DNA from: Streptomyces macrolidinus
GTDB lineage: Bacteria > Actinomycetota > Actinomycetes > Streptomycetales > Streptomycetaceae
Length of the DNA stretch: 64,000 nt
Direction: 5' to 3'
Assembly: GCF_023887685.1 (NCBI RefSeq)
Contig: NZ_JAMWMR010000018.1
Span: forward strand, 1 to 64,000
A model generated the notes under the pieces. That model made no database searches. It worked only from the letters and a program-made list of their open reading frames with translations, and was not told where the DNA came from. Of the stretch, positions 1-64,000 are shown piece after piece. Each line of letters starts with the position of its first letter. Position 1 is the stretch's first letter. The translations under genes were made by a program, and so were the position numbers.

Positions 1-57
1 CAGACCCTAAGGTCGCAGGCGGCCAAGGAACGGACGGAACGGAAGAGGTCTCAGGGG

Positions 58-918
58 ATGCTCAGGCTGGGCAGGCGGGAATTCGGCGCGCACGAGCCGG
101 TGGTCATGGCGATCGTGAACCGGACCCCGGACTCCTTCTACGACCGGGGCGCCACGTTCCGCGACGAGCCCGCCCTCGCGCGCGTGGAGCAGGCGGTGGC
201 CGAGGGCGCCGCGATCATCGACATCGGCGGGGTCAAGGCCGGGCCGGGGGAAGAGGTGACGGCCGAGGAGGAGGCGCGGCGCACGGTCGGCTTCGTCGCC
301 GAGGTACGGCGCCGCTTCCCCGACGTCGTGATCAGCGTGGACACCTGGCGGCACGACGTCGGCGAGGCGGTCTGCGAGGCGGGCGCCGATCTGCTGAACG
401 ACGCCTGGGGCGGGGTCGATCCACGGCTCGCGGAGGTCGCGGCGCGCCACCGGGTGGGGCTGGTGTGCACCCACGCGGGCGGAGCGCAGCCGCGGACCCG
501 GCCGCACCGGGTGCGCTACGACGACGTCATGGCCGACATCCTGGACGTGACCGTGGGCCTGGCCGAGCGGGCGGTGGCGCTGGGCGTGCCGCGCGAGTCG
601 GTGCTGATCGACCCCGGCCACGACTTCGGCAAGAACACACGGCACAGCCTGGAGGCGACGCGACGGCTGGGCGAGATGGTCGCCACGGGGTGGCCGGTGC
701 TGGTGTCGCTGTCCAACAAGGACTTCGTCGGCGAGACGCTGGACAAGCCGGTCAAGGAGCGGCTGGTGGGGACGCTGGCGACGACGGCGGTGTCGGCCTG
801 GCTGGGAGCGCAGGTGTACCGGGTGCACGAGGTGGCCGAGACCCGGCAGGTCCTCGACATGGTGGCGTCGATCGCCGGGCATCGCCCACCGGCGGTGGCC
901 CGCCGGGGCCTGGCCTGA
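58..918 (+). CDS. folP2: Dihydropteroate synthase paralog FolP2
   Basis: This 286-residue TIM-barrel protein belongs to the pterin-binding (DHPS) family. The N-terminal MAIVNRTPDSFYD block and the SVDTWR and LIDPGHDFGKN segments are DHPS landmarks. The pterin/pABA loop that reads GGESTRPG in true FolP is GGVKAGPG here, the signature of mycobacterial FolP2 (Rv1207 type). From published work as I recall it, the M. leprae FolP2 lacks DHPS activity, so folate synthesis should not be assumed. ATG at 58 follows AGAGG. It converges on the LOG-family gene with only 26 nt between, in a neighbourhood (LOG, dapE) also conserved in mycobacteria. The family call is secure; the reaction is unknown. Confidence 0.9.
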   Translation: MLRLGRREFGAHEPVVMAIVNRTPDSFYDRGATFRDEPALARVEQAVAEGAAIIDIGGVKAGPGEEVTAEEEARRTVGFVAEVRRRFPDVVISVDTWRHDVGEAVCEAGADLLNDAWGGVDPRLAEVAARHRVGLVCTHAGGAQPRTRPHRVRYDDVMADILDVTVGLAERAVALGVPRESVLIDPGHDFGKNTRHSLEATRRLGEMVATGWPVLVSLSNKDFVGETLDKPVKERLVGTLATTAVSAWLGAQVYRVHEVAETRQVLDMVASIAGHRPPAVARRGLA

Positions 919-944
919 CACCCCGGCTCCCCCGCTTCCTGGCC

Positions 945-1703
945 TCAGCGCGCGGCCTCCTTCGACACCAGCGCCACCGCCTCCTCCACGTCGTCCGTCA
1001 CATGGAACAGGAGCAGGTCCTTCTCCGCGGCCTTGCCCTGGGCCACCATGGTGTTCTTGAGCCAGTCCACCAGGCCGCCCCAGTACGCGGTGCCGTAGAG
1101 GACGATCGGGAAGCGGGTCACCTTCTCGGTCTGGACGAGGGTCAGGGACTCGAAGAGTTCGTCCAGGGTGCCCATGCCGCCCGGCATGACCACGAAGCCC
1201 TGCGCGTACTTCACGAACATCATCTTGCGGACGAAGAAGTAGCGGAAGTTCAGTCCGACGTCGACGTACGGGTTCAGGCCGTGCTCGTAGGGCAGCTCGA
1301 TGCCGAGCCCGACCGAGACCCCCTTCGCCTCGCACGCGCCCTTGTTGGCCGCCTCCATCACCCCGGGGCCGCCGCCTGTGATCACCGCCCAGCCCGCCCG
1401 CGCCAGGCCGCGCCCGAGCCGTACGCCCGCCTCGTACTCCGGTGAGTCCACAGGCGTGCGCGAGGAGCCGAACACGCTGATGGCGGGCGGGAGTTCGGCC
1501 AGCGTGCCGAAGCCCTCGATGAACTCCGACTGGATGCGCAGGACACGCCAGGGGTCGGTGTGGACCCAGTCCGAGGGGCCGCCCGCGTCCAGCAGCCGCT
1601 GGTCCGTGGTGCTCGTCGTCACCTGGTCCCGCCTGCGCAGCACGGGACCGAGTCGCTGCTCGTCCGGTGGCACCTTCTTGCCCTCGGGGTTGCCGGTCGG
1701 CAT
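945..1703 (-). CDS. LOG-family protein (TIGR00730; cytokinin riboside 5'-monophosphate phosphoribohydrolase-like)
   Basis: This 252-residue protein has a Rossmann-like fold with the two LOG signatures: GGGPGVMEAANKGA about midway and PGGMGTLDELFE further on. The second contains the Arg/Glu-flanked loop that binds nucleoside monophosphate in the family. LOG enzymes cleave N6-modified AMP to the free base and ribose 5-phosphate. The physiological substrate in Streptomyces is not evident. The long frame extends to 1880, but ATG at 1703 is preceded by GGAGGGAG at good spacing and begins the conserved region, so that start is chosen. It lies 189 nt downstream of dapE on the same strand, and the same pairing occurs in M. 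tuberculosis (Rv1202/Rv1205). Confidence 0.88.
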   Translation of the reverse strand: MPTGNPEGKKVPPDEQRLGPVLRRRDQVTTSTTDQRLLDAGGPSDWVHTDPWRVLRIQSEFIEGFGTLAELPPAISVFGSSRTPVDSPEYEAGVRLGRGLARAGWAVITGGGPGVMEAANKGACEAKGVSVGLGIELPYEHGLNPYVDVGLNFRYFFVRKMMFVKYAQGFVVMPGGMGTLDELFESLTLVQTEKVTRFPIVLYGTAYWGGLVDWLKNTMVAQGKAAEKDLLLFHVTDDVEEAVALVSKEAAR

Positions 1704-1892
1704 GTGCGCTCCCTCCGCGTCGGGGTCTTCCCTGTTCAGGGCCGTCCCCCGCGCGGGCGGAGCCGGGAGTGGAGGGCGAAGCCGCGTTCCTGGGAGAAGG
1801 CCGTTCCACCCCAGCGTAGATCCGGGTGGGTCACGTGTGGGGGACCTCCGCCGGTCCGCCATGAACCGCCACGGTGACATCGAGGCGGTGGA

Positions 1893-2972
1893 TCAGGACG
1901 TCAGCCAGGCCGTCAGGCGCTCCTCGCCCGCGAGGATCTTCGCCGTGTCCACGCGTTCGTCCCGCTTGTGCGCCAAGTGGGGGTTGCCCGGACCGTAGTT
2001 GACGGCCGGAACGCCGAGCGCGCTGAAGCGGGAGACGTCGGTCCAGCCGTACTTGGGCTGCGGGGTGCCGCCGACCGCCGCCACGAAGGCCGCCGCGGCC
2101 GGGTGCGTGAGACCGGGCAGCGCGCCGCCGCTGTGGTCGGTCACCACGAACTCCTCGACCCCGCAGTCCGCGAAGACCTCGTGGACATGGGCGATCGCCT
2201 CCTGCTCGCTCCGGTCCGGCGCGTAGCGGAAGTTGACCGTGACCACACACTCGTCGGGGATCACGTTCCCGGCGACGCCGCCCGAGATGCCGACCGCGTT
2301 CAGCCCCTCCCGGTACTCCAGGCCGTCGATGACCGGGTACCGGGGCTCGTAGGCGGCCAGGCGGGCCAGGATCGGGGCCGCCGCGTGGATCGCGTTCGCG
2401 CCCATCCAGCTCCGTGCCGAGTGGGACCGCTCGCCCTTGGTCTTCAACTGCATGCGCAGGGTGCCCTGGCAGCCGCCCTCGACCTGGCCGTCGGAGGGCT
2501 CGAGGAGCACCGCGAAGTCGCCCTCCAGCCAGTCGGGGTGGGCCTCGGCCACATGCTTCAGACCGTTGAGGTGTGCGGCGACCTCCTCGTTGTCGTAGAA
2601 GACGAACGTGAGGTCGCGGTTGGGCTCGGGGACCGTCGCCGCGATACGGAGCTGGACCGCGACGCCCGCCTTCATGTCGCAGGTGCCGCAGCCCCACAGC
2701 ACACCGTCCGCCTCCAGCCGCGAGGGGACGTTGTCCGCGATCGGGACCGTGTCGATATGGCCGGCCAGGATGACGCGCTCCGCCCGCCCGAGGTGCGTAC
2801 GGGCCACGACGTTGTTGCCGTACCGGTCCACCGTCAGATGCGGCAGCGCGCGCAGCGCGGTCTCGATCGCGTCCGCGAGGGGCTTCTCGTTCCCGCTCTC
2901 GGAGGGGAAGTCGACGAGCCGGGCGGTGAGCCGCGCGGCGTCCAGCGTGAGGTCAAGGGGGGTGTCGGCCAT
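1893..2972 (-). CDS. dapE: Succinyl-diaminopimelate desuccinylase DapE
   Basis: This 359-residue M20 metallopeptidase-family enzyme hydrolyses N-succinyl-LL-diaminopimelate in the lysine/meso-DAP pathway, in the cytoplasm. Visible motifs are AGHIDTVP (metal-binding His and Asp), [11 protein letters not shown] (bridging Asp) and YDNEEV (catalytic Glu). A C-terminal [15 protein letters not shown] segment carries the last metal ligand. ATG at 2972 is chosen over the upstream frame limit at 3032 because [11 protein letters not shown] is the usual actinobacterial N-terminus. It shares the pathway with dapC at 4.9 kb but is not in one operon with it. It is divergent from the membrane protein at 3059, leaving an 86-nt shared promoter space. 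Confidence 0.95.
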
Positions 2973-3058
2973 GTTGTCGACCCTAACGCGACCGGAGCGC
3001 CCGAGGCGTTTTCCACAGCCCCGGAAGGCCACTTGAGGCTCTCCAGTACCTTGTACGG

Positions 3059-4018
3059 GTGCCTGAGCCGTCCCCTTCTCCCCGTCGCCGCGGCCGTCTT
3101 CTGCGGAGCACCGCGGCCGTCATGGTCCTGTTCGCTGTCGTCGGCTATCTCGCCGTCCAGTACCTCACCGGTTCGAACGCGCCGAGATGCACGGTCGTTT
3201 CGGGACGAGGTGACAGGACGTCGTACGACTTCACACCGGAGCAGGCGGTCAACGCGGCGACGATCTCCGCGGTCGGCACCACCCGCGGCATGCCCGAGCG
3301 CGCGGTGACGATCGCGCTGGCGACGGCGCTCCAGGAGTCGGGCCTGCGTAACATCGAGCACGGCGACCGGGATTCGCTCGGTCTGTTCCAGCAGCGCCCC
3401 TCGCAGGGATGGGGCACCGAGCGGCAGATCATGGACCCGACGTACGCGGCGGGGAAGTTCTACGAGCACCTGGCCAAGGTGCCCGGCTACACGGAGTTGC
3501 CGCTGACGGTCGCCGCCCAGCGTGTGCAGCGCAGCGGCTTCCCCGAGGCGTACGCGAAGCACGAGCCGGACGCCACGCTGCTCGCCGCCGCGCTCACCGG
3601 CCACACGGCGGCCACGCTGACCTGCCAGGGCCGCCCGGCCCCCACCGCGACGGGCGGCTCGGACGCCGTACGGGCCGCGCTCGTACGGGACTTCGGGCGC
3701 GAGGTGCTGACGTCGGCCGGAGCGGAGGTGGGCGCCGAGCGGCCTTCGCCGTCCCCCACGGCCACGGCGAAGGGGACCACCGACACCGTGACGATCCCGG
3801 TGCCCCGGAAGACCACCACCTCGGGCACCGCCGACCAGCGGGGCTGGGAGCTGGCGCACTGGGCAGTGGCCAACTCCTCGTCGCTGCACATCTCGCGGGT
3901 CTCCTACGCGGGCCGGGTGTGGTCGCGCGGCGGGTACGCGGACCAGTGGCGTGAGACGGCCCATGTCTCGGACGCGAAGGCGTCGACCGGCCGGGTCCGT
4001 ATCGTCATAGGCGAGTAG
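3059..4018 (+). CDS. Membrane-anchored lysozyme/transglycosylase-like protein
   Basis: This 319-residue protein has an Arg-rich N-terminus and one transmembrane segment (about residues 16-36, [16 protein letters not shown]). An extracellular alpha-helical domain follows, containing ATALQESGL and [11 protein letters not shown] Glu in an ALQESG context followed by a GLFQ motif resembles the catalytic helix of lytic transglycosylases and goose-type lysozymes. Streptomyces homologs are often labelled heavy metal transporter, for which I see no support. A Thr/Pro linker near residues 225-255 precedes a C-terminal domain of unknown role. It starts at GTG with little Shine-Dalgarno and may be leaderless. 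Peptidoglycan cleavage is inferred from motif resemblance only. Confidence 0.75.
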
Positions 4019-4068
4019 CTCGACCGGCTCGGCCAGCAGTACGAGCCTTCCCTCCCCGGGGTTGTACA

Positions 4069-4096
4069 CGGCGCGCCTCGGTGACGAGGCGCGCCG
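4069..4096 (+). terminator. Rho-independent-type hairpin after the lysozyme-like gene
   Basis: A perfect 12-bp stem with a GTGA loop lies 50 nt after the stop codon at 4018. It has no U-tract, as is usual for Streptomyces terminators. Confidence 0.6.
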
Positions 4097-4183
4097 ACGT
4101 GCGTACCGCCCCTTCCGCAACGCCAAATCCCCTGGCGGCGAAGGGACTTGGGGATCTCGACGGTCGATTCGCGCGAGGATCGT

Positions 4184-4211
4184 TTGCCCGATTTCCTCCC
4201 CACCTGATAAT
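4184..4211 (+). promoter_or_regulatory. Candidate HrdB-type promoter for the small secreted protein
   Basis: TTGCCC (4184-4189) and GATAAT (4206-4211) are separated by 16 nt, close to the vegetative sigma consensus. Transcription would start near 4218 and give a leader of about 130 nt. Prediction by eye only. Confidence 0.4.
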
Positions 4212-4349
4212 GCGACGCATTGCCAACTCTTTGCGGCGGGCCACCGCAACCTTCGCGGGTCTCGAGCGGTAGTCACTGCGTCCGAGCCCGCGACGGCATC
4301 AGCGGGCACGGTCGGACACTTCACCGTTCTCTCCCGTCTAAGGAGCACC

Positions 4350-4766
4350 ATGTCCCTCCCCCTGACCCGTCGGATCGCCCGTGCCGCGCTGCTGATCGCG
4401 GCGGGAGCGGCACCCGTGGTCGGTGCGGCCGGCTCCGCCGGTGCGGCGACGACCGACCTTCCGGGCACCCAGAACCTCGGCGGGCTGACCAACCTCCAGG
4501 GCGCGCAGATCGGCAGCGTCGACGGCGCCGCCCAGAAGGTCGCCGGGGTCGCGGGCCACGTCGGCCACACCGCGGTCAAGAAGGCGACGCCGGTCGCGCA
4601 GAAGGCGGCGGGTCGACTCGTCGGGACCACGACGCCGGTCGCGCGGAAGGCGACCGGGGCCGCGACGGGACAGACCGGCGGTCTGCTCGGCGACACCGCG
4701 AAGAAGGCGACGGGCGGCCTGCCGACGCAGGGACTGCCGCTGCCGGGGCTGCCGCTGGGCGGCTGA
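4350..4766 (+). CDS. Small secreted Ala/Gly/Thr-rich protein
   Basis: This 138-residue protein has a clear Sec signal peptide: an Arg-containing n-region, an AALLIAAGAAPVVGAAG core, and an Ala-X-Ala site near residue 33. The mature part is low-complexity, with semi-repeated units of the form KKATPVAQKAAG / TTTPVARKATG and a Gly/Leu/Pro-rich tail. It is likely exported and disordered or wall-associated. It resembles short Streptomyces secreted proteins of unknown function (some mis-named ATP-binding protein), and no enzymatic motif is visible. ATG at 4350 is preceded by AAGGAG at ideal spacing, which settles the start within the longer frame. It is monocistronic, with its own promoter candidate and a strong hairpin downstream. 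Confidence 0.8.
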   Translation: MSLPLTRRIARAALLIAAGAAPVVGAAGSAGAATTDLPGTQNLGGLTNLQGAQIGSVDGAAQKVAGVAGHVGHTAVKKATPVAQKAAGRLVGTTTPVARKATGAATGQTGGLLGDTAKKATGGLPTQGLPLPGLPLGG

Positions 4767-4784
4767 GCCCGGGGCGCAAGGCCG

Positions 4785-4826
4785 ACGGCGGAGGGGCCGG
4801 GGAACGTTCCCCGGCCCCTCCGCCGT
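4785..4826. terminator. Perfect 42-bp palindrome, bidirectional terminator
   Basis: Two perfect 21-bp arms meet at GGAAC/GTTCC with no loop. The element lies between the 3' ends of the secreted protein (plus) and dapC (minus), so it can terminate both. Confidence 0.8.
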
Positions 4827-4856
4827 ATAGCCGCATAGCCGTATGCGTGCACAGCC

Positions 4857-5987
4857 TTACGCGCGGGACAGCCGCTCCACCGCCGCCGCCACGCGCTCGT
4901 CCGTCGCCGTCAGCGCCACGCGGACGAACCGCTCGCCCGCCGAGCCGTAGAAGTCGCCGGGGGCGACCAGGATGCCCAGGTCGGCGAGGTGGGCCACGGT
5001 GTCCCAGCAGGACTCCTCGCGCGTCGCCCACAGATACAGGCTCGCCTCGCTGTGCTCGATCCGGAAGCCGTGCCGCACGAGCGCGTCGCGCAGGGCCGTA
5101 CGACGGGCCGCGTACCGCGCGCGCTGCTGCGTGACGTGCGTGTCGTCGGCGAGTGCCGCCACCACCGCCGCCTGCGTCGGCGCCGACGTCATCATGCCGC
5201 CGTGCTTGCGGATCTCCAGCAGCGGGCCGAGGACGGCCGGGTCGCCCACGAGGAACGCCGCCCGGTAGCCCGCCAGGTTCGAGCGCTTGGACAGGGAGTG
5301 GACGGCGACGATGCCCTCGTACGAGCCGCCGCACACGTCGGGGTGCAGGACCGAGACGGGCTCGGCCTCCCAGCCCAGCTCGAAGTAGCACTCGTCGGAG
5401 AAGACCAGGACGCCGTGCTCGCGCGCCCAGGCCACGATCCGGGTCAGCTCCTCCTTGCCCAGCACCTTGCCCGTGGGGTTCGACGGGGAGTTGAGCCACA
5501 GGAGCTTCAGGCCCGTCGGGTCGAGGGCGGTCACATCGTCGTAGACCTCGTGCTCCGCGCGGGCCAGGCGGGCGCCGACCTCGTACGTCGGGTAGGCCAG
5601 GCGCGGGTAGGCGACCTTGTCGCCGGGGCCGAGGCCGAGCTGCGTCGGGAGCCAGGCGACGAGTTCCTTGGAGCCGACGATCGGCAGGACGTGGTGGTGG
5701 GTGAGGTCGCGGGCGCCGAGGCGGCGCTCCGCCCAGCCCGTGATCGCGTCGCGCAGCTCGGGCGTGCCCCAGACGGTCGGATAGCCCGGGGAGTCCGCGG
5801 CGGCGATCAGCGCCTTCTGGATCGACTCGGGGACCGGGTCGACCGGGGTGCCGACGGACAGGTCGACGATCCCGCCCGGATGCGCGGCGGCCGTCTTCTT
5901 GTACGGCTCCAGCTTGTCCCACGGGAACGCGGGCAGGCGGTCGCGCAGCGACGGCCGGGACGAGTGGGGATCTGAGACTGCGGACAC
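4857..5987 (-). CDS. dapC: Succinyldiaminopimelate transaminase DapC
   Basis: This 376-residue class I/II PLP aminotransferase makes N-succinyl-LL-DAP in lysine/DAP biosynthesis. Visible features are NSPSNPTGKV (Asn for the cofactor/substrate carboxylate), the SDECYFE block and HSLSKRSNLAGYR, where the Lys forms the PLP Schiff base. The C-terminal FVRVALTATDERV segment carries the substrate Arg. The N-terminal PAFPWDKLEPYK is typical of actinobacterial DapC. GTG at 5987 is the start that gives the normal family length. The gene lies 171 nt downstream of fdxA, and the ferredoxin-DapC pairing is common in actinobacteria. A terminator-like hairpin between the two makes cotranscription uncertain. 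Confidence 0.95.
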   Translation of the reverse strand: MSAVSDPHSSRPSLRDRLPAFPWDKLEPYKKTAAAHPGGIVDLSVGTPVDPVPESIQKALIAAADSPGYPTVWGTPELRDAITGWAERRLGARDLTHHHVLPIVGSKELVAWLPTQLGLGPGDKVAYPRLAYPTYEVGARLARAEHEVYDDVTALDPTGLKLLWLNSPSNPTGKVLGKEELTRIVAWAREHGVLVFSDECYFELGWEAEPVSVLHPDVCGGSYEGIVAVHSLSKRSNLAGYRAAFLVGDPAVLGPLLEIRKHGGMMTSAPTQAAVVAALADDTHVTQQRARYAARRTALRDALVRHGFRIEHSEASLYLWATREESCWDTVAHLADLGILVAPGDFYGSAGERFVRVALTATDERVAAAVERLSRA

Positions 5988-6040
5988 GGCGATCGGCTCA
6001 CTTTCTGCTACGACGACACCCGCAACGGGCGCCGTAAACG

Positions 6041-6084
6041 CCTCGGTCCCGTGCGGCGCGGGCGGGCGCCGTACGGGACCGAGG
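6041..6084 (-). terminator. Long hairpin downstream of fdxA
   Basis: A 19-bp stem with a single G-U pair and a 6-nt loop lies between the fdxA stop and the dapC start. It probably terminates fdxA transcripts. The direction is inferred from gene orientation. Confidence 0.6.
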
Positions 6085-6097
6085 CGATGAAGGTTCC

Positions 6098-6139
6098 CCC
6101 TGGTTCCTGTGGTTCCCGGTGGAAGCCGTGGAACCAGGG
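6098..6139 (-). terminator. Second hairpin directly after fdxA
   Basis: A 10-bp perfect stem (CCCTGGTTCC with GGAACCAGGG) encloses a 22-nt loop, about 20 nt after the fdxA stop codon. It may act with the longer hairpin at 6041. Confidence 0.45.
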
Positions 6140-6158
6140 AGAGGACGTACAGTGCCGC

Positions 6159-6479
6159 TTACTTGTTCATCGGGGGCAGCGCCGCGATGAAGGGGTGGTC
6201 ACGCTCGATCAGCCCCAGCTTGCTGGCGCCACCGGGCGAGCCGAGCTCGTCGAAGAACTCGACGTTCGCCTTGTAGTAGTCCTTCCACTCCTCGGGAGTG
6301 TCATCCTCGTAGAAGATCGCCTCGACCGGGCAGACCGGCTCACAGGCTCCACAGTCGACGCATTCGTCCGGGTGGATGTACAAGGACCGCTGGCCCTCGT
6401 AGATGCAGTCGACCGGGCACTCCTCGATGCACGCCTTGTCCTTGACGTCGACACAAGGCTCTGCGATGACGTAGGTCAC
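6159..6479 (-). CDS. fdxA: 7Fe (3Fe-4S/4Fe-4S) ferredoxin FdxA
   Basis: This 106-residue soluble ferredoxin has Cys9, Cys17, Cys21 and Cys25 in the first cluster region and Cys40, Cys43, Cys46 and Cys50 in the second (CVDCGACEPVCP). The spacing matches the actinobacterial FdxA family, which carries one [3Fe-4S] and one [4Fe-4S] cluster. It is a low-potential electron carrier in the cytoplasm; partners cannot be told from the sequence. GTG at 6479 is preceded by a perfect AGGAGG. It is divergent from the GNAT gene across a 140-nt promoter region. Confidence 0.95.
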   Translation of the reverse strand: MTYVIAEPCVDVKDKACIEECPVDCIYEGQRSLYIHPDECVDCGACEPVCPVEAIFYEDDTPEEWKDYYKANVEFFDELGSPGGASKLGLIERDHPFIAALPPMNK

Positions 6480-6619
6480 GCTGTCGTTCCTCCTCGGTAG
6501 GGCGCTGGCGGGCCTCCTCAGGCTCCGCCGCCTGGCGCGCGGGAGCGCGGCGTCGTCGATGCCCGCCCCTAGTATCTCCGTTCTTGGGCATGATCCGAAC
6601 AGGAGGGGTGAACTGACCT

Positions 6620-7639
6620 GTGGAAATATCTGCGGGCGGACGGCTCGAAGTCCGTATCACCGCCGCTGACGTGGGCAAACGCGTCTCCGTACGGTGTGTG
6701 ACCGAACAGGCCTCCGCGGGTGAGAAGTACACCGACACGGTCGGCGTGCTCACCTCATGGGGCGGCGGTGTGTTGATGATCACTCGCCGGGACGGGGAGA
6801 GCGTGCGGATCGCGGAGTCCTCGATGGTCGCGGGGAAGGTCGTGCCGGCCGCTCCCGCCCGCCGCAGGGGGCCCTCGGCCTCGTACGAGGAGCTGGCGCG
6901 GATCTCCGCCAGGGCCTGGCAGCCGGTGCTGCGGGAGCGGCTCGGCGACTGGGAGCTGCGTGCCGCCGCCGGATTCACGCGCCGCGCCAACTCGGTGCTG
7001 CCGCTGGGCGATCCCGGCCTGCCGCTGGACGAGGCGCTCGCGGCCGTACGGCGCTGGTACGCGGCCCTCGGCCTGCCCGCCTACGTGCAGCTCGCGACCG
7101 GCGCGGAGGGCACTCAGGAGCTGCTGTGCGCGGAGCTGGCGGCGCGCGGCTGGACGCGGGAGGTGACCGCCGAGCTGTGGACCGGCGCGCTGGCCCCCGT
7201 GGCGGACCGCGAGGCCGGTGGCGTACGGCTCACGCGCACGGTGGACGAGGAATGGCTCGCCCGCTACCAGCGCAAGGGGCTGAGCGAGGTCGCGCTGAAG
7301 GTGCTGGGCAGCGGGCCCTCGGTGTGGTTCGCGACCGTGCCGGGGGCGGCGGGCGCTCCCCCGGCGGCGATCGGGCGCTGTGTGGTGGACGGGCGGTGGG
7401 CCGGTTTCGCGGCCGTCGAGGTCGATCCCGCGCAGCGCCGCAGGGGGCTCGCCACGACCGTGATGGCGGCCCTGTCCCAGCGGGCCCTCGACGAGGGCGC
7501 CTCGGCGGCCTGGCTCCAGGTGGAGTCCGGCAGCGCGGCGGCGCGGAGCCTGTATACGGGGCTGGGCTTCGGGGCACACCATGCGTATCACCACTACCGG
7601 GAGCCCGAGGGTTCCCACGGCCCGAACACCGGTTCCTGA
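6620..7639 (+). CDS. GNAT-family N-acetyltransferase with N-terminal SH3-like domain
   Basis: This 339-residue protein has an N-terminal domain of about 75 residues with the pattern VGKRVSVRCV ... DTVGVLTSW ... ITRRDG. It resembles the small barrel domain found in Rv0428c-type acetyltransferases. A GNAT fold occupies about residues 210-325, and the acetyl-CoA pyrophosphate loop is VDPAQRRRGLATTVM (R/Q-x-x-G-x-A type). The LYTGLGF motif near the end is also typical. The substrate is unknown. GTG at 6620 is preceded by AGGAGGGG. A 7-bp hairpin (7627-7645) overlaps the stop codon, and the SirB1-type gene starts 24 nt later, so the two are probably cotranscribed. Confidence 0.85.
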   Translation: MEISAGGRLEVRITAADVGKRVSVRCVTEQASAGEKYTDTVGVLTSWGGGVLMITRRDGESVRIAESSMVAGKVVPAAPARRRGPSASYEELARISARAWQPVLRERLGDWELRAAAGFTRRANSVLPLGDPGLPLDEALAAVRRWYAALGLPAYVQLATGAEGTQELLCAELAARGWTREVTAELWTGALAPVADREAGGVRLTRTVDEEWLARYQRKGLSEVALKVLGSGPSVWFATVPGAAGAPPAAIGRCVVDGRWAGFAAVEVDPAQRRRGLATTVMAALSQRALDEGASAAWLQVESGSAAARSLYTGLGFGAHHAYHHYREPEGSHGPNTGS

Positions 7640-7663
7640 CCGGTGCTGTGAGAGGTTCCAGGC

Positions 7664-8515
7664 ATGCGCGCCCTCCGTCCCCCAGAGCCCGAGCGAGCCA
7701 CCGACATACGGCGGCGGTTCGCCGAGGAAGCACGCTCCGAGCGGCCCGATCTCGTGACGCTGTGCCTGCTGGTGGGCGCGGCGGCGGACGGGTCGCTGGA
7801 CGAGGCCGGGTTGGACGCCGCGCAGATCGAGTTGGACCGGCTGGCCGGGCAGTTGCCGTACGCGCCGGGCGGGCCGCGCGCCTGGGCCGCCGCGCTGGCC
7901 GACCTCCTCGGTGGGCGCTGCGGGTTCCACGGGGTGGCCGCGGACTACGGGCGCCTGGAGTCCTCGCTGCTGCACGAGGTGCTGCGGCGGCGGCGCGGGC
8001 TGCCGATCCTGCTGTCGGTGGTGTGGCTGGAGGTGGCCCGGCGGGCGGGTGCGCCGGTGTACGGGGTCGCCCTCCCCGGGCACTTCGTCGTCGGGTTCGG
8101 GCCGTTGGACGAGCAGGTGCTGGCCGACCCGTTCGACGGCGGCCGGGTGCTGACCGGCGGCGACGCCGAGCTGCTGGTCGCCGGGGCCACGGGGGCGCCG
8201 CTGGATGCGTCGATGCTCGACCCCGCCGATCCGCTCGATGTCGTCCTGCGGATCCTCAACAACATCCGCGCGTGGGCCGCCGCCCGGCCCGAGCGGTCGG
8301 ATGTCGCCTTGTGGGCGGTCGAGTTGTCGCTGCTGCTGCCGTCGCATCCGGCGCGGCTGCGGTACGAGCGGGGCCAACTCCTCGTGCAGTGCGGGGACTT
8401 CCTGGGTGGGGCGGCCGAACTCGACGCGTACGCCGAGCTGGTGTCCGCCGTGGACGCACCGGCGGCGGAGCGGGTGCGGGGGCAGGCGCGGGCGGCTCGG
8501 GCGCGGCTCAACTGA
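7664..8515 (+). CDS. SirB1-family protein with transglutaminase-like fold
   Basis: This 283-residue protein has the SirB1/transglutaminase-like core: LLHEVLRRRRGLPILLS, then VWLEVARRAG, then GVALPGHFVVGF. A C-terminal helical repeat region follows (RPERSDVALWAVELSLLL ... RLRYERGQLLVQ), resembling the tetratricopeptide-like tail of the family. The catalytic Cys of true transglutaminases is not evident at the expected helix, although the His in LPGHF is present. The role is therefore more likely structural or regulatory than cross-linking. ATG at 7664 lies 24 nt after the GNAT gene. It converges on the response regulator gene with 24 nt between the stops. Confidence 0.8.
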   Translation: MRALRPPEPERATDIRRRFAEEARSERPDLVTLCLLVGAAADGSLDEAGLDAAQIELDRLAGQLPYAPGGPRAWAAALADLLGGRCGFHGVAADYGRLESSLLHEVLRRRRGLPILLSVVWLEVARRAGAPVYGVALPGHFVVGFGPLDEQVLADPFDGGRVLTGGDAELLVAGATGAPLDASMLDPADPLDVVLRILNNIRAWAAARPERSDVALWAVELSLLLPSHPARLRYERGQLLVQCGDFLGGAAELDAYAELVSAVDAPAAERVRGQARAARARLN

Positions 8516-8539
8516 GCTGTTGTCCGGCCGACTCGGCGA

Positions 8540-9154
8540 TCACAGCCAGCCCTTCTCCCGTGCCATCCGTACCGCCTCCGCGCGGTTGCGGACCGCGAGC
8601 TTCTGGATCGCCATGGAGAGGTAGTTGCGGACCGTGCCCTGGGACAGGTGGAGGGCTGCGGCCAGTTCGGCGTTGGTGGAGCCGTCCGCCGCCGCGCGCA
8701 GGACCTCGCGTTCGCGGTCGGTCAGCGGGTTGGCGCCGTCGGCCAGGGCCGCCGCCGCCAGCGTGGGGTCGATGACGCGCTCTCCGGCGAGCACCTTCCG
8801 TATCGCCTCGGCGAGTTGGACCGCGGGCGCGTCCTTCACCAGGAAGGCGACGGCGCCCGCCTCCATCGCGGAGCGCAGATAGCCGGGGCGGCCGAACGTG
8901 GTGAGGATGACCACCTTGAGGTCCGGCTGCTCCCGCCGCAGCGCCGCCGCGGCCTCCAGGCCCGTGGCACCCGGCATCTCGATGTCGAGCAGGGCCACGT
9001 CGAGGTCGTGCGCGCGGGCCGCCGCCACGACCTCGTCGCCGCGTGCCACCTGGGCGACGACCTCTATGTCGGCCTCCAGCCCGAGCAGTGCGGCCAGTGC
9101 CTCGCGGACCATCGACTGGTCTTCGGCCAGGAGGACCTTGATCGTGCTGCTCAT
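8540..9154 (-). CDS. NarL/DesR-type response regulator
   Basis: This 204-residue regulator has a receiver domain at residues 6-120, with acidic pocket Glu11-Asp12, phospho-acceptor Asp57 (ALLDIEMPG) and Lys in FLVKDAP. A C-terminal LuxR-type helix-turn-helix follows (NPLTDREREVLRAAADG ... LSQGTVRNYLSMAIQKL). It is the partner of the kinase encoded just upstream, and its ATG overlaps the kinase stop by 4 nt (ATGA), so translation is coupled. It is the last gene of an ABC-kinase-regulator operon, and probably controls that operon in response to membrane or cell-envelope state. This is inferred from the DesKR/LiaRS-like arrangement. Confidence 0.92.
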   Translation of the reverse strand: MSSTIKVLLAEDQSMVREALAALLGLEADIEVVAQVARGDEVVAAARAHDLDVALLDIEMPGATGLEAAAALRREQPDLKVVILTTFGRPGYLRSAMEAGAVAFLVKDAPAVQLAEAIRKVLAGERVIDPTLAAAALADGANPLTDREREVLRAAADGSTNAELAAALHLSQGTVRNYLSMAIQKLAVRNRAEAVRMAREKGWL

Positions 9155-10353
9155 GCCGGGGATCCTATGTCGGTGCCGGAGGCGACCGGCACGCGGGCGG
9201 CCAGCTTGAAGCCGCGCTTGGCCCGGCCCGCCTCCAGCATGCCGCCGGCCTTCTCCAGGCGTTCGGTCAGTCCGGTCAGTCCGTTGCCGGGGCCCGTGTC
9301 GGGGCCGCCGGAGCCGTTGTCCTCGACGGAGAGTTCGAGGAAGGCGCCGTCCAGGGTCTGGCGGCGGAACACGTCCACCGTGCAGCGGCTCGCGCCGCTG
9401 TGCCGCACCACGTTGGTGACGGCCTCGCGCAGCGCCCAGGCGAGCGCGGACTCGCTCTCCTCGGGGATGCCGTCGAGATCGGGTTCGGCGGGCAGTTCGG
9501 CGCTCACTCCGGCGGCGGTCAACGCGACCCGGGCACCGGCCAGTTCGGCGGACAGCCGGGGGCGCCGATAGCCGGTGACGGCCTCGCGGACGTCGACGAG
9601 GGCCTGGCGGCTGACCTGTTCGATGTCGGCGACCTGCTGGGCCGCGCGTTCGGGATGGTCGGGGAGCATCCGGCCGGCCAGCTCGCTCTTCAGGGTGATC
9701 AGGGAGAGCGAGTGGCCGAGCAGGTCGTGCAGATCGCGGGCGAGGCGCAGCCGTTCCTCGTTGGCGGCGAGCTGGGCGACGGTGGCGCGGGCCTGGCGCA
9801 ACTCGATGGTGATGTTCACGAGTTGGCGTACGCCGGTCATCGCGAAGCCGATGAGCAGCACCAGCAGGAGCAGGGTCCACATGCCGTCCCCGCCGTCGTG
9901 CTCGACCACGCACAGCATGGCCACGGCGGTCAGCGGGATCGCCCCGTACGCGATCTTCAGCGGGAAGGTCGCCCCGCAGACGACCGACACGTACACGAAG
10001 AGGCCGACCCACTGCCCGCCGAGGGTGAGGCTCAGGACGACGGCGAGGACGCCGAGCACGGCGGCGAGGACGCCGACGACGGGCCCCGGGAACGGCCGGC
10101 CCATGTTGCGGAAGACCAGCGTCAGATAGATGCCGGTGAAGGCCGCGAGCCCCAGGCAGCCGGCCACGGTGGCGGCCGTGCTGTGGGGCCCGGAGACCAG
10201 GTCCTCCACCGGCGAGCTGAGGAAGATCAGCCAAGGGAGGATCCAGAGCAGCTTGCGCAGCACCTCGACCCGGTTGCGGGACGGGCGCACCATCCGCAGC
10301 AGCCGCTCGGCACGGGCTTCACCGGATCGCAGGTCTTCCGTCGTGGCGCTCAC
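9151..10353 (-). CDS. Sensor histidine kinase (HisKA_3/DesK-type)
   Basis: This 400-residue kinase has six or so predicted transmembrane helices between about residues 25 and 175 and almost no extracytoplasmic loop, so the signal is probably sensed within the membrane. The dimerisation/phosphoacceptor helix is ARDLHDLLGHSLSLITL (His in DLHD). The ATP-binding domain has N-box ALREAVTNVVRHS and G-box VEDNGSGG with a later GNGLTGLTERL. GTG at 10353 overlaps the permease stop as GTGA, which decides the start over the frame limit at 10551. The family phosphorylates NarL-type regulators, here the adjacent one. Confidence 0.92.
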   Translation of the reverse strand: MSATTEDLRSGEARAERLLRMVRPSRNRVEVLRKLLWILPWLIFLSSPVEDLVSGPHSTAATVAGCLGLAAFTGIYLTLVFRNMGRPFPGPVVGVLAAVLGVLAVVLSLTLGGQWVGLFVYVSVVCGATFPLKIAYGAIPLTAVAMLCVVEHDGGDGMWTLLLLVLLIGFAMTGVRQLVNITIELRQARATVAQLAANEERLRLARDLHDLLGHSLSLITLKSELAGRMLPDHPERAAQQVADIEQVSRQALVDVREAVTGYRRPRLSAELAGARVALTAAGVSAELPAEPDLDGIPEESESALAWALREAVTNVVRHSGASRCTVDVFRRQTLDGAFLELSVEDNGSGGPDTGPGNGLTGLTERLEKAGGMLEAGRAKRGFKLAARVPVASGTDIGSPA

Positions 10354-11090
10354 GCCTTCAGTGTGTCCTTCCGGTAGAGCCAGGCCGCGCCGCCCGTGAA
10401 CAGGACGAAGAAGACGACGAGGATGGCGATGTCCTGGGCGTGCGGAGCCCGGCTCTCTTCGATGGCCTGCCCCAGGGCGGCGTACGCGTGCGTGGGCACC
10501 CACTTGGTGGCGCTCTGCAGCCAGTCGGGGAAGGCCGTCGTCGGCATCCACAGGCCACCGAGGATCGACAGCCCGAAGTAGACGATCATCGTGATCGGGC
10601 GGACCGCGTCACCGCTGGCGAGGTAGCCGAGGGCGACCCCGAGCGCGGCGAAGACCAGGCTGCCGGCCCAGATCGCGCCGGTCAGCGCGAGCCACTGCCA
10701 GGCGTCCAGGCGGACGTGCTTGACGGCCGCGGCGACGGCGAAGACGACCACGATCGAGGGCAGGCTCACCACGGCGGAACTGGCCGTCTTGGCGAGGACG
10801 TACCCGCGCCCCGGCAGCATGGTCAGCCGGAGCTGCCGTACCCAGCCGCTCTCCCGCTCCTTGGCGATGCGCTCGCTGTTGCCCATCAGGACGGCGGTCA
10901 GGGCGCCGAAGGAGGCCATGGAGACCATCATGTACGTCGGGAGGGTGAGACCGCTGCCGTCGACCTTCGTCGTACTGTCCGCCTTGCCCGCGATGAGCAG
11001 GAACAGGGCCGACGGGTAGATCACCGAGAAGAACAGGAACTTGCGGTTGCGCAGGGCGCGGGCGAGTTCGAGCTTGATCAGGCTGTTCAT
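10350..11090 (-). CDS. ABC-2 type transporter permease
   Basis: This 246-residue integral membrane protein has six predicted helices. It begins NSLIKLELARALRNRKFLFF, the usual cytoplasmic start of ABC-2 exporter subunits. A central GNSERIAKERESGWVRQLRLT loop is the coupling-helix region of DrrB/NatB-like permeases. Together with the ATPase it would form a homodimeric exporter, probably of a drug, lipid or peptide. The substrate is not indicated. The ATG overlaps the upstream ATPase stop by 4 nt and its own stop overlaps the kinase start by 4 nt. Confidence 0.9.
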   Translation of the reverse strand: MNSLIKLELARALRNRKFLFFSVIYPSALFLLIAGKADSTTKVDGSGLTLPTYMMVSMASFGALTAVLMGNSERIAKERESGWVRQLRLTMLPGRGYVLAKTASSAVVSLPSIVVVFAVAAAVKHVRLDAWQWLALTGAIWAGSLVFAALGVALGYLASGDAVRPITMIVYFGLSILGGLWMPTTAFPDWLQSATKWVPTHAYAALGQAIEESRAPHAQDIAILVVFFVLFTGGAAWLYRKDTLKA

Positions 11091-12010
11091 GACTGCTTGG
11101 CCTCCTCGGCCTCCGTGATGGCGACGAACGCCTGCTCCAGACCGAGCCCGGCGACTTCGAGGTTGCGGGGGTAGACGCCGAGACCGTAGAGGGCGTGCAC
11201 GGTCGCGTCGGCGTCGGAGGACTGGACCCGGACGGTCTGGCCGCTTATGTCGATCGAGGTCAGGAACGGCAGGCGGCGCAGGGCAGCCTCGTCGAACGCG
11301 CCCTCCAGGTCGAAGGAGACACGGCGGGCGCCGGCCTTCGCCTTGATCTCGGCGGCGGTGCCGTCGGCGAGCAGCCGGCCGCGGTGCAGGACCAGGACCC
11401 GGTCCGCGATGGCGTCGGCCTCTTCGAGGTAGTGGGTGGCGAACAGGACGGTACGGCCCTGGTCGGCCTGCTCGCGCATGGTGGCCCAGAACGCCTGGCG
11501 GGCGGAGACGTCCATGCCGGTGGTCGGCTCGTCCAGGACGATCAGGTCGCTGTCGCCCGCGGTGGCCAGTGCGAAGCGCACGCGCTGGGCCTGGCCGCCG
11601 GAGAGCTTGTTGACCTTGCGGTCGGCGATCTGGGACACGCCCGCGCGGGCCATCACGTCGTCGACCTTGAACGGCTTCGGGTGCAGCGCGCAGGCGAGCC
11701 GCACCAGTTCGACGACGCTGACGTCCTCCATCAGTCCGCCGCTCTGCAGCATGGCGCCGACGCGCCCGGCCACGATCGCCTGGCGCGGGCTGGTCCCGAA
11801 CACCTTCACCGAGCCACTGTCCGGCTGCTTGAGCCCGAGGAGCAGATCGAGGGTGGTCGACTTGCCCGCGCCGTTGGGCCCGAGCAGGGCCACGGTCTCT
11901 CCCGGATGCAGCTCCAGCGACAGCCCGTCGACGGCGCGTACGTCACCGTAGGCCTTGGTCACCTGCTCGAACCCGACCGCCCTGGAGGCGGCCCCCGTTG
12001 TCATCGTCAT
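11087..12010 (-). CDS. ABC transporter ATP-binding protein (DrrA/NatA type)
   Basis: This 307-residue ATPase has Walker A GPNGAGKST, signature NKLSGGQAQRV, Walker B DLIVLDEPTTGMD and the H-loop FATHYLEEAD. The C-terminal 80 residues form the small domain seen in drug-exporter ATPases of the DrrA group. It is the first gene of a four-gene operon (ATPase, permease, kinase, regulator) in which every junction overlaps by 4 nt. ATG at 12010 and at 12004 are both possible; no strong ribosome site is visible for either. Inverted repeats 45-70 nt upstream are candidate operator sites for the operon's regulator. Confidence 0.92.
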   Translation of the reverse strand: MTMTTGAASRAVGFEQVTKAYGDVRAVDGLSLELHPGETVALLGPNGAGKSTTLDLLLGLKQPDSGSVKVFGTSPRQAIVAGRVGAMLQSGGLMEDVSVVELVRLACALHPKPFKVDDVMARAGVSQIADRKVNKLSGGQAQRVRFALATAGDSDLIVLDEPTTGMDVSARQAFWATMREQADQGRTVLFATHYLEEADAIADRVLVLHRGRLLADGTAAEIKAKAGARRVSFDLEGAFDEAALRRLPFLTSIDISGQTVRVQSSDADATVHALYGLGVYPRNLEVAGLGLEQAFVAITEAEEAKQS

Positions 12011-12054
12011 GCCGCAATGATCGCGGAGCGAGGGCGCGCGGTGGCAGTGTCGGC

Positions 12055-12082
12055 TGTCGGCACTCCGACATGACAGATGTCA
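12055..12082 (-). promoter_or_regulatory. Two adjacent inverted repeats upstream of the ABC-kinase operon
   Basis: TGTCGG-CACT-CCGACA (12055-12070) is immediately followed by TGACA-GA-TGTCA (12071-12082). Both dyads lie 45-70 nt before the ATPase start. NarL-type regulators bind such dyads, so this is a plausible autoregulatory site. By-eye evidence only. Confidence 0.45.
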
Positions 12083-12142
12083 CCCCGCGCCGCGAGGGGC
12101 ACGGGGCAACTCCTGTCCTGCTGGCCGGGGTTGGTGGACGTG

Positions 12143-14350
12143 CTAGCTGGGGTCGGTGTCGATCTTGGCGACGCGCTCCGTCGCCGTCTTGCCCAGCAGC
12201 GCGGGGCGCAGTGCCTGGATCACGTCCGTCACCGCCACCGGCGTCTTCTGCCCGGTGCCACGCGCGATGAGGACGCCGTCGAAGGCGTGGCCGTACAGCT
12301 CCTTGAGGGCTTCCTTGTTGTACGACTCGACCAACTTGCCGTCGACAGGCTTCACTTCGAGGAACTTCCACAGGGAGTTCTCGGGGCTGAGCAGCACCGA
12401 GTGACCCGGGTCGGTCATGACCGTCACCCTGTCGGACATCGCCGGCTCGGCGAACTCCTTCATCATCCGGTCGACCTCGGCGTTCGCGATCGTCGGCTGA
12501 CGGGTGGTCGTGGCCACCTGTACGGGGGCGCTGGTGTTGCTCTCCACCTGCTTGCGGTACGCCTGTTCGACGGTCTTGGTCGAGGCGGCGAGGTCGATGC
12601 CCTTGCCCGCCTTGCCGTACACGGCGACGGCGCGGCCGGACTCGAACTTGATCGTGCCCTCGGTCATCGCCCCGGAGCCGCCCCCGACACGCCCGAGGGC
12701 GGCCTGGAGCTTCTCCACGTCGACGGGGATCACCGGCTGGACGACGCGCTTGCGCTCGAACAGGGAGCGGATCACCGAGACCGGGTTGTAGTCGCTCTGC
12801 GCGGCCTTGGCGACGGTGGCCTTGCTGTCGACCTGGAGGCCCGACTGCTCGGGCTTGAGGGCGACCGTCTTGCCGCCGATCGACAACCGGAGCGGCTTGT
12901 TCGTACGGCTGGCCAGCGCGGCGTCGAGCTTCGCGGCGGCCTCGTCGCGGGTGCCGCCGCCGATGTCGACGCCGAGCACGGTGGTGCCCTTGGGGACGTC
13001 GGAGTGGTTCATCAGCAGTCCGGCGCCGTAGGCGACACCGGCGAGGACGACCACGCCACCGCCCAGGAGCACCAGCTTGCTGCGGCCCTTCTTCTTGGCC
13101 GGCTTCGCGCTGGGGGCGGGCTTCGTCTCCTTCGGGGGCGTGCTCGGCAGCGGCCCGTCGGAGGGGGCTCCCGCCGCGAACGACCCGAGCCCGTTCTGCT
13201 TGCCCAGCGGGGTGCCGGGGACGCCGCTCGTGACGGTCTGCCCGGAGACGTTGCCGCGGGGACCGGGGGCCTTCCGCGGGCCCGGTTCGGCGGGCTTCTG
13301 CGGGGTGAGGACCGCGGTGTCGTCGCTGAGCCCGCCGACGGGACGTCGCTGGCCCGCGGCGGCACCAGGAGCGCCGGGGGCGCCGGACGCGCCGGGGACA
13401 TCGCGGACGCCGGGAGCGTTCGGGCCGGGGCGGCCCGCCGCGGGGCCCGGGGGCGGGACGAGCGGTCCGTCGCCGGTGACCGGGCCGCCGGTCGGGCCCG
13501 CCGGGCCACGGAAGCCCAGGTCGGGGACGGGCGGCGGGTTCTCACGGAGAGGCCAGTCGTCGTCGGGGTCTATGACCGGGAGCTGGGCGGTGCTGGCGGC
13601 CACGGCCTCGGACACGTCGAAGGAGCCGGTGCCCCCGCCGTGGCCCGGCGCGACGGGGCCCGCGCCCGCGGCACCCGGGAGGCCGCTCTTCGTACCACCG
13701 GGGCGTACGCCGCCGCCGGGGGACGCGGTGGGGCGCGCCCCACCCGTACCGTTCGCACCCGGACCACCCGGACGCCCGGCGCCCGCACCGGGGCCGGACT
13801 GCGCGGGCGCGGCGCCCTGCGTGCCCTGCGCACCCTGTGCGCCGTTCGCACCGTTCGCGCTCTTCGGGCTGTTCGCACCGTTCGCGCCGTTCGCACCCTT
13901 CGGGCCCGAACTCCCGGACGAAGCGGCGCCGTTGGCCGGGCCGCCGCCCTGACGGCCCTTGGCCGTCGAGGACTTGCGGGGCGCGAACCAGTCGCTCGTG
14001 GGCTTCTCCTCGGCCGCCGGGGAGGGCTCCGCGGGGCTCTCGGGGACGCTCGGCACGCTCATGGAGGCGGTCGTCTGGGGATCGGCGTCGGTCTCGTCCA
14101 CGGCGCCCTCCTCCTCGACGGGCTTGCGCACGACCACCGGCGGAATGGGCCGGGACCCGGGGATGTTGATCCGGATCCGGGTGGTCAGCGTGGTCTCGGT
14201 CTTGCGTTCCTCCGACTGCGTGGCCGAACGGCTCGCGTCGACACCGTCCCCGGGTGCCATGGGGGTCCCGTACGGCGGCGTCCCCGACGGGTAGGCGGTC
14301 GCGCCGCTCCCATGGGCTCCAGCGGACGAACTGTCAGTTTCACGACTCAA
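12143..14350 (-). CDS. Membrane protein with VanW-type peptidoglycan-binding domain and collagen-like cytoplasmic region
   Basis: This protein of 735 residues has roughly the first 420 residues cytoplasmic, disordered and Pro/Gly-rich. They include Gly-X-Y triplets around residues 150-180 (KGANGANGAN and AQGAQGTQG types) and further Gly-Ala-Pro runs to about 335. A Lys-rich stop-transfer (AKKKGRSK) precedes one transmembrane helix (about 426-447). The outer part begins with TTVLGVDIGGGTRDEAAAKL, typical of the YoaR/VanW-associated peptidoglycan-binding module. No VanW domain follows. It starts at TTG with GGGAG about 8 nt upstream. Wall attachment or sensing is inferred; function is unknown. 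Confidence 0.8.
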   Translation of the reverse strand: MSRETDSSSAGAHGSGATAYPSGTPPYGTPMAPGDGVDASRSATQSEERKTETTLTTRIRINIPGSRPIPPVVVRKPVEEEGAVDETDADPQTTASMSVPSVPESPAEPSPAAEEKPTSDWFAPRKSSTAKGRQGGGPANGAASSGSSGPKGANGANGANSPKSANGANGAQGAQGTQGAAPAQSGPGAGAGRPGGPGANGTGGARPTASPGGGVRPGGTKSGLPGAAGAGPVAPGHGGGTGSFDVSEAVAASTAQLPVIDPDDDWPLRENPPPVPDLGFRGPAGPTGGPVTGDGPLVPPPGPAAGRPGPNAPGVRDVPGASGAPGAPGAAAGQRRPVGGLSDDTAVLTPQKPAEPGPRKAPGPRGNVSGQTVTSGVPGTPLGKQNGLGSFAAGAPSDGPLPSTPPKETKPAPSAKPAKKKGRSKLVLLGGGVVVLAGVAYGAGLLMNHSDVPKGTTVLGVDIGGGTRDEAAAKLDAALASRTNKPLRLSIGGKTVALKPEQSGLQVDSKATVAKAAQSDYNPVSVIRSLFERKRVVQPVIPVDVEKLQAALGRVGGGSGAMTEGTIKFESGRAVAVYGKAGKGIDLAASTKTVEQAYRKQVESNTSAPVQVATTTRQPTIANAEVDRMMKEFAEPAMSDRVTVMTDPGHSVLLSPENSLWKFLEVKPVDGKLVESYNKEALKELYGHAFDGVLIARGTGQKTPVAVTDVIQALRPALLGKTATERVAKIDTDPS

Positions 14351-14396
14351 GGCAGGTTCTCCCGGTTGGCTCCGCCGCCCGCATCGACCTCAACAG

Positions 14397-14442
14397 GTGG
14401 GGGTCCCCCTGCTCGAGCATGGCCGAGAGCTCGGGGGAGACT
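14397..14442. repeat. Streptomyces intergenic GGGGGTCCCCC / AGCTCGGGGGAG repeat
   Basis: This imperfect inverted repeat runs from GGGGGTCCCCC through CTCGAGCATGGCCGAG to AGCTCGGGGGAGACT. It lies in the 224-nt gap between two minus-strand genes. Very similar sequences recur between genes in many Streptomyces chromosomes, as I recall. The rest of this gap shows no gene. Confidence 0.55.
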
Positions 14443-14574
14443 CGGCGGTGCGCACCACCATACTGGCCGCTCGCGATGCGCAGAGCGCGCCCGTGGGGAA
14501 ACCCGCACGCGACCACCACGTCCGTGCCGCGCGCGAACGAGACGTCCGCGAAGTCCTGACGGCGAAGTCGTACG

Positions 14575-14994
14575 TCACTTGCCAAGTCGGGTGGCGGGGC
14601 CGCCCGATGACCGCCCACCGGCAAGGGTGGCGCAGATCACAGCCACGATCATGCCGCCGAGCAGGAACAGATACGACCCCGCGCCCGCACTGAACAGGAA
14701 GTCGCCTTCGGGCCGGCTGGAGGTCAGCAGGACGACGGCGATCATCCACCCGGCGGCGGGAGCGAGCGCCCCCGCGCGGGCGGCCGTGGCCCGCGCCCCG
14801 CCGACGAAGAGCCCCGCCGCGCCCGCGAGCGCGAGCAGCAGCCCGCCGGGGAACCAGCCGGACTGCACCAGGGCGCCCGCCACACCGACCAGCGCGCCGA
14901 GCAGGAGAAGGCCGAGGTAGGCGGCCATCCGCCCGAAGGAGGGCATTCCGAGGGGCTGTGCCAGCCCGCTGGGCCGCTGTCCGGTCGGCGTCAT
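14575..14994 (-). CDS. DUF6113-like small integral membrane protein
   Basis: This 139-residue protein has about four transmembrane segments ([65 protein letters not shown]) and short loops. It matches what is annotated in Streptomyces as DUF6113, next to mshB. ATG at 14994 overlaps the mshB stop by 4 nt, which fixes the start inside a longer frame and implies translational coupling. Function is unknown; the linkage to mycothiol synthesis is positional only. Confidence 0.75.
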
Positions 14995-15875
14995 GACGCC
15001 ACCCCCTGAAAGAGATCCGTCTCCCGGCCGTCGGCCGAGGCGCCGCGTACCAACTCGTAGTACTCGGTGGTGAACAGCGGCTGCGCCAGGTTGTTGGAGA
15101 GCGCGAACCACGGCTCGGCGACCTCGATCTGGGTGGCGTGCGCCCGCATCGCCGAAGCCTTCGCGGCGGCGAACTCCGAGCCGTCGATCTCCGTGGTGAT
15201 CACGGACTCGTCCACGACACCGGGCACATCGTCGACGGCGGCCACCTTCGTGAAGGGCGTCGCGTCGATTTCCTCGCGCAACCGCGCGAAGGCGGCCTCC
15301 GCGACCGGCCGCGGCATCCGGTTCCAGTAGATCCTGCCGATCTCCCAGGCCGTGCCGAGGTCCGGGCGGAAGCCGGGATCGGCGGCCAGCTCGGCGGCGC
15401 GCATCGCGACGCGGTGGGCCTGGATGTGGTCGGGGTGGCCGTAGCCGCCGTCGGGATCGTAGGTGACGAGGACCTGGGGGCGTACCTCCCGCACGACCGC
15501 CACCAGATGACCGGCGGCCTCGTCCAGGTCGGCGGACCAGAAGGCGCCGGGGCGACGGTTCTGCTCGGTGCCCATCATCCCGGAGTCGCGGTACCGCCCG
15601 GCGCCGCCGAGCAGGCGGTGGTCGCGCACGCCGAGCCGCGCCATGGCGGCGGCCAGCTCGTCGGCGCGGTACGGGCCCAGCGCGTCGTCGCGGTCGGGCG
15701 CAAGGTGCGCGAGACCGGGCGGGATGACCTCGCCCTCTTCACCGAGCGTGCAGGTCACCAGCGTCACCTGCGCGCCCTCGGCCGCGTACTTGGCCATGGT
15801 CGCGCCGTTGTTGATCGACTCGTCGTCCGGGTGCGCGTGCACCAGGAGCAGACGCCGGGAGGGCAGATCCGTCAT
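14991..15875 (-). CDS. mshB: Mycothiol biosynthesis deacetylase MshB
   Basis: This 294-residue zinc-dependent GlcNAc-Ins deacetylase catalyses the second step of mycothiol synthesis, yielding GlcN-Ins. The LmbE-type zinc motif VHAHPDDES is at residues 12-20 (His15, Asp18 as ligands, Asp17 as general base by family analogy). The third ligand is in [13 protein letters not shown]. Length and C-terminal YYELVRG are typical. ATG at 15875 starts the conserved N-terminus. It is the first gene of a two-gene unit with DUF6113. Mycothiol is restricted to actinobacteria, which supports the taxonomic call. Confidence 0.95.
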
Positions 15876-15960
15876 GGGACCACCCTACGAGGCCCTGGCC
15901 TCCTTGCTGGTTGTCACCCCTGATCGGCAAGGACGTGAGCGATGGCCGATGACAGCCGTC

Positions 15961-16566
15961 TCACCTCTGCCTCTCGTCCGTGTAGCGCGGCAGACCGTCG
16001 GTCGAGATCGTCCAGTCGGCGATCGTGACGTCCTCGCCGTAGACGAAGTCCTTGCGGGTGGCGTAGCGGGGACCATCGGGGGTCGGATGGATGTCGGAGA
16101 GCACGGCGCCGGTGCCGGTGCGGGGGTCGAAGATCGCGTAGGCGGGGATGCCCATGAGGGGATAGTCCCGGACCTTGCCCACCCAGTCGTTGTCCGGGTT
16201 GGAGCGGGAGACGATCTCGACGGCGGCGATGAGCGAGCGGGGATCGAAGGACCCGTCACCTTCCATTTCCGCCTCGGCGATCACCATCACGTCGGGGTGC
16301 CGCATGATGCTCTCGGGCTCGTCCTCCACGTCAGGCTCTCCCGTGTGGGCGACGATCTCCTCCGGCATGACCCGCTCCAGGCGCTTCCGGAGACGCAGCG
16401 CGGTCAGCTCGTGCTGATTCACGGGCGCCATCATGTCGTGGACGAGTCCTTCTTTGGTGATCTCGAACTTGCCGGGAAGGGTGTCCTCCACGGACCGAAC
16501 GAAGTCCCGCATGACTCGATAGGCGTGGGAGGGGCCCGGCCGCGCGCTGTCCGGTGCGATGGTCAT
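15961..16566 (-). CDS. Uma2-family (DUF820) endonuclease-fold protein
   Basis: This 201-residue protein has the Uma2 version of the PD-(D/E)XK fold. HPDVMVI carries the first acidic residue, and AAVEIVSRSN ... VGKVRDYPLMGIPAYAIFDP carries the Glu, the Lys and the closing strand. Family members occur in large numbers in Streptomyces and cyanobacteria, with no settled role; a nuclease activity is inferred from the fold. ATG at 16566 is preceded by GGAG-like sequence. It marks the left side of a 4-kb strip of accessory regulatory genes. Confidence 0.85.
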   Translation of the reverse strand: MTIAPDSARPGPSHAYRVMRDFVRSVEDTLPGKFEITKEGLVHDMMAPVNQHELTALRLRKRLERVMPEEIVAHTGEPDVEDEPESIMRHPDVMVIAEAEMEGDGSFDPRSLIAAVEIVSRSNPDNDWVGKVRDYPLMGIPAYAIFDPRTGTGAVLSDIHPTPDGPRYATRKDFVYGEDVTIADWTISTDGLPRYTDERQR

Positions 16567-16617
16567 GGCGCTCGCTCCTCGTCGTCTGCACCCAGGGGCA
16601 AGGATCTCGCTCTCACG

Positions 16618-17502
16618 TCAGGCGACCTCCGGAAGACCGGATCGGCAGTCGCGGCAGCGACCGGGGGCAGGGGCGCGGAAGGCGCGGTCGCAGCCTTCGC
16701 AGGTCTGGAGCGGGTCTCGTACGGGCAGCGGGGAGGCCGGTGCGCGGAACGGCGGCGGGGGCGGCAGATGGGCGGTGAGACGGTGGGCCAGCAGGGCTGC
16801 GGGGCGTCGTAGCCCTTCGGGCGGGAGGTCGGCGGTCAGCGCCTGGTGTACGGCGGCTGGGCTCAGGTCGCGTTCCAACCAGGCGGCGACGCCGGGGGCC
16901 AGGTGTGCCGTGTCGTCGACCGACAGGAGGAGGCGCGGATCGCGGCGGCGCAGGTCGGTGAGGAGGTCGGTGGCGGTCCGGAGAAGGGCTGGGGCGGTGC
17001 ATGCCGGTTGGGGTACGGCAGGGAGGGGCTTGCGGCCCGTGCGCGGTGGACACTTGGCCGGTGTCTCCGCCGGTCCTACCGGCCGGGCAGGGCAACTGGA
17101 CCTGTCAGGGCAGCGCCGGACCGTTGGCTGATTGCAGGAGGTTGTCCGGGTGACGATACGTCCGCCGGGGGTCCGTTCGCGTTGGCGACGCAGGTAGCCG
17201 TGGGTCTCCAGTTCGCGCAGTGCGGCGGCGATGCGCGTGGCCCCCTCGGGGAAGCGGGCGGCGAGGGTCTTGATGTCGACGCGGGAACCCTTCGGCAGGG
17301 ACTGGATGTGGCAGGCCAGGCCGATCGCGAGGAGGGAGAGGTCCGGGTGCTGGGTGAGGTGGTTGCCGATCACCGTGAAGCGGGTGGTGTGGCGGGTGTT
17401 GTCGTGGATCAACCCGCCGGAGTGAGGCCGCCGGTTCGGGTGCTTGCTGCCCGTAACAGGGGCGTGGGCGCGCGGCGGCGCGCTAGGGTTCTGCTCATCC
17501 AT
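16618..17502 (-). CDS. Helix-turn-helix protein with C-terminal zinc ribbon
   Basis: This 294-residue protein has a winged helix-turn-helix at about residues 30-105 (HPDLSLLAIGLACHIQSL ... IAAALRELETHGYLRR). It has the look of a replication- or GntR-type winged helix. A Pro-rich linker follows, then a helical segment with LSPAAVHQALTADLPPEGLRRPAALLAHRL. The C-terminal CEGCDRAFRAPAPGRCRDC is a four-Cys zinc ribbon. Similar proteins are common in accessory regions of Streptomyces; a role in transcription is inferred. ATG at 17502 is chosen because the frame upstream to 17700 reads as non-coding. The 219 nt before it show no other gene. Confidence 0.75.
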   Translation of the reverse strand: MDEQNPSAPPRAHAPVTGSKHPNRRPHSGGLIHDNTRHTTRFTVIGNHLTQHPDLSLLAIGLACHIQSLPKGSRVDIKTLAARFPEGATRIAAALRELETHGYLRRQRERTPGGRIVTRTTSCNQPTVRRCPDRSSCPARPVGPAETPAKCPPRTGRKPLPAVPQPACTAPALLRTATDLLTDLRRRDPRLLLSVDDTAHLAPGVAAWLERDLSPAAVHQALTADLPPEGLRRPAALLAHRLTAHLPPPPPFRAPASPLPVRDPLQTCEGCDRAFRAPAPGRCRDCRSGLPEVA

Positions 17503-17721
17503 CGGGAAGCCCTCATCTTCCTCGGTGGTCAGGCCCTCGCATTGGGATGCCAGTCCCGGCGAGGGCCGTCGCATGTCTGCGGATGTGTTGCGCTGAGCGT
17601 AGAACCGTGCGGGGCCGCGAAACCCAGCCGAGTCAGGCATATTCACCCGCCCGAGTGAGCGTGGGCACGGGCGTGAGGGGCGGGGTTTGGTGGGGGTCAT
17701 TTCCCCATCCGTTCTTGGCTA

Positions 17722-18195
17722 TCAGTCGCTGACGCGACCGGAGCACGCGGGGGCGGGATCCGGTGTCCGAAGGTCCAGTTCAGCCCAGACGGTCTTGCGT
17801 GGGAACCGGCCCTCTTCGACGTGCCAGCGATCCGCGAGCGCATCCACGAGCAGCAGGCCGCGGCCGGACTCGGCGAGCACGTCGGACACTTGGAGCTCGG
17901 GCAGGCGGTCACCGCGCGTGTCGGTGACCTCGATGCGCAGCGTGCGACCGACCACGTAGAGCGTGAGACGGAAGCTGCGACCGGGCAGACGGCCGTGGGT
18001 GGCCGCGTTGGCCGCCAGCTCGGCCACGATGTGCGTCGCGGGCTCCGCCGGGATCCCCCAGTTCCGGAGCTGATCGGCCGCGAGCAGCCGGGCCAGGCGG
18101 GCACCGCGCGGGGTGGAGGACAGCAGAGCGGTGAAGTCGGGTACGGCGTCGTGGTGTTGGGCCCACGCCCGCCCCTCTGCGGATTTCTGATTCAC
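17722..18195 (-). CDS. RsbW-like ATP-binding regulatory protein
   Basis: This 157-residue HATPase_c (GHKL) protein has N-box ELAANAATHGR (the Asn that binds Mg-ATP) and G-box VTDTRGDRLP. A second glycine region, SGRGLLLVDALADRW, comes before the C-terminal strand KTVWAEL. It lacks a kinase phosphoacceptor domain, like anti-sigma factors of the RsbW/SpoIIAB group and the AbaA ORF-B type ATPases of Streptomyces. It is divergent from the Xre/DUF5753 regulator 155 nt away, an arrangement repeated at 35 kb in this window. ATG at 18195. Confidence 0.85.
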   Translation of the reverse strand: MNQKSAEGRAWAQHHDAVPDFTALLSSTPRGARLARLLAADQLRNWGIPAEPATHIVAELAANAATHGRLPGRSFRLTLYVVGRTLRIEVTDTRGDRLPELQVSDVLAESGRGLLLVDALADRWHVEEGRFPRKTVWAELDLRTPDPAPACSGRVSD

Positions 18196-18257
18196 GTCAC
18201 TCAGAGTGGCCGGTGACGCTTACCGTGGTGAGTGACCAGGCCGTTGCGTACGGTGAC

Positions 18258-18294
18258 TGTCCGCCTGTTGTCCGGTGCTGTCCGGGCCTGTCGA
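18258..18294 (+). repeat. Helically phased TGTCCG direct repeats
   Basis: TGTCCG occurs at 18258, 18269 and 18279 and TGTCGA at 18289, giving spacings of 11, 10 and 10 nt, on one face of the helix. The array lies in the intergenic region shared by the ATPase and the Xre regulator, 57 nt before the regulator start. It is probably a binding array for the regulator or another protein. Confidence 0.55.
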
Positions 18295-18350
18295 CGACGG
18301 ACGTACGGGTGCGGGCGTTAGGCACGGCAGTACGACGGAAGGGCACGCTG

Positions 18351-19226
18351 ATGACTGTCGACGCAGATGCGGCACGACTCAAGGACGAGACGGACGAGCC
18401 GGGTTGGGAGGTGGATCCGGACGACGAGTGGGGCCTCGCGGTCATCGCCACCGTCGGGCGCCAGTTGAAGCTGCGGCGCGAGGCGGTGGGGATGAAGGCT
18501 GGCGAGTTCGGCAAGGCCATCGGCTACGGCGAGGACATGGTCTACAAGATCGAGGGCGGCAAGCGGATTCCCCGGCCCGAGTATCTGGACAAGTCGGACG
18601 AGGCCCTGGGCGCGAACGGGCTGATCTCGGCAATGAAGGAGGACGTGGCCAAGGTCCGGTATCCGAAGAACGTGCGAGACCTGGCGAAGATGGAAGCCAG
18701 GGCGGTCGAGCTCCAGCTCTACGATCCGTTGAACGTGCATGGCTTGTTGCAGACGCCGGAGTACGCACGGTCGTTGCTGCTGATGCGGCGGCCTGCCTAC
18801 TCCGAGGACGAGGTGGAGCGGTTCATCGCCGCGCGCATGGCTCGCAAGGCCGTCTTCGAGCGATCCCCGGCGCCTGAACTCAGTTTCGTCCTGGAGGAGT
18901 GGACACTTCGACGCCCGCTGGGAGGGAGGGACGCGCTGCGCCAACAGCTTGAACATCTGCTTGAGACAGGGCAGTTGCGGAACGTGGAACTCCAGGTGAT
19001 GCCGATGGACCGCGAAGAGCATGCCTGCGTGGACGCCGGGATCGAGCTACTGAAGTTCAACGACGGCTCGACAGTGGGCCGTTCGCAGGTAGTGGCCAAC
19101 GGTCGACCGGTCTCGGAAGCGAGGCAGCTCCGTATCCTCGAACTGAGGTATGGCATCATCCGAGCACAGGCGCTCACGCCGCGTGAGTCGACAGCCCTTA
19201 TCGAGCGACTGCTGGGGGACACATGA
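18351..19226 (+). CDS. Xre-family regulator with DUF5753 domain (Scr1/WhiJ type)
   Basis: This 291-residue protein has an N-terminal Xre helix-turn-helix at about residues 30-90 (GRQLKLRREAVGMKAGEFGKAIGYGEDMVYKIEGGKR). A DUF5753 domain of about 180 residues follows: LQLYDPLNVHGLLQTPEYAR, FVLEEWTLRR, QVMPMDREEHA. DUF5753 is the sensory or partner-binding half of WhiJ-type regulators. The family is paired with a small DUF397 protein, sometimes described as antitoxin/toxin-like. ATG at 18351 is preceded by GGAAGG; the upstream frame to 18213 runs through the operator repeats and is not used. The stop overlaps the DUF397 start by 4 nt. Confidence 0.9.
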   Translation: MTVDADAARLKDETDEPGWEVDPDDEWGLAVIATVGRQLKLRREAVGMKAGEFGKAIGYGEDMVYKIEGGKRIPRPEYLDKSDEALGANGLISAMKEDVAKVRYPKNVRDLAKMEARAVELQLYDPLNVHGLLQTPEYARSLLLMRRPAYSEDEVERFIAARMARKAVFERSPAPELSFVLEEWTLRRPLGGRDALRQQLEHLLETGQLRNVELQVMPMDREEHACVDAGIELLKFNDGSTVGRSQVVANGRPVSEARQLRILELRYGIIRAQALTPRESTALIERLLGDT

Positions 19227-19435
19227 TCCGCAACACCGCGCCCGAGGTTGCCTCCGAGCCAGCCTGGTTCAAGAGCAGCTACAGCAGTGGCAGCGAGGGC
19301 GACTCCTGCGTCGAGATCGCCACAGTCCCCGGCACCGTCCACGTCCGTGACTCCAAGGACGTACAGGGCCCCCAGCTTGCCCTGTCCGCCACGGCATGGG
19401 GCGACTTCCTCACGTACGCCCAGACCGCGAAGTGA
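19223..19435 (+). CDS. DUF397 protein, first copy
   Basis: This 70-residue small protein has the DUF397 pattern: WFKSSYSSGSEGDSCVEIA, then VHVRDSKD, then a hydrophobic block ending in WGDFLTYA. DUF397 proteins accompany Xre/DUF5753 regulators in Streptomyces; in published cases they bind or modulate the regulator and affect development or antibiotic production. ATG at 19223 overlaps the regulator stop (ATGA), so expression is coupled. It is closely similar to the copy at 19508. Confidence 0.9.
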   Translation: MIRNTAPEVASEPAWFKSSYSSGSEGDSCVEIATVPGTVHVRDSKDVQGPQLALSATAWGDFLTYAQTAK

Positions 19436-19444
19436 CCGTAGAGG

Positions 19445-19511
19445 CGACGCCCAGGCTCTCACGCCGAGGGAGTCGACTGCCTTCATCGAGCAACTGCTGG
19501 GAGAGACATGA
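19445..19511 (+). pseudogene. Fragment of the Xre/DUF5753 regulator 3' end
   Basis: This short in-frame stretch encodes QALTPRESTAFIEQLLGET, nearly the same as the last residues of the regulator at 18351. It ends with the same ATGA overlap into a DUF397 gene. No start or upstream domain exists, so it is a duplication scar. It may still supply the ribosome site for the second DUF397 gene (GGGAGAG). Confidence 0.8.
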
Positions 19512-19717
19512 TCCGCAACGCCCCGACCGGGGACACCCCCGAACTGGCCTGGTTCAAGAGCAGTTACAGCAGCAGCAGCGAAGGTGACTCCTGCGTCGAG
19601 ATCGCCACGATGCCCGGCACGGTACACGTCCGCGACTCCAAGAACGTCGAAGGCCCCCGGCTCATGCTGACGTCAGAAGCCTGGACCCACTTCGTGTCGT
19701 ACGCGTCCGAGGTCTGA
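19508..19717 (+). CDS. DUF397 protein, second copy
   Basis: This 69-residue DUF397 protein is the product of a tandem duplication with the gene at 19223. They share WFKSSYSS, EGDSCVEIAT, PGTVHVRDSK and a C-terminal AW-x-x-F-x-x-YA block. The last third has diverged most (LMLTSEAWTHFVSYASEV), the part likely to contact a partner. ATG at 19508 overlaps the regulator fragment's stop exactly as in the parent copy. It is still open and intact. Confidence 0.9.
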   Translation: MIRNAPTGDTPELAWFKSSYSSSSEGDSCVEIATMPGTVHVRDSKNVEGPRLMLTSEAWTHFVSYASEV

Positions 19718-19730
19718 CCCGACCGGCCGG

Positions 19731-19895
19731 TTACTCGGCCTCGGCCTCCGGTACGTCCACCTCGCCGCCCAGGGAACAGGCGATGGCCGTGAACCCGTCC
19801 AGGGCGGACTGGAGGTCACGGACGATCCCCTCGGCCATCACCTCGGGCGGCATGCGCGGCGTCATTGCGGCCCCCGCGTAGCTTGTCGAAGGCAT
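19731..19895 (-). CDS. Small hypothetical protein
   Basis: This possible 54-residue protein, MPSTSYAGAAMTPRMPPEVM followed by an amphipathic helix (RDLQSALDGFTAIACSLGG) and an acidic tail, converges on the second DUF397 gene with 13 nt between the stops. GGAG lies 6 nt before ATG at 19895; an internal ATG at 19865 would give 44 residues. I do not recognise a family. The composition is protein-like but the length makes it uncertain. Confidence 0.4.
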   Translation of the reverse strand: MPSTSYAGAAMTPRMPPEVMAEGIVRDLQSALDGFTAIACSLGGEVDVPEAEAE

Positions 19896-19979
19896 CGCGA
19901 CTCCAGCCGACGAGCACACGGGCCGGAGGCAACGCGGCGAACTCCGGTGCCACGAAGGGGCGGAAGCAGGCGCGCCAGG

Positions 19980-20012
19980 GCGGGCTTCGGTCACTCGGTG
20001 ACCGAAGCCCGC
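19980..20012 (-). terminator. Hairpin terminator after the 64-residue membrane protein
   Basis: A perfect 15-bp stem with a TCG loop begins 12 nt after the minus-strand stop codon at 20024. Confidence 0.75.
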
Positions 20013-20023
20013 TGGCAGGCCGC

Positions 20024-20218
20024 TCAGAACTTGATGCTTCCGATCATCCCCGCGAGGTTCGTCGTGAGCTGAGTGATCGTCGGCGCGATCGTCGACGAGG
20101 AGAGATAGAAGCCGAGCAACATGCACACGACCGCGTGCCCGGCCTTCAGCCCTGACTTCTTGACCAGAAGGAAGACGACGATCGCCAGCAGCACCACCGC
20201 CGAAATCGAGAGTGCCAC
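20024..20218 (-). CDS. Conserved small two-helix membrane protein
   Basis: This 64-residue protein begins with a transmembrane helix (SISAVVLLAIVVFLLV), then KKSGLKAGHA, a second helix (VVCMLLGFYLSSSTIAP), and a short amphipathic end with TTNLAGMIGSIKF. Very similar short proteins are widespread in Streptomyces with no assigned function. It is preceded by a near-perfect GGAGGTGA before GTG at 20218 and followed by a strong terminator, so it is a real monocistronic gene. It is divergent from the S9 peptidase. Confidence 0.75.
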   Translation of the reverse strand: MALSISAVVLLAIVVFLLVKKSGLKAGHAVVCMLLGFYLSSSTIAPTITQLTTNLAGMIGSIKF

Positions 20219-20403
20219 GGCGGCTCACCTCCAATGATCCACAGGGACGCGGGGGTTCGGACTACGGGGTAACAAATCCATGAGGACATACCCACGTTGG
20301 GAAATCCACACAGATGCCAGCGGGTTTCTTACCCACCGTGCGCCAGTGATCATAACTATCCGTACGTGCGCATCGATCGGCGCACAGCCGCACAAGGGGG
20401 CGC

Positions 20404-20427
20404 ATGGCCAATATGGTCAGGGCATGA
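20404..20427 (+). promoter_or_regulatory. Seven-codon upstream ORF overlapping the S9 peptidase start
   Basis: ATG at 20404 follows AAGGGGG at good spacing and encodes MANMVRA. Its TGA overlaps the peptidase ATG as ATGA. The peptidase start itself has a poorer ribosome site, so translation may be coupled through this leader. Confidence 0.35.
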
Positions 20428-22592
20428 CGAGCGAACCCGATTCCTTCCCTCGACGGCACGCGCGGACCCAGCGATTCACGCTCGGCGCCCCGCGTTCGTT
20501 CACCGTCTCGCCCGATGGTTCTCGTGTCGTGTTCCTGCGCTCCACGTCCGGCACGGACCGCGCTCACCACCTCTGGGTCCTCGACACCGCGGAGGGTGTG
20601 GAGCGTCCCGCGGCCGACCCCGGTGCTCTGCTGAAGGGCACCACCGAGCAGGTGCCGCCCGAGGAGCTGGCCCGCCGCGAGCGCAGCCGTGAGGGGGGTG
20701 CCGGCATCGTCGGCTACGCCACCGACGCAGCCGTGGAGTTGGCCTCTTTTGCCTTGTCAGGGCGGTTGTTCATTGCCGAGCTGCGCGCGGGCACGGCGCG
20801 CGAACTGCCCGCCGCGGGCCCGGTGATCGACCCGCGTCCGGCCCCCGACGGACGGCACATCGCGTACGTCGCGCGGGGCGCGCTGCGCGTGATCGGCGCC
20901 GAGGGCGAGGGCGACCGGGCCCTTGCCGAACCGGAGTCGGAGTCCGTCTCCTACGGCCTCGCCGAGTTCATCGCGGCCGAGGAGATGGAGCGTTCGCGGG
21001 GCTTCTGGTGGTCGCCGGAGTCCGACCGGATGCTGGTCGCGCGCGTGGACGACACGCCGGTACAGCGGTGGTGGATCTCCGATCCCGCGCATCCGGAACA
21101 GGCGCCGCGACAGGTCGCGTACCCGGCGGCCGGAACCGACAACGCGGACGTACGGCTGTTCGTCCTGGGCCTCGACGGGTCGCGCACGGAGGTCGTCTGG
21201 GACCGGGTCGGCTACCCGTATCTGGCGCGAGTGCACTGGTCAGCGGCGGGTGCGCCGCTGATTCTGGTCCAGTCGCGCGACCAGCGCGGCCAGCTCTTCC
21301 TGGCGGTGGACCCGGACACGGGCGCCACCAGGATGGTGCACGCCGACGAAGATCCAGTTTGGCTTGAACTTTTCCCTGGTATTCCCTGCTGGACCCCCTC
21401 AGGACAGCTCGTGCGGATCGCCGACGAGGGTGGCGCGCGCGTGCTGACGGTGGGCGAACGCCCTTTGACGGGGCCGCAGTTGCACGTACGCGCGGTACTC
21501 GATGCGTCGGACGACGATGTACTGGTCTCGGCGTCGGCCGGCGAGGCGGCCACTTCCCCGGAGATCGGCGAGGTCCACGTCTACCGCGTCAATGAACTCG
21601 GCGTGGAGCGCGTCTCCCAGGAACCCGGCGTGCACGCGGCGGTGCGAGCCGGGGGCGTGATCGTACTCGTCTCCTCGGTCCCTGGCCAACCGGGCACCCG
21701 GGCGCGGGTGTTGAGCGACGGCAAGCGCAACGAGGCGGGTGGTGCCCGGAGCGGCCCGACCGGTGGCCCCGCGAAGACCCTGACCGTGGCGTCATATGCC
21801 GAACACCCGGGTTTGTCCCCGCGCATGACGCTCACTCAGGGGGGCGCACGCCGAATCCCATGCGCCGTGCTTATGCCTACGGACTACTCCGGTGACACCT
21901 CCCTGCCCGTCCTGATGGACCCCTATGGCGGCCCGCACGGTCAGCGCGTGCTGGCCGCGCACAACCCGCATCTGACCTCGCAGTGGTTCGCCGACCAGGG
22001 CTTCGCGGTGATCGTCGCGGACGGCCGGGGCACCCCGGGCCGCTCCCCCGCCTGGGAGAAGGAGATCAGGGACGAGGTGGCGGCGGTCGCGCTCCAGGAC
22101 CAGGTCGACGCGCTGCACGCCCTCGCCGAGGACTTCCCGCTCGACCTGGACCGGGTCGCGATCCGCGGCTGGTCCTTCGGCGGCTATCTCGCGGCGCTCG
22201 CGGTGCTGCGCCGCCCGGACGTCTTCCACGCGGGCGTGGTCGGCGCGCCGGTGACCGACCTGCGGCTCTATGACACCTTCTACCAGGAGCGCTACCTCGG
22301 GCACCCCGCGGAGCAGCCGGAGGTCTACCGCCGCAACTCGGTGATCGACGACGCGGGCCTGGTCGGCGCCGCGGACCCGGCGCGGCCGATGATGGTCATC
22401 CATGGCCTGGCGGACGACAACGTGGTGATGGCCCACTCCCTGCGCCTGTCCTCGGCGCTGCTGGCCGCGGGCCGCCCGCACGAGGTGCTGCCGCTGTCCG
22501 GGGTGACGCACATGACCCCGCAGGAGACTGTCGCCGAGAACCTGCTCCTGCTCCAGCTCGACTTCCTCAAGCGCGCCCTGAAGCTCGACTGA
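20424..22592 (+). CDS. S9 family prolyl (dipeptidyl) peptidase, DPP IV-like
   Basis: This 722-residue serine peptidase has an N-terminal beta-propeller of the DPPIV_N type (about residues 15-470, with SVSYGLAEFIAAEEM and GFWWSPES as in DPP IV). A C-terminal alpha/beta hydrolase follows. Catalytic residues by family are Ser584 in GWSFGGY, Asp664 in HGLADDN and His696 in GVTHM; the MDPYGGPHGQRV block is upstream. No signal peptide is visible, so it is probably cytoplasmic and trims Xaa-Pro from peptides. It converges on a peptide importer operon, so a role in using imported peptides is plausible but inferred. ATG at 20424 fits the family. Confidence 0.92.
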   Translation: MTSEPDSFPRRHARTQRFTLGAPRSFTVSPDGSRVVFLRSTSGTDRAHHLWVLDTAEGVERPAADPGALLKGTTEQVPPEELARRERSREGGAGIVGYATDAAVELASFALSGRLFIAELRAGTARELPAAGPVIDPRPAPDGRHIAYVARGALRVIGAEGEGDRALAEPESESVSYGLAEFIAAEEMERSRGFWWSPESDRMLVARVDDTPVQRWWISDPAHPEQAPRQVAYPAAGTDNADVRLFVLGLDGSRTEVVWDRVGYPYLARVHWSAAGAPLILVQSRDQRGQLFLAVDPDTGATRMVHADEDPVWLELFPGIPCWTPSGQLVRIADEGGARVLTVGERPLTGPQLHVRAVLDASDDDVLVSASAGEAATSPEIGEVHVYRVNELGVERVSQEPGVHAAVRAGGVIVLVSSVPGQPGTRARVLSDGKRNEAGGARSGPTGGPAKTLTVASYAEHPGLSPRMTLTQGGARRIPCAVLMPTDYSGDTSLPVLMDPYGGPHGQRVLAAHNPHLTSQWFADQGFAVIVADGRGTPGRSPAWEKEIRDEVAAVALQDQVDALHALAEDFPLDLDRVAIRGWSFGGYLAALAVLRRPDVFHAGVVGAPVTDLRLYDTFYQERYLGHPAEQPEVYRRNSVIDDAGLVGAADPARPMMVIHGLADDNVVMAHSLRLSSALLAAGRPHEVLPLSGVTHMTPQETVAENLLLLQLDFLKRALKLD

Positions 22593-22601
22593 CCGCGCAC
22601 A

Positions 22602-22634
22602 GCGGGCCGGGGCGGCATGGCTGCCCCGGCCCGC
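22602..22634. terminator. Hairpin between convergent peptidase and Dpp operon
   Basis: A 12-bp stem, GCGGGCCGGGGC against GCCCCGGCCCGC, has a 9-nt loop and begins 10 nt after the peptidase stop. It can serve both converging units. Confidence 0.7.
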
Positions 22635-22714
22635 ACACGGCACCCGCACGGCCGTACGCCGTTCACTGTCCTGCGCGCGTATATCGGTCACGTGTCGATC
22701 AAGTTGCCTGCGTG

Positions 22715-23752
22715 TTAACGGAGTTCGCGTCCGGCTAGGGAGTTCTCCGCGAAGTGGCACGCCGAGTCGTGCGCGGCGGGACCCCCTGCCGTACGGAGCG
22801 TCTCGGGCACCGCGAGCAGCGGCACCTCCCGTACGCAGCGCTCCTGCGCCTTCCAGCAGCGGGTACGGAACCGGCAGCCGGAGGGGATGTGGGCCGGGGA
22901 GGGCACGTCCCCGCCGAGGATGATCCGCTCCCGGTGCTCCCGCGCCTCGGGGTCGGGCACGGGCACGGCGGACAGCAGTGCCTGGGTGTAGGGGTGGGTC
23001 GGGTGGTCGTAGATCTCCGTGTGGCTGCCTTGCTCCACGATGCGGCCCAGGTACATCACCGCGACCCGGTCGGAGATGTGCCGGACGATCGAGAGGTCGT
23101 GGGCGATGAAGACGTACGACAGGCCGAACTCCTCCTGAAGTCCCGCCAGCAGGTTGATCACTTGGGCCTGGACGGACACGTCGAGCGCGGACACCGGCTC
23201 GTCGGCGACGATGATCTCCGGGCGCAGCGCCAACCCCCGTGCGATACCGATGCGTTGGCGCTGGCCGCCGGAGAACTGGTGCGGATAGCGGTTGATGTAC
23301 TCGGGGTTGAGCCCGACCACGTCGAGCAGGTCCCGTACCCGTCGGCGCCGGTCGCCTCTGGGCGCGGCCTCGGGGTGGATCTCGTAGGGTTCGCCGATGA
23401 TGTCGCCGACGGTCATCCGGGGGTTGAGGGAGGTGTACGGGTCCTGGAACACCATCTGGATGTTGCGCCGTACCGCCTTCAGGGCGCGCGGGGACAGGCC
23501 GGTGATGTCCTCGCCCCGGTAGCGGATCGCGCCGGCCGTCGGCTTCTCCAGGCTGACGAGCAGCCGGGCGACGGTGGACTTGCCGCAGCCGGACTCGCCG
23601 ACGATGCCGAGGGTCTCGCCCCGGCCGAGGGTGAAGTCCACGCCGTCGACGGCCCGTACGGCGCCGATCTGCTTCTTGACGAGGATGCCCCGGGTGAGCG
23701 GGTAGTGCTTGACCAGCCCGCTGACCTCCAGGATCGGTTCAGTCCCGGTCAT
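22715..23752 (-). CDS. Dipeptide ABC transporter ATP-binding protein (DppF type, operon 1)
   Basis: This 345-residue ATPase has Walker [10 protein letters not shown], signature [10 protein letters not shown], Walker [13 protein letters not shown] and a C-terminal oligopeptide-transporter extension. That extension includes [14 protein letters not shown], the Cys-rich motif that binds an iron-sulfur cluster in some DppD/F proteins. The N-terminal insert [22 protein letters not shown] is typical of OppF. It is the last gene of operon 1. Its start overlaps the DppD-type gene by 14 nt. Confidence 0.93.
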
Positions 23753-24719
23753 GCAGGCACTCCTTCCAGAAGTGGCAGGCGCTCGCCCGGTTCTTTGCGA
23801 CCGTGTGGAGCGGGGGGACGTCGGTGCGGCACACGTCGCGCGCGAGCGGGCAGCGGGGGTGGAAGGCGCAGCCCGACGGGATGGCCATGAGGTTGGGGGG
23901 CAGGCCCTTGATGGCGTAGAGCCGGCCGCCCTTCTGGTCGAGCCGGGGGACGGAGTCGAGCAGGCCGCGGGTGTAGGGGTGGGCGGGCGCCTTGTAGATG
24001 TCGTGCACGGGGGCGGACTCGACGACGCGGCCCGCGTACATGACGGCGATGCGGTCGGCGACGTCGGCGACGACGCCGAGGTCGTGGGTGATGAGGACGA
24101 GGCCCATGCGGTACTCGCGCCGCAGTTCCGCGAGCAGGTCCATGACCTGGGCCTGGACGGTGACGTCGAGGGCGGTGGTGGGCTCGTCGGCGATGATCAG
24201 CGCGGGTTCCAGCGCCAACGCCATGGCGATCATGATGCGTTGGCGCATACCGCCGGAGAACTGGTGCGGGTAGTCGCGGACGCGGTGGGCGGCGCCCGGG
24301 ATGTGCACCCGGTCCATCAGCGCGACCGCGTGGGCACGGGCGTCCTTGCGGGACATGCCCCGGTGCACGATGAACATCTCGCCGAGCTGGTCGCCCACGG
24401 TGAGGACGGGGTTGAGGGCGGACAGCGCGTCCTGGAAGATCATCGCCAGTTCGGCGCCGCGGATCCGGCGCCGCTCCTCCTCCTTGAGTCGCAGCAGGTC
24501 ACGCCCCTGGAAGAGGATTTGGCCGCCGGTGATCCTGCCGGGCGGGCTGTCGAGGATGCCCATGACGGCCTGGGCGGTGACGGACTTGCCGCTGCCGGAC
24601 TCGCCGAGCACGGCGAGGGTCTCGCCCGCGTCCACGCCGTAACTGACCCCGTTCACGGCCTGGGCGATCCCGTCACGGGTCCTGAACTCCACGTGCAGAT
24701 CGCGCACTTCGAGCAGCAC
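23739..24719 (-). CDS. Dipeptide ABC transporter ATP-binding protein (DppD type, operon 1)
   Basis: This 326-residue ATPase has Walker [10 protein letters not shown], signature FSGGMRQRI, Walker [14 protein letters not shown] and the C-terminal [12 protein letters not shown] cysteine motif. It pairs with the DppF-type ATPase as a heterodimer under the two permeases. GTG at 24719 lies 4 nt after the DppC-type stop. The SGGMRQRI variant and GIAQAVNGV near the start mark the D-type subunit. Confidence 0.93.
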
Positions 24720-24723
24720 GGGC

Positions 24724-25707
24724 TCACCTCAGCTTCGGATCGAGGGCGTCGCGCACGGCGTCGCCGAGCATGATGAACGCGAGCACGGTGATCGCGAGGG
24801 CGCCGGAGGGCCACAGCAGCGCGTGCGGGGCGTTGCGGATGTACGGGGAGGCGGCGGAGATGTCGATGCCCCAGGAGACGCTCGGCGGCTTCAGTCCGAC
24901 GCCGAGGTAGGACAGGGTCGCCTCCAGGGCGATGTAGGTGCCGAGCGCGATGGTGGCGACGACGATGACCGGCGCGACGGCGTTGGGCGCGATGTGCCGC
25001 AGCAGGATGCGGGAGTCGGAGGCGCCGAGGGCGCGGGCGGCCAGGACGTAGTCGTTCTGTTTGGCGGTGATGACCGCGCCGCGGGCGATACGGGAGATCT
25101 GCGGCCAGCCGAGCAGCACGATGAACCCGACGACCGGCCAGACGGTGGTGCTGGTGACCACGGAGAGGAGGACGAGGCCGCCGAGGAGGACCGGGATCGC
25201 GAAGAAGGTGTCGGTGATCCGGGACAGGACGGCGTCCCAGCCCCGGCCGAAGTATCCGGCGAGGCCGCCGAGGACGGAGCCGAGGAGCGCGACGCCGAGG
25301 GTGGCGCAGACGCCTACGGTGACCGAGGTGCGGGCCCCGTGGACGGTGCGGGTGTAGACGTCGCAGCCCTGGCCGTCGTAGCCGAACGGGTGCCCGGCGC
25401 GCGAGCCGTCCAGGGCCTTGGAGAGGTCGCAGCTCAGGGGGTTGCCGGGGGCGATCAGCGAGGGCCGGATCGCGAGGACGACGAGGAAGAGGATGACGAG
25501 CGCGGAGGCGAGGAAGACGGGGTTGCGGCGCAGGTCGTGCCAGGCGTCGGACCACAGGCTGCGCGGCTTGCCCTCCGGGCCGGTGCCGCCCGGTCCGCCG
25601 GGCGTCTTCTCCAGGGTGGTCGCCTCGCTGGCGGCGAGGTCCATGGTGCCGCCGGTGCCGGTCGCGGCCATGGCGCCCTCGGGCTCGTACGGCGGCTGCT
25701 CAGGCAT
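24724..25707 (-). CDS. Dipeptide ABC transporter permease (DppC type, operon 1)
   Basis: This 327-residue permease has a cytoplasmic N-terminal tail of about 55 residues (Pro/Gly/Thr-rich), six transmembrane helices and the binding-protein-dependent EAA loop (AARALGASDSRILLRHIAPN). A periplasmic loop contains CDLSKALDG and GQGCDVYTR. C-terminal GDAVRDALDPKLR is typical of DppC. ATG at 25707 overlaps the end of the DppB-type gene by 8 nt, so translation is coupled. Confidence 0.93.
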   Translation of the reverse strand: MPEQPPYEPEGAMAATGTGGTMDLAASEATTLEKTPGGPGGTGPEGKPRSLWSDAWHDLRRNPVFLASALVILFLVVLAIRPSLIAPGNPLSCDLSKALDGSRAGHPFGYDGQGCDVYTRTVHGARTSVTVGVCATLGVALLGSVLGGLAGYFGRGWDAVLSRITDTFFAIPVLLGGLVLLSVVTSTTVWPVVGFIVLLGWPQISRIARGAVITAKQNDYVLAARALGASDSRILLRHIAPNAVAPVIVVATIALGTYIALEATLSYLGVGLKPPSVSWGIDISAASPYIRNAPHALLWPSGALAITVLAFIMLGDAVRDALDPKLR

Positions 25708-26623
25708 AGCGGATCCTCGGGTCGAGTACGGCGTACAGCAGGTCGACGAGCAGGTTGGCGATCAGGAAGACGAGGACGAGGACGGTCACGAAGCCCACGA
25801 CGGTCTGGGTGTTCTGGCGCAGGATGCCCTGGTAGAGCTGGTAGCCGACGCCGTGGATGTTGAAGATCCGCTCGGTGACGATCGCGCCGCCCATGAGGGA
25901 GCCGATGTCGGTGCCGATGAAGGTGACGACGGGGATGAGCGAGTTGCGCAGCAGATGACGGGTGATCACCCGGCGGCGCGGCAGCCCCTTGGCGATGGCC
26001 GTGCGGACGTAGTCGGAGCGCTTGTTCTCGGCGATGGTGGTGCGGGTCAGCCGGGTGACGTAGGCGAGGGAGACCGAGGCGAGGACGAGCCCGGGGACGA
26101 TCAGTTCGCCGAGGGCGGCCTGCGGGGAGACCGAGGGCCGGATCACGCCCCAGCGGACGCCGAACAGGAGTTGGAGCAGCAGACCGGTGACGAAGGTCGG
26201 CACGGAGATGACGACGAGGGTGAGCAGCAGGACGGAGGTGTCCATGGGGTGCCCGCGGCGCAGCCCGGTGAGCACGCCGAGCGCGATCCCGATGACGATC
26301 TCGAAGGCGATGGCGACGAGGGTGAGCCGGATGGTGATCGGGAAGGCCGTCCCCATCAGCTCGGTGACGCGCTGTCCGTTGAAGGCGGTGCCGAAGTCGC
26401 CGGTGAAGACATGGCCCATGTAGGCCAGGTACTGCTGCCACACGGGCCGGTCGAGGCCGAACTCCCGGCGCAGCCGGGCCGCGGTGGCGGGGTCGCAGCG
26501 CCGCTCGCCGCACAGACCGGCGACGGGGTCGCCCATTACGTGCACCATGAGGAAGATGAGCAGGGTGGCGCCGAAGAAGACCGGGATCATCTGCAGCAGG
26601 CGCCTGATGACGTACCGTCCCAT
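25700..26623 (-). CDS. Dipeptide ABC transporter permease (DppB type, operon 1)
   Basis: This 307-residue permease begins MGRYVIRRLLQMIPVFFGAT, the standard DppB N-terminal helix. It has six helices and the EAA loop RTAIAKGLPRRRVITRHLLRN, ending DLLYAVLDPRIRYA. Unlike the two BldK-type DppB proteins in this window, its first periplasmic loop lacks the C-x-APC motif. It lies 33 nt after the binding-protein gene in the same transcript. Confidence 0.93.
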   Translation of the reverse strand: MGRYVIRRLLQMIPVFFGATLLIFLMVHVMGDPVAGLCGERRCDPATAARLRREFGLDRPVWQQYLAYMGHVFTGDFGTAFNGQRVTELMGTAFPITIRLTLVAIAFEIVIGIALGVLTGLRRGHPMDTSVLLLTLVVISVPTFVTGLLLQLLFGVRWGVIRPSVSPQAALGELIVPGLVLASVSLAYVTRLTRTTIAENKRSDYVRTAIAKGLPRRRVITRHLLRNSLIPVVTFIGTDIGSLMGGAIVTERIFNIHGVGYQLYQGILRQNTQTVVGFVTVLVLVFLIANLLVDLLYAVLDPRIRYA

Positions 26624-26656
26624 GGGGGCTCCGGGTGGTAGGGGCCGACGTGCGGC

Positions 26657-28273
26657 TCAGCCGACCTTGATCTCGTCGTAGACGGGCACGCTGAACGGGG
26701 TGAGGGCCACGTGGCTCAGGCGGTGGGAGTAGCCCGCGCTGCCGTTCTGGTACCAGAGCGGGATGGCTGCCATGTGGTCCCGTACGACGCCCTCGGCCCG
26801 CTGGAACAGCCGTACGGCCTTGGCCCGGTCGCTCTCCGCGTTGGCCTGGTCGACGAGCCGGTCGAAGTCCTTGTTGGACCACTGGCCGTCGTTGGAGGAG
26901 CCGCCCGAGTAGTAGAGCGGCTGGAGGAAGTTCTGGATGAGCGGGTAGTCCATCTGCCAGCCCGCCCGGAAGGGGCCCGGCATGCTGTGGCGGCCGAGCT
27001 GGTTGCGGAAGTCGGCGAAGGTGCCGACGGGGTTGCCGACGCAGGCGGTGTCGTCGCCGAGCGCGTTGTTGATGGAGTTGCAGACGGCGTCCACCCACTG
27101 CTTGTGGGAGCCGGTGTCCGCGTTGTAGGTGATGCGGACCTGTCCGCCGGGCAGTCCGCCGCCCTCCCGGACCAACTGCTTGGCCCGGCGCGGGTCGTGG
27201 ACGCAGGCCGCCGCGCACAGCCCCGCCTGGAAGCCGCCGGCCGCGCCGAGTACCGGGGAGGTCCAGTCACTGGCCGGGGTGCGGGTCCTGCGGAAGATGG
27301 TGCGGGTGATCAGGTCCCGGTCGATCGCCATGGACAGGCCGGTACGGACCTTGCGCATCCTGGGGCTGTTCCAACTCCGGTCGTAGAACGGGAAGGCGAG
27401 GGTCTGGATGATGCCTGCGGGGGTGTTGATGTAGCGGCCGTCGAGGTCCTTCCTGGCGAACTTGAGCTGGGTGGCGGGCACGTCGTCGACGAGGTCGAGG
27501 TTGCCGGCCAGGAGGTCGGTGTAGGCGGTGTTGCTGTCCGTGTAGACCTGGAGGTCCACGCCCTTGTTCCGCGCCTTGTCCGGCCCTTGGTATCCGCCCC
27601 ATCTGCGCAGGGCCATCTTGAAGCCCCTGGTGTACGAGACGATCCGGTAGGGGCCGTTGCCCACGGGCTTGCGCAGCCAGTCCTCGTGGTGGTCGAAGAA
27701 CGCTCTGGGCAACGGCGAGAAGGCGACGTAGCCGAGGGTGTCGGGGAACGTGGAGAACTTCTGGTTGAGCCGGACGGTGAAGGTACGGGGGCCGGTCACC
27801 CGGAGCCCGGAGAGGGTGTCGGCGGACTGGGTGCCGGTCTCGGGGTGCACCTTGTCGTAGCCCTCGATGTATCCGAAGAAGTACGCGTTCTTCTGGTTGT
27901 TCTTCAGGCTCGCGCCGTAGTTCCAGGCGTCGACGAACGAGCGGGCGGTGACGGGTTCACCGTTGCTGAACCGCCGGCCGTCCTTGACGGTGATGGTGAA
28001 GTTCCGCGCGTCGGAGGTGTCGATCCGCTCGGCGAGCATGTTCTCCGGGGCGGCGGTCCGCGGGTTGTAGCGCTTGAGCCCGCGGAAGATCATGTCGAGG
28101 ACCTTGCCGCCCTGGACCTCGTTGGTGTTGGCCGGTTCCAGCGGGTTCTGCGGATCGCCCCACGACGCGCTGAACACCCCGGGGGTGGTGCCCCCGCCCC
28201 CGCCGCACGCCGCCGCCGCGAGGACAACCGCCGCCGCGCCCGCCGCCCATCGGACGGGTCTGGCTCCACGCAT
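26657..28273 (-). CDS. Peptide-binding lipoprotein (DppA type, operon 1)
   Basis: This 538-residue family 5 extracellular solute-binding protein has a lipoprotein signal peptide (MRGARPVRWAAGAAAVVLAAAACGGGG). Cleavage before Cys in LAAAAC would anchor it to the outer face of the membrane. The N-terminal QNPLEPANTNEVQGGKVLDM and the SFVDAWNYGASLKNN segment are family hallmarks. It delivers di/oligopeptides to the permeases downstream. ATG at 28273 has GAGGAGG 8 nt upstream. It is the first gene of operon 1 (A-B-C-D-F) and is divergent from operon 2 across about 530 nt. Confidence 0.93.
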   Translation of the reverse strand: MRGARPVRWAAGAAAVVLAAAACGGGGGTTPGVFSASWGDPQNPLEPANTNEVQGGKVLDMIFRGLKRYNPRTAAPENMLAERIDTSDARNFTITVKDGRRFSNGEPVTARSFVDAWNYGASLKNNQKNAYFFGYIEGYDKVHPETGTQSADTLSGLRVTGPRTFTVRLNQKFSTFPDTLGYVAFSPLPRAFFDHHEDWLRKPVGNGPYRIVSYTRGFKMALRRWGGYQGPDKARNKGVDLQVYTDSNTAYTDLLAGNLDLVDDVPATQLKFARKDLDGRYINTPAGIIQTLAFPFYDRSWNSPRMRKVRTGLSMAIDRDLITRTIFRRTRTPASDWTSPVLGAAGGFQAGLCAAACVHDPRRAKQLVREGGGLPGGQVRITYNADTGSHKQWVDAVCNSINNALGDDTACVGNPVGTFADFRNQLGRHSMPGPFRAGWQMDYPLIQNFLQPLYYSGGSSNDGQWSNKDFDRLVDQANAESDRAKAVRLFQRAEGVVRDHMAAIPLWYQNGSAGYSHRLSHVALTPFSVPVYDEIKVG

Positions 28274-28805
28274 AGGGAGTGCCTCCTCGGAGTGCGCCGT
28301 TCGCCGTACCGCCAGCGCCGGAGCGCTGTCCGTATATCGGTCAATATCAGCGATCGAGGGGCATCACACTGATGCGCACCATCCACCGAGATCACGTCAT
28401 TCGGATGGGGCATGCACGAGGGGGTCTAAAAGATCTTGACTGCGGATGGCTCCGGATGGCCCGCGACCCACAACGGATCGCGTCACGGCAAAGCAATAGA
28501 TCTCCGCCTATCCGCGCCGAACCGTTGATTTGCGAACCCTTGATGTACGCATTTCGACACTCGCCTATCCGCATATCGAACTCCTTGTCCGATTGGCCCG
28601 ATTGGTCGAGTTGAGGACACAGATCGATCACAACGTGCTACCCGCGTAGCTACGGAAAGGTCAAGTCCAAGCAAAGAACACAAAGAGAAGCCCAAGTCGG
28701 CTGAGAATTTATTGACCTTGAATGAATTGCGTTGAAAAAGTCCGGCGTAGCCCGTAGGGGAGTGCCCTGCGGAGTCATCAGACCCTCCCTTGGGCCAGGA
28801 GCACC
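28274..28805. promoter_or_regulatory. AT-rich divergent regulatory region between peptide operons 1 and 2
   Basis: This 532-nt region has no credible gene. Its middle is unusually AT-rich: the 60 nt at 28681-28740 hold 24 G+C (40%), against roughly 70% elsewhere. It contains the 11-mer CGCCTATCCGC twice (28505 and 28562) and tandem GATTGG units near 28590. It must hold the promoters of both divergent operons and looks like a protein-binding region, for example for Lsr2-type silencers, which is an inference. Confidence 0.6.
28732..28760 (+). promoter_or_regulatory. Candidate promoter of peptide operon 2
   Basis: TTGAAA (28732-28737) and TAGGGG (28755-28760) are separated by 17 nt. The start would be near 28766, about 40 nt before the first gene. 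The -10 is weak, suggesting an activator. Confidence 0.4.
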
Positions 28806-29834
28806 ATGACCACCCCTACTCCATCCTCGGCCGCACCTCTTGAGGTGACCGACGAGAACGCCGAGAAGCCGAGCACTTCTGACGGCCCGAAGGACACCGC
28901 GACCAGGTCTCCGGGGCAGCTCGCATGGCTCCGTTTCAAGCGGGACCGCACGGGCGTCGTTTCGGCGATCATCGTGATCTGCTTCTTCGTCCTCGGTCTC
29001 TGCGCGCCGCTCATAGCGAAGATCTACGGCAAGGACCCGTACACGAACTACGGCGTCGACGACCCCAGCCTGCTGGGCGACAACGGCCTCCCGGCGAAGC
29101 CCAACGGCGGCATCAGCAGCGACTTCTGGTTCGGTATCGACCCGCAGCTCGGCCGTGACGTCTTCACGTTCCTCTGGTACTCGATCCGCAACTCGCTGCT
29201 GCTCGCCACCGGCATCACCGTCCTCGCCATGATCGTCGGCGTGGTGATCGGCGTGACCGCGGGCTATGTGGGCGGCAAGACGGACTGGCTCCTCGGCCGC
29301 GTCATGGACATCCTGCTCGCCTTCCCGCAGCAGCTCTTCTTCGTGGCCTTCACCCCGGTGGTCCTGGCGCTGTTCGTGGGCGACAACGAGAACACGCCCA
29401 CCTCGCTCATCGTGGCGTCCCTGATCCTGCTGCTCGTCGTCTTCGGCTGGGCCTCCGTCGCCCGACTGCTGCGCGGCCAGGTACTGGCCCTGCGCGAACG
29501 GGAGTACGTGGAGGCCGCCAAGGTCACGGGAGCGTCTCCGGCCCGCATCATCTTCAAGGAACTGCTGCCCAACCTGTGGACGCCGATCCTGATCCAGGGC
29601 ACCCTCATGCTGCCGATGATGGTCTCCACGGAAGCGGGTCTCGCGTACCTCGGTGTCGGTCTTCAGGACCCGACCCCCGACTGGGGCGTCATGATCGGGT
29701 ACGCCGCCCAGTGGTACCAGGACGACATCACGCTGCTGATGTTCCCCGGCCTCGCGATGGTGATCTTCGTCCTGGCGTTCAACCTCCTCGGTGACTCGGT
29801 ACGCGACGCGCTCGACCCGAAGACCAAGCGCTGA
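28806..29834 (+). CDS. BldK-type peptide permease, DppC class (operon 2)
   Basis: This 342-residue permease has a charged, disordered N-terminal tail of about 45 residues, then LRFKRDRTGVVSA and six helices. The EAA loop is EYVEAAKVTGASPARIIFKELLPN, and the C-terminus is GDSVRDALDPKTKR. It shares the FKRDR-x-GVVSA and KIYGKDP stretches with the first gene of the bldK-like operon at 43352, and not with operon 1. ATG at 28806 follows CCAGGAG. First gene of a five-gene operon (C-A-B-D-F), an order characteristic of bldK. Confidence 0.92.
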   Translation: MTTPTPSSAAPLEVTDENAEKPSTSDGPKDTATRSPGQLAWLRFKRDRTGVVSAIIVICFFVLGLCAPLIAKIYGKDPYTNYGVDDPSLLGDNGLPAKPNGGISSDFWFGIDPQLGRDVFTFLWYSIRNSLLLATGITVLAMIVGVVIGVTAGYVGGKTDWLLGRVMDILLAFPQQLFFVAFTPVVLALFVGDNENTPTSLIVASLILLLVVFGWASVARLLRGQVLALREREYVEAAKVTGASPARIIFKELLPNLWTPILIQGTLMLPMMVSTEAGLAYLGVGLQDPTPDWGVMIGYAAQWYQDDITLLMFPGLAMVIFVLAFNLLGDSVRDALDPKTKR

Positions 29835-29912
29835 CTCCGAACCCCTTCGGGATCACGGCAATGTCGCCGAGGTACCGGACCACCTCATCAACCCACTTCA
29901 AGGCAGGATGCG

Positions 29913-31679
29913 ATGTCCTTCTCGCGCAGAAACTTCCTGATCGCCACCGGCGTCGCCGCCGCGTCGAGCACCGTGCTGAGCGCGTGCAGCAGCGGTAGCT
30001 CCAACAGCGGCAACAGCAACGGCGGCAAGCACGACGCGGCCAAGGCCAACACGATCACGATCAAGGTCGGCACCGCGGAGGACTCCAAGGGCCCGGCTCC
30101 GGAGGTCTCCGGCGCCAAGAAGGGCGGCAAGGTCTACCTGCTGAACGACGACGACTTCTCGCACCTCGACCCGCAGCGCATCTACTACGCGTGGAACTCG
30201 CTCGTCGAGGTCGTCCTCGCCCGCACCCTGACCGGTTACAAGATCGGCGACGACGGCTCGATGACCCTCGTCGGCGACCTCGCGGTCGACACGGGCGTCA
30301 TGAAGGACGAGGGCAAGACCTGGACCTTCACCCTGAAGGACGGCATCAAGTGGGAGGACGGCTCCGACATAACGGTCGATGACGTCCGCCACGGCATGGA
30401 GCGCGGCTTCGCCGACTTCACCACCGAGGGCGCCACCTACGCCCAGGTGTGGCTGACGGGCTCCGAGGAGCCCCGCAAGTCCTACTCGGGTCCGTACAAG
30501 GGCAAGCACCTGAAGTCGATCGAGACGAGCGGGAAGAGCATCACCTTCCACCTCGCCGAGGCGCGCCCGGACTTCAACTACGTCCTCGCCATGCACTCGT
30601 ACGCGCCGGTCCCGGTGAAGCACGACACCAAGCAGGCCTACGACAAGAAGCCGTTCTCCAGCGGTCCTTACAAGGTCAAGTCGCACACCACCGACAAGTC
30701 GATGGTGCTGGTCCGCAACGAGCACTGGGACCCGAACACGGACCCGATCCGCAACGCCTACCCGGACGAGTTCGACTTCACCTTCGGCATCGAGGCGGAG
30801 ACCGCCATCGACCGCCTCATCGCCGACACGGGCAACGACCAGTACGCCGTCTCCTGGCGCACGATCCCGCAGAGCAAGATCCAGCAGGCCACCACCAAGG
30901 CCAAGGACCGCACCTTCACGGCTCTGGGCAGCGGCACCAGCGTCTACTGGATCAACCAGACCCGCGTCACGGACATGAGCGTCCGCGAGGCCATCATCCG
31001 TGCCTGGCCGACCGCCGGTATCCGCAGGCTCCAGGGCGGCGAGAACCGCGGTGACTACGCGACCGGCTTCATGAGCCCGCTCGTGGCCGGTTACAAGTCG
31101 CAGGACGTCTGGGGCAAGCTGAAGAAGCCCGAGGGCGACCCGGCGAAGGCGAAGGAAGTCCTGAAGAAGGCCGGCAAGCTCGGCACCAAGGTCGTCTACG
31201 CGTACCAGAACGACCCGGTCAACGCCAAGGTCAAGGTCGTCATCGAGAACGCCCTGACGAAGGCCGGCTTCGAGTTCGTCGGCAAGCCGCTCGACTCCAC
31301 CACGTTCTACGACCAGATCGGCATGGTCGACAACCCGTACGACGTGTACTGGGGCGGCTGGTCCGCCGACTGGCCGACCGGTTACTCGGACTTCATGCCG
31401 TGCTTCCACAGCTCCAAGGTCGTGGACCAGGGCAACAACTACTCGCACCTCAAGAACAAGGACGTGGACGCCGCCATCAAGGCCGCCACGGAGGAGGTCG
31501 ACCAGACCAAGGCCAACGACATGTGGGCCGCGATCGACAAGCAGGTCACGGAGCTGGGCGCGTTCATCCCCGACGTGTACATGCGCCGCATCTACATGCA
31601 CGGTTCGAAGCTCGGCAACGTGAAGATGGACCCGAACTTCGACGGTTGCATGCTCTACAAGATGTACGTCAAGGCCTGA
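29913..31679 (+). CDS. Peptide-binding Tat lipoprotein (operon 2)
   Basis: This 588-residue family 5 binding protein has a twin-arginine motif (SRRNFLI) and a lipobox ending LSAC, so it is exported folded and lipid-anchored. After a Ser/Gly/Asn-rich tether the mature fold begins GGKVYLLNDDDFSHLDPQ. It contains DDVRHGMERGF and SSGPYKVKSHTTDKSMVLVR, as in BldKB-type proteins. Overall it has diverged from the binding protein at 41409, although the partner ATPases are nearly the same, so a different ligand is likely. It is Lys-rich with strongly preferred codons (AAG, AAC, GGC), suggesting high expression. ATG at 29913 follows AAGGCAGG. Confidence 0.92.
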   Translation: MSFSRRNFLIATGVAAASSTVLSACSSGSSNSGNSNGGKHDAAKANTITIKVGTAEDSKGPAPEVSGAKKGGKVYLLNDDDFSHLDPQRIYYAWNSLVEVVLARTLTGYKIGDDGSMTLVGDLAVDTGVMKDEGKTWTFTLKDGIKWEDGSDITVDDVRHGMERGFADFTTEGATYAQVWLTGSEEPRKSYSGPYKGKHLKSIETSGKSITFHLAEARPDFNYVLAMHSYAPVPVKHDTKQAYDKKPFSSGPYKVKSHTTDKSMVLVRNEHWDPNTDPIRNAYPDEFDFTFGIEAETAIDRLIADTGNDQYAVSWRTIPQSKIQQATTKAKDRTFTALGSGTSVYWINQTRVTDMSVREAIIRAWPTAGIRRLQGGENRGDYATGFMSPLVAGYKSQDVWGKLKKPEGDPAKAKEVLKKAGKLGTKVVYAYQNDPVNAKVKVVIENALTKAGFEFVGKPLDSTTFYDQIGMVDNPYDVYWGGWSADWPTGYSDFMPCFHSSKVVDQGNNYSHLKNKDVDAAIKAATEEVDQTKANDMWAAIDKQVTELGAFIPDVYMRRIYMHGSKLGNVKMDPNFDGCMLYKMYVKA

Positions 31680-31798
31680 TCCGTCACTGAGCGGTGGGGC
31701 GGCTGCGGCCGCCCCGCCCTCGGCTCGTCCACCGGGCCTCCGGTCACCCCCGGCCCGGCCCGTTCCGTACGACGGCCCTCCCAGGAAAGCCAACCCCC

Positions 31799-32779
31799 AT
31801 GCTTCGCTTCCTCGTTCGCCGACTCCTCGGCGCCGCGGTCACGTTGTTGATCATCAGCGCGATCACGTTCATGCTCTTCTACGCGGTGCCGCGCGACCCG
31901 GCCCGGATGGCCTGCGGCAAGGTCTGCACGCCGGACACGCTGGAACTGATCCGGCACAACATGGGGATCGATGACCCGCTGCCGCAGCAGTACTGGAACT
32001 GGCTGTCGGGCATCTTCGTGGGCCGCGACTACACGGGCATCGGCAACTGCAACGCCCCGTGCCTCGGCTACTCGTTCGTCAACCACGAGTCGGTCCTCGG
32101 CACGGTCAAGGACCGCTTCCCGACGACGGCCTCCCTCGCCCTCGGCTCCTCGGTCGTCTTCCTCATCTTCGGTATCGGCACCGGCATGCTCGCCGCCGTG
32201 AAGCAGGGCAAGGCCCTCGACAAGATCGCCAGCTCCGCTTCGCTGGTCGCCTCGTCGATGCAGATCTACTTCGTCGGCCCGGTCGCCCTCTACCTGCTCG
32301 TGTACCAGACGCACCTGCTCGACCAGCCCGCGTACACCCCGTTCACCGAGAACCCGGCCGCCTGGTTCACCGGTCTGCTCGTGCCCTGGCTGGTCCTGGC
32401 GCTGATCTGGACCGCCAACTACACCCGTATGACCCGCTCCCAGATGGTCGAGACACTCAGCGAGGACTACGTCCGCACGGCCCGTGCCAAGGGCCTCTCG
32501 CAGCGCACCGTCTTCTTCCGCTTCGCCTGGCGCGGCGCGATGGGTCCGCTCGTCACCATCTTCGGTATCGACATGGGTGTGCTGCTCGGCGGCGCGATGA
32601 TCACCGAGAAGACCTTCAGCCTCCAGGGTCTCGGCATGCTCGCCGTGAAGTCCGTGATCAACAACGACCTCCCGATGCTCCTCGGCGTCATGATCGTCAC
32701 CGCGGCCTTCGTGGTGCTGGCCAACATCGTCGTCGACGCGGTCTACGCCATGATCGACCCGCGGATCCGGCTCGCCTGA
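31799..32779 (+). CDS. BldK-type peptide permease, DppB class (operon 2)
   Basis: This 326-residue permease begins MLRFLVRRLLGAAVTLLIIS. The first extracytoplasmic loop has CGKVCTP and NCNAPCLGYS, four cysteines in a pattern shared with the DppB-type protein at 40338 and absent from operon 1. Five more helices and the EAA loop (VRTARAKGLSQRTVFFRFAWRG) follow, with the usual YAMIDPRIRLA end. ATG at 31799 is chosen over the frame limit at 31694 because it begins the conserved helix and follows AGGAAAG. Confidence 0.92.
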   Translation: MLRFLVRRLLGAAVTLLIISAITFMLFYAVPRDPARMACGKVCTPDTLELIRHNMGIDDPLPQQYWNWLSGIFVGRDYTGIGNCNAPCLGYSFVNHESVLGTVKDRFPTTASLALGSSVVFLIFGIGTGMLAAVKQGKALDKIASSASLVASSMQIYFVGPVALYLLVYQTHLLDQPAYTPFTENPAAWFTGLLVPWLVLALIWTANYTRMTRSQMVETLSEDYVRTARAKGLSQRTVFFRFAWRGAMGPLVTIFGIDMGVLLGGAMITEKTFSLQGLGMLAVKSVINNDLPMLLGVMIVTAAFVVLANIVVDAVYAMIDPRIRLA

Positions 32780-32831
32780 CCCCGCACGCCCCCACCAGCT
32801 ACCCCGCATCACCCCCTTCTGGAGCGTCCCC

Positions 32832-33869
32832 GTGACGAGCACCGATCAGCAGCCCTTCCTGTCCGTCAAGGATCTGAAGGTGCACTTCTCGACCGAGGAC
32901 GGCATCGTCAAGGCCGTCGATGGTCTCTCCTTCGACCTCGCACGCGGCAAGACGCTGGGCATCGTGGGTGAGTCGGGGTCCGGCAAGTCGGTCACCAACC
33001 TGACCATCCTGGGCCTGCACAACCCGGACAGCACCGAGGTCGAGGGCTCCATCACGCTCGACGGCCAGGAGCTGAACGGGGCCTCGGAGTCGACCCTGGA
33101 GAAGCTCCGCGGCAACAAGATGGCGATGATCTTCCAGGACGCCCTGGCCTCGCTGTCGCCGTACCACACCATCGGCCGGCAGATCGGCGAGACGTACCGC
33201 AAGCACACCGGTGCCTCCAAGCAGGAGGCGCGGGTGCGGGCGATCGAGATGCTGCGCCGCGTGGGCATCCCCCAGCCGGACCGTCGCGTCGACGACTACC
33301 CGCACCAGTTCTCCGGCGGTATGCGCCAGCGCGCGATGATCGCCATGGCGCTGGTCTGCGACCCCGAACTCCTGATCGCCGACGAGCCGACCACCGCGCT
33401 CGACGTGACCGTGCAGGCCCAGATCATGGACCTGCTCAAGGACCTCCAGCAGGAGTTCGGCACCTCGATCATCTTCATCACCCACGACCTGGGTGTGATC
33501 GCGGACATCGCGGACGACGTGCTGGTGATGTACGGCGGCCGGTGCGTGGAGCGCGGCCCGAAGGAAGAGGTGCTGCGCACCCCGCAACACCCCTACACCT
33601 GGGGCCTGCTGGGCTCCATGCCGACCCTGGACGGCCCGGTCGACGTGCCGCTCACCCCGATCCCGGGCTCGCCGCCGTCGCTGCTGAACCCGCCGTCCGG
33701 CTGCCGCTTCCACCCGCGCTGCGCCTTCGCGAACAAGGTCGACGGCAACCGCTGTGCGACCGAGTCTCCCGTGCTGGAGATCGTGGACGGCCGGGGCAAC
33801 GCCTGCCACCTGACCGACGAACAGCGCCGCGAGTTCCTCGCCGACCTTGCCGCCAGCAAGGCCAACTGA
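32832..33869 (+). CDS. Peptide ABC transporter ATPase, DppD class (operon 2)
   Basis: This 345-residue ATPase has Walker [10 protein letters not shown], signature [10 protein letters not shown], Walker [15 protein letters not shown] and the C-terminal [11 protein letters not shown] cysteine block. It is very similar along its whole length to the ATPase at 39276, including LTILGLHNP and [15 protein letters not shown] at 32832 is the start, 52 nt after the permease stop. Fourth gene of operon 2. Confidence 0.93.
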
Positions 33870-33895
33870 CGTACAAGAGACGGGATTTCACCACC

Positions 33896-34939
33896 ATGAG
33901 CAGCACCTCTCCCCTCCTGGACGTCTCCGGGCTGACCAAGCACTTCCCGATCAAGGGCGGCTTCCCGATCCGCCGTACGGTCGGCGCGGTGCAGGCGGTC
34001 GACGGGCTGGACTTCCAGGTCGCCGAGGGCGAAAGCCTGGGCCTGGTCGGCGAGTCCGGCTGTGGCAAGTCCACGACCGGCCGTCTGATCACCCGGCTCC
34101 TGGAGCCCACGGGCGGCACGATCTCCTACCGCGGCCAGGACATCACCCACGCGAGCCGCAGGCAGTTGGCGCCGATCCGGTCCGAGATCCAGATGATCTT
34201 CCAGGACCCGTACGCCTCGCTGAACCCGCGCCAGACGGTCGGCAAGATCATCTCCGGCCCGATGGAGATCAACAACATCAATCCGGCGGGTGGCCGCGAG
34301 AAGCGCGTCCGCGAGCTGCTGGAGATCGTGGGTCTGAACCCCGAGCACTACAACCGCTTCCCGCACGAGTTCTCCGGCGGTCAGCGTCAGCGCATCGGCG
34401 TGGCCCGCGCGTTGGCCCTGGAGCCGAAGCTGATCGTGGCGGACGAGCCGGTCTCGGCGCTGGACGTCTCCATCCAGGCGCAGGTCGTGAACCTGCTCCA
34501 GCAGGTCCAGAAGGACCTGGGCATCGCGTTCGTCTTCATCGCCCACGACCTGGCGATCGTCCGCCACTTCTCGCAGCGCGTCGCGGTCATGTACCTCGGC
34601 AAGATCGTGGAGATCGCCGACCGCGACGACCTGTACGGCAACCCGCGCCACCCGTACACCCGCGCGCTGCTCTCCGCGGTGCCCGAGGCCACGGTGGACG
34701 ACACGCCGCGCGAGCGGATCCGCCTGGAAGGCGACGTACCGTCCCCCATCTCCCCGCCGTCGGGCTGCCGCTTCCGCACCCGCTGCTGGAAGGCGACGGA
34801 GAAGTGCGCGTCGGAGGCGCCGCCGCTGGTGCAGGTGGAGGGCAACAAGGCGGGCCACCTGACGGCGTGCCACTTCCCCGAGACGCAGGAGACGGTCCCG
34901 GCTCCGCGCCTCTCCAAGGACCCCGAGACCGCGGCCTGA
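33896..34939 (+). CDS. Peptide ABC transporter ATPase, DppF class (operon 2)
   Basis: This 347-residue ATPase has Walker [10 protein letters not shown], signature [10 protein letters not shown], Walker [14 protein letters not shown] and the C-terminal [14 protein letters not shown] motif. Long exact stretches are shared with the ATPase at 38076, such as [17 protein letters not shown] and [19 protein letters not shown], pointing to a recent common origin or gene conversion. ATG at 33896 is chosen; the longer frame to 33542 runs inside the preceding gene. It is followed by a terminator hairpin at 35027. Confidence 0.93.
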   Translation: MSSTSPLLDVSGLTKHFPIKGGFPIRRTVGAVQAVDGLDFQVAEGESLGLVGESGCGKSTTGRLITRLLEPTGGTISYRGQDITHASRRQLAPIRSEIQMIFQDPYASLNPRQTVGKIISGPMEINNINPAGGREKRVRELLEIVGLNPEHYNRFPHEFSGGQRQRIGVARALALEPKLIVADEPVSALDVSIQAQVVNLLQQVQKDLGIAFVFIAHDLAIVRHFSQRVAVMYLGKIVEIADRDDLYGNPRHPYTRALLSAVPEATVDDTPRERIRLEGDVPSPISPPSGCRFRTRCWKATEKCASEAPPLVQVEGNKAGHLTACHFPETQETVPAPRLSKDPETAA

Positions 34940-35026
34940 CACACCCCTTTCCGTCAGCCGCGGCCAACGGAGCCCGACCTTCACAGGCCCCTTGACCCGA
35001 GCCCCGAACGTCCGGTTCCCGGGGAC

Positions 35027-35061
35027 GAAGGCCCGTATCGCTCTGCGGTACGGGCCTTCGC
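35027..35061 (+). terminator. Terminator of peptide operon 2
   Basis: A perfect 12-bp stem (CGAAGGCCCGTA with TACGGGCCTTCG) encloses an 11-nt loop, about 90 nt after the last stop codon of operon 2. It is also just beyond the stop of the convergent ATPase gene at 35085. Confidence 0.7.
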
Positions 35062-35084
35062 CATGTCCCAGGGCGACGGACGGG

Positions 35085-35486
35085 TCACGCCCCCAGCGTG
35101 CACCAAACGTACTTCCCCTCATCCCCGAACCGGGCGGACGGCTCCCACCCCCAGACGTCCGCACAGGCCCCCACGAGCCCCAGCCCCCGCCCCTCCTCGG
35201 CCTCCGGCTCCTGCCCCAACGGAGTCGGCGGCTCGGGCGGCGCGGGGTCGGTGTCCCAGGCCCCGATCCACACGACCCCCTGCGGGGTACGCCGAACCCG
35301 AAGCGCGGCGGGCCCCTTGGTGTGCCGCACGGCATTGGACACCAACTCGGCGGCGAGCAACTCCGCGGTGTCCACGAGACCGATCAGACCGTGCAGGGTC
35401 AGGATGAGGCGCAGGGTGCGACGGCAGACGGTCACCGCTCTGAGGTCGTTCGGGATGTAGAGGGTGTAGTCCCAGGTTTCGGGCAT
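35085..35486 (-). CDS. RsbW-like ATP-binding regulatory protein
   Basis: This 133-residue HATPase_c protein has N-box ELVSNAVRHTKG, G-box GAWDTDPAPPEPP and a glycine-rich EEGRGLGLVGACADVWG. It has no histidine phosphoacceptor. It is divergent from the Xre/DUF5753 regulator at 35690 across about 200 nt, the same layout as at 17.7-18.4 kb. ATG at 35486. Function as an anti-sigma-like or partner-binding ATPase is inferred from the fold. Confidence 0.85.
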   Translation of the reverse strand: MPETWDYTLYIPNDLRAVTVCRRTLRLILTLHGLIGLVDTAELLAAELVSNAVRHTKGPAALRVRRTPQGVVWIGAWDTDPAPPEPPTPLGQEPEAEEGRGLGLVGACADVWGWEPSARFGDEGKYVWCTLGA

Positions 35487-35608
35487 GCGGGATCAACTCC
35501 GTTGGGGTGAGGGAGGGTTCGGGCGTGCGGTGGCATTGCCGCGGCCGTCTTGGCGGGGCGGGGCGGTGCACTTCCGCTGTGTGTGCGTTGCGTCACCGAC
35601 GGTAGGGC

Positions 35609-35627
35609 TAACTGTTAATGCACTGCA
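35609..35627. promoter_or_regulatory. Adjacent dyads in the ATPase / Xre regulator divergent region
   Basis: TAACTGTTA (35609-35617) and TGCACTGCA (35619-35627) are two 9-nt palindromes side by side, about 65-80 nt upstream of the Xre gene. They form a candidate operator in a 203-nt gap otherwise without genes. Confidence 0.4.
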
Positions 35628-35689
35628 AGCGGGTCGCGTAATCTGACGCCGAACGAGTTGAGTTGACCGGCGCGTCGGAGGGGACATCG

Positions 35690-36532
35690 ATGCCATTGAG
35701 GCCCGAGCCAACGGCACGTCAGTTGCGCTTGGCTGTCGAGTTACGCAGACTCCGCGATGCGGCAGGGCTCACGGCGCGGGAGGCGGCGAGACTGCTCGGG
35801 GTGAGCCCTCCGCACATCAGCCAGATCGAGTCAGGCCTCACCGGCGTGAGCGAGAATCGGCTGCGCCGCCTGGCCGCCAACTACTCCTGCACGGACGAGG
35901 AGTTGATCGAGGCACTGGTAGCCATGGCGACCGACCGGACGCGGGGTTGGTGGGAGGACTACCGGGAGCTGCTGCCCACACCGTTCCTCGACCTCGCGGA
36001 GTTGGAGCACCATGCCACCTTCCTCCAGGAGGTGCAGTTCCTCTTCGTCCCCGGGCCACTCCAGACAGAGGACTACGCACGCGCTGTCTTCTCCTACCGG
36101 ATCCCTGAACTGCCGGTGGACGAGATCGAGTTGCGCGTGCGTCACCGGATGCAACGCAAGACGGCCGTCGCAGGCACTCCGTACGAGGCCGTCATCCACG
36201 AGGCCGCACTGCGCATCATGGTCAACGACCGCAGCGCATCACGCGCTCAACTCGCCTACCTCTTGGAGCGCTCCGAGGCCGAGCACGTCACTGTGCGCGT
36301 CATTCCCTTCCAGTTGGAGGGGTTCGCCGGGGCTGCGAGTGCCATGACATACGCGGGTGGCGCCGCCCGGAAGCTGGATACGGTCGTACACGACGGTCCT
36401 CATGGAACGGCGTTCATCAACTCCGAAGCCCAACTCGTTGCCTTTCGAACGCTCTTCCATAGAGTGAAGGGCGTATCGCTCGATCCCGAGCGCTCGCGTG
36501 ACTTCATCCACAGGTTGGCGAAAGAGCTGTGA
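35690..36532 (+). CDS. Xre-family regulator with DUF5753 domain (Scr1/WhiJ type)
   Basis: This 280-residue protein has a helix-turn-helix at about residues 10-65 (LRRLRDAAGLTAREAARLLGVSPPHISQIESG) followed by DUF5753. The latter shows FVPGPLQTEDYARAVF, VRHRMQRKTAV, EAALRIMVNDR and VRVIPFQLEG. It is the better conserved of the two such regulators here, with the canonical LQTxxYA core. ATG at 35690 is preceded by GGAGGGG. The stop overlaps the DUF397 start as GTGA. It sits between the two inverted peptide operons, so it could control them, though no evidence shows this. Confidence 0.92.
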   Translation: MPLRPEPTARQLRLAVELRRLRDAAGLTAREAARLLGVSPPHISQIESGLTGVSENRLRRLAANYSCTDEELIEALVAMATDRTRGWWEDYRELLPTPFLDLAELEHHATFLQEVQFLFVPGPLQTEDYARAVFSYRIPELPVDEIELRVRHRMQRKTAVAGTPYEAVIHEAALRIMVNDRSASRAQLAYLLERSEAEHVTVRVIPFQLEGFAGAASAMTYAGGAARKLDTVVHDGPHGTAFINSEAQLVAFRTLFHRVKGVSLDPERSRDFIHRLAKEL

Positions 36533-36750
36533 GACACCCCATGCGCACCCCCGACAACTGGCGGAAGTCGTCCTACTCCGGTCCCGGCGACGGAAACTCG
36601 TGCGTCGAGATCGCAACCACTCGCGCCCTCGTAGCCATCCGCGACTCCAAGGACCCAGCCCAAGGCGCCCTCGCCTTTCCGCCCGCGGGCTTCACCCTCT
36701 TCATCGAGTCGCTGAAGAACGCGCCGCATCTGGTGTCCAAGTTCGACTGA
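36529..36750 (+). CDS. DUF397 protein
   Basis: This 73-residue protein has NWRKSSYSGPGDGNSCVEIA, AIRDSKDP and a C-terminal FIESLKN, the DUF397 pattern. GTG at 36529 overlaps the regulator's TGA (GTGA), and an in-frame ATG at 36541 could be used instead. It forms the usual pair with the Xre/DUF5753 protein upstream. It is clearly diverged from the two copies at 19 kb. Confidence 0.9.
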   Translation: MRHPMRTPDNWRKSSYSGPGDGNSCVEIATTRALVAIRDSKDPAQGALAFPPAGFTLFIESLKNAPHLVSKFD

Positions 36751-36876
36751 TACAGATCACTCTTGGGCAGCCGAGCAGATCTCAGGGTGATCCCACAGGA
36801 TTCGTCGGACCGCGGGCACCCCGGCGCGCTAGCGTCGGGCACGCTGTGTCGTCCACGCGTAACCGAGGAGAATCCT

Positions 36877-37425
36877 GTGGCATCGTCTTGCAGCCCGGAG
36901 TACGCCCCCGCGGGGGATGTAGGTGCGGCGCTCATGGTGGTCGACTCCCAACTCAAGGCCATCTACGACGGCAAGGCGGAGACCGACCCCGAACAGCGGC
37001 AGTTGCGCGAGCAGTTCATGGCGTCGCTCGGCCCCGACGACGTGGACGACCTGTTGGACGGCGTGTGCACGCTCATCTACATGTTCATGCAGTGGCTGCG
37101 GAGGGCCTACGAGGACCACGACAGGGACGTCATCGAGTACGTCGTCCCCAGCTTCGTGGCGTCGTTGCGCATGATGCCGAAGAGCATCCGTCCCGAGGTC
37201 ATCCCCACCATGACCGGCCTGGTCGTCGCGGCCGGCACCGGTCTCAGCCCCAACCTGTGGCGCAAGCAGTACGGCGACTGGACCGGCGCCGAGATGAATC
37301 CCCTGGAAGCCACGGCCTTCCTGCTCGCGGAGCACATCAACCGGCTCACCGACGACCACGACTTCGCCACCCGCATGATCACCAACGCACTGTCCCACTC
37401 GTCGCGAGGCGCCTCGTCGGCGTGA
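36877..37425 (+). CDS. Hypothetical helical protein
   Basis: This 182-residue protein is of unknown family. It is predicted mostly alpha-helical, with an acidic first half (DPEQRQLREQFMASLGPDDVDDLLDG), a hydrophobic helix (VCTLIYMFMQWLRR) and VIPTMTGLVVAAGTGLSPNLWRK in the centre. The hydrophobic parts look buried rather than membrane-spanning. GTG at 36877 follows GAGGAG at good spacing, so the upstream frame to 36763 is not used. It follows the DUF397 gene by 126 nt, and may form a unit with it. Confidence 0.7.
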   Translation: MASSCSPEYAPAGDVGAALMVVDSQLKAIYDGKAETDPEQRQLREQFMASLGPDDVDDLLDGVCTLIYMFMQWLRRAYEDHDRDVIEYVVPSFVASLRMMPKSIRPEVIPTMTGLVVAAGTGLSPNLWRKQYGDWTGAEMNPLEATAFLLAEHINRLTDDHDFATRMITNALSHSSRGASSA

Positions 37426-37470
37426 CCAAGCTCCGACGCCATCCCGCAGAGCGGGTGGACAAGGCCCGGC

Positions 37471-37974
37471 TCAGTCGCCGCGCGTGCCGTCGATCAGTTC
37501 GCGCAGGATGTCCAAGTGGCCGTTGTGGCGGGCCGTTTCCTCGATCAGGTGGTGGAGGATCCAGCGCAGGTCGACATGGAGGCCGTCGCGCACCGGGCGC
37601 TTCGCCGTGGCGTCCAGGGCCTGGGAGCTGACCAACTCGCGGTAGCGCGCGCTCTGTTCGTCGTACTCGTCCAGCAGCTCGGCCAGCGGACGCTCGACCG
37701 CGATCCGCATCTCGCGGTCCGGGTCCTCCTCCGTCCACGGCCCCTCGTCCTCCTCCCCGAGGAACACCACCTGCAGCCAGTAGTACTCGACCCAGCGCAG
37801 ATGGCTGATCAGCCCGCTCAGGGTCATCAGCGGGGAGCCGGGCAGCGGCGCCGCGACGGCACCCTCCGCGGAGACGCCCTCGCACTTGGCGCGGGCGGTG
37901 GCGCGGGCGTAGTCGAGGAAGGTGGTCAGTTGTGTGCGCTCGTCCCAAGCGGGAGGCGTGTCGGTTCGTATCAT
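37471..37974 (-). CDS. DinB/DUF664-family protein
   Basis: This 167-residue four-helix protein of the DinB superfamily (DUF664 type) has the metal-binding histidines expected in ISHLRWVEYYW and ILHHLIEETARHNGHLD. WDERTQLTTFLDYARAT at the start and the HLI-x-ET-x-RH-x-GHLD end are strong family markers. Actinobacterial members are thiol (mycothiol or bacillithiol) dependent transferases, which fits with mshB in this genome. ATG at 37974 is chosen; ATG at 37986 is also possible and neither has a good ribosome site. Confidence 0.88.
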   Translation of the reverse strand: MIRTDTPPAWDERTQLTTFLDYARATARAKCEGVSAEGAVAAPLPGSPLMTLSGLISHLRWVEYYWLQVVFLGEEDEGPWTEEDPDREMRIAVERPLAELLDEYDEQSARYRELVSSQALDATAKRPVRDGLHVDLRWILHHLIEETARHNGHLDILRELIDGTRGD

Positions 37975-38075
37975 CGAGAGGAGCATCCCGGAATCGCGGC
38001 GGGGAAGTCGAGCCAATATCGAGGTGCGGGACGGGAGTCAGCCCTCCCTGTGCACGTTGCCAGCACCCCGCCGCG

Positions 38076-39263
<1,188 letters not shown>

Positions 39264-39275
39264 TGCGCGCCCTCC

Positions 39276-40328
39276 CTACCGCAGCCGGGGCTTGATCTGC
39301 TCGACGAAGATGGTCTGCTTCTGCTCGGCCGTGAGATGGCATGCCCCGCCCCGCCCCGGCGGCAGCAACGGCAGTTCGTCCACGCACCGCGCCCCGCCCA
39401 CCTCGCCCTGGAAGGCGCACCGCGGGTGGAAGCGGCAACCGGACGGCGGGTTCAGCAGCGACGGCGGCGTCCCCGGGATCGGGGTGAGCGCGGCGCCGAG
39501 GTCGGAGTCCAGGCGCGGCATGGAGTTCAACAGGCCCCATGTGTAAGGGTGTTGGGGCGACCGAAGCACGTCGTGCACCGTGCCGCGCTCGACCGCTCCC
39601 CCGGCGTACATCACCATGATGTCGTCGGCCACGTCGGCGATGACCCCGAGGTCATGGGTGATGAAGATGATCGCCGAACCGAACTCCTGCTGAAGGTCCT
39701 TGAGCAGATCGAGGATCTGCGCCTGCACGGTAACGTCCAGCGCCGTGGTCGGCTCGTCGGCGATCAGCAGGTCGGGGTCGCACACCAGCGCCATGGCGAT
39801 CATCGCGCGCTGCCGCATACCGCCGGAGAACTGGTGCGGATACTCCTTCGCCCGCTCCTTGGGGTTGGGGATGCCGACCTTGCCGAGCATCTCCACCGCC
39901 CGCTGCCAGGCCGCCTTCTTCGAGGCCCCGGTGTGCTTCATGAACGGCTCGGCGATCTGCCGGCCCACCGTGTAGTACGGCGACAGGGCGGTCAGCGGGT
40001 CCTGGAAGATCATCGCGACCTTGTTCCCGCGCAGCTTCTCCAGCTCGGACTCGCGGGCGGTGATCAACTCCTGTCCGTCCAGCACGATCTCGCCGTCGAT
40101 CGTGGTGAACATCGGGTTGTGCAGCCCGAGTATGGTCAGGTTGGTCACCGACTTGCCGGAGCCCGACTCCCCCACGATGCCGAGGGTCCGGCCTCGTTCG
40201 AGGTCGAAGGAGAGCCCGCTGACCGCGCGGACGACGCCGTCCTCGGTCGTGAAGCTGACATGCAGGTCCCGCACCGACAGGAAGGCACCCTCGCCGGAGT
40301 CGTCTGGTTCCTTGGTCACAGTGGTCAC
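39276..40328 (-). CDS. bldKD: Peptide ABC transporter ATPase, DppD class (bldK-like operon)
   Basis: This 350-residue ATPase has Walker [10 protein letters not shown], signature [10 protein letters not shown], Walker [15 protein letters not shown] and the C-terminal [11 protein letters not shown] cysteine block. It is nearly collinear with the ATPase at 32832. It lies 9 nt after the upstream permease gene and 12 nt before the DppF-class gene, so it is in one transcript. It energises import of the peptide captured by the lipoprotein at 41409. Confidence 0.87.
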
Positions 40329-40337
40329 GGAGTGCTC

Positions 40338-41318
40338 CTAGGAGAGCCGTACGCGCGGGTCGATGAACGCGTAGCAGGTATCCACGATGATGTTGAACAG
40401 CAGGATCATGGTGGCGGCGAACAGCATCACACCGAGCAGCAGCGGCAGATCACTGAAGAACACCGACTGTACGGCGAGTTGGCCGATCCCCGGCAGACCG
40501 AAAGTGGTCTCGGTGATGATCGCGCCGCCCAGCAGCGAGCCGAGGTCGATGCCGAAGATGGTGACGACGGGGATCAGCGAACCGCGCCAGGCGTAGCGGA
40601 AGAAGACGTACCGCCGCGACATGCCCTTGGCGCGGGCGGTGCGCACATGTTCCTCCTGGAGCTGTTCGATCATCGAGGAGCGCGCCATACGGGTGTACTG
40701 CGCGGCGAAGATCGTGGACAGCACCACCCAGGGGATGAGCAGCCCCGAGAACCAACTCACCGGATCCGACGTCAGGTTGTGGTACGCGGGCTTTTCGAAC
40801 AGATGTGACTGGTAGACGAGGAGCGCGAGCGCCAGCGGGCCGAGGAAGTAGATCTGCATCGAGCTGATCACCATCGAACCGGCCGTGACCGTCTTGTCGA
40901 TCAGCGAGCCGCGCTTCCAGGCCGCCAGGAGTCCGGTGGCGAGGCCCGCCACCAGGAAGACGACGGCCGCGCCCAGGGTCAGCGAGACGGTGGTGGGCAG
41001 GCGGTCCATCAGGGTCGGCCAGACCGCCTCGTTGGTGTGGTACGAGTACCCGAAGCAGGGAGCCGGGCACGGGCCCTGGTCGAAGGAGTCGCTGCCCAGG
41101 ACGATGTTGTGCAGGAAGGTCAGGTACTGCTCGGGGATCGACTTGTCGAGGCCGAGCACATGGTGGATGTTCTCGATGTTGGCCGGCGTGCACGTCTTGC
41201 CGCAGATCAGCAGCGCCGGGTCCCGAGGCATCCCGAAGAACAGCAGGAACGTGACGACGCTCAGCAGGAAGAGGATGACGACGGCGCCGAGGGTCCGGCG
41301 TACGAGGAAGCGCAGCAT
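40338..41318 (-). CDS. bldKC: Peptide permease, DppB class (bldK-like operon)
   Basis: This 326-residue six-helix permease begins MLRFLVRRTLGAVVILFLLS. Its first extracytoplasmic loop has CGKTCTP and GPCPAPCFGYS, the same four-cysteine layout as the protein at 31799. The EAA loop is VRTARAKGMSRRYVFFRYAWRG, and it ends YAFIDPRVRLS. The paired cysteines may form disulfides near the binding-protein contact; that is an inference. It follows the binding-protein gene by 90 nt. Confidence 0.87.
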   Translation of the reverse strand: MLRFLVRRTLGAVVILFLLSVVTFLLFFGMPRDPALLICGKTCTPANIENIHHVLGLDKSIPEQYLTFLHNIVLGSDSFDQGPCPAPCFGYSYHTNEAVWPTLMDRLPTTVSLTLGAAVVFLVAGLATGLLAAWKRGSLIDKTVTAGSMVISSMQIYFLGPLALALLVYQSHLFEKPAYHNLTSDPVSWFSGLLIPWVVLSTIFAAQYTRMARSSMIEQLQEEHVRTARAKGMSRRYVFFRYAWRGSLIPVVTIFGIDLGSLLGGAIITETTFGLPGIGQLAVQSVFFSDLPLLLGVMLFAATMILLFNIIVDTCYAFIDPRVRLS

Positions 41319-41408
41319 GACAGGGCAGCTCTCAGACGTCAGCGGGCCGGGCGGTGCCCGGCGCGGCCCGTGGGACGGCCGCGCCGGAGACCGGGCGAAC
41401 GGACGGGG

Positions 41409-43217
41409 TTACTTGACGTACAGCCGGCGCGGGTCGATGCCGCCGAGCACGTCGTCGTAGGCGAGGCCGCCGACCTGGGAACCGGCGATCTGGACCTGCT
41501 TGTAGTAGCCGGTCGGCACCGCGTGCACGACCTCGGTGAGCAGGTACTTGTCCAGCTTCTCCCACTCGGTCGCGGCCTTCACCGGGTCGGTGATGGTGCT
41601 GATGCGGTCGATCTCGCTGTTCACATGGGCGTCGTTGACCTGCGGGTAGTTGTGCGCGCCGTCGGCGATCAGGCGCCCGTCGGTCGTCGGCGGGAGCACG
41701 GTCGATGCGGACGGCCAGTCGGCGCCCCACGAGGTGTGGAAGATGTCGAAGTTGTTGTGGATCTTGCTGACTTCGTCGAAGTAGGTCTCGGCCGGAAGCT
41801 CCTGGCGCTGCACGTCGAAGCCCGCCTTCTTCAGCCCCTCGGCCATGGCGGTGGAGTACTGCTGCCCCTCAGGGGTGTTGACGTAGGCGAAGGTCAGCTT
41901 CATGCCGGACTTGCCGGCCTCCTCCAGCAGCTTCTTGGCCTTGGCCGGGTCACCCGCGGGCTTCTTCTTCTTGCCGAACGGGTCGAAGGTGGGGTCGTAG
42001 CCACTGACGGTCGGGCTGATCAGGCCGCCCGCGACCTCCATGGCCGCCTCGCCGCCGTAGGCGCGGACGAACGGGGTGACGGGCAGGGCGTAGGCGATGG
42101 CCTCGCGGACCTTCTTGTCCTTCAGCTCCGGCTTGCTCATGTTGATGTTGATCTGGCCCACATAGGGCTGGTAGCCCGCGACCGTACGGGACTTCATCTT
42201 GGGGTCGCTGAGAACCCGCGAGAGGTTGCCCGCGTCGACCTGGTTCTGCAGGCTGACGCCCTTCCGGTCGACCCCGCTGTCCGCGATGAGCGCCTTGGTG
42301 GACATCTCGTACTGCTGGTTGAAGGTGACGTTGAACCGGTCCACGTACTGATGGCGGATCGGGTCCGTCTTCGGGTCCCACTGGTCGTTCTTGACGAGCA
42401 CCATCGACTTGCCGGACTTGAACGACTGGATCTTGTACGGTCCGGTCGCCAGCGGCGCCCGGTCGTACTTCTCCTTGGTGTCGCCCTTCTCCTCCACGAT
42501 GGAGTAGCCCGTCATGGCGAGCGCGTACGGCAGGTCGGTGACGGGCTTCTTGAAGTGGAAGACGACGGTGTGCTCGTCCGGCGTCTCGAGGACGCTGTCC
42601 GGCAGATGCTTGCCCTGGTACGGGCCGTCCGGCAGCAGCTTGCGGTAGTCGGTCCCGGCGGTGTCGGCCATCCACTGCTGGAGGTAGGTCGGGCCCTTGG
42701 TGAGGAAGGGCGCGAAGAGCCGCTCGAAGCTGTGACGGACGTCCTTGGACGTGATCGTGGCGCCGTCCTGGAACTTGATGCCCTCCTTGAGGGTGTACTT
42801 CCAGGTCCGGCCGCCGTCGGACACGGTGCCGGAGTCGGTGGCCAGGTCGCCGACGACCTCGTGCTTGCCGCCGTCGTCGCTGGTCGCCTTGTAGCCGGTC
42901 AGACCCCGGTGCAGCAGCGGGGCCAACGTGGCCTCGGCGAAGGTGTAGATCTGGGCCGGGTCCAGGTGGGCGGGGCTGTCGCGCTCCAGGAACTCCATGG
43001 TGCCGCCGCTCTTGGCGCCGGGGACGGGGGCGGCGGGACCGGTGGAGGCCGCCACGTCGCCGAACTTGATCAAGGCCTGCTGGCGCTTGGCGTTGGTGTC
43101 GTCCTTCTTGTGGTTGTCGCCGCCGCTGCTGCCGCCCTTGCTGCAACCGGAGAGCACGAGCGCTCCGGCCGCGAGCACCGAGACCGCGGCGTAGACATGG
43201 CGTCCGCCCCTACTCAT
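41409..43217 (-). CDS. bldKB: Peptide-binding lipoprotein (bldKB-like)
   Basis: This 602-residue family 5 solute-binding lipoprotein has signal peptide VYAAVSVLAAGALVLSGC with the lipobox cysteine at about residue 24. A Lys/Gly/Ser-rich tether follows. The mature fold contains HLDPAQIYTF, TITSKDVRHSFERLF and ATGPYKIQSFKSGKSMVLVK. In S. coelicolor the BldKB protein captures an extracellular signal needed for aerial growth; this gene is the positional counterpart. It is Sec-exported, unlike the Tat-dependent paralog at 29913. ATG at 43217 is preferred; an in-frame GTG sits immediately before it. Confidence 0.87.
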   Translation of the reverse strand: MSRGGRHVYAAVSVLAAGALVLSGCSKGGSSGGDNHKKDDTNAKRQQALIKFGDVAASTGPAAPVPGAKSGGTMEFLERDSPAHLDPAQIYTFAEATLAPLLHRGLTGYKATSDDGGKHEVVGDLATDSGTVSDGGRTWKYTLKEGIKFQDGATITSKDVRHSFERLFAPFLTKGPTYLQQWMADTAGTDYRKLLPDGPYQGKHLPDSVLETPDEHTVVFHFKKPVTDLPYALAMTGYSIVEEKGDTKEKYDRAPLATGPYKIQSFKSGKSMVLVKNDQWDPKTDPIRHQYVDRFNVTFNQQYEMSTKALIADSGVDRKGVSLQNQVDAGNLSRVLSDPKMKSRTVAGYQPYVGQININMSKPELKDKKVREAIAYALPVTPFVRAYGGEAAMEVAGGLISPTVSGYDPTFDPFGKKKKPAGDPAKAKKLLEEAGKSGMKLTFAYVNTPEGQQYSTAMAEGLKKAGFDVQRQELPAETYFDEVSKIHNNFDIFHTSWGADWPSASTVLPPTTDGRLIADGAHNYPQVNDAHVNSEIDRISTITDPVKAATEWEKLDKYLLTEVVHAVPTGYYKQVQIAGSQVGGLAYDDVLGGIDPRRLYVK

Positions 43218-43351
43218 CACTCAGTTCCCACCCATCTGTTGTCACTCGTGCATACGAAGTGCCGTGACATGGCACGGAGTTGTGTGGAGTTGCTTGGACC
43301 TGCCGTGGGGTGTGCGGGGACGTGCGGCGCGTTGGCCCGCGAACTACGCGG

Positions 43352-44383
43352 TCAGCGCGCGGACTTGGGGTCGAAGGCGTCCCGGACCGAGTCGCCGAGC
43401 AGATTGAACGCGATGACGAAGATGATCATCGAGACGCCGGGGAAGAACATGTAGGTGATGTCGTTCTGGAGCACCAGCTCCGTCGACGCCTTGGCGAACA
43501 TCTGGCCCCAGTCGGGCGTCGGTTCGACGATTCCGACGCCGAGGAACGACAGGGCCGCCTCGGCCGTCACGAAGTTCGGCAGCAGATACGTGGACTGCAC
43601 CAGCAGCGGCGTCACCACGTTGGGCAGGATCTCCTTGCGGATGATGCGCTCGGAGGTCGCCCCGCTCACCCTGGCCGCCTCGATGAACTCCCGTTCGCGC
43701 AGGCTGAGGGTCGCCCCCCGCAGGATGCGGCCGAGGCTCATCCAGCCGAGGAGCCACTGCACGGCGATCAGCGCGACCACGCGTACATAGGTGGGTGTCT
43801 CGTCCCGCGGGCTGACGAAGAGGGAGACCACGACCGGCATGCTCGCGATGAAGAAGAGCTGCGCGGGGATGGCGAGCAGGAAGTCGATCAACCGGCCGAT
43901 GGCGAAGTCGGCCTTGCCGCCGAGATAGCCCGCCGTGACCCCGAGGACGATGCCGGTGAGGACCACCGCGACCGTGACCGTCAGCGAGATCATCAGCGAG
44001 GTGCGGATCCCGTAGATCAGCTTGGTGAAGACGTCGTAGCCGTTGCCGGGTTCGAGGCCGAACCAGAACTCACCGCTGATGCCGCCGTTGGGCTGGACCG
44101 GCACCCCGGCACTGTCGAACAGCTCGGGGCGCTCGTCCGCGTACACGGTGAACGGGTCCTTGCCGTACACCTTGGAGATCAGCGGTGCGAGCAGTCCGAT
44201 CAGGAAGAAGAAGCCCACGACGAAGGCGGAGACCACGCCGACACGGTCCCGCTTGAAGCGGATCCACATCAGCCGGCCGGGCGACCGGCCCTCCACCTGT
44301 CCGCCCTCGGGCCCCTTGCCCGGTTCCCGCTCACCGCCGACGACCGGTGTCCCACCGCCCTCTGCCTTCGGAGGGCTCGTCAT
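43352..44383 (-). CDS. bldKA: Peptide permease, DppC class (bldK-like operon)
   Basis: This 343-residue permease has a disordered, Gly/Glu-rich N-terminal tail of about 35 residues, then MWIRFKRDRVGVVSA, six helices and KVYGKDPFTVYADERPELF in the first outer loop. The EAA loop is REFIEAARVSGATSERIIRKEILPN, and it ends GDSVRDAFDPKSAR. First gene of the bldK-like operon. Its upstream region is bounded by the IS605 element only about 410 nt away. ATG at 44383 has no strong ribosome site. Confidence 0.87.
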   Translation of the reverse strand: MTSPPKAEGGGTPVVGGEREPGKGPEGGQVEGRSPGRLMWIRFKRDRVGVVSAFVVGFFFLIGLLAPLISKVYGKDPFTVYADERPELFDSAGVPVQPNGGISGEFWFGLEPGNGYDVFTKLIYGIRTSLMISLTVTVAVVLTGIVLGVTAGYLGGKADFAIGRLIDFLLAIPAQLFFIASMPVVVSLFVSPRDETPTYVRVVALIAVQWLLGWMSLGRILRGATLSLREREFIEAARVSGATSERIIRKEILPNVVTPLLVQSTYLLPNFVTAEAALSFLGVGIVEPTPDWGQMFAKASTELVLQNDITYMFFPGVSMIIFVIAFNLLGDSVRDAFDPKSAR

Positions 44384-44794
44384 GATGCGTCCAATGCATG
44401 CGTCCGTTTCAGAGGTACGCCGAGCCGATGGCCGCCCCAGGGCGCGGGCGGGCCACGGCTTGGACCACGTGGATCAGGAAGTGACGAACTGTCTGCCGGA
44501 CGACTGCTTATCGGTCGCCGCTGGCGACAAGTCCCAGGTGAACACGCGTAGTCGGCATTGGCGCCGCCTCCTTGACTCAACAGGTGCACGGACAGGAGGG
44601 GTTGACCGTCTGTCCCTCCGACACCCCTGACGGAGGGTCACACACCCCACCGGTGCTCGTGAGTCGATGCGCCGTCCCCGCGGCGCCTGACCCATTGACC
44701 CGAGCGTGTGCCCCACTATCTGCCATGAGCCAGGGACCGAACACCGTCTTTAGGTCTCGGTTCGATCACAGCTCACCTGCACATCAGCCGGAAT
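44384..44794 (-). promoter_or_regulatory. Upstream region of the bldK-like operon
   Basis: This 411-nt region has no gene. It contains a dyad GGACAG...CTGTCC (44590-44615) and a 7-bp hairpin, CCCTCCG with CGGAGGG (44614-44637). I cannot point to a convincing -35/-10 pair. Its far end is the insertion point of the IS element. Confidence 0.5.
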
Positions 44795-44930
44795 GTGACT
44801 CCTCCACCCTCTGAAGGGGGTGGCTTCTCGCTATGCCGGTTGGGCTTCGCGACGGACCAGCCCGGCCCGTAGAACGTTCAGGGCGCCCACTGTGTCGGCG
44901 TGCGCGTGGTGGCCGCAGGCGACGCAGTGG
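44775..44930 (-). ncRNA. Putative omega RNA (reRNA) of TnpB
   Basis: In active IS605-group elements a guide RNA is made from the 3' end of tnpB through the element end into flanking DNA. Here the scaffold would overlap the tnpB 3' end and the hairpin at 44802-44820. The guide would be read from the flank immediately beyond about 44795, that is, from bldK upstream DNA. Position and length are inferred from family knowledge, not visible as a gene. Confidence 0.3.
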
Positions 44931-46039
44931 AACTTCTCCTGTGTGGGCCGGTTCTCCTTGGCGGTGTGCCCGCATGCGGGGCACCGCCGGGAGGTGTTGC
45001 GGGGGTCCACGGCCATCACTTCCCGCCCGGCGCTTTCAGCCTTGGCGTTCAGGATCGCGAGGAACACCCCCCATCCGGCATCGGCGATCGAGCGGTTCAG
45101 CCCGGCCTTGGACGCGGCCCCGTTGGGCAGGAAGCGGCCCGGCCGGCCGGGGTCGGGCTTGGGTTCGGGAGCCCGGCTCATGTTGCGGATCCGGAGGTCT
45201 TCGTGCGCGATGAAGTCGTGTTCGCGTACGAGGTCGAGCGCGGCCTTGTGCGCGTGGTCCAGGCGCTGGCGGCGTACCTTGCGGTGCAGTCGGGCGACCT
45301 TCTCCACGGCCTTGCGGCGGCGTTTGCCGCCTCGCTTGCACCGGCTGAGCGCCTGTTGCGCTTCTTCGAGCTTCGCGGCGGCCTTGTGGCCATGACGCGG
45401 ATTGGGCACGAAGCGGCCGTTCGAGTCGGCGAGGAAGTTGGCTATGCCGAGATCGACGCCGACCACACTGCCCGCCCGGGGCAACGGCTCGGGCGCGGCC
45501 TGCTCGGCGGTCAGGATGACGTACCAGCGCTTGCCCTCACGCTTGACGGAGACAGTCTTGACCTTGCCGACGACCGGACGGTGCTGGTGCACCTTGACGT
45601 GCCCGACGCCCTGGAAGCGGACGGGGGTGACGGGGTCGTGCGGTGTGGAATCCCAGCGGCAGCCGTCCCCGTCCTTGGGGAAGTCCACGGTGTCGAACCG
45701 GCCGATACCCCGAAAGCGCGGATAGCCGGGCTTGTGACCGCCCTTGACGCGGCGGAAGAACGCGGCGAACGCCTTGTCCAGACGCCTGAGCGTCGCCTGC
45801 TGCGAGCTGAACGACCAGCGACCCTGACGCTCCGGATCGAACGCCCGGATCTCCTTGAGCTGAGCCGACTGGTCCCCGTACCGGACGCTGGTCTTGGATA
45901 CGTGCCGGTAGGCGTCGCGGCGTTCCTGCAAGGCGCCGTTGTAGAGCGAGCAGTGATCGCGCAGCATCTCGCCCAGCGCGACCGCCTGGCCCACGGTGGG
46001 CCGCATGAGGAACTTGTACGCACGGATCACCCGGCCCAC
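44831..46039 (-). CDS. tnpB: RNA-guided endonuclease TnpB (IS605 OrfB)
   Basis: This 402-residue protein has an N-terminal OrfB helix-turn-helix region and a RuvC-like nuclease. The catalytic triad is Asp196 in GVDLG, Glu280 in IAHEDL and Asp382 in HADTVGALNV. The four zinc-finger cysteines are Cys353 and Cys356 (CPACGH) and Cys372 and Cys375 (CVACGH). Length and all active-site residues are intact, so cleavage activity is likely. GTG at 46039 has AGGAAAGG upstream. TnpB proteins cut DNA matching an RNA guide next to a short motif and promote IS retention. Confidence 0.93.
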   Translation of the reverse strand: MGRVIRAYKFLMRPTVGQAVALGEMLRDHCSLYNGALQERRDAYRHVSKTSVRYGDQSAQLKEIRAFDPERQGRWSFSSQQATLRRLDKAFAAFFRRVKGGHKPGYPRFRGIGRFDTVDFPKDGDGCRWDSTPHDPVTPVRFQGVGHVKVHQHRPVVGKVKTVSVKREGKRWYVILTAEQAAPEPLPRAGSVVGVDLGIANFLADSNGRFVPNPRHGHKAAAKLEEAQQALSRCKRGGKRRRKAVEKVARLHRKVRRQRLDHAHKAALDLVREHDFIAHEDLRIRNMSRAPEPKPDPGRPGRFLPNGAASKAGLNRSIADAGWGVFLAILNAKAESAGREVMAVDPRNTSRRCPACGHTAKENRPTQEKFHCVACGHHAHADTVGALNVLRAGLVRREAQPA

Positions 46040-46082
46040 CCCCTTTCCTGGTCAGCCCGCTTGAGCTTACTACGCTTGGTGT

Positions 46083-46511
46083 ATGTCACCACGCTGGGAA
46101 CCAAACCCCGATGTACGGCGCGGCCGTCACGTCGTCTATGACCTTCATGCACACTTGGTGTTCGTCACCAAGTACCGGCGGAACGTCTTCAACGCCGAGA
46201 TGCTGACGCGCTGCGAAGAGATCATGCGGAACGTGTGCGCCGACTTCGGCGCGGAGCTCGTCGAGTTCAACGGCGAAGAGGACCACGTGCATCTGCTGGT
46301 GCACTACCCGCCCAAGGTGGCCCTGTCCAACCTGGTCAACAGCCTCAAGGGTGTCTCCTCGCGGTACCTGCGTGCCGAGTTCACCGACCGCGTCAACCGC
46401 GCCACCATGCACGGCCGCTTCTGGTCCGGCTCCTACTTCGCCGGATCATGCGGCGGCGCACCGCTCCAGGCAGTGAAGGACTACATCGACAACCAGAAGC
46501 GCCCCGACTGA
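46083..46511 (+). CDS. tnpA: IS200/IS605-family Y1 transposase TnpA
   Basis: This 142-residue HUH single-strand transposase has the HUH motif His68-Val-His70 (EDHVHLLV) and catalytic Tyr134 in VKDYIDNQ. Other family blocks are HLVFVTKYRRNVF and FWSGSYFAGSCGG. It acts as a dimer that excises and inserts single-stranded DNA using the end hairpins. Nothing is truncated, so the element may be autonomous. ATG at 46083, 43 nt from the divergent tnpB start, leaves room for overlapping promoters only. Confidence 0.93.
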   Translation: MSPRWEPNPDVRRGRHVVYDLHAHLVFVTKYRRNVFNAEMLTRCEEIMRNVCADFGAELVEFNGEEDHVHLLVHYPPKVALSNLVNSLKGVSSRYLRAEFTDRVNRATMHGRFWSGSYFAGSCGGAPLQAVKDYIDNQKRPD

Positions 46512-46623
46512 GGTCGAACATTCCGCAGCGATACTGCGGCGCTGCACGCCACAGGGTTCAGGATCGGATTCCCTCCCCGCCTGAAGGCGGGGATTCCCCC
46601 GAAAGAGAGGGATGGACATACGA

Positions 46624-46659
46624 AAGCCCGGATGACCCCATGTGGGGCCACCCGGGCTT
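46624..46659 (-). terminator. Terminator of typA
   Basis: An imperfect 14-bp hairpin (GCCCGG and CCCC arms with two mismatches, 4-nt loop) lies about 30 nt after the typA stop on the minus strand. It separates typA from the IS element. Confidence 0.6.
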
Positions 46660-46691
46660 CGGTGGCGTCAGGGCTTCACGCCCCGGCCGGA

Positions 46692-48608
46692 TCAGCCGTG
46701 CTTGGCGCGGCTGGCGGCGCGGGCGCGCTCACGCTGGTCGAGGGCGACCTTGCGGATGCGGACGGCCTCCGGGGTCACCTCGACGCACTCGTCGTCGCGG
46801 CAGAACTCCAGGGACTGCTCCAGCGACAGCTTGCGCGGCGGCACGATCGACTCGGCGATGTCGGACGTCGCGGACCGGATGTTGGTGAGCTTCTTCTCCT
46901 TGGTGATGTTGACGTCCATGTCGTCGGCGCGGGAGTTCTCGCCGACGATCATGCCCTCGTACACCTCGGTGCCCGGCTCGACGAAGAGCGTGCCGCGCTC
47001 CTGGAGGTTCGTCATCGCGAACGCCGTGACACTGCCGGAGCGGTCGGCCACCAGCGAGCCGTTGTTACGGGTCTGGAGGTTGCCGAACCAGGGCTCGTGG
47101 CCCTCGTGGATGGAGTGGCCGATGCCCGTACCGCGCGTCTGGGTCAGGAACTCGGTACGGAAGCCGATCAGGCCGCGCGAGGGGACCACGAACTCCATGC
47201 GGACCCAGCCGGAGCCGTGGTTGGACATGTTGTCCATACGGCCCTTGCGGACGCCCATGAGCTGCGTGACCGCGCCCATGTGCTCCTCGGGCACGTCGAC
47301 CGTCATGCGCTCGACCGGCTCGTGGACCTTGCCGTCGATCTCCCGGGTGACCACCTGCGGCTTGCCGACGGTCAGCTCGTAGCCCTCACGGCGCATCTGC
47401 TCGACCAGGATGGCCAGCGCCAGCTCACCGCGGCCCTGCACCTCCCAGGCGTCCGGCCGCTCGGTGTCCAGCACCCGCAGCGAGACGTTACCGATCAGCT
47501 CGCGGTCGAGGCGGTCCTTGACCTGGCGCGCGGTGACCTTGCGGTCCTTGACCGTGGCCTTGGCGTTGGCGCCCTTGCCGGTACCGCCCCGGCCGACCAG
47601 CGGCGAGGTGTTCGTACCGATGACCATGGAGATCGCGGGCTCGTCGACCGTGATCAGCGGCAGCGCGACCGGGTTCTCCGGGTCGGCCAGGGTCTCGCCG
47701 ATCATGATCTCGGGGATGCCCGCGACGGCGCAGATGTCACCGGGGCCGGCCTTCTCGGCGGGCTTGCGGGTGAGGGCCTCGGTCATCATCAGCTCGCTGA
47801 TGCGAACGTTGCTGACCGTGCCGTCGCGCTTGATCCACGCGACCGTCTGGCCCTTGCGCAGCTCGCCCTGCTCGACGCGGAGCAGCGCGATACGGCCGAG
47901 GAAGTTGTCGGCGTCGAGGTTGGTGACGTGCGCCTGGAGCGGGGCGTCCTCGTCGTAGGTCGGGGCGGGGATGTGCTCCAGGATCGTGGAGAAGAACGGC
48001 TCCAGGCTGGTGGAGTCGGTCGGGACCGTGCCGTCCTCCGGCTTCGTCAGCGAGGCGATGCCGTCACGGCCGCACGCGTAGACGATCGGGAACTCGATCT
48101 GCTCCTCGTCGGCGTCGAGGTCGAGGAACAGGTCGTAGGTCTCGTTGACGACCTCGTCGATGCGCGAGTCGGGGCGGTCCGTCTTGTTGATGCACAGGAT
48201 GACGGGCAGCCGCTGCTGGAGCGCCTTGCGCAGCACGAAGCGGGTCTGCGGCAGCGGACCCTCGGAGGCGTCCACGAGGAGGACGACGCCGTCCACCATC
48301 GACAGACCGCGCTCGACCTCGCCACCGAAGTCGGCGTGGCCGGGGGTGTCGATGATGTTGATCGTGATGGGGTCCCCGCCGTCCTTCGGGTGATACTTCA
48401 CCGCGGTGTTCTTGGCGAGGATCGTGATGCCCTTCTCACGCTCCAGGTCGTTCGAGTCCATGACGCGGTCGTCGACCTGCTCGAGCTGGTGGGCGGCGAA
48501 GGCACCGGCCTGCTTGAGCATGCCGTCGACGATGGTCGTCTTGCCGTGGTCGACGTGGGCGACGATGGCGACGTTGCGGATGTCGTGACGCGTAGCAGTC
48601 ACTGCCAT
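46692..48608 (-). CDS. typA: Ribosome-associated GTPase TypA/BipA
   Basis: This 638-residue translational GTPase has G1 [10 protein letters not shown]2/switch region [11 protein letters not shown]3 DTPGHADF and G4 NKTDRP. EF-G-like domains III and V and the BipA-specific C-terminal domain (ending near [15 protein letters not shown]) follow. It acts on the ribosome in stress and cold adaptation in other bacteria. ATG at 48608 begins [20 protein letters not shown] and has GGGAG upstream; the frame to 48686 is not used. It is adjacent to the bldK-like operon, as in S. coelicolor, but separated here by the IS element. Confidence 0.96.
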
Positions 48609-48770
48609 GTGTGGCGTACTCCCGGAGTGGTGAGGACGGCCCCGCGCGTACTGTCCGTGTGGCGCGGGCCCTGCCGGGCTGGACACGCCACGGCCTCACC
48701 CCATGTTACGGGGCCGCTGGAGTACTGGCTCGCCGGGTTGTATCAGCCCAGGTCAGAGGCTCATTCATAG

Positions 48771-48800
48771 GGATTCACCGGGATTTACCGGGGTTCACGG
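48771..48800. repeat. Three tandem 10-bp repeats
   Basis: GGATTCACCG, GGATTTACCG and GGGTTCACGG follow one another directly, overlapping the end of the binding-protein gene. The 10-bp phase and the position 160 nt upstream of typA suggest a protein-binding array. No homopolymer or coding reason explains them. Confidence 0.4.
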
Positions 48801-50743
48801 GCATCTTGCGGGTGCGGACCGCCCGCGGACGGCGATACAGGGGCCCCGGAGGCGGCTCCCGGCCCGCGCGCACCCTTCTTCAGGAAGCCCATGTCCTCGT
48901 AGACCGGGGTCTGGAAGCCGAAGGATCCCGCGTTGGCCACGCTCACGCGGGCGGCCGTGAGCTGGGGGCGCTGGTAGAGCGGGATCGAGCCCGCGACGGC
49001 CCACAGGCGTACGTCGGCCTTGCGGACCAGGTCGCGCTCCTCGTCCTCGTCCAGGGTGGCGATCGCCTCGTCGAAGAGCTGGTCGACCTGGTCGGTGCCG
49101 ACCCGGGTGTAGTTCTGCTCGACGTTCAGCGAGCCGTCCGCCGCGGGCACCGGCTTGGCGAAGATCGGCCGGGCGTCGGTCGCGGGGAAGGCGGACACGG
49201 GCCACGAGTACAGCGCGAGGTCGTAGTCCCCGGAGGCGATGTGGTCCCGGAAGAAGCTGTCGTCGGGGACCTTGGTGATCTCCGTACGGATCCCGACGCG
49301 GTCGAGCATGCGCGCGACGTGGTCGCCGACGGTCCGCAGGGACTGCGACCCCGACCCCGAGGGCAGCAGGAACCGCAACTGGAGCGGCTTGCCGTCCTTC
49401 GCGAGCGCACCGGCCGCCGCCCCGCCTGCGCCCGCCTTCCTGCCCTCGCTCCCGGCCTGCTTCTTCTGCCCCGCGCCCGGCCCGGACACCCAGCCCGCCT
49501 CGGTCAGCAGTTCCTTGGCCTGCGCGGTGTCCTGCTTGCCGAGCGCGCCGCTGCCGTCCTCGTACGCGGGCTGCCCGGCGAGGGCGAGGTGGCTGCCGAG
49601 GGGGGTGACGGGCAGCCCGAGCGGCTTGAGGACCAGCCCGGCGAGCGCGGTGCGGTCCAGGGCGCGGGCCACGGCCCGGCGGACGCGCTCGTCGGAGAGC
49701 GGGCCCTTGGAGCCGTTGAGGGCGAGCTGGGTGTAGGCGGGCTCCAGGGACTTGCGGATCACGACGTCGCGCGCGGCTGCCTGTGCGGGCGGCCCCTGCT
49801 GGGGGGTGCCGTGCTGGGAAGTGCTGTGCTGGGGGGTGCTGCCGCTCTTGCCGGGGGTGACGGGCGCGATCCGCCGCGCCTCCTCCGGGTCGACCTCCGC
49901 CAGGTCGATCCTGCCGTCGGCGAGCGCCTTGGCCCGCTGGTCGCGGGGGACGGCCACGAGGGCGATCTCGGAGAGCTTGGCGGTCCGGCCCCACCAGCGC
50001 GGATTGCGCTTGAGCGTGACCTGGCCGCCCTGGTGGTCGACCTTCTGGACGGCGAAGGGCCCGGCGGTGACCTTCAGAGTCTTCCGCGCCCCGTCGTTGA
50101 ACCCGCTCGGGGTGCCCGTGACGTCCTTCGGGTACAGCGGGGAGAACAGCGACTCCCAGTCGGCGTACGGCTTGCCGAAGGTGACCTTGACCTCGCGGTC
50201 GTTCGCGCCGCGCTCGACCTTCTCGATGCGGTCGTAGCCGGCGTTGCGGGCCGTCCAGTACGCACTGTCCTTGCCGGAGAGGGCGTGCCACTGGGCGGCG
50301 AAGTCGGAGGCGTCGATCCTGCGGCCGTCGCTCCACACCGCCCGCCGGTCGAGCCGGTAGACGACGACCTGCCGGGGCTCGGTGGCGGTGACCTCGGCCG
50401 ACTCCAGGACGTCGGGGTTGCGCTGCGGGCGGCCGTCCGCGTCGAGCCGGAACATCCCCGGCAGGACGGCGGCGGCGACGCGCGAGGTGGTGGCGTCGGC
50501 GTCGGTCTGGAAGGTGTTCAGGGTCTCGGGCACGGTGTCGACGGCCCAGCGCAGGGTGCCGCCGTCGGTGACGAGAGCGCGGGCGGCCGGGGCGATGTCC
50601 TGCGCGGCGGTCGGCTTGCTCTCCCGCTCCTCATCCACGCTGCACGCGGCGAGCGCGGTCGCCGCGAGGGCCCCCGCGATGAGGAACGTGGCCGAGCGCA
50701 GCACCGCGCCCGGTCCGGCACCGTCGTGGGACATCGCGGACAT
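48785..50743 (-). CDS. Orphan family 5 solute-binding lipoprotein
   Basis: This 652-residue lipoprotein has signal peptide GAVLRSATFLIAGALAATALAAC with the lipobox cysteine at about residue 34. The fold of a peptide-binding protein follows: GGTLRWAVDTVPETLNTF, YRLDRRAVWSDGRRIDASDF, PRWWGR. No permease or ATPase is next to it, so it is an orphan that may feed a transporter encoded elsewhere in the window. It has a Gln/Thr/Ser/Pro-rich insert of about 20 residues (PQHSTSQHGTPQQG) near residue 320 and another Gly/Ala/Lys-rich insert near 440. ATG at 50743 has a perfect GGAGGT. Confidence 0.88.
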   Translation of the reverse strand: MSAMSHDGAGPGAVLRSATFLIAGALAATALAACSVDEERESKPTAAQDIAPAARALVTDGGTLRWAVDTVPETLNTFQTDADATTSRVAAAVLPGMFRLDADGRPQRNPDVLESAEVTATEPRQVVVYRLDRRAVWSDGRRIDASDFAAQWHALSGKDSAYWTARNAGYDRIEKVERGANDREVKVTFGKPYADWESLFSPLYPKDVTGTPSGFNDGARKTLKVTAGPFAVQKVDHQGGQVTLKRNPRWWGRTAKLSEIALVAVPRDQRAKALADGRIDLAEVDPEEARRIAPVTPGKSGSTPQHSTSQHGTPQQGPPAQAAARDVVIRKSLEPAYTQLALNGSKGPLSDERVRRAVARALDRTALAGLVLKPLGLPVTPLGSHLALAGQPAYEDGSGALGKQDTAQAKELLTEAGWVSGPGAGQKKQAGSEGRKAGAGGAAAGALAKDGKPLQLRFLLPSGSGSQSLRTVGDHVARMLDRVGIRTEITKVPDDSFFRDHIASGDYDLALYSWPVSAFPATDARPIFAKPVPAADGSLNVEQNYTRVGTDQVDQLFDEAIATLDEDEERDLVRKADVRLWAVAGSIPLYQRPQLTAARVSVANAGSFGFQTPVYEDMGFLKKGARGPGAASGAPVSPSAGGPHPQDAREPR

Positions 50744-51124
50744 CGCGTACCTCCGGGGAGCCGCTCTGCGGATGAGTGGGCGTCACCGCCCGAGTCGACA
50801 AGACGACTGGGCGTTCTGCCCAGAATTGCCACAATTTGAAGCTGATCGTATAGACCTACTGAAGAGGGACGGGCGCAACGACGCGCGGCGGCACGGCCGC
50901 GCGGCGGACGAAGTCCACCCGGACGGCGCATTCCAGACCGCCGCTCGGGCCGGGACGCCCACCCGCCGACCGCGCCCGCACCCGTAAACCCGTACACATC
51001 TGTCCCACCATCAGAGGCAAATCCGCGCAGATCCCTTCACACTGGGTGTGTGACGCGCAACACTCACAGGCGCAGGCAGGTTGCCGCCTGAGGCCTCTCC
51101 GACCCGTGGAAGTGAGGTCACGTC
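50744..51124. other. Intergenic region, divergent promoters
   Basis: This 381-nt region lies between the orphan lipoprotein (minus) and the small gene at 51125 (plus). It contains an AT-rich patch and a near-consensus promoter on the plus strand at 50826. The remainder shows nothing recognisable; ORFs across it are shadows of composition. Confidence 0.5.
50826..50854 (+). promoter_or_regulatory. Near-consensus promoter upstream of the Sdh gene group
   Basis: TTGCCA (50826-50831) and TATAGA (50849-50854) are separated by exactly 17 nt, in an AT-rich patch of otherwise GC-rich DNA. The start would be near 50861, about 265 nt before the first gene at 51125. Confidence 0.5.
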
Positions 51125-51415
51125 ATGTCCGTGAACGACGAACTGACGTCGGTCCAGCGGTGCCTCGACGACCTGTACCGGTCGGTGGGGCGCCTGGAGC
51201 AGCAGATGGGCGGCGGCGGGCTCGACATACGCCGGGTACGCACCGCCGCCGACCACCTGCGCGAGAGCCTGGCGCTGCTGCGCGAGACGGCCACCGCGCC
51301 CACCGCGCCCCGCGAGAGCGAACTCGTGACGATCTCCGACACCCCGTACGACACCACCCTGTGGACGGACGCGGACGACGAGGGCCTCGGCGCCCGCGGC
51401 CGGCACGCCCCCTGA
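51125..51415 (+). CDS. Small conserved hypothetical protein upstream of sdh
   Basis: This 96-residue protein has a predicted coiled or helical hairpin in the first 60 residues (SVQRCLDDLYRSVGRLEQQM ... IRRVRTAADHLRESLALL). A Thr/Asp-rich acidic tail follows (TISDTPYDTTLWTDADDEG). ATG at 51125 follows GAGGT. It lies 14 nt before the Sdh membrane subunit and is probably cotranscribed with it. I do not recognise a family. An accessory or assembly role is a guess from position. Confidence 0.7.
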   Translation: MSVNDELTSVQRCLDDLYRSVGRLEQQMGGGGLDIRRVRTAADHLRESLALLRETATAPTAPRESELVTISDTPYDTTLWTDADDEGLGARGRHAP

Positions 51416-51429
51416 AAGGTGCGCCCGAG

Positions 51430-52254
51430 TTGGCCACTGGTACGGAACCCCAACCCAGCAGCGGCGGCGGCGTACGGACCGGTACGCGCGCCGCGATCGC
51501 CGCACCGCATCTGCGCACCGACCGCTGGTGGCTGGCCCCCGCCGTCACCGCGGCCGGTCTCCTGGCCTTCGTCCTCTACTCGACCTGGCGGGCCTTCGCG
51601 GACACGCACTACTACTCCGCGCCCTACGTCTCGCCGTTCTACTCGCCCTGCCTGGCGGAGCGGTGCCAGACCATGCACGCGGGGCCCAACGCGGCCCTCT
51701 TCGGGAGCTGGTGGATCATCTCCCCGGCGATCATCATCCTGATCTTCCCGCTCGGCTTCCGGCTGACCTGCTACTACTACCGCAAGGCCTACTACCGCGC
51801 CTTCTGGCTGTCGCCCCCGGCCTGCGCGGTGGCGGAGCCGCACCGCGCGTACACCGGCGAGACCCGGCTGCCGCTGATCCTGCAGAACCTCCACCGGTAC
51901 TTCTTCTACGCGGCGCTCCTGGTCGCGGGTGTGCTCACCTACGACACCGTGCTCGCCTTCCGCGACACCCACTACCGCTGGGGACACATGGGCCTCGGCA
52001 CGCTGCTGTTCCTGCTGAACATCGCGCTGATCTGGGCGTACACGCTCTCCTGCCACTCCTGTCGGCACATCGTCGGCGGCAGGATCAAGCACTTCTCCCG
52101 GCATCCCGTGCGCTACCGGGTGTGGGGGTTCATCAGCAGGCTCAACGCCCACCACATGCTGCTGGCCTGGGCGTCCCTGGTGAGTGTGGCGCTCGCCGAC
52201 TTCTATGTGTTCCTGCTCGCGTCCGGCGCCTTCTCCGATCCGCGCTTCTTCTGA
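51430..52254 (+). CDS. Sdh1-type succinate dehydrogenase membrane subunit
   Basis: This 274-residue integral membrane protein has five or so helices. It contains CLAERCQTMHAG in an outer loop, CYYYRKAYYRAFW after helix 2, and CHSCRH at residues 208-213 at a helix end. In the mycobacterial counterpart (Sdh1, Rv0249c type) I recall a membrane-embedded Rieske-type [2Fe-2S] cluster held by Cys/His residues, and the CHSCRH motif fits that. No ordinary SdhC/SdhD pair follows. TTG at 51430 with AAAGGTG upstream is the best start in frame. It is followed by the flavoprotein and iron-sulfur subunits. Confidence 0.82.
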   Translation: MATGTEPQPSSGGGVRTGTRAAIAAPHLRTDRWWLAPAVTAAGLLAFVLYSTWRAFADTHYYSAPYVSPFYSPCLAERCQTMHAGPNAALFGSWWIISPAIIILIFPLGFRLTCYYYRKAYYRAFWLSPPACAVAEPHRAYTGETRLPLILQNLHRYFFYAALLVAGVLTYDTVLAFRDTHYRWGHMGLGTLLFLLNIALIWAYTLSCHSCRHIVGGRIKHFSRHPVRYRVWGFISRLNAHHMLLAWASLVSVALADFYVFLLASGAFSDPRFF

Positions 52255-52281
52255 CGAACTTCTGATGGGTGAGGCCTTGTG

Positions 52282-54222
52282 ATGTCCGTGGTCGACCGGC
52301 AGGAATGGGACGTCGTCGTGGTCGGGGCCGGCGGGGCCGGTCTGCGGGCCGCCATCGAGGCGCGCGAGCGAGGCGCGCGTACGGCCGTGATCTGCAAGTC
52401 GCTGTTCGGCAAGGCGCACACCGTGATGGCCGAGGGCGGCATCGCGGCGGCGATGGGCAACGTCAACCCGCACGACTCCTGGCAGGTGCACTTCCGCGAC
52501 ACCCTGCGGGGCGGGAAGTTCCTCAACCAGTGGCGGATGGCCGAGCTGCACGCGCGCGAAGCGCCGGACCGAGTCTGGGAGTTGGAGACCTGGGGCGCCC
52601 TCTTCGACCGTACCGACGACGGGCGCATCTCGCAGCGCAACTTCGGCGGCCACGAGTACCCGCGCCTCGCACACGTCGGCGACCGGACCGGCCTGGAGCT
52701 GATCCGCACGCTCCAGCAGAAGATCGTCGCCCTCCAACAGGAGGACAAGAAGGAGACCGGCGACTACGAGTCCCGGCTGAAGGTCTTCCAGGAGTGCACG
52801 GTCACCCAGGTCCTCAAGGACGGCGACCGGGTCTCCGGGGTCTTCGCCTACGAACGCGAGTCCGGGCGCTTCTTCGTCCTCGAAGCACCCGCCGTCGTGA
52901 TCGCGACGGGCGGTATCGGCAAGTCCTTCAAGGTGACGTCGAATTCGTGGGAGTACACGGGCGACGGGCACGCGCTGGCCCTGCTCGCCGGGGGGCACCT
53001 GCTGAACATGGAGTTCGTGCAGTTCCATCCGACGGGCATGGTCTGGCCGCCGTCGGTGAAGGGCATCCTCGTCACCGAGTCGGTGCGCGGGGACGGCGGG
53101 GTGCTGCGCAACTCCGACGGCAAGCGGTTCATGTTCGACTACATCCCCGACGTCTTCAAGGAGAAGTACGCGGAGTCGGAGGAGGAGGGCGACCGCTGGT
53201 ACGAGGACCCCGACCACAACCGGCGCCCGCCCGAACTGCTCCCGCGTGACGAGGTCGCGCGGGCCATCAACGCGGAGGTGAAGGCGGGCCGCGGCTCGCC
53301 GCACGGCGGGGTCTTCCTCGATGTGTCGACCCGGATGTCCGCCGAGGTCATCCGGCGCCGACTGCCGTCCATGTACCACCAGTTCAAGGAGCTGGCGGAC
53401 GTCGACATCACCGCCGAGGCGATGGAGGTCGGGCCGACCTGCCACTACGTGATGGGCGGTGTCGCGGTCGACTCCGACACGGCGGCGGCCCGCGGGGTGC
53501 CGGGGCTGTTCGCCGCCGGGGAGGTTGCCGGAGGGATGCACGGCTCCAACCGGCTGGGCGGCAACTCCCTCTCGGATCTCCTGGTGTTCGGGCGCCGGGC
53601 GGGACTGCACGCGGCCCATTACGCGGCCGGGACGGCCGGGCGCCCGCGCGTGGACGACGCCCAGGTGGCCACGGCCGCGGCGGAGGCCCTGCGCCCGTTC
53701 TCCGCCGAGGGCCCGGCGACCGGCGAGGGGCAGACCCACCCGCCGGAGAACCCGTACGCCCTCCACCAGGAACTCCAGCAGACGATGAACGACCTGGTCG
53801 GCATCATCCGCCGCGAGTCGGAGATGGAACAGGCCCTCAAGAAGCTCGCGGAACTGCGGGCACGGGCCCGCCGGGCGGGCATCGAGGGCCACCGCCAGTT
53901 CAACCCGGGCTGGCACCTCGCCCTGGACCTGCGCAACATGCTGCTGGTCAGCGAGTGCGTGGCACGCGCCGCGCTGGAACGCACGGAGTCGCGCGGCGGA
54001 CACACCCGCGAGGACTTCCCGACGATGAACCGGACGTGGCGCTGCGTGAACCTGCTGTGCCGCCTCACCGACCCGGGCGGCCCCCAGGCGGCGTCCGATC
54101 CGGTCCGCGGCCAGATCACCCTCTCCCGCGAGACCACCGACCCCATCCGCCCCGACCTGCTCGCCCTCTTCGAGAAGGAGGAGCTGGTCAAGTACCTCGC
54201 CGAAGAGGAGCTGTGCGCATGA
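52282..54222 (+). CDS. sdhA: Succinate dehydrogenase flavoprotein subunit
   Basis: This 646-residue flavoprotein has an FAD Rossmann motif, VVVVGAGGAGLRAAIEA. The histidine expected to carry covalent FAD is His46 in KAHTVMAEGG. The substrate site has QFHPTGM, with later GGVAVDSDT and GLFAAGEVAGGMHGSNRLGGNSL. A C-terminal domain ends in acidic residues. It oxidises succinate to fumarate or the reverse. ATG at 52282 is preferred over the GTG directly before it. Its stop overlaps the sdhB ATG by 4 nt (ATGA). Confidence 0.94.
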   Translation: MSVVDRQEWDVVVVGAGGAGLRAAIEARERGARTAVICKSLFGKAHTVMAEGGIAAAMGNVNPHDSWQVHFRDTLRGGKFLNQWRMAELHAREAPDRVWELETWGALFDRTDDGRISQRNFGGHEYPRLAHVGDRTGLELIRTLQQKIVALQQEDKKETGDYESRLKVFQECTVTQVLKDGDRVSGVFAYERESGRFFVLEAPAVVIATGGIGKSFKVTSNSWEYTGDGHALALLAGGHLLNMEFVQFHPTGMVWPPSVKGILVTESVRGDGGVLRNSDGKRFMFDYIPDVFKEKYAESEEEGDRWYEDPDHNRRPPELLPRDEVARAINAEVKAGRGSPHGGVFLDVSTRMSAEVIRRRLPSMYHQFKELADVDITAEAMEVGPTCHYVMGGVAVDSDTAAARGVPGLFAAGEVAGGMHGSNRLGGNSLSDLLVFGRRAGLHAAHYAAGTAGRPRVDDAQVATAAAEALRPFSAEGPATGEGQTHPPENPYALHQELQQTMNDLVGIIRRESEMEQALKKLAELRARARRAGIEGHRQFNPGWHLALDLRNMLLVSECVARAALERTESRGGHTREDFPTMNRTWRCVNLLCRLTDPGGPQAASDPVRGQITLSRETTDPIRPDLLALFEKEELVKYLAEEELCA

Positions 54223-54995
54223 GCGGCTACGAGGCTCGCTTCAAGGTGTGGCGGGGGGATACGCGGGGCGGTGGGCTGGAGGACTTCGCGGTCGAGGTCA
54301 ACGAGGGCGAGGTGGTGCTGGACATCATCCACCGGCTCCAGGCCACCCAGGCGCCCGATCTCGCGGTGCGCTGGAACTGCAAGGCGGGCAAGTGCGGTTC
54401 GTGCTCGGCGGAGATCAACGGGCGGCCACGGCTGATGTGCATGACGCGGATGTCGGTCTTCGAGCGGGACGAGACGATCACCGTGACCCCGCTGCGCGCC
54501 TTCCCGGTGATCCGCGATCTGGTGACGGACGTGGGCTTCAACTACCGGAAGGCGCGCGAGATCCCGGCCTTCGTGCCGCCCTCCGGGCTGGGCCCCGGTG
54601 AGTACCGCATGTGGCAGCAGGACGTGGACCGGCCGCAGGAGTTCCGTAAGTGCATCGAGTGCTTCCTGTGCCAGGACGTCTGCCATGTCGTCCGTGACCA
54701 CGAGGAGAACAAGCCGGCGTACGCGGGGCCGCGCTTCCTGATGCGGACGGCGGAGCTGGACATGCATCCGCTGGACGCGGCGAGCGAGACGGGTCTGGAC
54801 CGCAAGCGCACGGCCCAGGACGACCACGGGCTCGGCTACTGCAACATCACCAAGTGCTGCACCGAGGTGTGCCCCGAGAGCATCAAGATCACGGACAACG
54901 CGCTGATCCCGATGAAGGAGAGCGCGGCGGACCGCAAGTACGACCCGCTGGTGTGGCTGGGGTCGAAGATCCGGAGGCGTTCTCCGGCGGACTGA
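54219..54995 (+). CDS. sdhB: Succinate dehydrogenase iron-sulfur subunit
   Basis: This 258-residue protein has an N-terminal [2Fe-2S] ferredoxin domain (Cys54, Cys59, Cys62, Cys74). A C-terminal domain holds a [4Fe-4S] site (Cys145, Cys148, Cys151, Cys155) and a [3Fe-4S]-type site around CNITKCCTEVC (Cys208, Cys213/214, Cys218). It carries electrons from the flavoprotein to the membrane subunit. The start is set by the ATGA overlap with sdhA, which rules out the longer frame from 53955. Length is typical of Rv0247c-type subunits. Confidence 0.94.
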   Translation: MSGYEARFKVWRGDTRGGGLEDFAVEVNEGEVVLDIIHRLQATQAPDLAVRWNCKAGKCGSCSAEINGRPRLMCMTRMSVFERDETITVTPLRAFPVIRDLVTDVGFNYRKAREIPAFVPPSGLGPGEYRMWQQDVDRPQEFRKCIECFLCQDVCHVVRDHEENKPAYAGPRFLMRTAELDMHPLDAASETGLDRKRTAQDDHGLGYCNITKCCTEVCPESIKITDNALIPMKESAADRKYDPLVWLGSKIRRRSPAD

Positions 54996-55075
54996 GACGC
55001 CTTCCGTAGGCCCCCGCGTCCCCGAAGGGCGCACCCCGGTCGCGGGTTCGCCTCGCCGGTCATACGCTCCCACTT

Positions 55076-56584
55076 GTGACGCCGCCAATGCCGATGGGCG
55101 TGGTGGGAGCCGCGGGCGGGACGTCCGGCGGCGACCTGGTGCTGCCGCTGGTGGCCGTGGGGACCGCCGTGGCCCTGGCCGGGTACGCGTCGCTGCGGCG
55201 CGGGCTGCGCGCGAGGACGCGGACGACACCGGGCGGGCGGACGCCGACCGTCGTACCGCTGGACGAACTCGACCGGCGCGCCGGGGACTCGCTCGTCGCG
55301 ATCGACGACTGTGTGCGGACGAGCCGAGAGGAACTCTCGTACGTCACCGCGCGATGGGGCGAGGAAGCCGTGCATGCGCATGTGGCGGCCGTGGAGTTCG
55401 CCGCGGCGGAGCTGGCCGCCGCGTTCCGGGCGCGGCATCAGCTCGACGAGGGGGCGGGGGCGAGGCGGGAGCTGCTGGAGGAGATCGTCGCGCGATGCGA
55501 CGCGGCGGGGCGGCGGCTGGACGCGGAGGCGCCCGGGTTCGACGGGACACGGGCGCTGGAGCGGGCCGCGCGGGAGGCGGTGGAGTACGCCGAGACGCGG
55601 TTCCGGCGGCGGGCGGCGCGGGCCGTGGACACGGACGGCGTGCTCGCCGAGCTGCGCGAGCGCTGTGCCCTGGCCGCGTATCTGCCGGTGGCGGGCCATG
55701 ACGAACAGGCCAAGGACCGGCTGGTGTTCGCCACGACGTGTCTCAACGGGGCGCGCCGGGCCCTGGACCGGGACGAGATCGAGCACGCGGTGGCCCGGCT
55801 GCGGGCGGCGGAGGCCGCCGTCGACCAGGCGGGAGTGCTGACGGACGGCATCGCCCGGCTCGCGACGGAGCTGGCCACCGCGACGCGGAAGCTGCCCGCC
55901 GCTCTCGCCGCCACGGCCAGGGATCTGGCCGAGGCCCGCGCACTCCTGGACACGCAGGGCGCCCGAGCGGATCTGCGGGGGCGGATCGCGTACGGGGAGT
56001 CGGTGGTGGAGGCGCTCCGGGCCGAGGCTCCCGCCGCCGCGCGGGGGTGGCGCGATCCGGTGGGGGCGCTGCGGCGGATCGAGCACGTGTCGACCGGGCT
56101 GGACCGGGCCCTCGCGCGCACCCCGGACGGCTCGCGGGCCCTGGCCCGGCTGGAGCGGGCGCTGCTGACCGCGCGCAGTACGGTCGCCGCCGCGGCGGAC
56201 CATGTGACGGCGTACCGAGGCGCGGTCGGCGTGGAGGCGCGGACGCGGCTCGCGGAGGCGGAGCGGCGGCTGCGGGAGGCGGAGAACACGGAGCGGCCCC
56301 CCGTACCGGCCCCGTCCGCCGCCCTCGCCGACGCCCGTGAGGCAGACACCCAGGCCCGACAGGCCCGGCAGCTCGCGGAGCGGGACGTACGGACGTACGG
56401 GACGCCGTACGGCGAGAGCCTGGAGACCGGCGGCGCCGTACTCGGCGGCATCCTGCTCCGCGCCCGCCCCGGCCGGGACACCGGCGGCCCCGCGAGCTAC
56501 GGCGGACCGGGCACACGCGGGCGCAGGAACTGCGGCGAACTGTTCCACACGCCCCGACACCCGCCCGGCGAAGGAACCGGCTAG
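55076..56584 (+). CDS. Membrane-anchored coiled-coil protein resembling the tail of TPM-domain proteins
   Basis: This 502-residue protein has one N-terminal transmembrane helix (LVLPLVAVGTAVALAGYASL) followed by about 400 residues of charged Ala/Arg/Glu-rich helix, likely coiled coil (LDELDRRAGDSLVAIDDCVRTSREEL). The tail is Gly/Pro-rich and disordered. Streptomyces TPM-phosphatase-domain proteins end with a very similar helical region and DDCVRTSREEL-like stretch, but the TPM domain is missing here. GTG at 55076 has no clear ribosome site. It is convergent with the phosphatase at 56595 with 10 nt between. Confidence 0.7.
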   Translation: MTPPMPMGVVGAAGGTSGGDLVLPLVAVGTAVALAGYASLRRGLRARTRTTPGGRTPTVVPLDELDRRAGDSLVAIDDCVRTSREELSYVTARWGEEAVHAHVAAVEFAAAELAAAFRARHQLDEGAGARRELLEEIVARCDAAGRRLDAEAPGFDGTRALERAAREAVEYAETRFRRRAARAVDTDGVLAELRERCALAAYLPVAGHDEQAKDRLVFATTCLNGARRALDRDEIEHAVARLRAAEAAVDQAGVLTDGIARLATELATATRKLPAALAATARDLAEARALLDTQGARADLRGRIAYGESVVEALRAEAPAAARGWRDPVGALRRIEHVSTGLDRALARTPDGSRALARLERALLTARSTVAAAADHVTAYRGAVGVEARTRLAEAERRLREAENTERPPVPAPSAALADAREADTQARQARQLAERDVRTYGTPYGESLETGGAVLGGILLRARPGRDTGGPASYGGPGTRGRRNCGELFHTPRHPPGEGTG

Positions 56585-56594
56585 AGGGAGCCGT

Positions 56595-59183
56595 CTAGTA
56601 CAGGCTCAGCAGTGCCTCCGTCGGGTCCATCGCGTGGCTGTCGCCGTCCGGGAGCGGTAGTTCGAACCACACTGTCTTGCCGTGCGGGGTGCGGCGTGAG
56701 CCCCAGCCTGCGGAGAGCAGGCCGACCAGTTGCAGTCCTCGGCCGCCCTCGTCGGTGTCGCGGGCGCGGCGGCGGCGCGGTTGGACCAGGCCCGCGTCCC
56801 ACACCTCGCACACCAGCGTCCGGTCGAGGAGCAGCCGCAGCCGGATCTCGCCCTCCCCGTACCGCAGGGCGTTGGTCACCAGCTCGCTGACCAGCAGCTC
56901 CGCCGTGTCCACGAGGGGTTCAAGGCCCCAGCCGGTGAGTTGGGCGCGTGCGTACTCGCGGGCGCGGCCGACGCTGCGCGGCTCGCGCGGCAGGGTCCAG
57001 TCGCCGACGGACTCGGCGGGCAGGCCCTGGATGCGTGCCATCAGCAGCGCGATGTCGTCCTCGCCGTGGTGGGTGTCGAGGGTGGTCAGGACGTGGTCGC
57101 AGACGTCCTCCAGCGGCCTGCTGGAGTCGGTGAGCGCTCCGACGAACGCCTGGAGGCCCTCGTCCAGCGGATGGTCGCGGGACTCGACCAGCCCGTCCGT
57201 GTAGAGCGCGAGCAGCGCGCCCTCGGGCAGTTCGACCTCCACCTCCTCGAACGGCTCGCCGCCCACGCCGAGCGGCATCCCGGGCGGCACGTCCAGCATC
57301 AGCGCGGGCTCGCCCGGCTCGACGAGGACCGGGGGCAGATGGCCCGCGTTGGCGAAGGTGCAGCGGCGCGTCACCGGGTCGTAGACCGCGTACACACAGG
57401 TCGCGAGGTACACCTCGGACAGCTCCGCGTCGCGCGGCTGGCGGGATGTGCGCCCGGCTTCCGACGGGGCGCCGAGGCCGCGCGCGATCTCGTCCAACGC
57501 GGAGAGCACCTCGGCGGGTTCGAGGTCGAGCAGGGCCAACGTACGGACCGCCGTACGGAGTTCGCCCATCGCCACGGCGGCGCGCAGCCCGCGGCCCATG
57601 ACGTCGCCGACGACCAACGCGGTGCGGTGGCCCGGCAGTTCGATGACGTCGAACCAGTCGCCGCCGACCTCGGTCGCCGCGTTGCCCGGCAGATAGCGGC
57701 AGGCGATGTCGAGCCCGGAGGCCTCGGGGTCGCCCGGCGGCAGCAGGGAGCGCTGCAGGATCAGCGCCCGTTCGTGCTCGCGGCGGTACAGGCGCGCGTT
57801 GTCGATACAGACCGCGGCGCGCGCGGCCAGTTCCACGGCGAGCCCGCGGTCCCGTTCGCCGAACGGCTCGCTGCCCTTCGTACGGCAGAACTGGGCGAGG
57901 CCGACCACGGTGTCGTGGGCGACCATGGGCACCGCGAGCGTGGACTGGATCAGCCCGCCGTCCTCGGCCGGGATGTACCGGGGGCGCCCGGTGCGCAGGG
58001 CCGCCGCCCAGGGCGAGTTGAAGGCGTAGTGGTGGACGGAGCCGACGGGTACGGGCGCGGGGCCGGTGGCGAAGGGCACGCCCGAGACCGCGCTGGAGAA
58101 GGCGACGCGCCGCAACTCGACGCTTCCGTCGGTGAGTCCGGGCGGTGTCTCGTCGCCGACCAGCAGCCCTTGGTGGAGGTCGACGGTGGCGAGGTCGCAG
58201 AAGCCGGGCACGACCACGTCGAGGAGTTCGCGTGCGGTGGTCTCCAGGTCGAGGGAGTTGCCGATGCGGGCGCCCGCCTCGTTGAGGAGTGCGAGGTTGC
58301 GGCGGGCGGCGGCGGCCTCGCGGGCGGCGGCGCGGCGGCCGGTGACATCGGTACTGAGCCAGGCGACGCCGAGGGTGCGCCCGCTGCCGCTGTGGACGCG
58401 GTAGAGGTTGGCGGACCAGTGCTTGCGCTCGTCGGAGCCGGGGACGAAGCCCGTGACATGCATGTCCGTGATCGACTCGCCGGTCTCCAGGACGCGCCGC
58501 AGGGTCGCGGCCACGCGGTCGGCCTCCGCCGCCGGCAGGTAGTCGTGGACGCGACGGCCGCGGTGGTCGTCCGGGGTGCCGCCGAAGACGGAGGCGAAGC
58601 GCTGGTTGGCGCGCCGCACCCGCAGTTCGGTGTCGATCAGCAGGAACCCGAAGGGAGATTGACCGAAAATCGCCTGCGAGGCGGCGAGGTCGGTCTCGAT
58701 CCGGCGCAGCGTGTGGACGTCCACGACGATGCACACGGCGGCCCGCTCGCCCTCCTCGGTGGCCGTGGGCATCACATAGACCTCGGCGAGCCCCTCCGTC
58801 CCGGCCGCATCGGGCGCCCGGAAGGGGACGACACCCGTCCACTCCCGGCCATCGAGAATCTCGGCCATCTTGCGCTGGCCGCGCTCGCGCAGTTCGGGTG
58901 CGATGAACGCCTCGATGGGATCCATGCCGACGGCCCGCTCGGCGGGGATGCCGAACAACTGCTCGGCCCGCAGGCTCCACTGGTCGACATGCCCGTCGGG
59001 ACCGATGGAGAACGACGCGACCTTTATGTAGTCGTACATGGAGCCAGGCGGGCTGACCTGCCACAACGTGCCGCTCGCGGCATCGCGAAGTTCGGCGGCC
59101 ACGGCAGCGTCAGTCGTGGCCGCTGCCCTCGCGCCGTCCGACGGGTCCTCGGACTCCGTGGCCTTCGCTGGTATCTCGCTCAC
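56595..59183 (-). CDS. PAS-PAS-GAF-SpoIIE phosphatase with C-terminal RsbW-like ATPase domain
   Basis: This 862-residue soluble regulator has two PAS domains (about residues 45-150 and 165-280, including QAIFGQSPFGFLLIDTELRV) and a GAF domain (about 300-460). A PP2C-type SpoIIE phosphatase domain follows (EVGGDWFDVIELPG, VVGDVMGRG, FANAGHLPP, LYTDGLVE, with metal Asp residues). The C-terminal HATPase_c has ELVTNALRYGEG. The layout is that of Streptomyces phosphatases that act on anti-anti-sigma factors while also carrying an anti-sigma-like ATPase. GTG at 59183 follows GGAGGGG and excludes the longer frame to 59324. Confidence 0.93.
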   Translation of the reverse strand: MSEIPAKATESEDPSDGARAAATTDAAVAAELRDAASGTLWQVSPPGSMYDYIKVASFSIGPDGHVDQWSLRAEQLFGIPAERAVGMDPIEAFIAPELRERGQRKMAEILDGREWTGVVPFRAPDAAGTEGLAEVYVMPTATEEGERAAVCIVVDVHTLRRIETDLAASQAIFGQSPFGFLLIDTELRVRRANQRFASVFGGTPDDHRGRRVHDYLPAAEADRVAATLRRVLETGESITDMHVTGFVPGSDERKHWSANLYRVHSGSGRTLGVAWLSTDVTGRRAAAREAAAARRNLALLNEAGARIGNSLDLETTARELLDVVVPGFCDLATVDLHQGLLVGDETPPGLTDGSVELRRVAFSSAVSGVPFATGPAPVPVGSVHHYAFNSPWAAALRTGRPRYIPAEDGGLIQSTLAVPMVAHDTVVGLAQFCRTKGSEPFGERDRGLAVELAARAAVCIDNARLYRREHERALILQRSLLPPGDPEASGLDIACRYLPGNAATEVGGDWFDVIELPGHRTALVVGDVMGRGLRAAVAMGELRTAVRTLALLDLEPAEVLSALDEIARGLGAPSEAGRTSRQPRDAELSEVYLATCVYAVYDPVTRRCTFANAGHLPPVLVEPGEPALMLDVPPGMPLGVGGEPFEEVEVELPEGALLALYTDGLVESRDHPLDEGLQAFVGALTDSSRPLEDVCDHVLTTLDTHHGEDDIALLMARIQGLPAESVGDWTLPREPRSVGRAREYARAQLTGWGLEPLVDTAELLVSELVTNALRYGEGEIRLRLLLDRTLVCEVWDAGLVQPRRRRARDTDEGGRGLQLVGLLSAGWGSRRTPHGKTVWFELPLPDGDSHAMDPTEALLSLY

Positions 59184-59504
59184 GCGAACCGTCCCCTCCA
59201 GCTCACCGCGTCCGGCACCGGTCACCGAGGGCGGCTGCCCGCAGTATCCAGCACTGCGGCGCCGCGCAACACGGTGTTCACGATCACACCATGGTCCCGA
59301 TGGCTTTCGGACCGGCCGCGCCATACTCCCAGTCTTCTAACCAGGTGATGCCCCCTCGAACCAAAGACTGCCGCCATCGACCCTGGCGTGATCCTTTCGC
59401 TCACCGTGCGCCCCTGGTGCCTCACCGTGCGCCAGCGCAGCGCCACCGCGCACAGGGGGGCGCGATCAGCGGGGACGGGCGGCGCGGGGCGGACGGTGGC
59501 TCGG

Positions 59505-59966
59505 TCAGCCGGAAACCCCCAGTTCGAACCAGACTGTCTTGCCGGGTTCCGCCGGCTCATGGCCCCAGCGGCTCGAGGAGTGGGCGACCAACTGGAGCCC
59601 GCGGCCGTTCTCGTCGTCGGCGCGGGCGGTGCGCTCGCGGGGCGGGTCCGGGAGCGGGTCGGAGACCTCGACGCGCAGGGTGGCGGCGGAGTCGGCGGGG
59701 CGTACGAGGCGGACGCCGATGGGGCCCGTCGCATGCCGCAGTGCGTTGGTCACCAGCTCGCTGACCAGCAGCGCGGCGACCTCGCCGAGCTGATCGAGCC
59801 CCCAGGAGCGCAGTTGCTCCCGGACCGCGGTACGAGCGGTCCGCACCGCACCCGGTTCAGCGGGGAACGTCCACTCGGCGCTTTGACCTTCGGTGTCGAG
59901 CACACCGATCACTTCCCAGACCCAGAAGCCCACCCATGTCCGGTTTCGTGGGGTTAGTGGGCCCAT
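59505..59966 (-). CDS. RsbW-like ATP-binding regulatory protein
   Basis: This 153-residue HATPase_c protein has EWTFPAEPGAVRTARTAVR, N-box LLVSELVTNALRHATG, G-box VSDPLPDPPRER and ENGRGLQLVAHSSSRWG, ending GKTVWFEL. The C-terminal domain of the neighbouring phosphatase has nearly the same GKTVWFELPL and ELVTNALR blocks, so the two are related. ATG at 59966 is given; GTG at 59912 starting VIGVLDTEG is an equally good alternative. It probably regulates a sigma factor or an STAS protein. Confidence 0.82.
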   Translation of the reverse strand: MGPLTPRNRTWVGFWVWEVIGVLDTEGQSAEWTFPAEPGAVRTARTAVREQLRSWGLDQLGEVAALLVSELVTNALRHATGPIGVRLVRPADSAATLRVEVSDPLPDPPRERTARADDENGRGLQLVAHSSSRWGHEPAEPGKTVWFELGVSG

Positions 59967-60096
59967 ACCCGGTATGCGAGGTGCCTTACCGCGCACAAGG
60001 GCGCACGGTGGCACCAACGGCGTACGGGGCGGAGGGCGCGGGGCGCGGGCGCGTCAGGGGAGCAGGACACGGGCCACGCCAGTGGTCGGACAGGGG

Positions 60097-60525
60097 TCAG
60101 GAAGAACAGGCCCGTCCCGGGACGCCCTCGGTGGGCCGCCATTCCGCCAGTACGGCCTCGACCGCCGCCACGTCCTGGTCGAGCCAGTCGACGTCCCAGA
60201 TCTCCTCGGGGGTCAGCCAGCGCAGCTCGTCGTGGTCCTCCAGGGGCTCGGGCACCCCGGCGAGCAGGCGCGCGGTCCACACCCGCAGGACATATCCCGG
60301 CTTCAGGGGCCACTCCCCCGGTACGCGGCCGACCGGCTCCACCGTCACGCCCAACTCCTCGCGCAACTCGCGCGCCAGGGCATGTTCGGGGCTCTCGCCG
60401 GGTTCGACCTTGCCGCCGGGCAGTTCCCAGCGCCCGGCCAGCTCGGGGGGCGCGCTGCGGCGGGCGGCCAGGAGACGGCCTCGGTCCAGCAGGGCACCTC
60501 CGACCACCACGATCGTCTGCGTCAT
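60097..60525 (-). CDS. Nudix hydrolase (MutT/8-oxo-dGTP type)
   Basis: This 142-residue Nudix protein has the motif GGKVEPGESPEHALARELREELGV (positions about 37-60), with all the conserved Gly, Glu and Arg residues. The MutT-like start [22 protein letters not shown] and the RWLTPEEI end also fit. It probably hydrolyses oxidised nucleotides; substrate is inferred from family. ATG at 60525. The upstream SPOR-like gene is on the same strand and 52 nt away, so the two may be cotranscribed. Confidence 0.9.
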   Translation of the reverse strand: MTQTIVVVGGALLDRGRLLAARRSAPPELAGRWELPGGKVEPGESPEHALARELREELGVTVEPVGRVPGEWPLKPGYVLRVWTARLLAGVPEPLEDHDELRWLTPEEIWDVDWLDQDVAAVEAVLAEWRPTEGVPGRACSS

Positions 60526-60577
60526 GCGCCGGAGCCTACGGGAGCGCGGGGCGGGACGGCCGTGCGGGGCGAACCCC

Positions 60578-60769
60578 TCACGTGCTTCCGTTGCTCCCGC
60601 TGCGCCCGATGCGCTCCACCCAGTAGAGCTGCTTGTGGCCGCGGTCCTCGAAACTGTCCACGATCTTCTGGGCCTCGGCGCGGGTCGCGTACCTGCCCAC
60701 GCTGTAGCGGTTGCCGTTGTCGTCCTGCCGGATGATCAGCCAGGGAAGAGTGATCGTGCCGTCGCTCAT
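60578..60769 (-). CDS. SPOR-like mini-protein
   Basis: This 63-residue protein consists almost only of a SPOR-type fold: LIIRQDDNGNRYSVGRYATRAEAQKIVDSFE then QLYWVERI. The order of strand, strand, helix and strand is the SPOR pattern. SPOR domains bind denuded peptidoglycan glycan, but this protein lacks a signal peptide or membrane helix, so an intracellular role is possible. ATG at 60769 has GGAGGGG upstream. Similar short proteins are conserved in Streptomyces. Confidence 0.75.
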   Translation of the reverse strand: MSDGTITLPWLIIRQDDNGNRYSVGRYATRAEAQKIVDSFEDRGHKQLYWVERIGRSGSNGST

Positions 60770-61081
60770 CGCACCCCTCCGCGTCCCGTCCCCGATATCC
60801 GCCGCGCCCCTTCCGAGGGAACCGCATTGCGCATATGCCCGAGCCTACGCCCTGCCTTTACGGAGCGAATACGGGTTTTCACAAAGAGGTTACGCAACCA
60901 GCCACCGGGGAGGGGGCGCACGCCGTCGAACGCGCCGTCGCACACGCCCCCGGCGCACGCCGAGCAGCGCAAAGCCGATCAGGGGTGAGGGCGGAAGGAA
61001 CGACCGAATCCCAACTGCGGCCCGGGATACGGCTATTGAGGGAGAAGCGGACCTCGCGGGAAGAGAGGCGGGTCCGCGCGG
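60770..61081. other. Intergenic region, 312 nt
   Basis: This gap lies between the SPOR-like gene and the GntR regulator, both minus strand. It holds the GntR terminator at 61047 and the promoter region of the SPOR-like gene, where I cannot point to a confident -35/-10 pair. No gene is supported. Confidence 0.5.
61047..61077 (-). terminator. Terminator hairpin of the GntR gene
   Basis: A GCGGACC / GGTCCGC stem, with CGC/GCG continuing beyond a bulge, begins 5 nt after the stop codon at 61082. Confidence 0.6.
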
Positions 61082-61834
61082 CTACTTCACCGGCAGGTGG
61101 TACGCCGCACGGAACCGGTCCGCGGGCACGACCACGTCCGCCGTCTCCACCGGGCGGCCCGAGGCGAAGTACGTCCGCTGGAGCGTCAGCACCACATGGC
61201 CAGGGACGCCGCCCAGCGCCATCAGCTCCTCCGCGAGGCCGGGGCGGGCGCCGACCTCCTCCGTGACGTTGTCCACGATCACGTCGATGGCGGCCATGCG
61301 CTCCACGACGCCCATGCCGCCGAGAGGGCCCTCCTCGGGGAGCATCACGGGCGTGCGGCCGGTCAGGGCGAGCGGCTCCCAGGACGTGGAGAGCATCATC
61401 ACCTCGCCCGCCTCCCGGAACACGTACTTCGTGCGCATCACGCGGTCGCCCGGCTGGATGGCGAGCCGCTCGGCGATGACGCCGCTCGCCTCCGTCTGCT
61501 CGCTGCGCGAGTCCCAGGTGCCGTGCGCCGAGGTGTCCGCCTGCTCCTGACGGAACGGCGTGGCCCCGCTCTCCGGGCGGAAGCCGGAGCGGGCGATGCG
61601 CCGCGGCACGGGCCGCTCCCGGACATAGGTGCCCGAGCCGGAGCGGCCCTCGACGAGCCCCTCGGCCATCAGCACCTTGCGGGCCTCCAGGGCCACCGTG
61701 TCCGAGACGCCGTACTCCTCGCGGATACGGGCCTGGGACGGGAGGCGGGTGTGCGGCGGCAGCAGGCCGTCGGCGATCTTCTTGCGGAGATCACCCGCGA
61801 CCCGCAGATATGCCGGCTGGTCACCGAAAGTCAC
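61082..61834 (-). CDS. GntR/HutC-family regulator with UTRA domain
   Basis: This 250-residue protein has a winged helix at residues 5-70 (AYLRVAGDLRKKIADGLLPPHTRLPSQARIREEYGVSDTVALEARKVL). A UTRA ligand domain follows (RPGDRVMRTKYVF-like, GVIAERLAIQPGD, TYFASGRPVETADVV). HutC-type regulators bind small ligands such as sugars or amino acids; others of this shape (KorSA type) control conjugative elements in Streptomyces, but no such element is seen here. GTG at 61834 follows GAGGGGAG. An 8-bp palindrome at 61852 is a candidate autoregulatory site. Confidence 0.92.
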   Translation of the reverse strand: MTFGDQPAYLRVAGDLRKKIADGLLPPHTRLPSQARIREEYGVSDTVALEARKVLMAEGLVEGRSGSGTYVRERPVPRRIARSGFRPESGATPFRQEQADTSAHGTWDSRSEQTEASGVIAERLAIQPGDRVMRTKYVFREAGEVMMLSTSWEPLALTGRTPVMLPEEGPLGGMGVVERMAAIDVIVDNVTEEVGARPGLAEELMALGGVPGHVVLTLQRTYFASGRPVETADVVVPADRFRAAYHLPVK

Positions 61835-61851
61835 TGGCCGCTCCCCTCAGG

Positions 61852-61859
61852 CTGTACAG
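61852..61859 (-). promoter_or_regulatory. CTGTACAG palindrome upstream of the GntR gene
   Basis: This perfect 8-bp palindrome lies 18 nt before the start codon, followed by ACAG. It could be the regulator's own operator. By-eye evidence only. Confidence 0.35.
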
Positions 61860-61980
61860 ACAGCAACAGATTGGCAACCCTGGGTGGTGCCGCGCAAGCA
61901 GAGGCCAGAGAATCACTCGATGTGATGACATTGCCTGCACAGGGCTTTGCGCAGGCACTTTCTCCCCGTTATGGCGCCCG

Positions 61981-63180
61981 TTACACCCGCTCCTCGCTCC
62001 GGGTGTCTCCGCCGGAACCCTCGCTGTCGTCGCTGTCATGTGACGGAGGGGTGGTAGCGAGGCCCAGAGCCTTGCGTGCGGTGACCGCCTCGCGGCCCTC
62101 CAGCAGCGCGCTGCCCTCGTCGTAGTGGGTGTAGAACGCGTCGGCGTCCGTGGCCTCCGCCGCCTTCCGCCACTCCTCGCGGGCCCGCTCCAGGGCCTTC
62201 GTCTGATCCGCGACGGGCTTGTCGGCGTCGTCCTGCCACTCATGGGTGCGCAGGTTCCGGGTCTGCTCGGTCAGCGCGGCGGCAACCCGCTCCGCCCACG
62301 CCCGGTGGCCCGGCAGGTCGTCCTCGACATCCGCGGTGTCGGGGACGGTGTTCAGGGCGTCGTAGAGCAGGACGTCCGCCTGCAGATAGGCGAGTTGGTC
62401 CCCGGCCAGGGTCGTGGCGTCGCGGCGCAGCGAGCCGGTGAGCCTGCTCTTGGCGTCGGTGTGGCCGAACATGCAGTTGATGTCGCGGTCGCCGAAGCGC
62501 CAACTCTCCCGCGTGGGCGTGAAGTAGTAGACGTCGACGTAGTCGGGGATCGCCCAGAAGTCCATGGCGTAGGCGCTCTGGAGCGTGAAGCACTTCTCCT
62601 CGGCGATCTCGGTGAGCGTGGCGGTGCCGGGGTAACGGGTGCCGGTCAGCTCGTAGTCGGCGAACACCTCGGCCTGGTGCCTGCCGGAGCAGGACACCGT
62701 GCGGACGTCGTACGGCTCGCCCTCCAGCGACCCACCGGGCACGTCGAAGCACTCGCCCTTCTTCACGGAGAACGTCACGCTGTCGCGCGCCCCGTCCTTG
62801 ACGCCCTCCCAGAACTCCGACGCGCTGCCCGTCGCGAAGAACAGCACCAGCAGCGCGAGCCCGAGCGAGGACGTCGCGATTCCGCCGATCGCGAGCCCCC
62901 GGCCGCGCTCGCCGCGCCGCTTGATCTGCGCGAGCGCGATCAGCCCGAGGATCAGCCCGACGGCGGGCAGGAAGCACATGATGCCGAGGACGAGCGCGGC
63001 GACCGCGAGCCCGTTGACCGGCGCCGGACGGTGGTACGGGGCGTACCCCTGGCCCCAGGGCTGGTACGGGAGCCCGTTCCCGTACGGCGGCCCGTACGGC
63101 TGCCCGTACGGCTGCCCGTACGCACCCTGCGGAGGGGGGTCCTGGGGCTGCTGGGGGCCGGGAGGCGGGGGTATGGCCAC
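61981..63180 (-). CDS. DUF4190-type membrane protein with C-terminal septum-formation-like domain
   Basis: This 399-residue protein has a cytoplasmic Pro/Gln/Tyr/Gly-rich N-terminus with tandem YGQP/YGPP units. A DUF4190 helical hairpin (about residues 60-125: NGLAVAALVLGIMCFLPAVGLILGLIAL, then GLAIGGIATSSLGLALLVLFF) follows. The large outer domain contains GECFDVPG, VSCSGRHQAEVFADY and CMFGH, cysteines in the pattern of septum-formation (PF13845-like) domains. GTG at 63180 follows GAGGAG, so the frame to 63285 is not used. An envelope role is likely; no specific activity is shown. Confidence 0.82.
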   Translation of the reverse strand: MAIPPPPGPQQPQDPPPQGAYGQPYGQPYGPPYGNGLPYQPWGQGYAPYHRPAPVNGLAVAALVLGIMCFLPAVGLILGLIALAQIKRRGERGRGLAIGGIATSSLGLALLVLFFATGSASEFWEGVKDGARDSVTFSVKKGECFDVPGGSLEGEPYDVRTVSCSGRHQAEVFADYELTGTRYPGTATLTEIAEEKCFTLQSAYAMDFWAIPDYVDVYYFTPTRESWRFGDRDINCMFGHTDAKSRLTGSLRRDATTLAGDQLAYLQADVLLYDALNTVPDTADVEDDLPGHRAWAERVAAALTEQTRNLRTHEWQDDADKPVADQTKALERAREEWRKAAEATDADAFYTHYDEGSALLEGREAVTARKALGLATTPPSHDSDDSEGSGGDTRSEERV

Positions 63181-63278
63181 GAGTACGGGCTCCTCGTCCG
63201 AATGTGGAGAACTGGTGTACGAGCCGCATGGTACGGCGAGCGCAGGACAGGGCGCCCCCGATCGACAACCCTGTTCCC

Positions 63279-64000
63279 ATGACACTTTTGCCGGACTGTT
63301 ACTGCCCGGTGGACGGCACGCGGGTGTCCGCGAGGTCGCTCGCCTGGTGCTGCCCCGTCTGCGGCGGCCCGCTGGACCTCGACTTCTCCCCCACCCCGGC
63401 CCCCCTCAAGTCCCTTGCGGGGCGCGTGAACTCGCTGTGGCGGTACGCGGAGACGCTGCCGCTGGCCAGGCCCTCGGTCAGTCTCGGCGAGGGCCGTACC
63501 CCGCTGGTGGAACTGACGGACGGCGTCCAGGCGAAGCTGGACTTCCTGATGCCGACGCTCTCCTTCAAGGACCGGGGCGCGGTGCTGCTGGCCGAGCTGG
63601 CGCTGCGCCTCGAGCCGCGCCGGGTCGTCGCCGACAGCAGCGGCAACGCGGGCACGGCGATCGCCGCGTACTGCGCGCGGGCCGCGCTGCCGTGCACGGT
63701 GTACGTCCCCCGGGACACCTCGCCGAAGAAGCTGGAGCAGATCGACGCGCACGGAGCGCGGCTGGAGGTGGTCGACGGCGACCGCGAGGCCGTGGCACGG
63801 GCCGCGCGCGAAGTGGCGGACGAACCCGGGGTGTTCTACGCCTCGCACGTCTTCAACCCGTACTTCCTGCACGGCACGAAGACCTACGTCCATGAGCTGT
63901 GGGAGGACCTCGGCGGGCGGCTGCCGGAGGTCCTCGTGCTGCCCGTCGGCAACGGCACGCTGCTGCTGGGCGCCGCGCTCGCCGTCGCGGAGCTGTACGC
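63279..64000 (+). CDS. Threonine-synthase-like PLP enzyme (3' end outside window)
   Basis: This partial gene is open through the last base (about 240 codons visible). It starts at ATG 63279 with a four-Cys zinc ribbon (CYCPVDG ... CCPVCGG). A PLP fold type II core follows: LGEGRTPLVEL, TLSFKDRGAVLL (Lys of the PLP Schiff base), VVADSSGNAGTAIAAYC and YVPRDTSPKKLEQI. The family includes threonine synthase and threonine dehydratase relatives; the presence of the zinc ribbon suits bacterial threonine synthase-like proteins. The substrate cannot be decided without the C-terminus. It is divergent from the DUF4190 gene across about 100 nt. Confidence 0.88.
   Translation, partial: MTLLPDCYCPVDGTRVSARSLAWCCPVCGGPLDLDFSPTPAPLKSLAGRVNSLWRYAETLPLARPSVSLGEGRTPLVELTDGVQAKLDFLMPTLSFKDRGAVLLAELALRLEPRRVVADSSGNAGTAIAAYCARAALPCTVYVPRDTSPKKLEQIDAHGARLEVVDGDREAVARAAREVADEPGVFYASHVFNPYFLHGTKTYVHELWEDLGGRLPEVLVLPVGNGTLLLGAALAVAELY

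Follow-up and report, generated by a model that had tools for sequence, protein, structure and literature searches.

The regulator operon between positions 18351 and 19717 of the window (the whole 64,000-nt stretch of Streptomyces macrolidinus DNA that was analysed) is best read, with a probability of about 0.7, as a mosaic WhiJ/BldB-type operon. Sequence comparisons suggest that a divergent allele supplied a new 3' half to the resident regulator gene, introduced a first DUF397 gene (DUF397-1) along with it, and left the end of the resident regulator gene and the resident DUF397-2 downstream. We call this leftover end the scrap. The locus, which lies in a 137-contig draft assembly, is a member of the WhiJ/BldB-type family by every feature testable in sequence, and is composed as follows.

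17722 to 18195, minus strand: AbaA-like, anti-sigma-factor-like HATPase_c_2 gene (PF13581, E = 9.8e-11, 42.2 bits, cut-off 27.4), divergent and upstream of the regulator.
18351 to 19226, plus strand: WhiJ-like Xre/DUF5753 regulator of 291 aa (HTH_31, E = 5.4e-10, 39.9 bits, cut-off 27; DUF5753, E = 3.4e-45, 154.3 bits, cut-off 23.4).
18790 to 19448, plus strand: putative divergent-allele segment (C-terminal half and tail of the regulator, DUF397-1 and spacer), proposed from dS, MaxChi and the rank of the S. colonosanans locus L259; its left edge is uncertain, from about 18790 to 19074.
19164 to 19226, plus strand: last 20 codons and stop codon of the present regulator, including the ATGA overlap and, for DUF397-1, a GGGGG Shine-Dalgarno site.
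19223 to 19435, plus strand: DUF397-1, 70 aa (PF04149, E = 2.6e-20).
19449 to 19511, plus strand: the scrap, a 63-nt regulator gene 3' end (AQALTPRESTAFIEQLLGET and a stop codon), whose own frame has no start codon and is probably untranslated.
19499 to 19503, plus strand: GGGAG Shine-Dalgarno site of DUF397-2, within the L-G-E codons of the scrap, assigned from the sequence and the anti-Shine-Dalgarno duplex energy.
19508 to 19717, plus strand: DUF397-2, 69 aa (PF04149, E = 4.7e-20; dN/dS 0.24), the resident-lineage copy.
19718 to 19850, no strand assigned: downstream flank, continuous in relatives with the scrap and DUF397-2 (matches up to 93%).
20024 to 20218, minus strand: convergent 64-aa DUF2304-like gene, the synteny anchor, matched at the DNA level in 119 of the 121 Streptomyces genomes.

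The two DUF397 genes directly 3' of the regulator are both intact according to Pfam (72.8 and 72.0 bits, cut-off 24). The S. macrolidinus genome encodes 44 complete or near-complete DUF397 domains, and another such gene lies within the window at 36556–36717 on the plus strand (71 bits). A regulator–DUF397 operon was found beside the DUF2304-like gene in only 8 of about 50 relatives examined; as the DUF2304-like gene itself is near-universal, the operon is an accessory at a conserved site.

A preliminary description of this DNA had proposed a tandem duplication of DUF397 that carried the 3' end of the regulator gene, and the repeat proved to be real: positions 19164–19419 align without gaps with 19449–19704, over 256 nt, at 79% identity and with an offset of 285. 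Repeat search and alignment place the two copies next to each other, on the same strand and in register. The edge is abrupt, with 2–7 identical positions per 20-nt bin up to 19160 and 15–18 per bin thereafter. Similarity is present upstream of the second ATG, in the form of 63 nt of regulator-tail sequence, and the local-alignment score of the regions upstream of the two DUF397 genes (58.5) exceeds those of all 200 shuffles. Two details of that description were adjusted: the second copy had been made to start at 19445, and the homology upstream of DUF397-2 starts at 19449; the duplicated tail, given as the last 20 codons, amounts to about 20 codons plus the stop. Read in the frame of the regulator, the scrap is RRGDAQALTPRESTAFIEQLLGET and the regulator end is RAQALTPRESTALIERLLGDT, each followed by a stop codon. 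The scrap ends in ATGA as the regulator gene does and leads into an intact DUF397-2, so that the overlap is kept in the second copy, as had been noted.

Two further observations were made on this stretch. The motif ACGCCCAG is present twice within 19414–19455, close to the end of DUF397-1 and at the left edge of the scrap, and could represent microhomology at the joint. On the plus strand, the frame of the regulator is open past its own stop from 19227 to 19511, through DUF397-1 and up to the stop of the scrap (285 = 3 × 95), and a readthrough product would be 95 aa longer, with a second tail at its end; this open frame is probably due to chance, because other arrays do not have the same phase.

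Order and register are those expected if the 3' end of the present regulator gene and DUF397 had simply been duplicated in tandem where they stand, with ordinary divergence afterwards. The two DUF397 cores match at 87%, other loci show this architecture arising in place (the fresh scraps of G390 and G137, below), and a local DUF397 duplication is reported in S. pratensis (PMC4239341). We nevertheless consider such an origin unlikely. A recent event is expected to leave a near-identical tail and scrap, but these differ at 10 of 60 sites (dS 0.48); moreover, the scrap is closer to a regulator of another species than to its own, and synonymous divergence jumps within the regulator gene. Scrap differences alone had been considered as proof of constraint, an argument dropped for direct comparison with the syntenic locus.

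That locus, L259, is the syntenic single-copy locus of S. colonosanans MUSC 93, and was chosen after the fact as the nearest one. The scrap is 95% identical to its regulator tail (3 of 60 sites differ), compared with 83% for the S. macrolidinus regulator, so the idea that the end of the present regulator had been copied in place was not borne out. L259 aligns with the scrap, DUF397-2 and flank (19449–19825) as one piece, at a background level of 89.7%, and with the window regulator and DUF397-1 at 82.2%. Synteny extends through the downstream genes (DUF2304-like and S9 peptidase, 19938–22564) at 87.9%, and to an upstream piece at 86.8%, the ATPase gene and the first codons of the regulator being absent there. 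In L259 itself (1070–1360), a deletion joins the equivalents of window positions 16349 and 18430; the ATPase gene is missing as a result, as is the beginning of the regulator gene, and the rest of the operon is present.

Synonymous divergence from L259 was 0.34 for the N part of the regulator, 0.78 for its C part, 0.10 for the scrap and 0.37 for DUF397-2, with a baseline of 0.31 for the S9 peptidase gene. Thus dS rises inside the regulator and drops back exactly at the scrap; as the jump in the C part is one of synonymous divergence, protein constraint is not its cause. A breakpoint in the regulator was also detected by a MaxChi permutation test (p = 0.0095). Ranked among the matches, L259 comes first for the scrap with DUF397-2 (89%, the next at 84%) and 44th of 167 for 18790–19160, and the best match to the C part of the regulator reaches 84%. 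The best matches among 393 Streptomyces genomes mostly span the scrap and DUF397-2, starting at 19449. By identity, the two units of the window do not come out as each other's closest relatives (ranks 30 and 79 of 131). DUF397-2 is 95% identical to L259 in the tail and 89% at the C-terminus, and the corresponding values against DUF397-1 are 83% and 56%.

In its core, DUF397-1 is as close to L259 as DUF397-2 is, and its synonymous divergence from that locus (dS 0.39) approaches the background level; a foreign origin of this gene therefore rests on the tail, the C-terminus and dN. In conclusion, these comparisons well support an origin of the scrap in the resident lineage and a foreign origin of the C-terminal half of the regulator, and make a foreign origin of DUF397-1 probable. 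The four-copy paralogous locus on contig C105 of the same genome was considered as a donor and rejected: it has no scrap and, in the own-genome search, is only 73–80% alike.

Another possible history is a tandem duplication that predates the split from S. colonosanans and was reduced there to a single copy when tail and scrap recombined. Such a collapse could proceed through the 285-bp direct repeat, and single-copy loci predominate at the syntenic site. However, decay is expected in an untranslated scrap of that age, and only 3 differences in 60 sites to the S. colonosanans tail are present; the Poisson probability of at most 3 changes is 0.0008 with a dS baseline of 0.31 and 0.02 with a baseline of 0.19, on the assumption of no nucleotide-level constraint outside the Shine-Dalgarno site. 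We regard this history as quite improbable.

Phylogenetic trees agree with the mosaic reading to a degree that depends on sampling. The best trees, which are weak (231 columns), join the scrap and DUF397-2 with L259, and constraining units 1 and 2 of the window together costs 18–19 log-likelihood units. The AU p-value for the two window copies as sisters was 0.004 with 32 rows, 0.17 with 59 rows and 0.79 with 132 rows; in this last run the free search had failed, its tree being 57.8 log-likelihood units worse than that of the constrained search.

The two DUF397 proteins differ mainly in their last third, as had been noticed: there are 14 differences in 24 residues of the C-terminal third and 3 in 33 of the core, with a further 7 in 12 at the N-terminus. 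The suggestion that this reflects a change of partner did not prove specific, since the last third is the variable region of the family: divergence there is 55% in the window pair and 47% on average between species, and 28% of random pairs reach or exceed 55%. DUF397-2 is under purifying constraint relative to its S. colonosanans orthologue (dN/dS 0.24). Its structure model had a pLDDT of 76.5, and a Foldseek search of the PDB with this predicted fold returned no significant match (best E 3); no sequence relative of DUF397-1 was found in the PDB.

Why the scrap was kept was approached by a survey of adjacent DUF397 genes. A pattern search of 121 Streptomyces genomes in four spacing bins, with the loci met along the way, gave 47 distinct adjacent pairs; loci found by similarity raised this number to 58, and the 44 pairs whose genes lie 14 nt or more apart were used for the identity profile. 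The sample is biased by the codons in the search pattern and, for the added loci, towards relatives of the window regulator, and one array may supply several pairs. Some matches in the wider bins are not DUF397 (repeated GACTCGAAGAC... matches) and were lost at the profile step. Shuffles and pooled cross-pair profiles served as controls; a cross-pair control for each row is unusable as a p-value, because the tails of related regulators match each other's scraps.

In the 44 pairs, identity to the 3' end of the local regulator gene was 71–73% at positions -1 to -14 before the downstream DUF397 gene, 55% at -15 to -21, 46% at -22 to -35 and 43% at -36 to -63, compared with 42, 40, 38, 32 and 32% in the five successive bins of the cross-pair control. 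At least 60% identity over -1 to -21 was found in 28 of the 44 pairs, and in 15% of cross pairs. The window pair itself is 100% identical over -8 to -14 and 86% over -1 to -21. A Shine-Dalgarno-like site lies upstream of each DUF397 gene. The site of DUF397-2 forms an anti-Shine-Dalgarno duplex of -7.3 kcal/mol, and the stretch just upstream of it one of -1.2; in the survey pairs the kept stretch had a mean energy of -8.5 kcal/mol, against -3.5 just upstream (Wilcoxon p = 2e-8). Identity profile and pairing energy thus support the earlier proposal that the scrap preserves a translation signal, and scraps across the genus appear to be kept mainly for their ribosome-binding site. On the simplest reading, the end of the scrap would have to accompany a second expressed DUF397 gene, because the Shine-Dalgarno site of that gene sits in the last codons of the regulator.

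The scrap could hold more than a ribosome-binding site, namely part of a DUF397 promoter. For S. venezuelae, the promoter of bldB9 is described as located within the coding sequence of whiJ9 (PMC10294661), and some scraps are long (about 129 nt in G390). We find this very improbable, given that the kept part across arrays is the last 14 nt and that many scraps, of 14–35 nt, are too short for a promoter and leader. In addition, a promoter and terminator scan found nothing, with no sigma-70-type site, the single promoter type covered, at 18100–20100.

Translation of the scrap, or passage of terminating ribosomes through it to DUF397-2 so that its ATGA still couples the two genes, would agree with the intact ATGA and regulator frame in the window and with the frame open from 19227 to 19511. 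However, there is no ATG, GTG or TTG in the frame of the scrap past the DUF397-1 stop, other scraps contain in-frame stops (L045, G301), and in many pairs the distance from one copy to the next is not divisible by three, which makes such coupling extremely unlikely. Since its frame lacks a start codon, the scrap is probably untranslated, and coupling of translation at its ATGA has probably been lost.

Similar scraps were observed elsewhere in the same genome, where several other tandem DUF397 pairs carry, before the second copy, a piece of the 3' end of their own, different, regulator gene. The scrap of the C47 pair reads RLRGEL followed by a stop and is identical to the end of its regulator; at C50 the scrap and regulator end compare as LPPAESLALIRR against LPPTESLTLIQR; the piece at C1:421k has an in-frame TAG; and the C1:201k and C46 pairs also carry such a piece. 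The pair at C105:59k and the four-copy array at C105 are without a scrap, and their genes start beside the stop of the previous DUF397 gene. In that array (L039, C105:197500–200600), four tandem DUF397 genes (1664–2452) accompany one regulator, and their starts overlap the previous DUF397 stop.

In other genomes, scraps range from fresh to worn. That of G390 is fresh, spans about 43 codons and hardly differs from the regulator of its locus, and G137 has another fresh one; the scrap of G302 retains part of the regulator tail and that of G301 has an in-frame stop; G389 and G209 show Shine-Dalgarno-only remnants, with little beyond CGCTGGGAGAAACATG. The series from G390 to G389 and G209 would represent the order of events, as inferred from these sequences.

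Several loci depart from this pattern in other ways. In G013 the regulator tail has been deleted and the remaining frame continues into DUF397, and the AGRDM codons show that the same site is still present; this gene, at the syntenic site (L082, G013:C1:5666500–5670500, ORF 1833–2894, minus strand), encodes HTH_31, residues 1–142 of the 178 of DUF5753 and DUF397 in a single 353-aa frame, a natural fusion that hints at physical interaction of the two proteins. In L083 (G026:C1:498000–501500, ORF 1727–2227, minus strand), a 166-aa regulator has lost most of DUF5753 in frame, so that Pfam finds no such domain, and its HTH and RAQAFPPRESLAFIERLLGET tail are kept before DUF397. In S. echinoruber (L219, 3867–4373), two DUF397 genes have nearly identical 3' halves and different 5' halves, which is opposite to the window pattern and looks like the outcome of homogenisation through gene conversion. 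Finally, in the DUF397 proteins of L043, L050, L051, L069, L079, L101, L131 and L143, about 20 residues from the beginning of the domain are partly repeated (WxKSSYS motif two to three times).

According to the mosaic reading, recombination would have exchanged the 3' half of the resident regulator for that of a divergent allele together with the DUF397-1 of that allele, with a joint inside the last 21 codons of the resident regulator. The 63-nt end and the resident DUF397-2 would have remained downstream, whether this took a single step or followed an earlier tandem duplication, and the scrap would persist by virtue of the Shine-Dalgarno site held in the last regulator codons (L-G-E as CTG-GGA-GAG). 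The operon would be expressed as one transcript, in which DUF397-1 is started at the ATGA of the regulator and DUF397-2, as the third gene, independently at the site in the scrap, the second ATGA being a relic. Judging from published work on the family, each DUF397 protein may target the regulator or the other DUF397 protein, so that a single regulator would have two co-regulators; being of different ancestry, they could, speculatively, form mixed oligomers on it. A tentative generalisation, which we hold as possible rather than probable, is that the last 15–60 nt of WhiJ-type regulator genes, whose conserved C-terminal codons contain the ribosome-binding site of DUF397, form a portable start cassette, by which duplication and recombination stack DUF397 genes, including those of other lineages, behind one regulator.

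Streptomyces carry tens of Xre/DUF397 loci, which influence sporulation and antibiotic production, and the route by which they multiply and diversify is at issue. The scraps show one such route: when the start signal of a gene is located within the gene before it, duplication or transplantation has to include the end of that preceding gene, which marks the event. In the window this mark appears to record a replaced regulator, and so offers a case, open to testing, in which a regulator has two co-regulators that differ in ancestry. If the cassette reading is true, modules of regulators and co-regulators are reassorted in Streptomyces, and the regulators that were replaced can be dated from their scraps.

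In tandem duplications that carry flanking regulatory DNA, and in translational coupling of overlapping genes, the duplicated unit brings its own start signals. The present locus differs from such duplications in that the signal lies inside the coding end of another gene, and so resembles a gene fragment, and in that it appears to come from a different allele. The open-access papers searched yielded nothing relevant on duplications that carry the ribosome-binding site of an upstream gene, and no description of regulator scraps as start cassettes. Local duplication of DUF397 genes is already known, and the putative reuse of a scrap for translation start was not found in the papers searched.

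The DUF397–Xre gene pair, the same as in the window, was predicted to be a type II toxin–antitoxin system (PMC2701414); against this prediction, toxicity of Scr2 was not seen (PMC6262351). WhiJ-type regulators bind DNA and their DUF397 partners appear to relieve or tune them (PMC4255298, PMC10294661): WhiJ9 binds its own upstream region (PMC10294661), and modulation of WhiJ by SCO4542 has been inferred (PMC4255298). BldB hetero-oligomerizes with most of its paralogues (PMC4255298, PMC10294661). The closest described arrangement is S. pratensis Sfla_2921-2923, where one Hpb (Xre) regulator is accompanied by two DUF397 (bldB) genes as in the window, and where recombination or gene conversion among such loci was inferred (PMC4239341); the passages compared make no mention of a regulator scrap or translation signal. 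WhiJ/BldB-type loci, which often include an AbaA-like ATPase gene and to which Scr1/Scr2 belong, have the same three gene types as the locus in the window, where the ATPase gene is upstream and divergent, and the ATGA overlap of regulator and DUF397 is common to this locus and most single-copy relatives. The present locus is unlike the usual loci of this type in having two DUF397 genes for one regulator, the second of which would be started from a scrap of a regulator gene.
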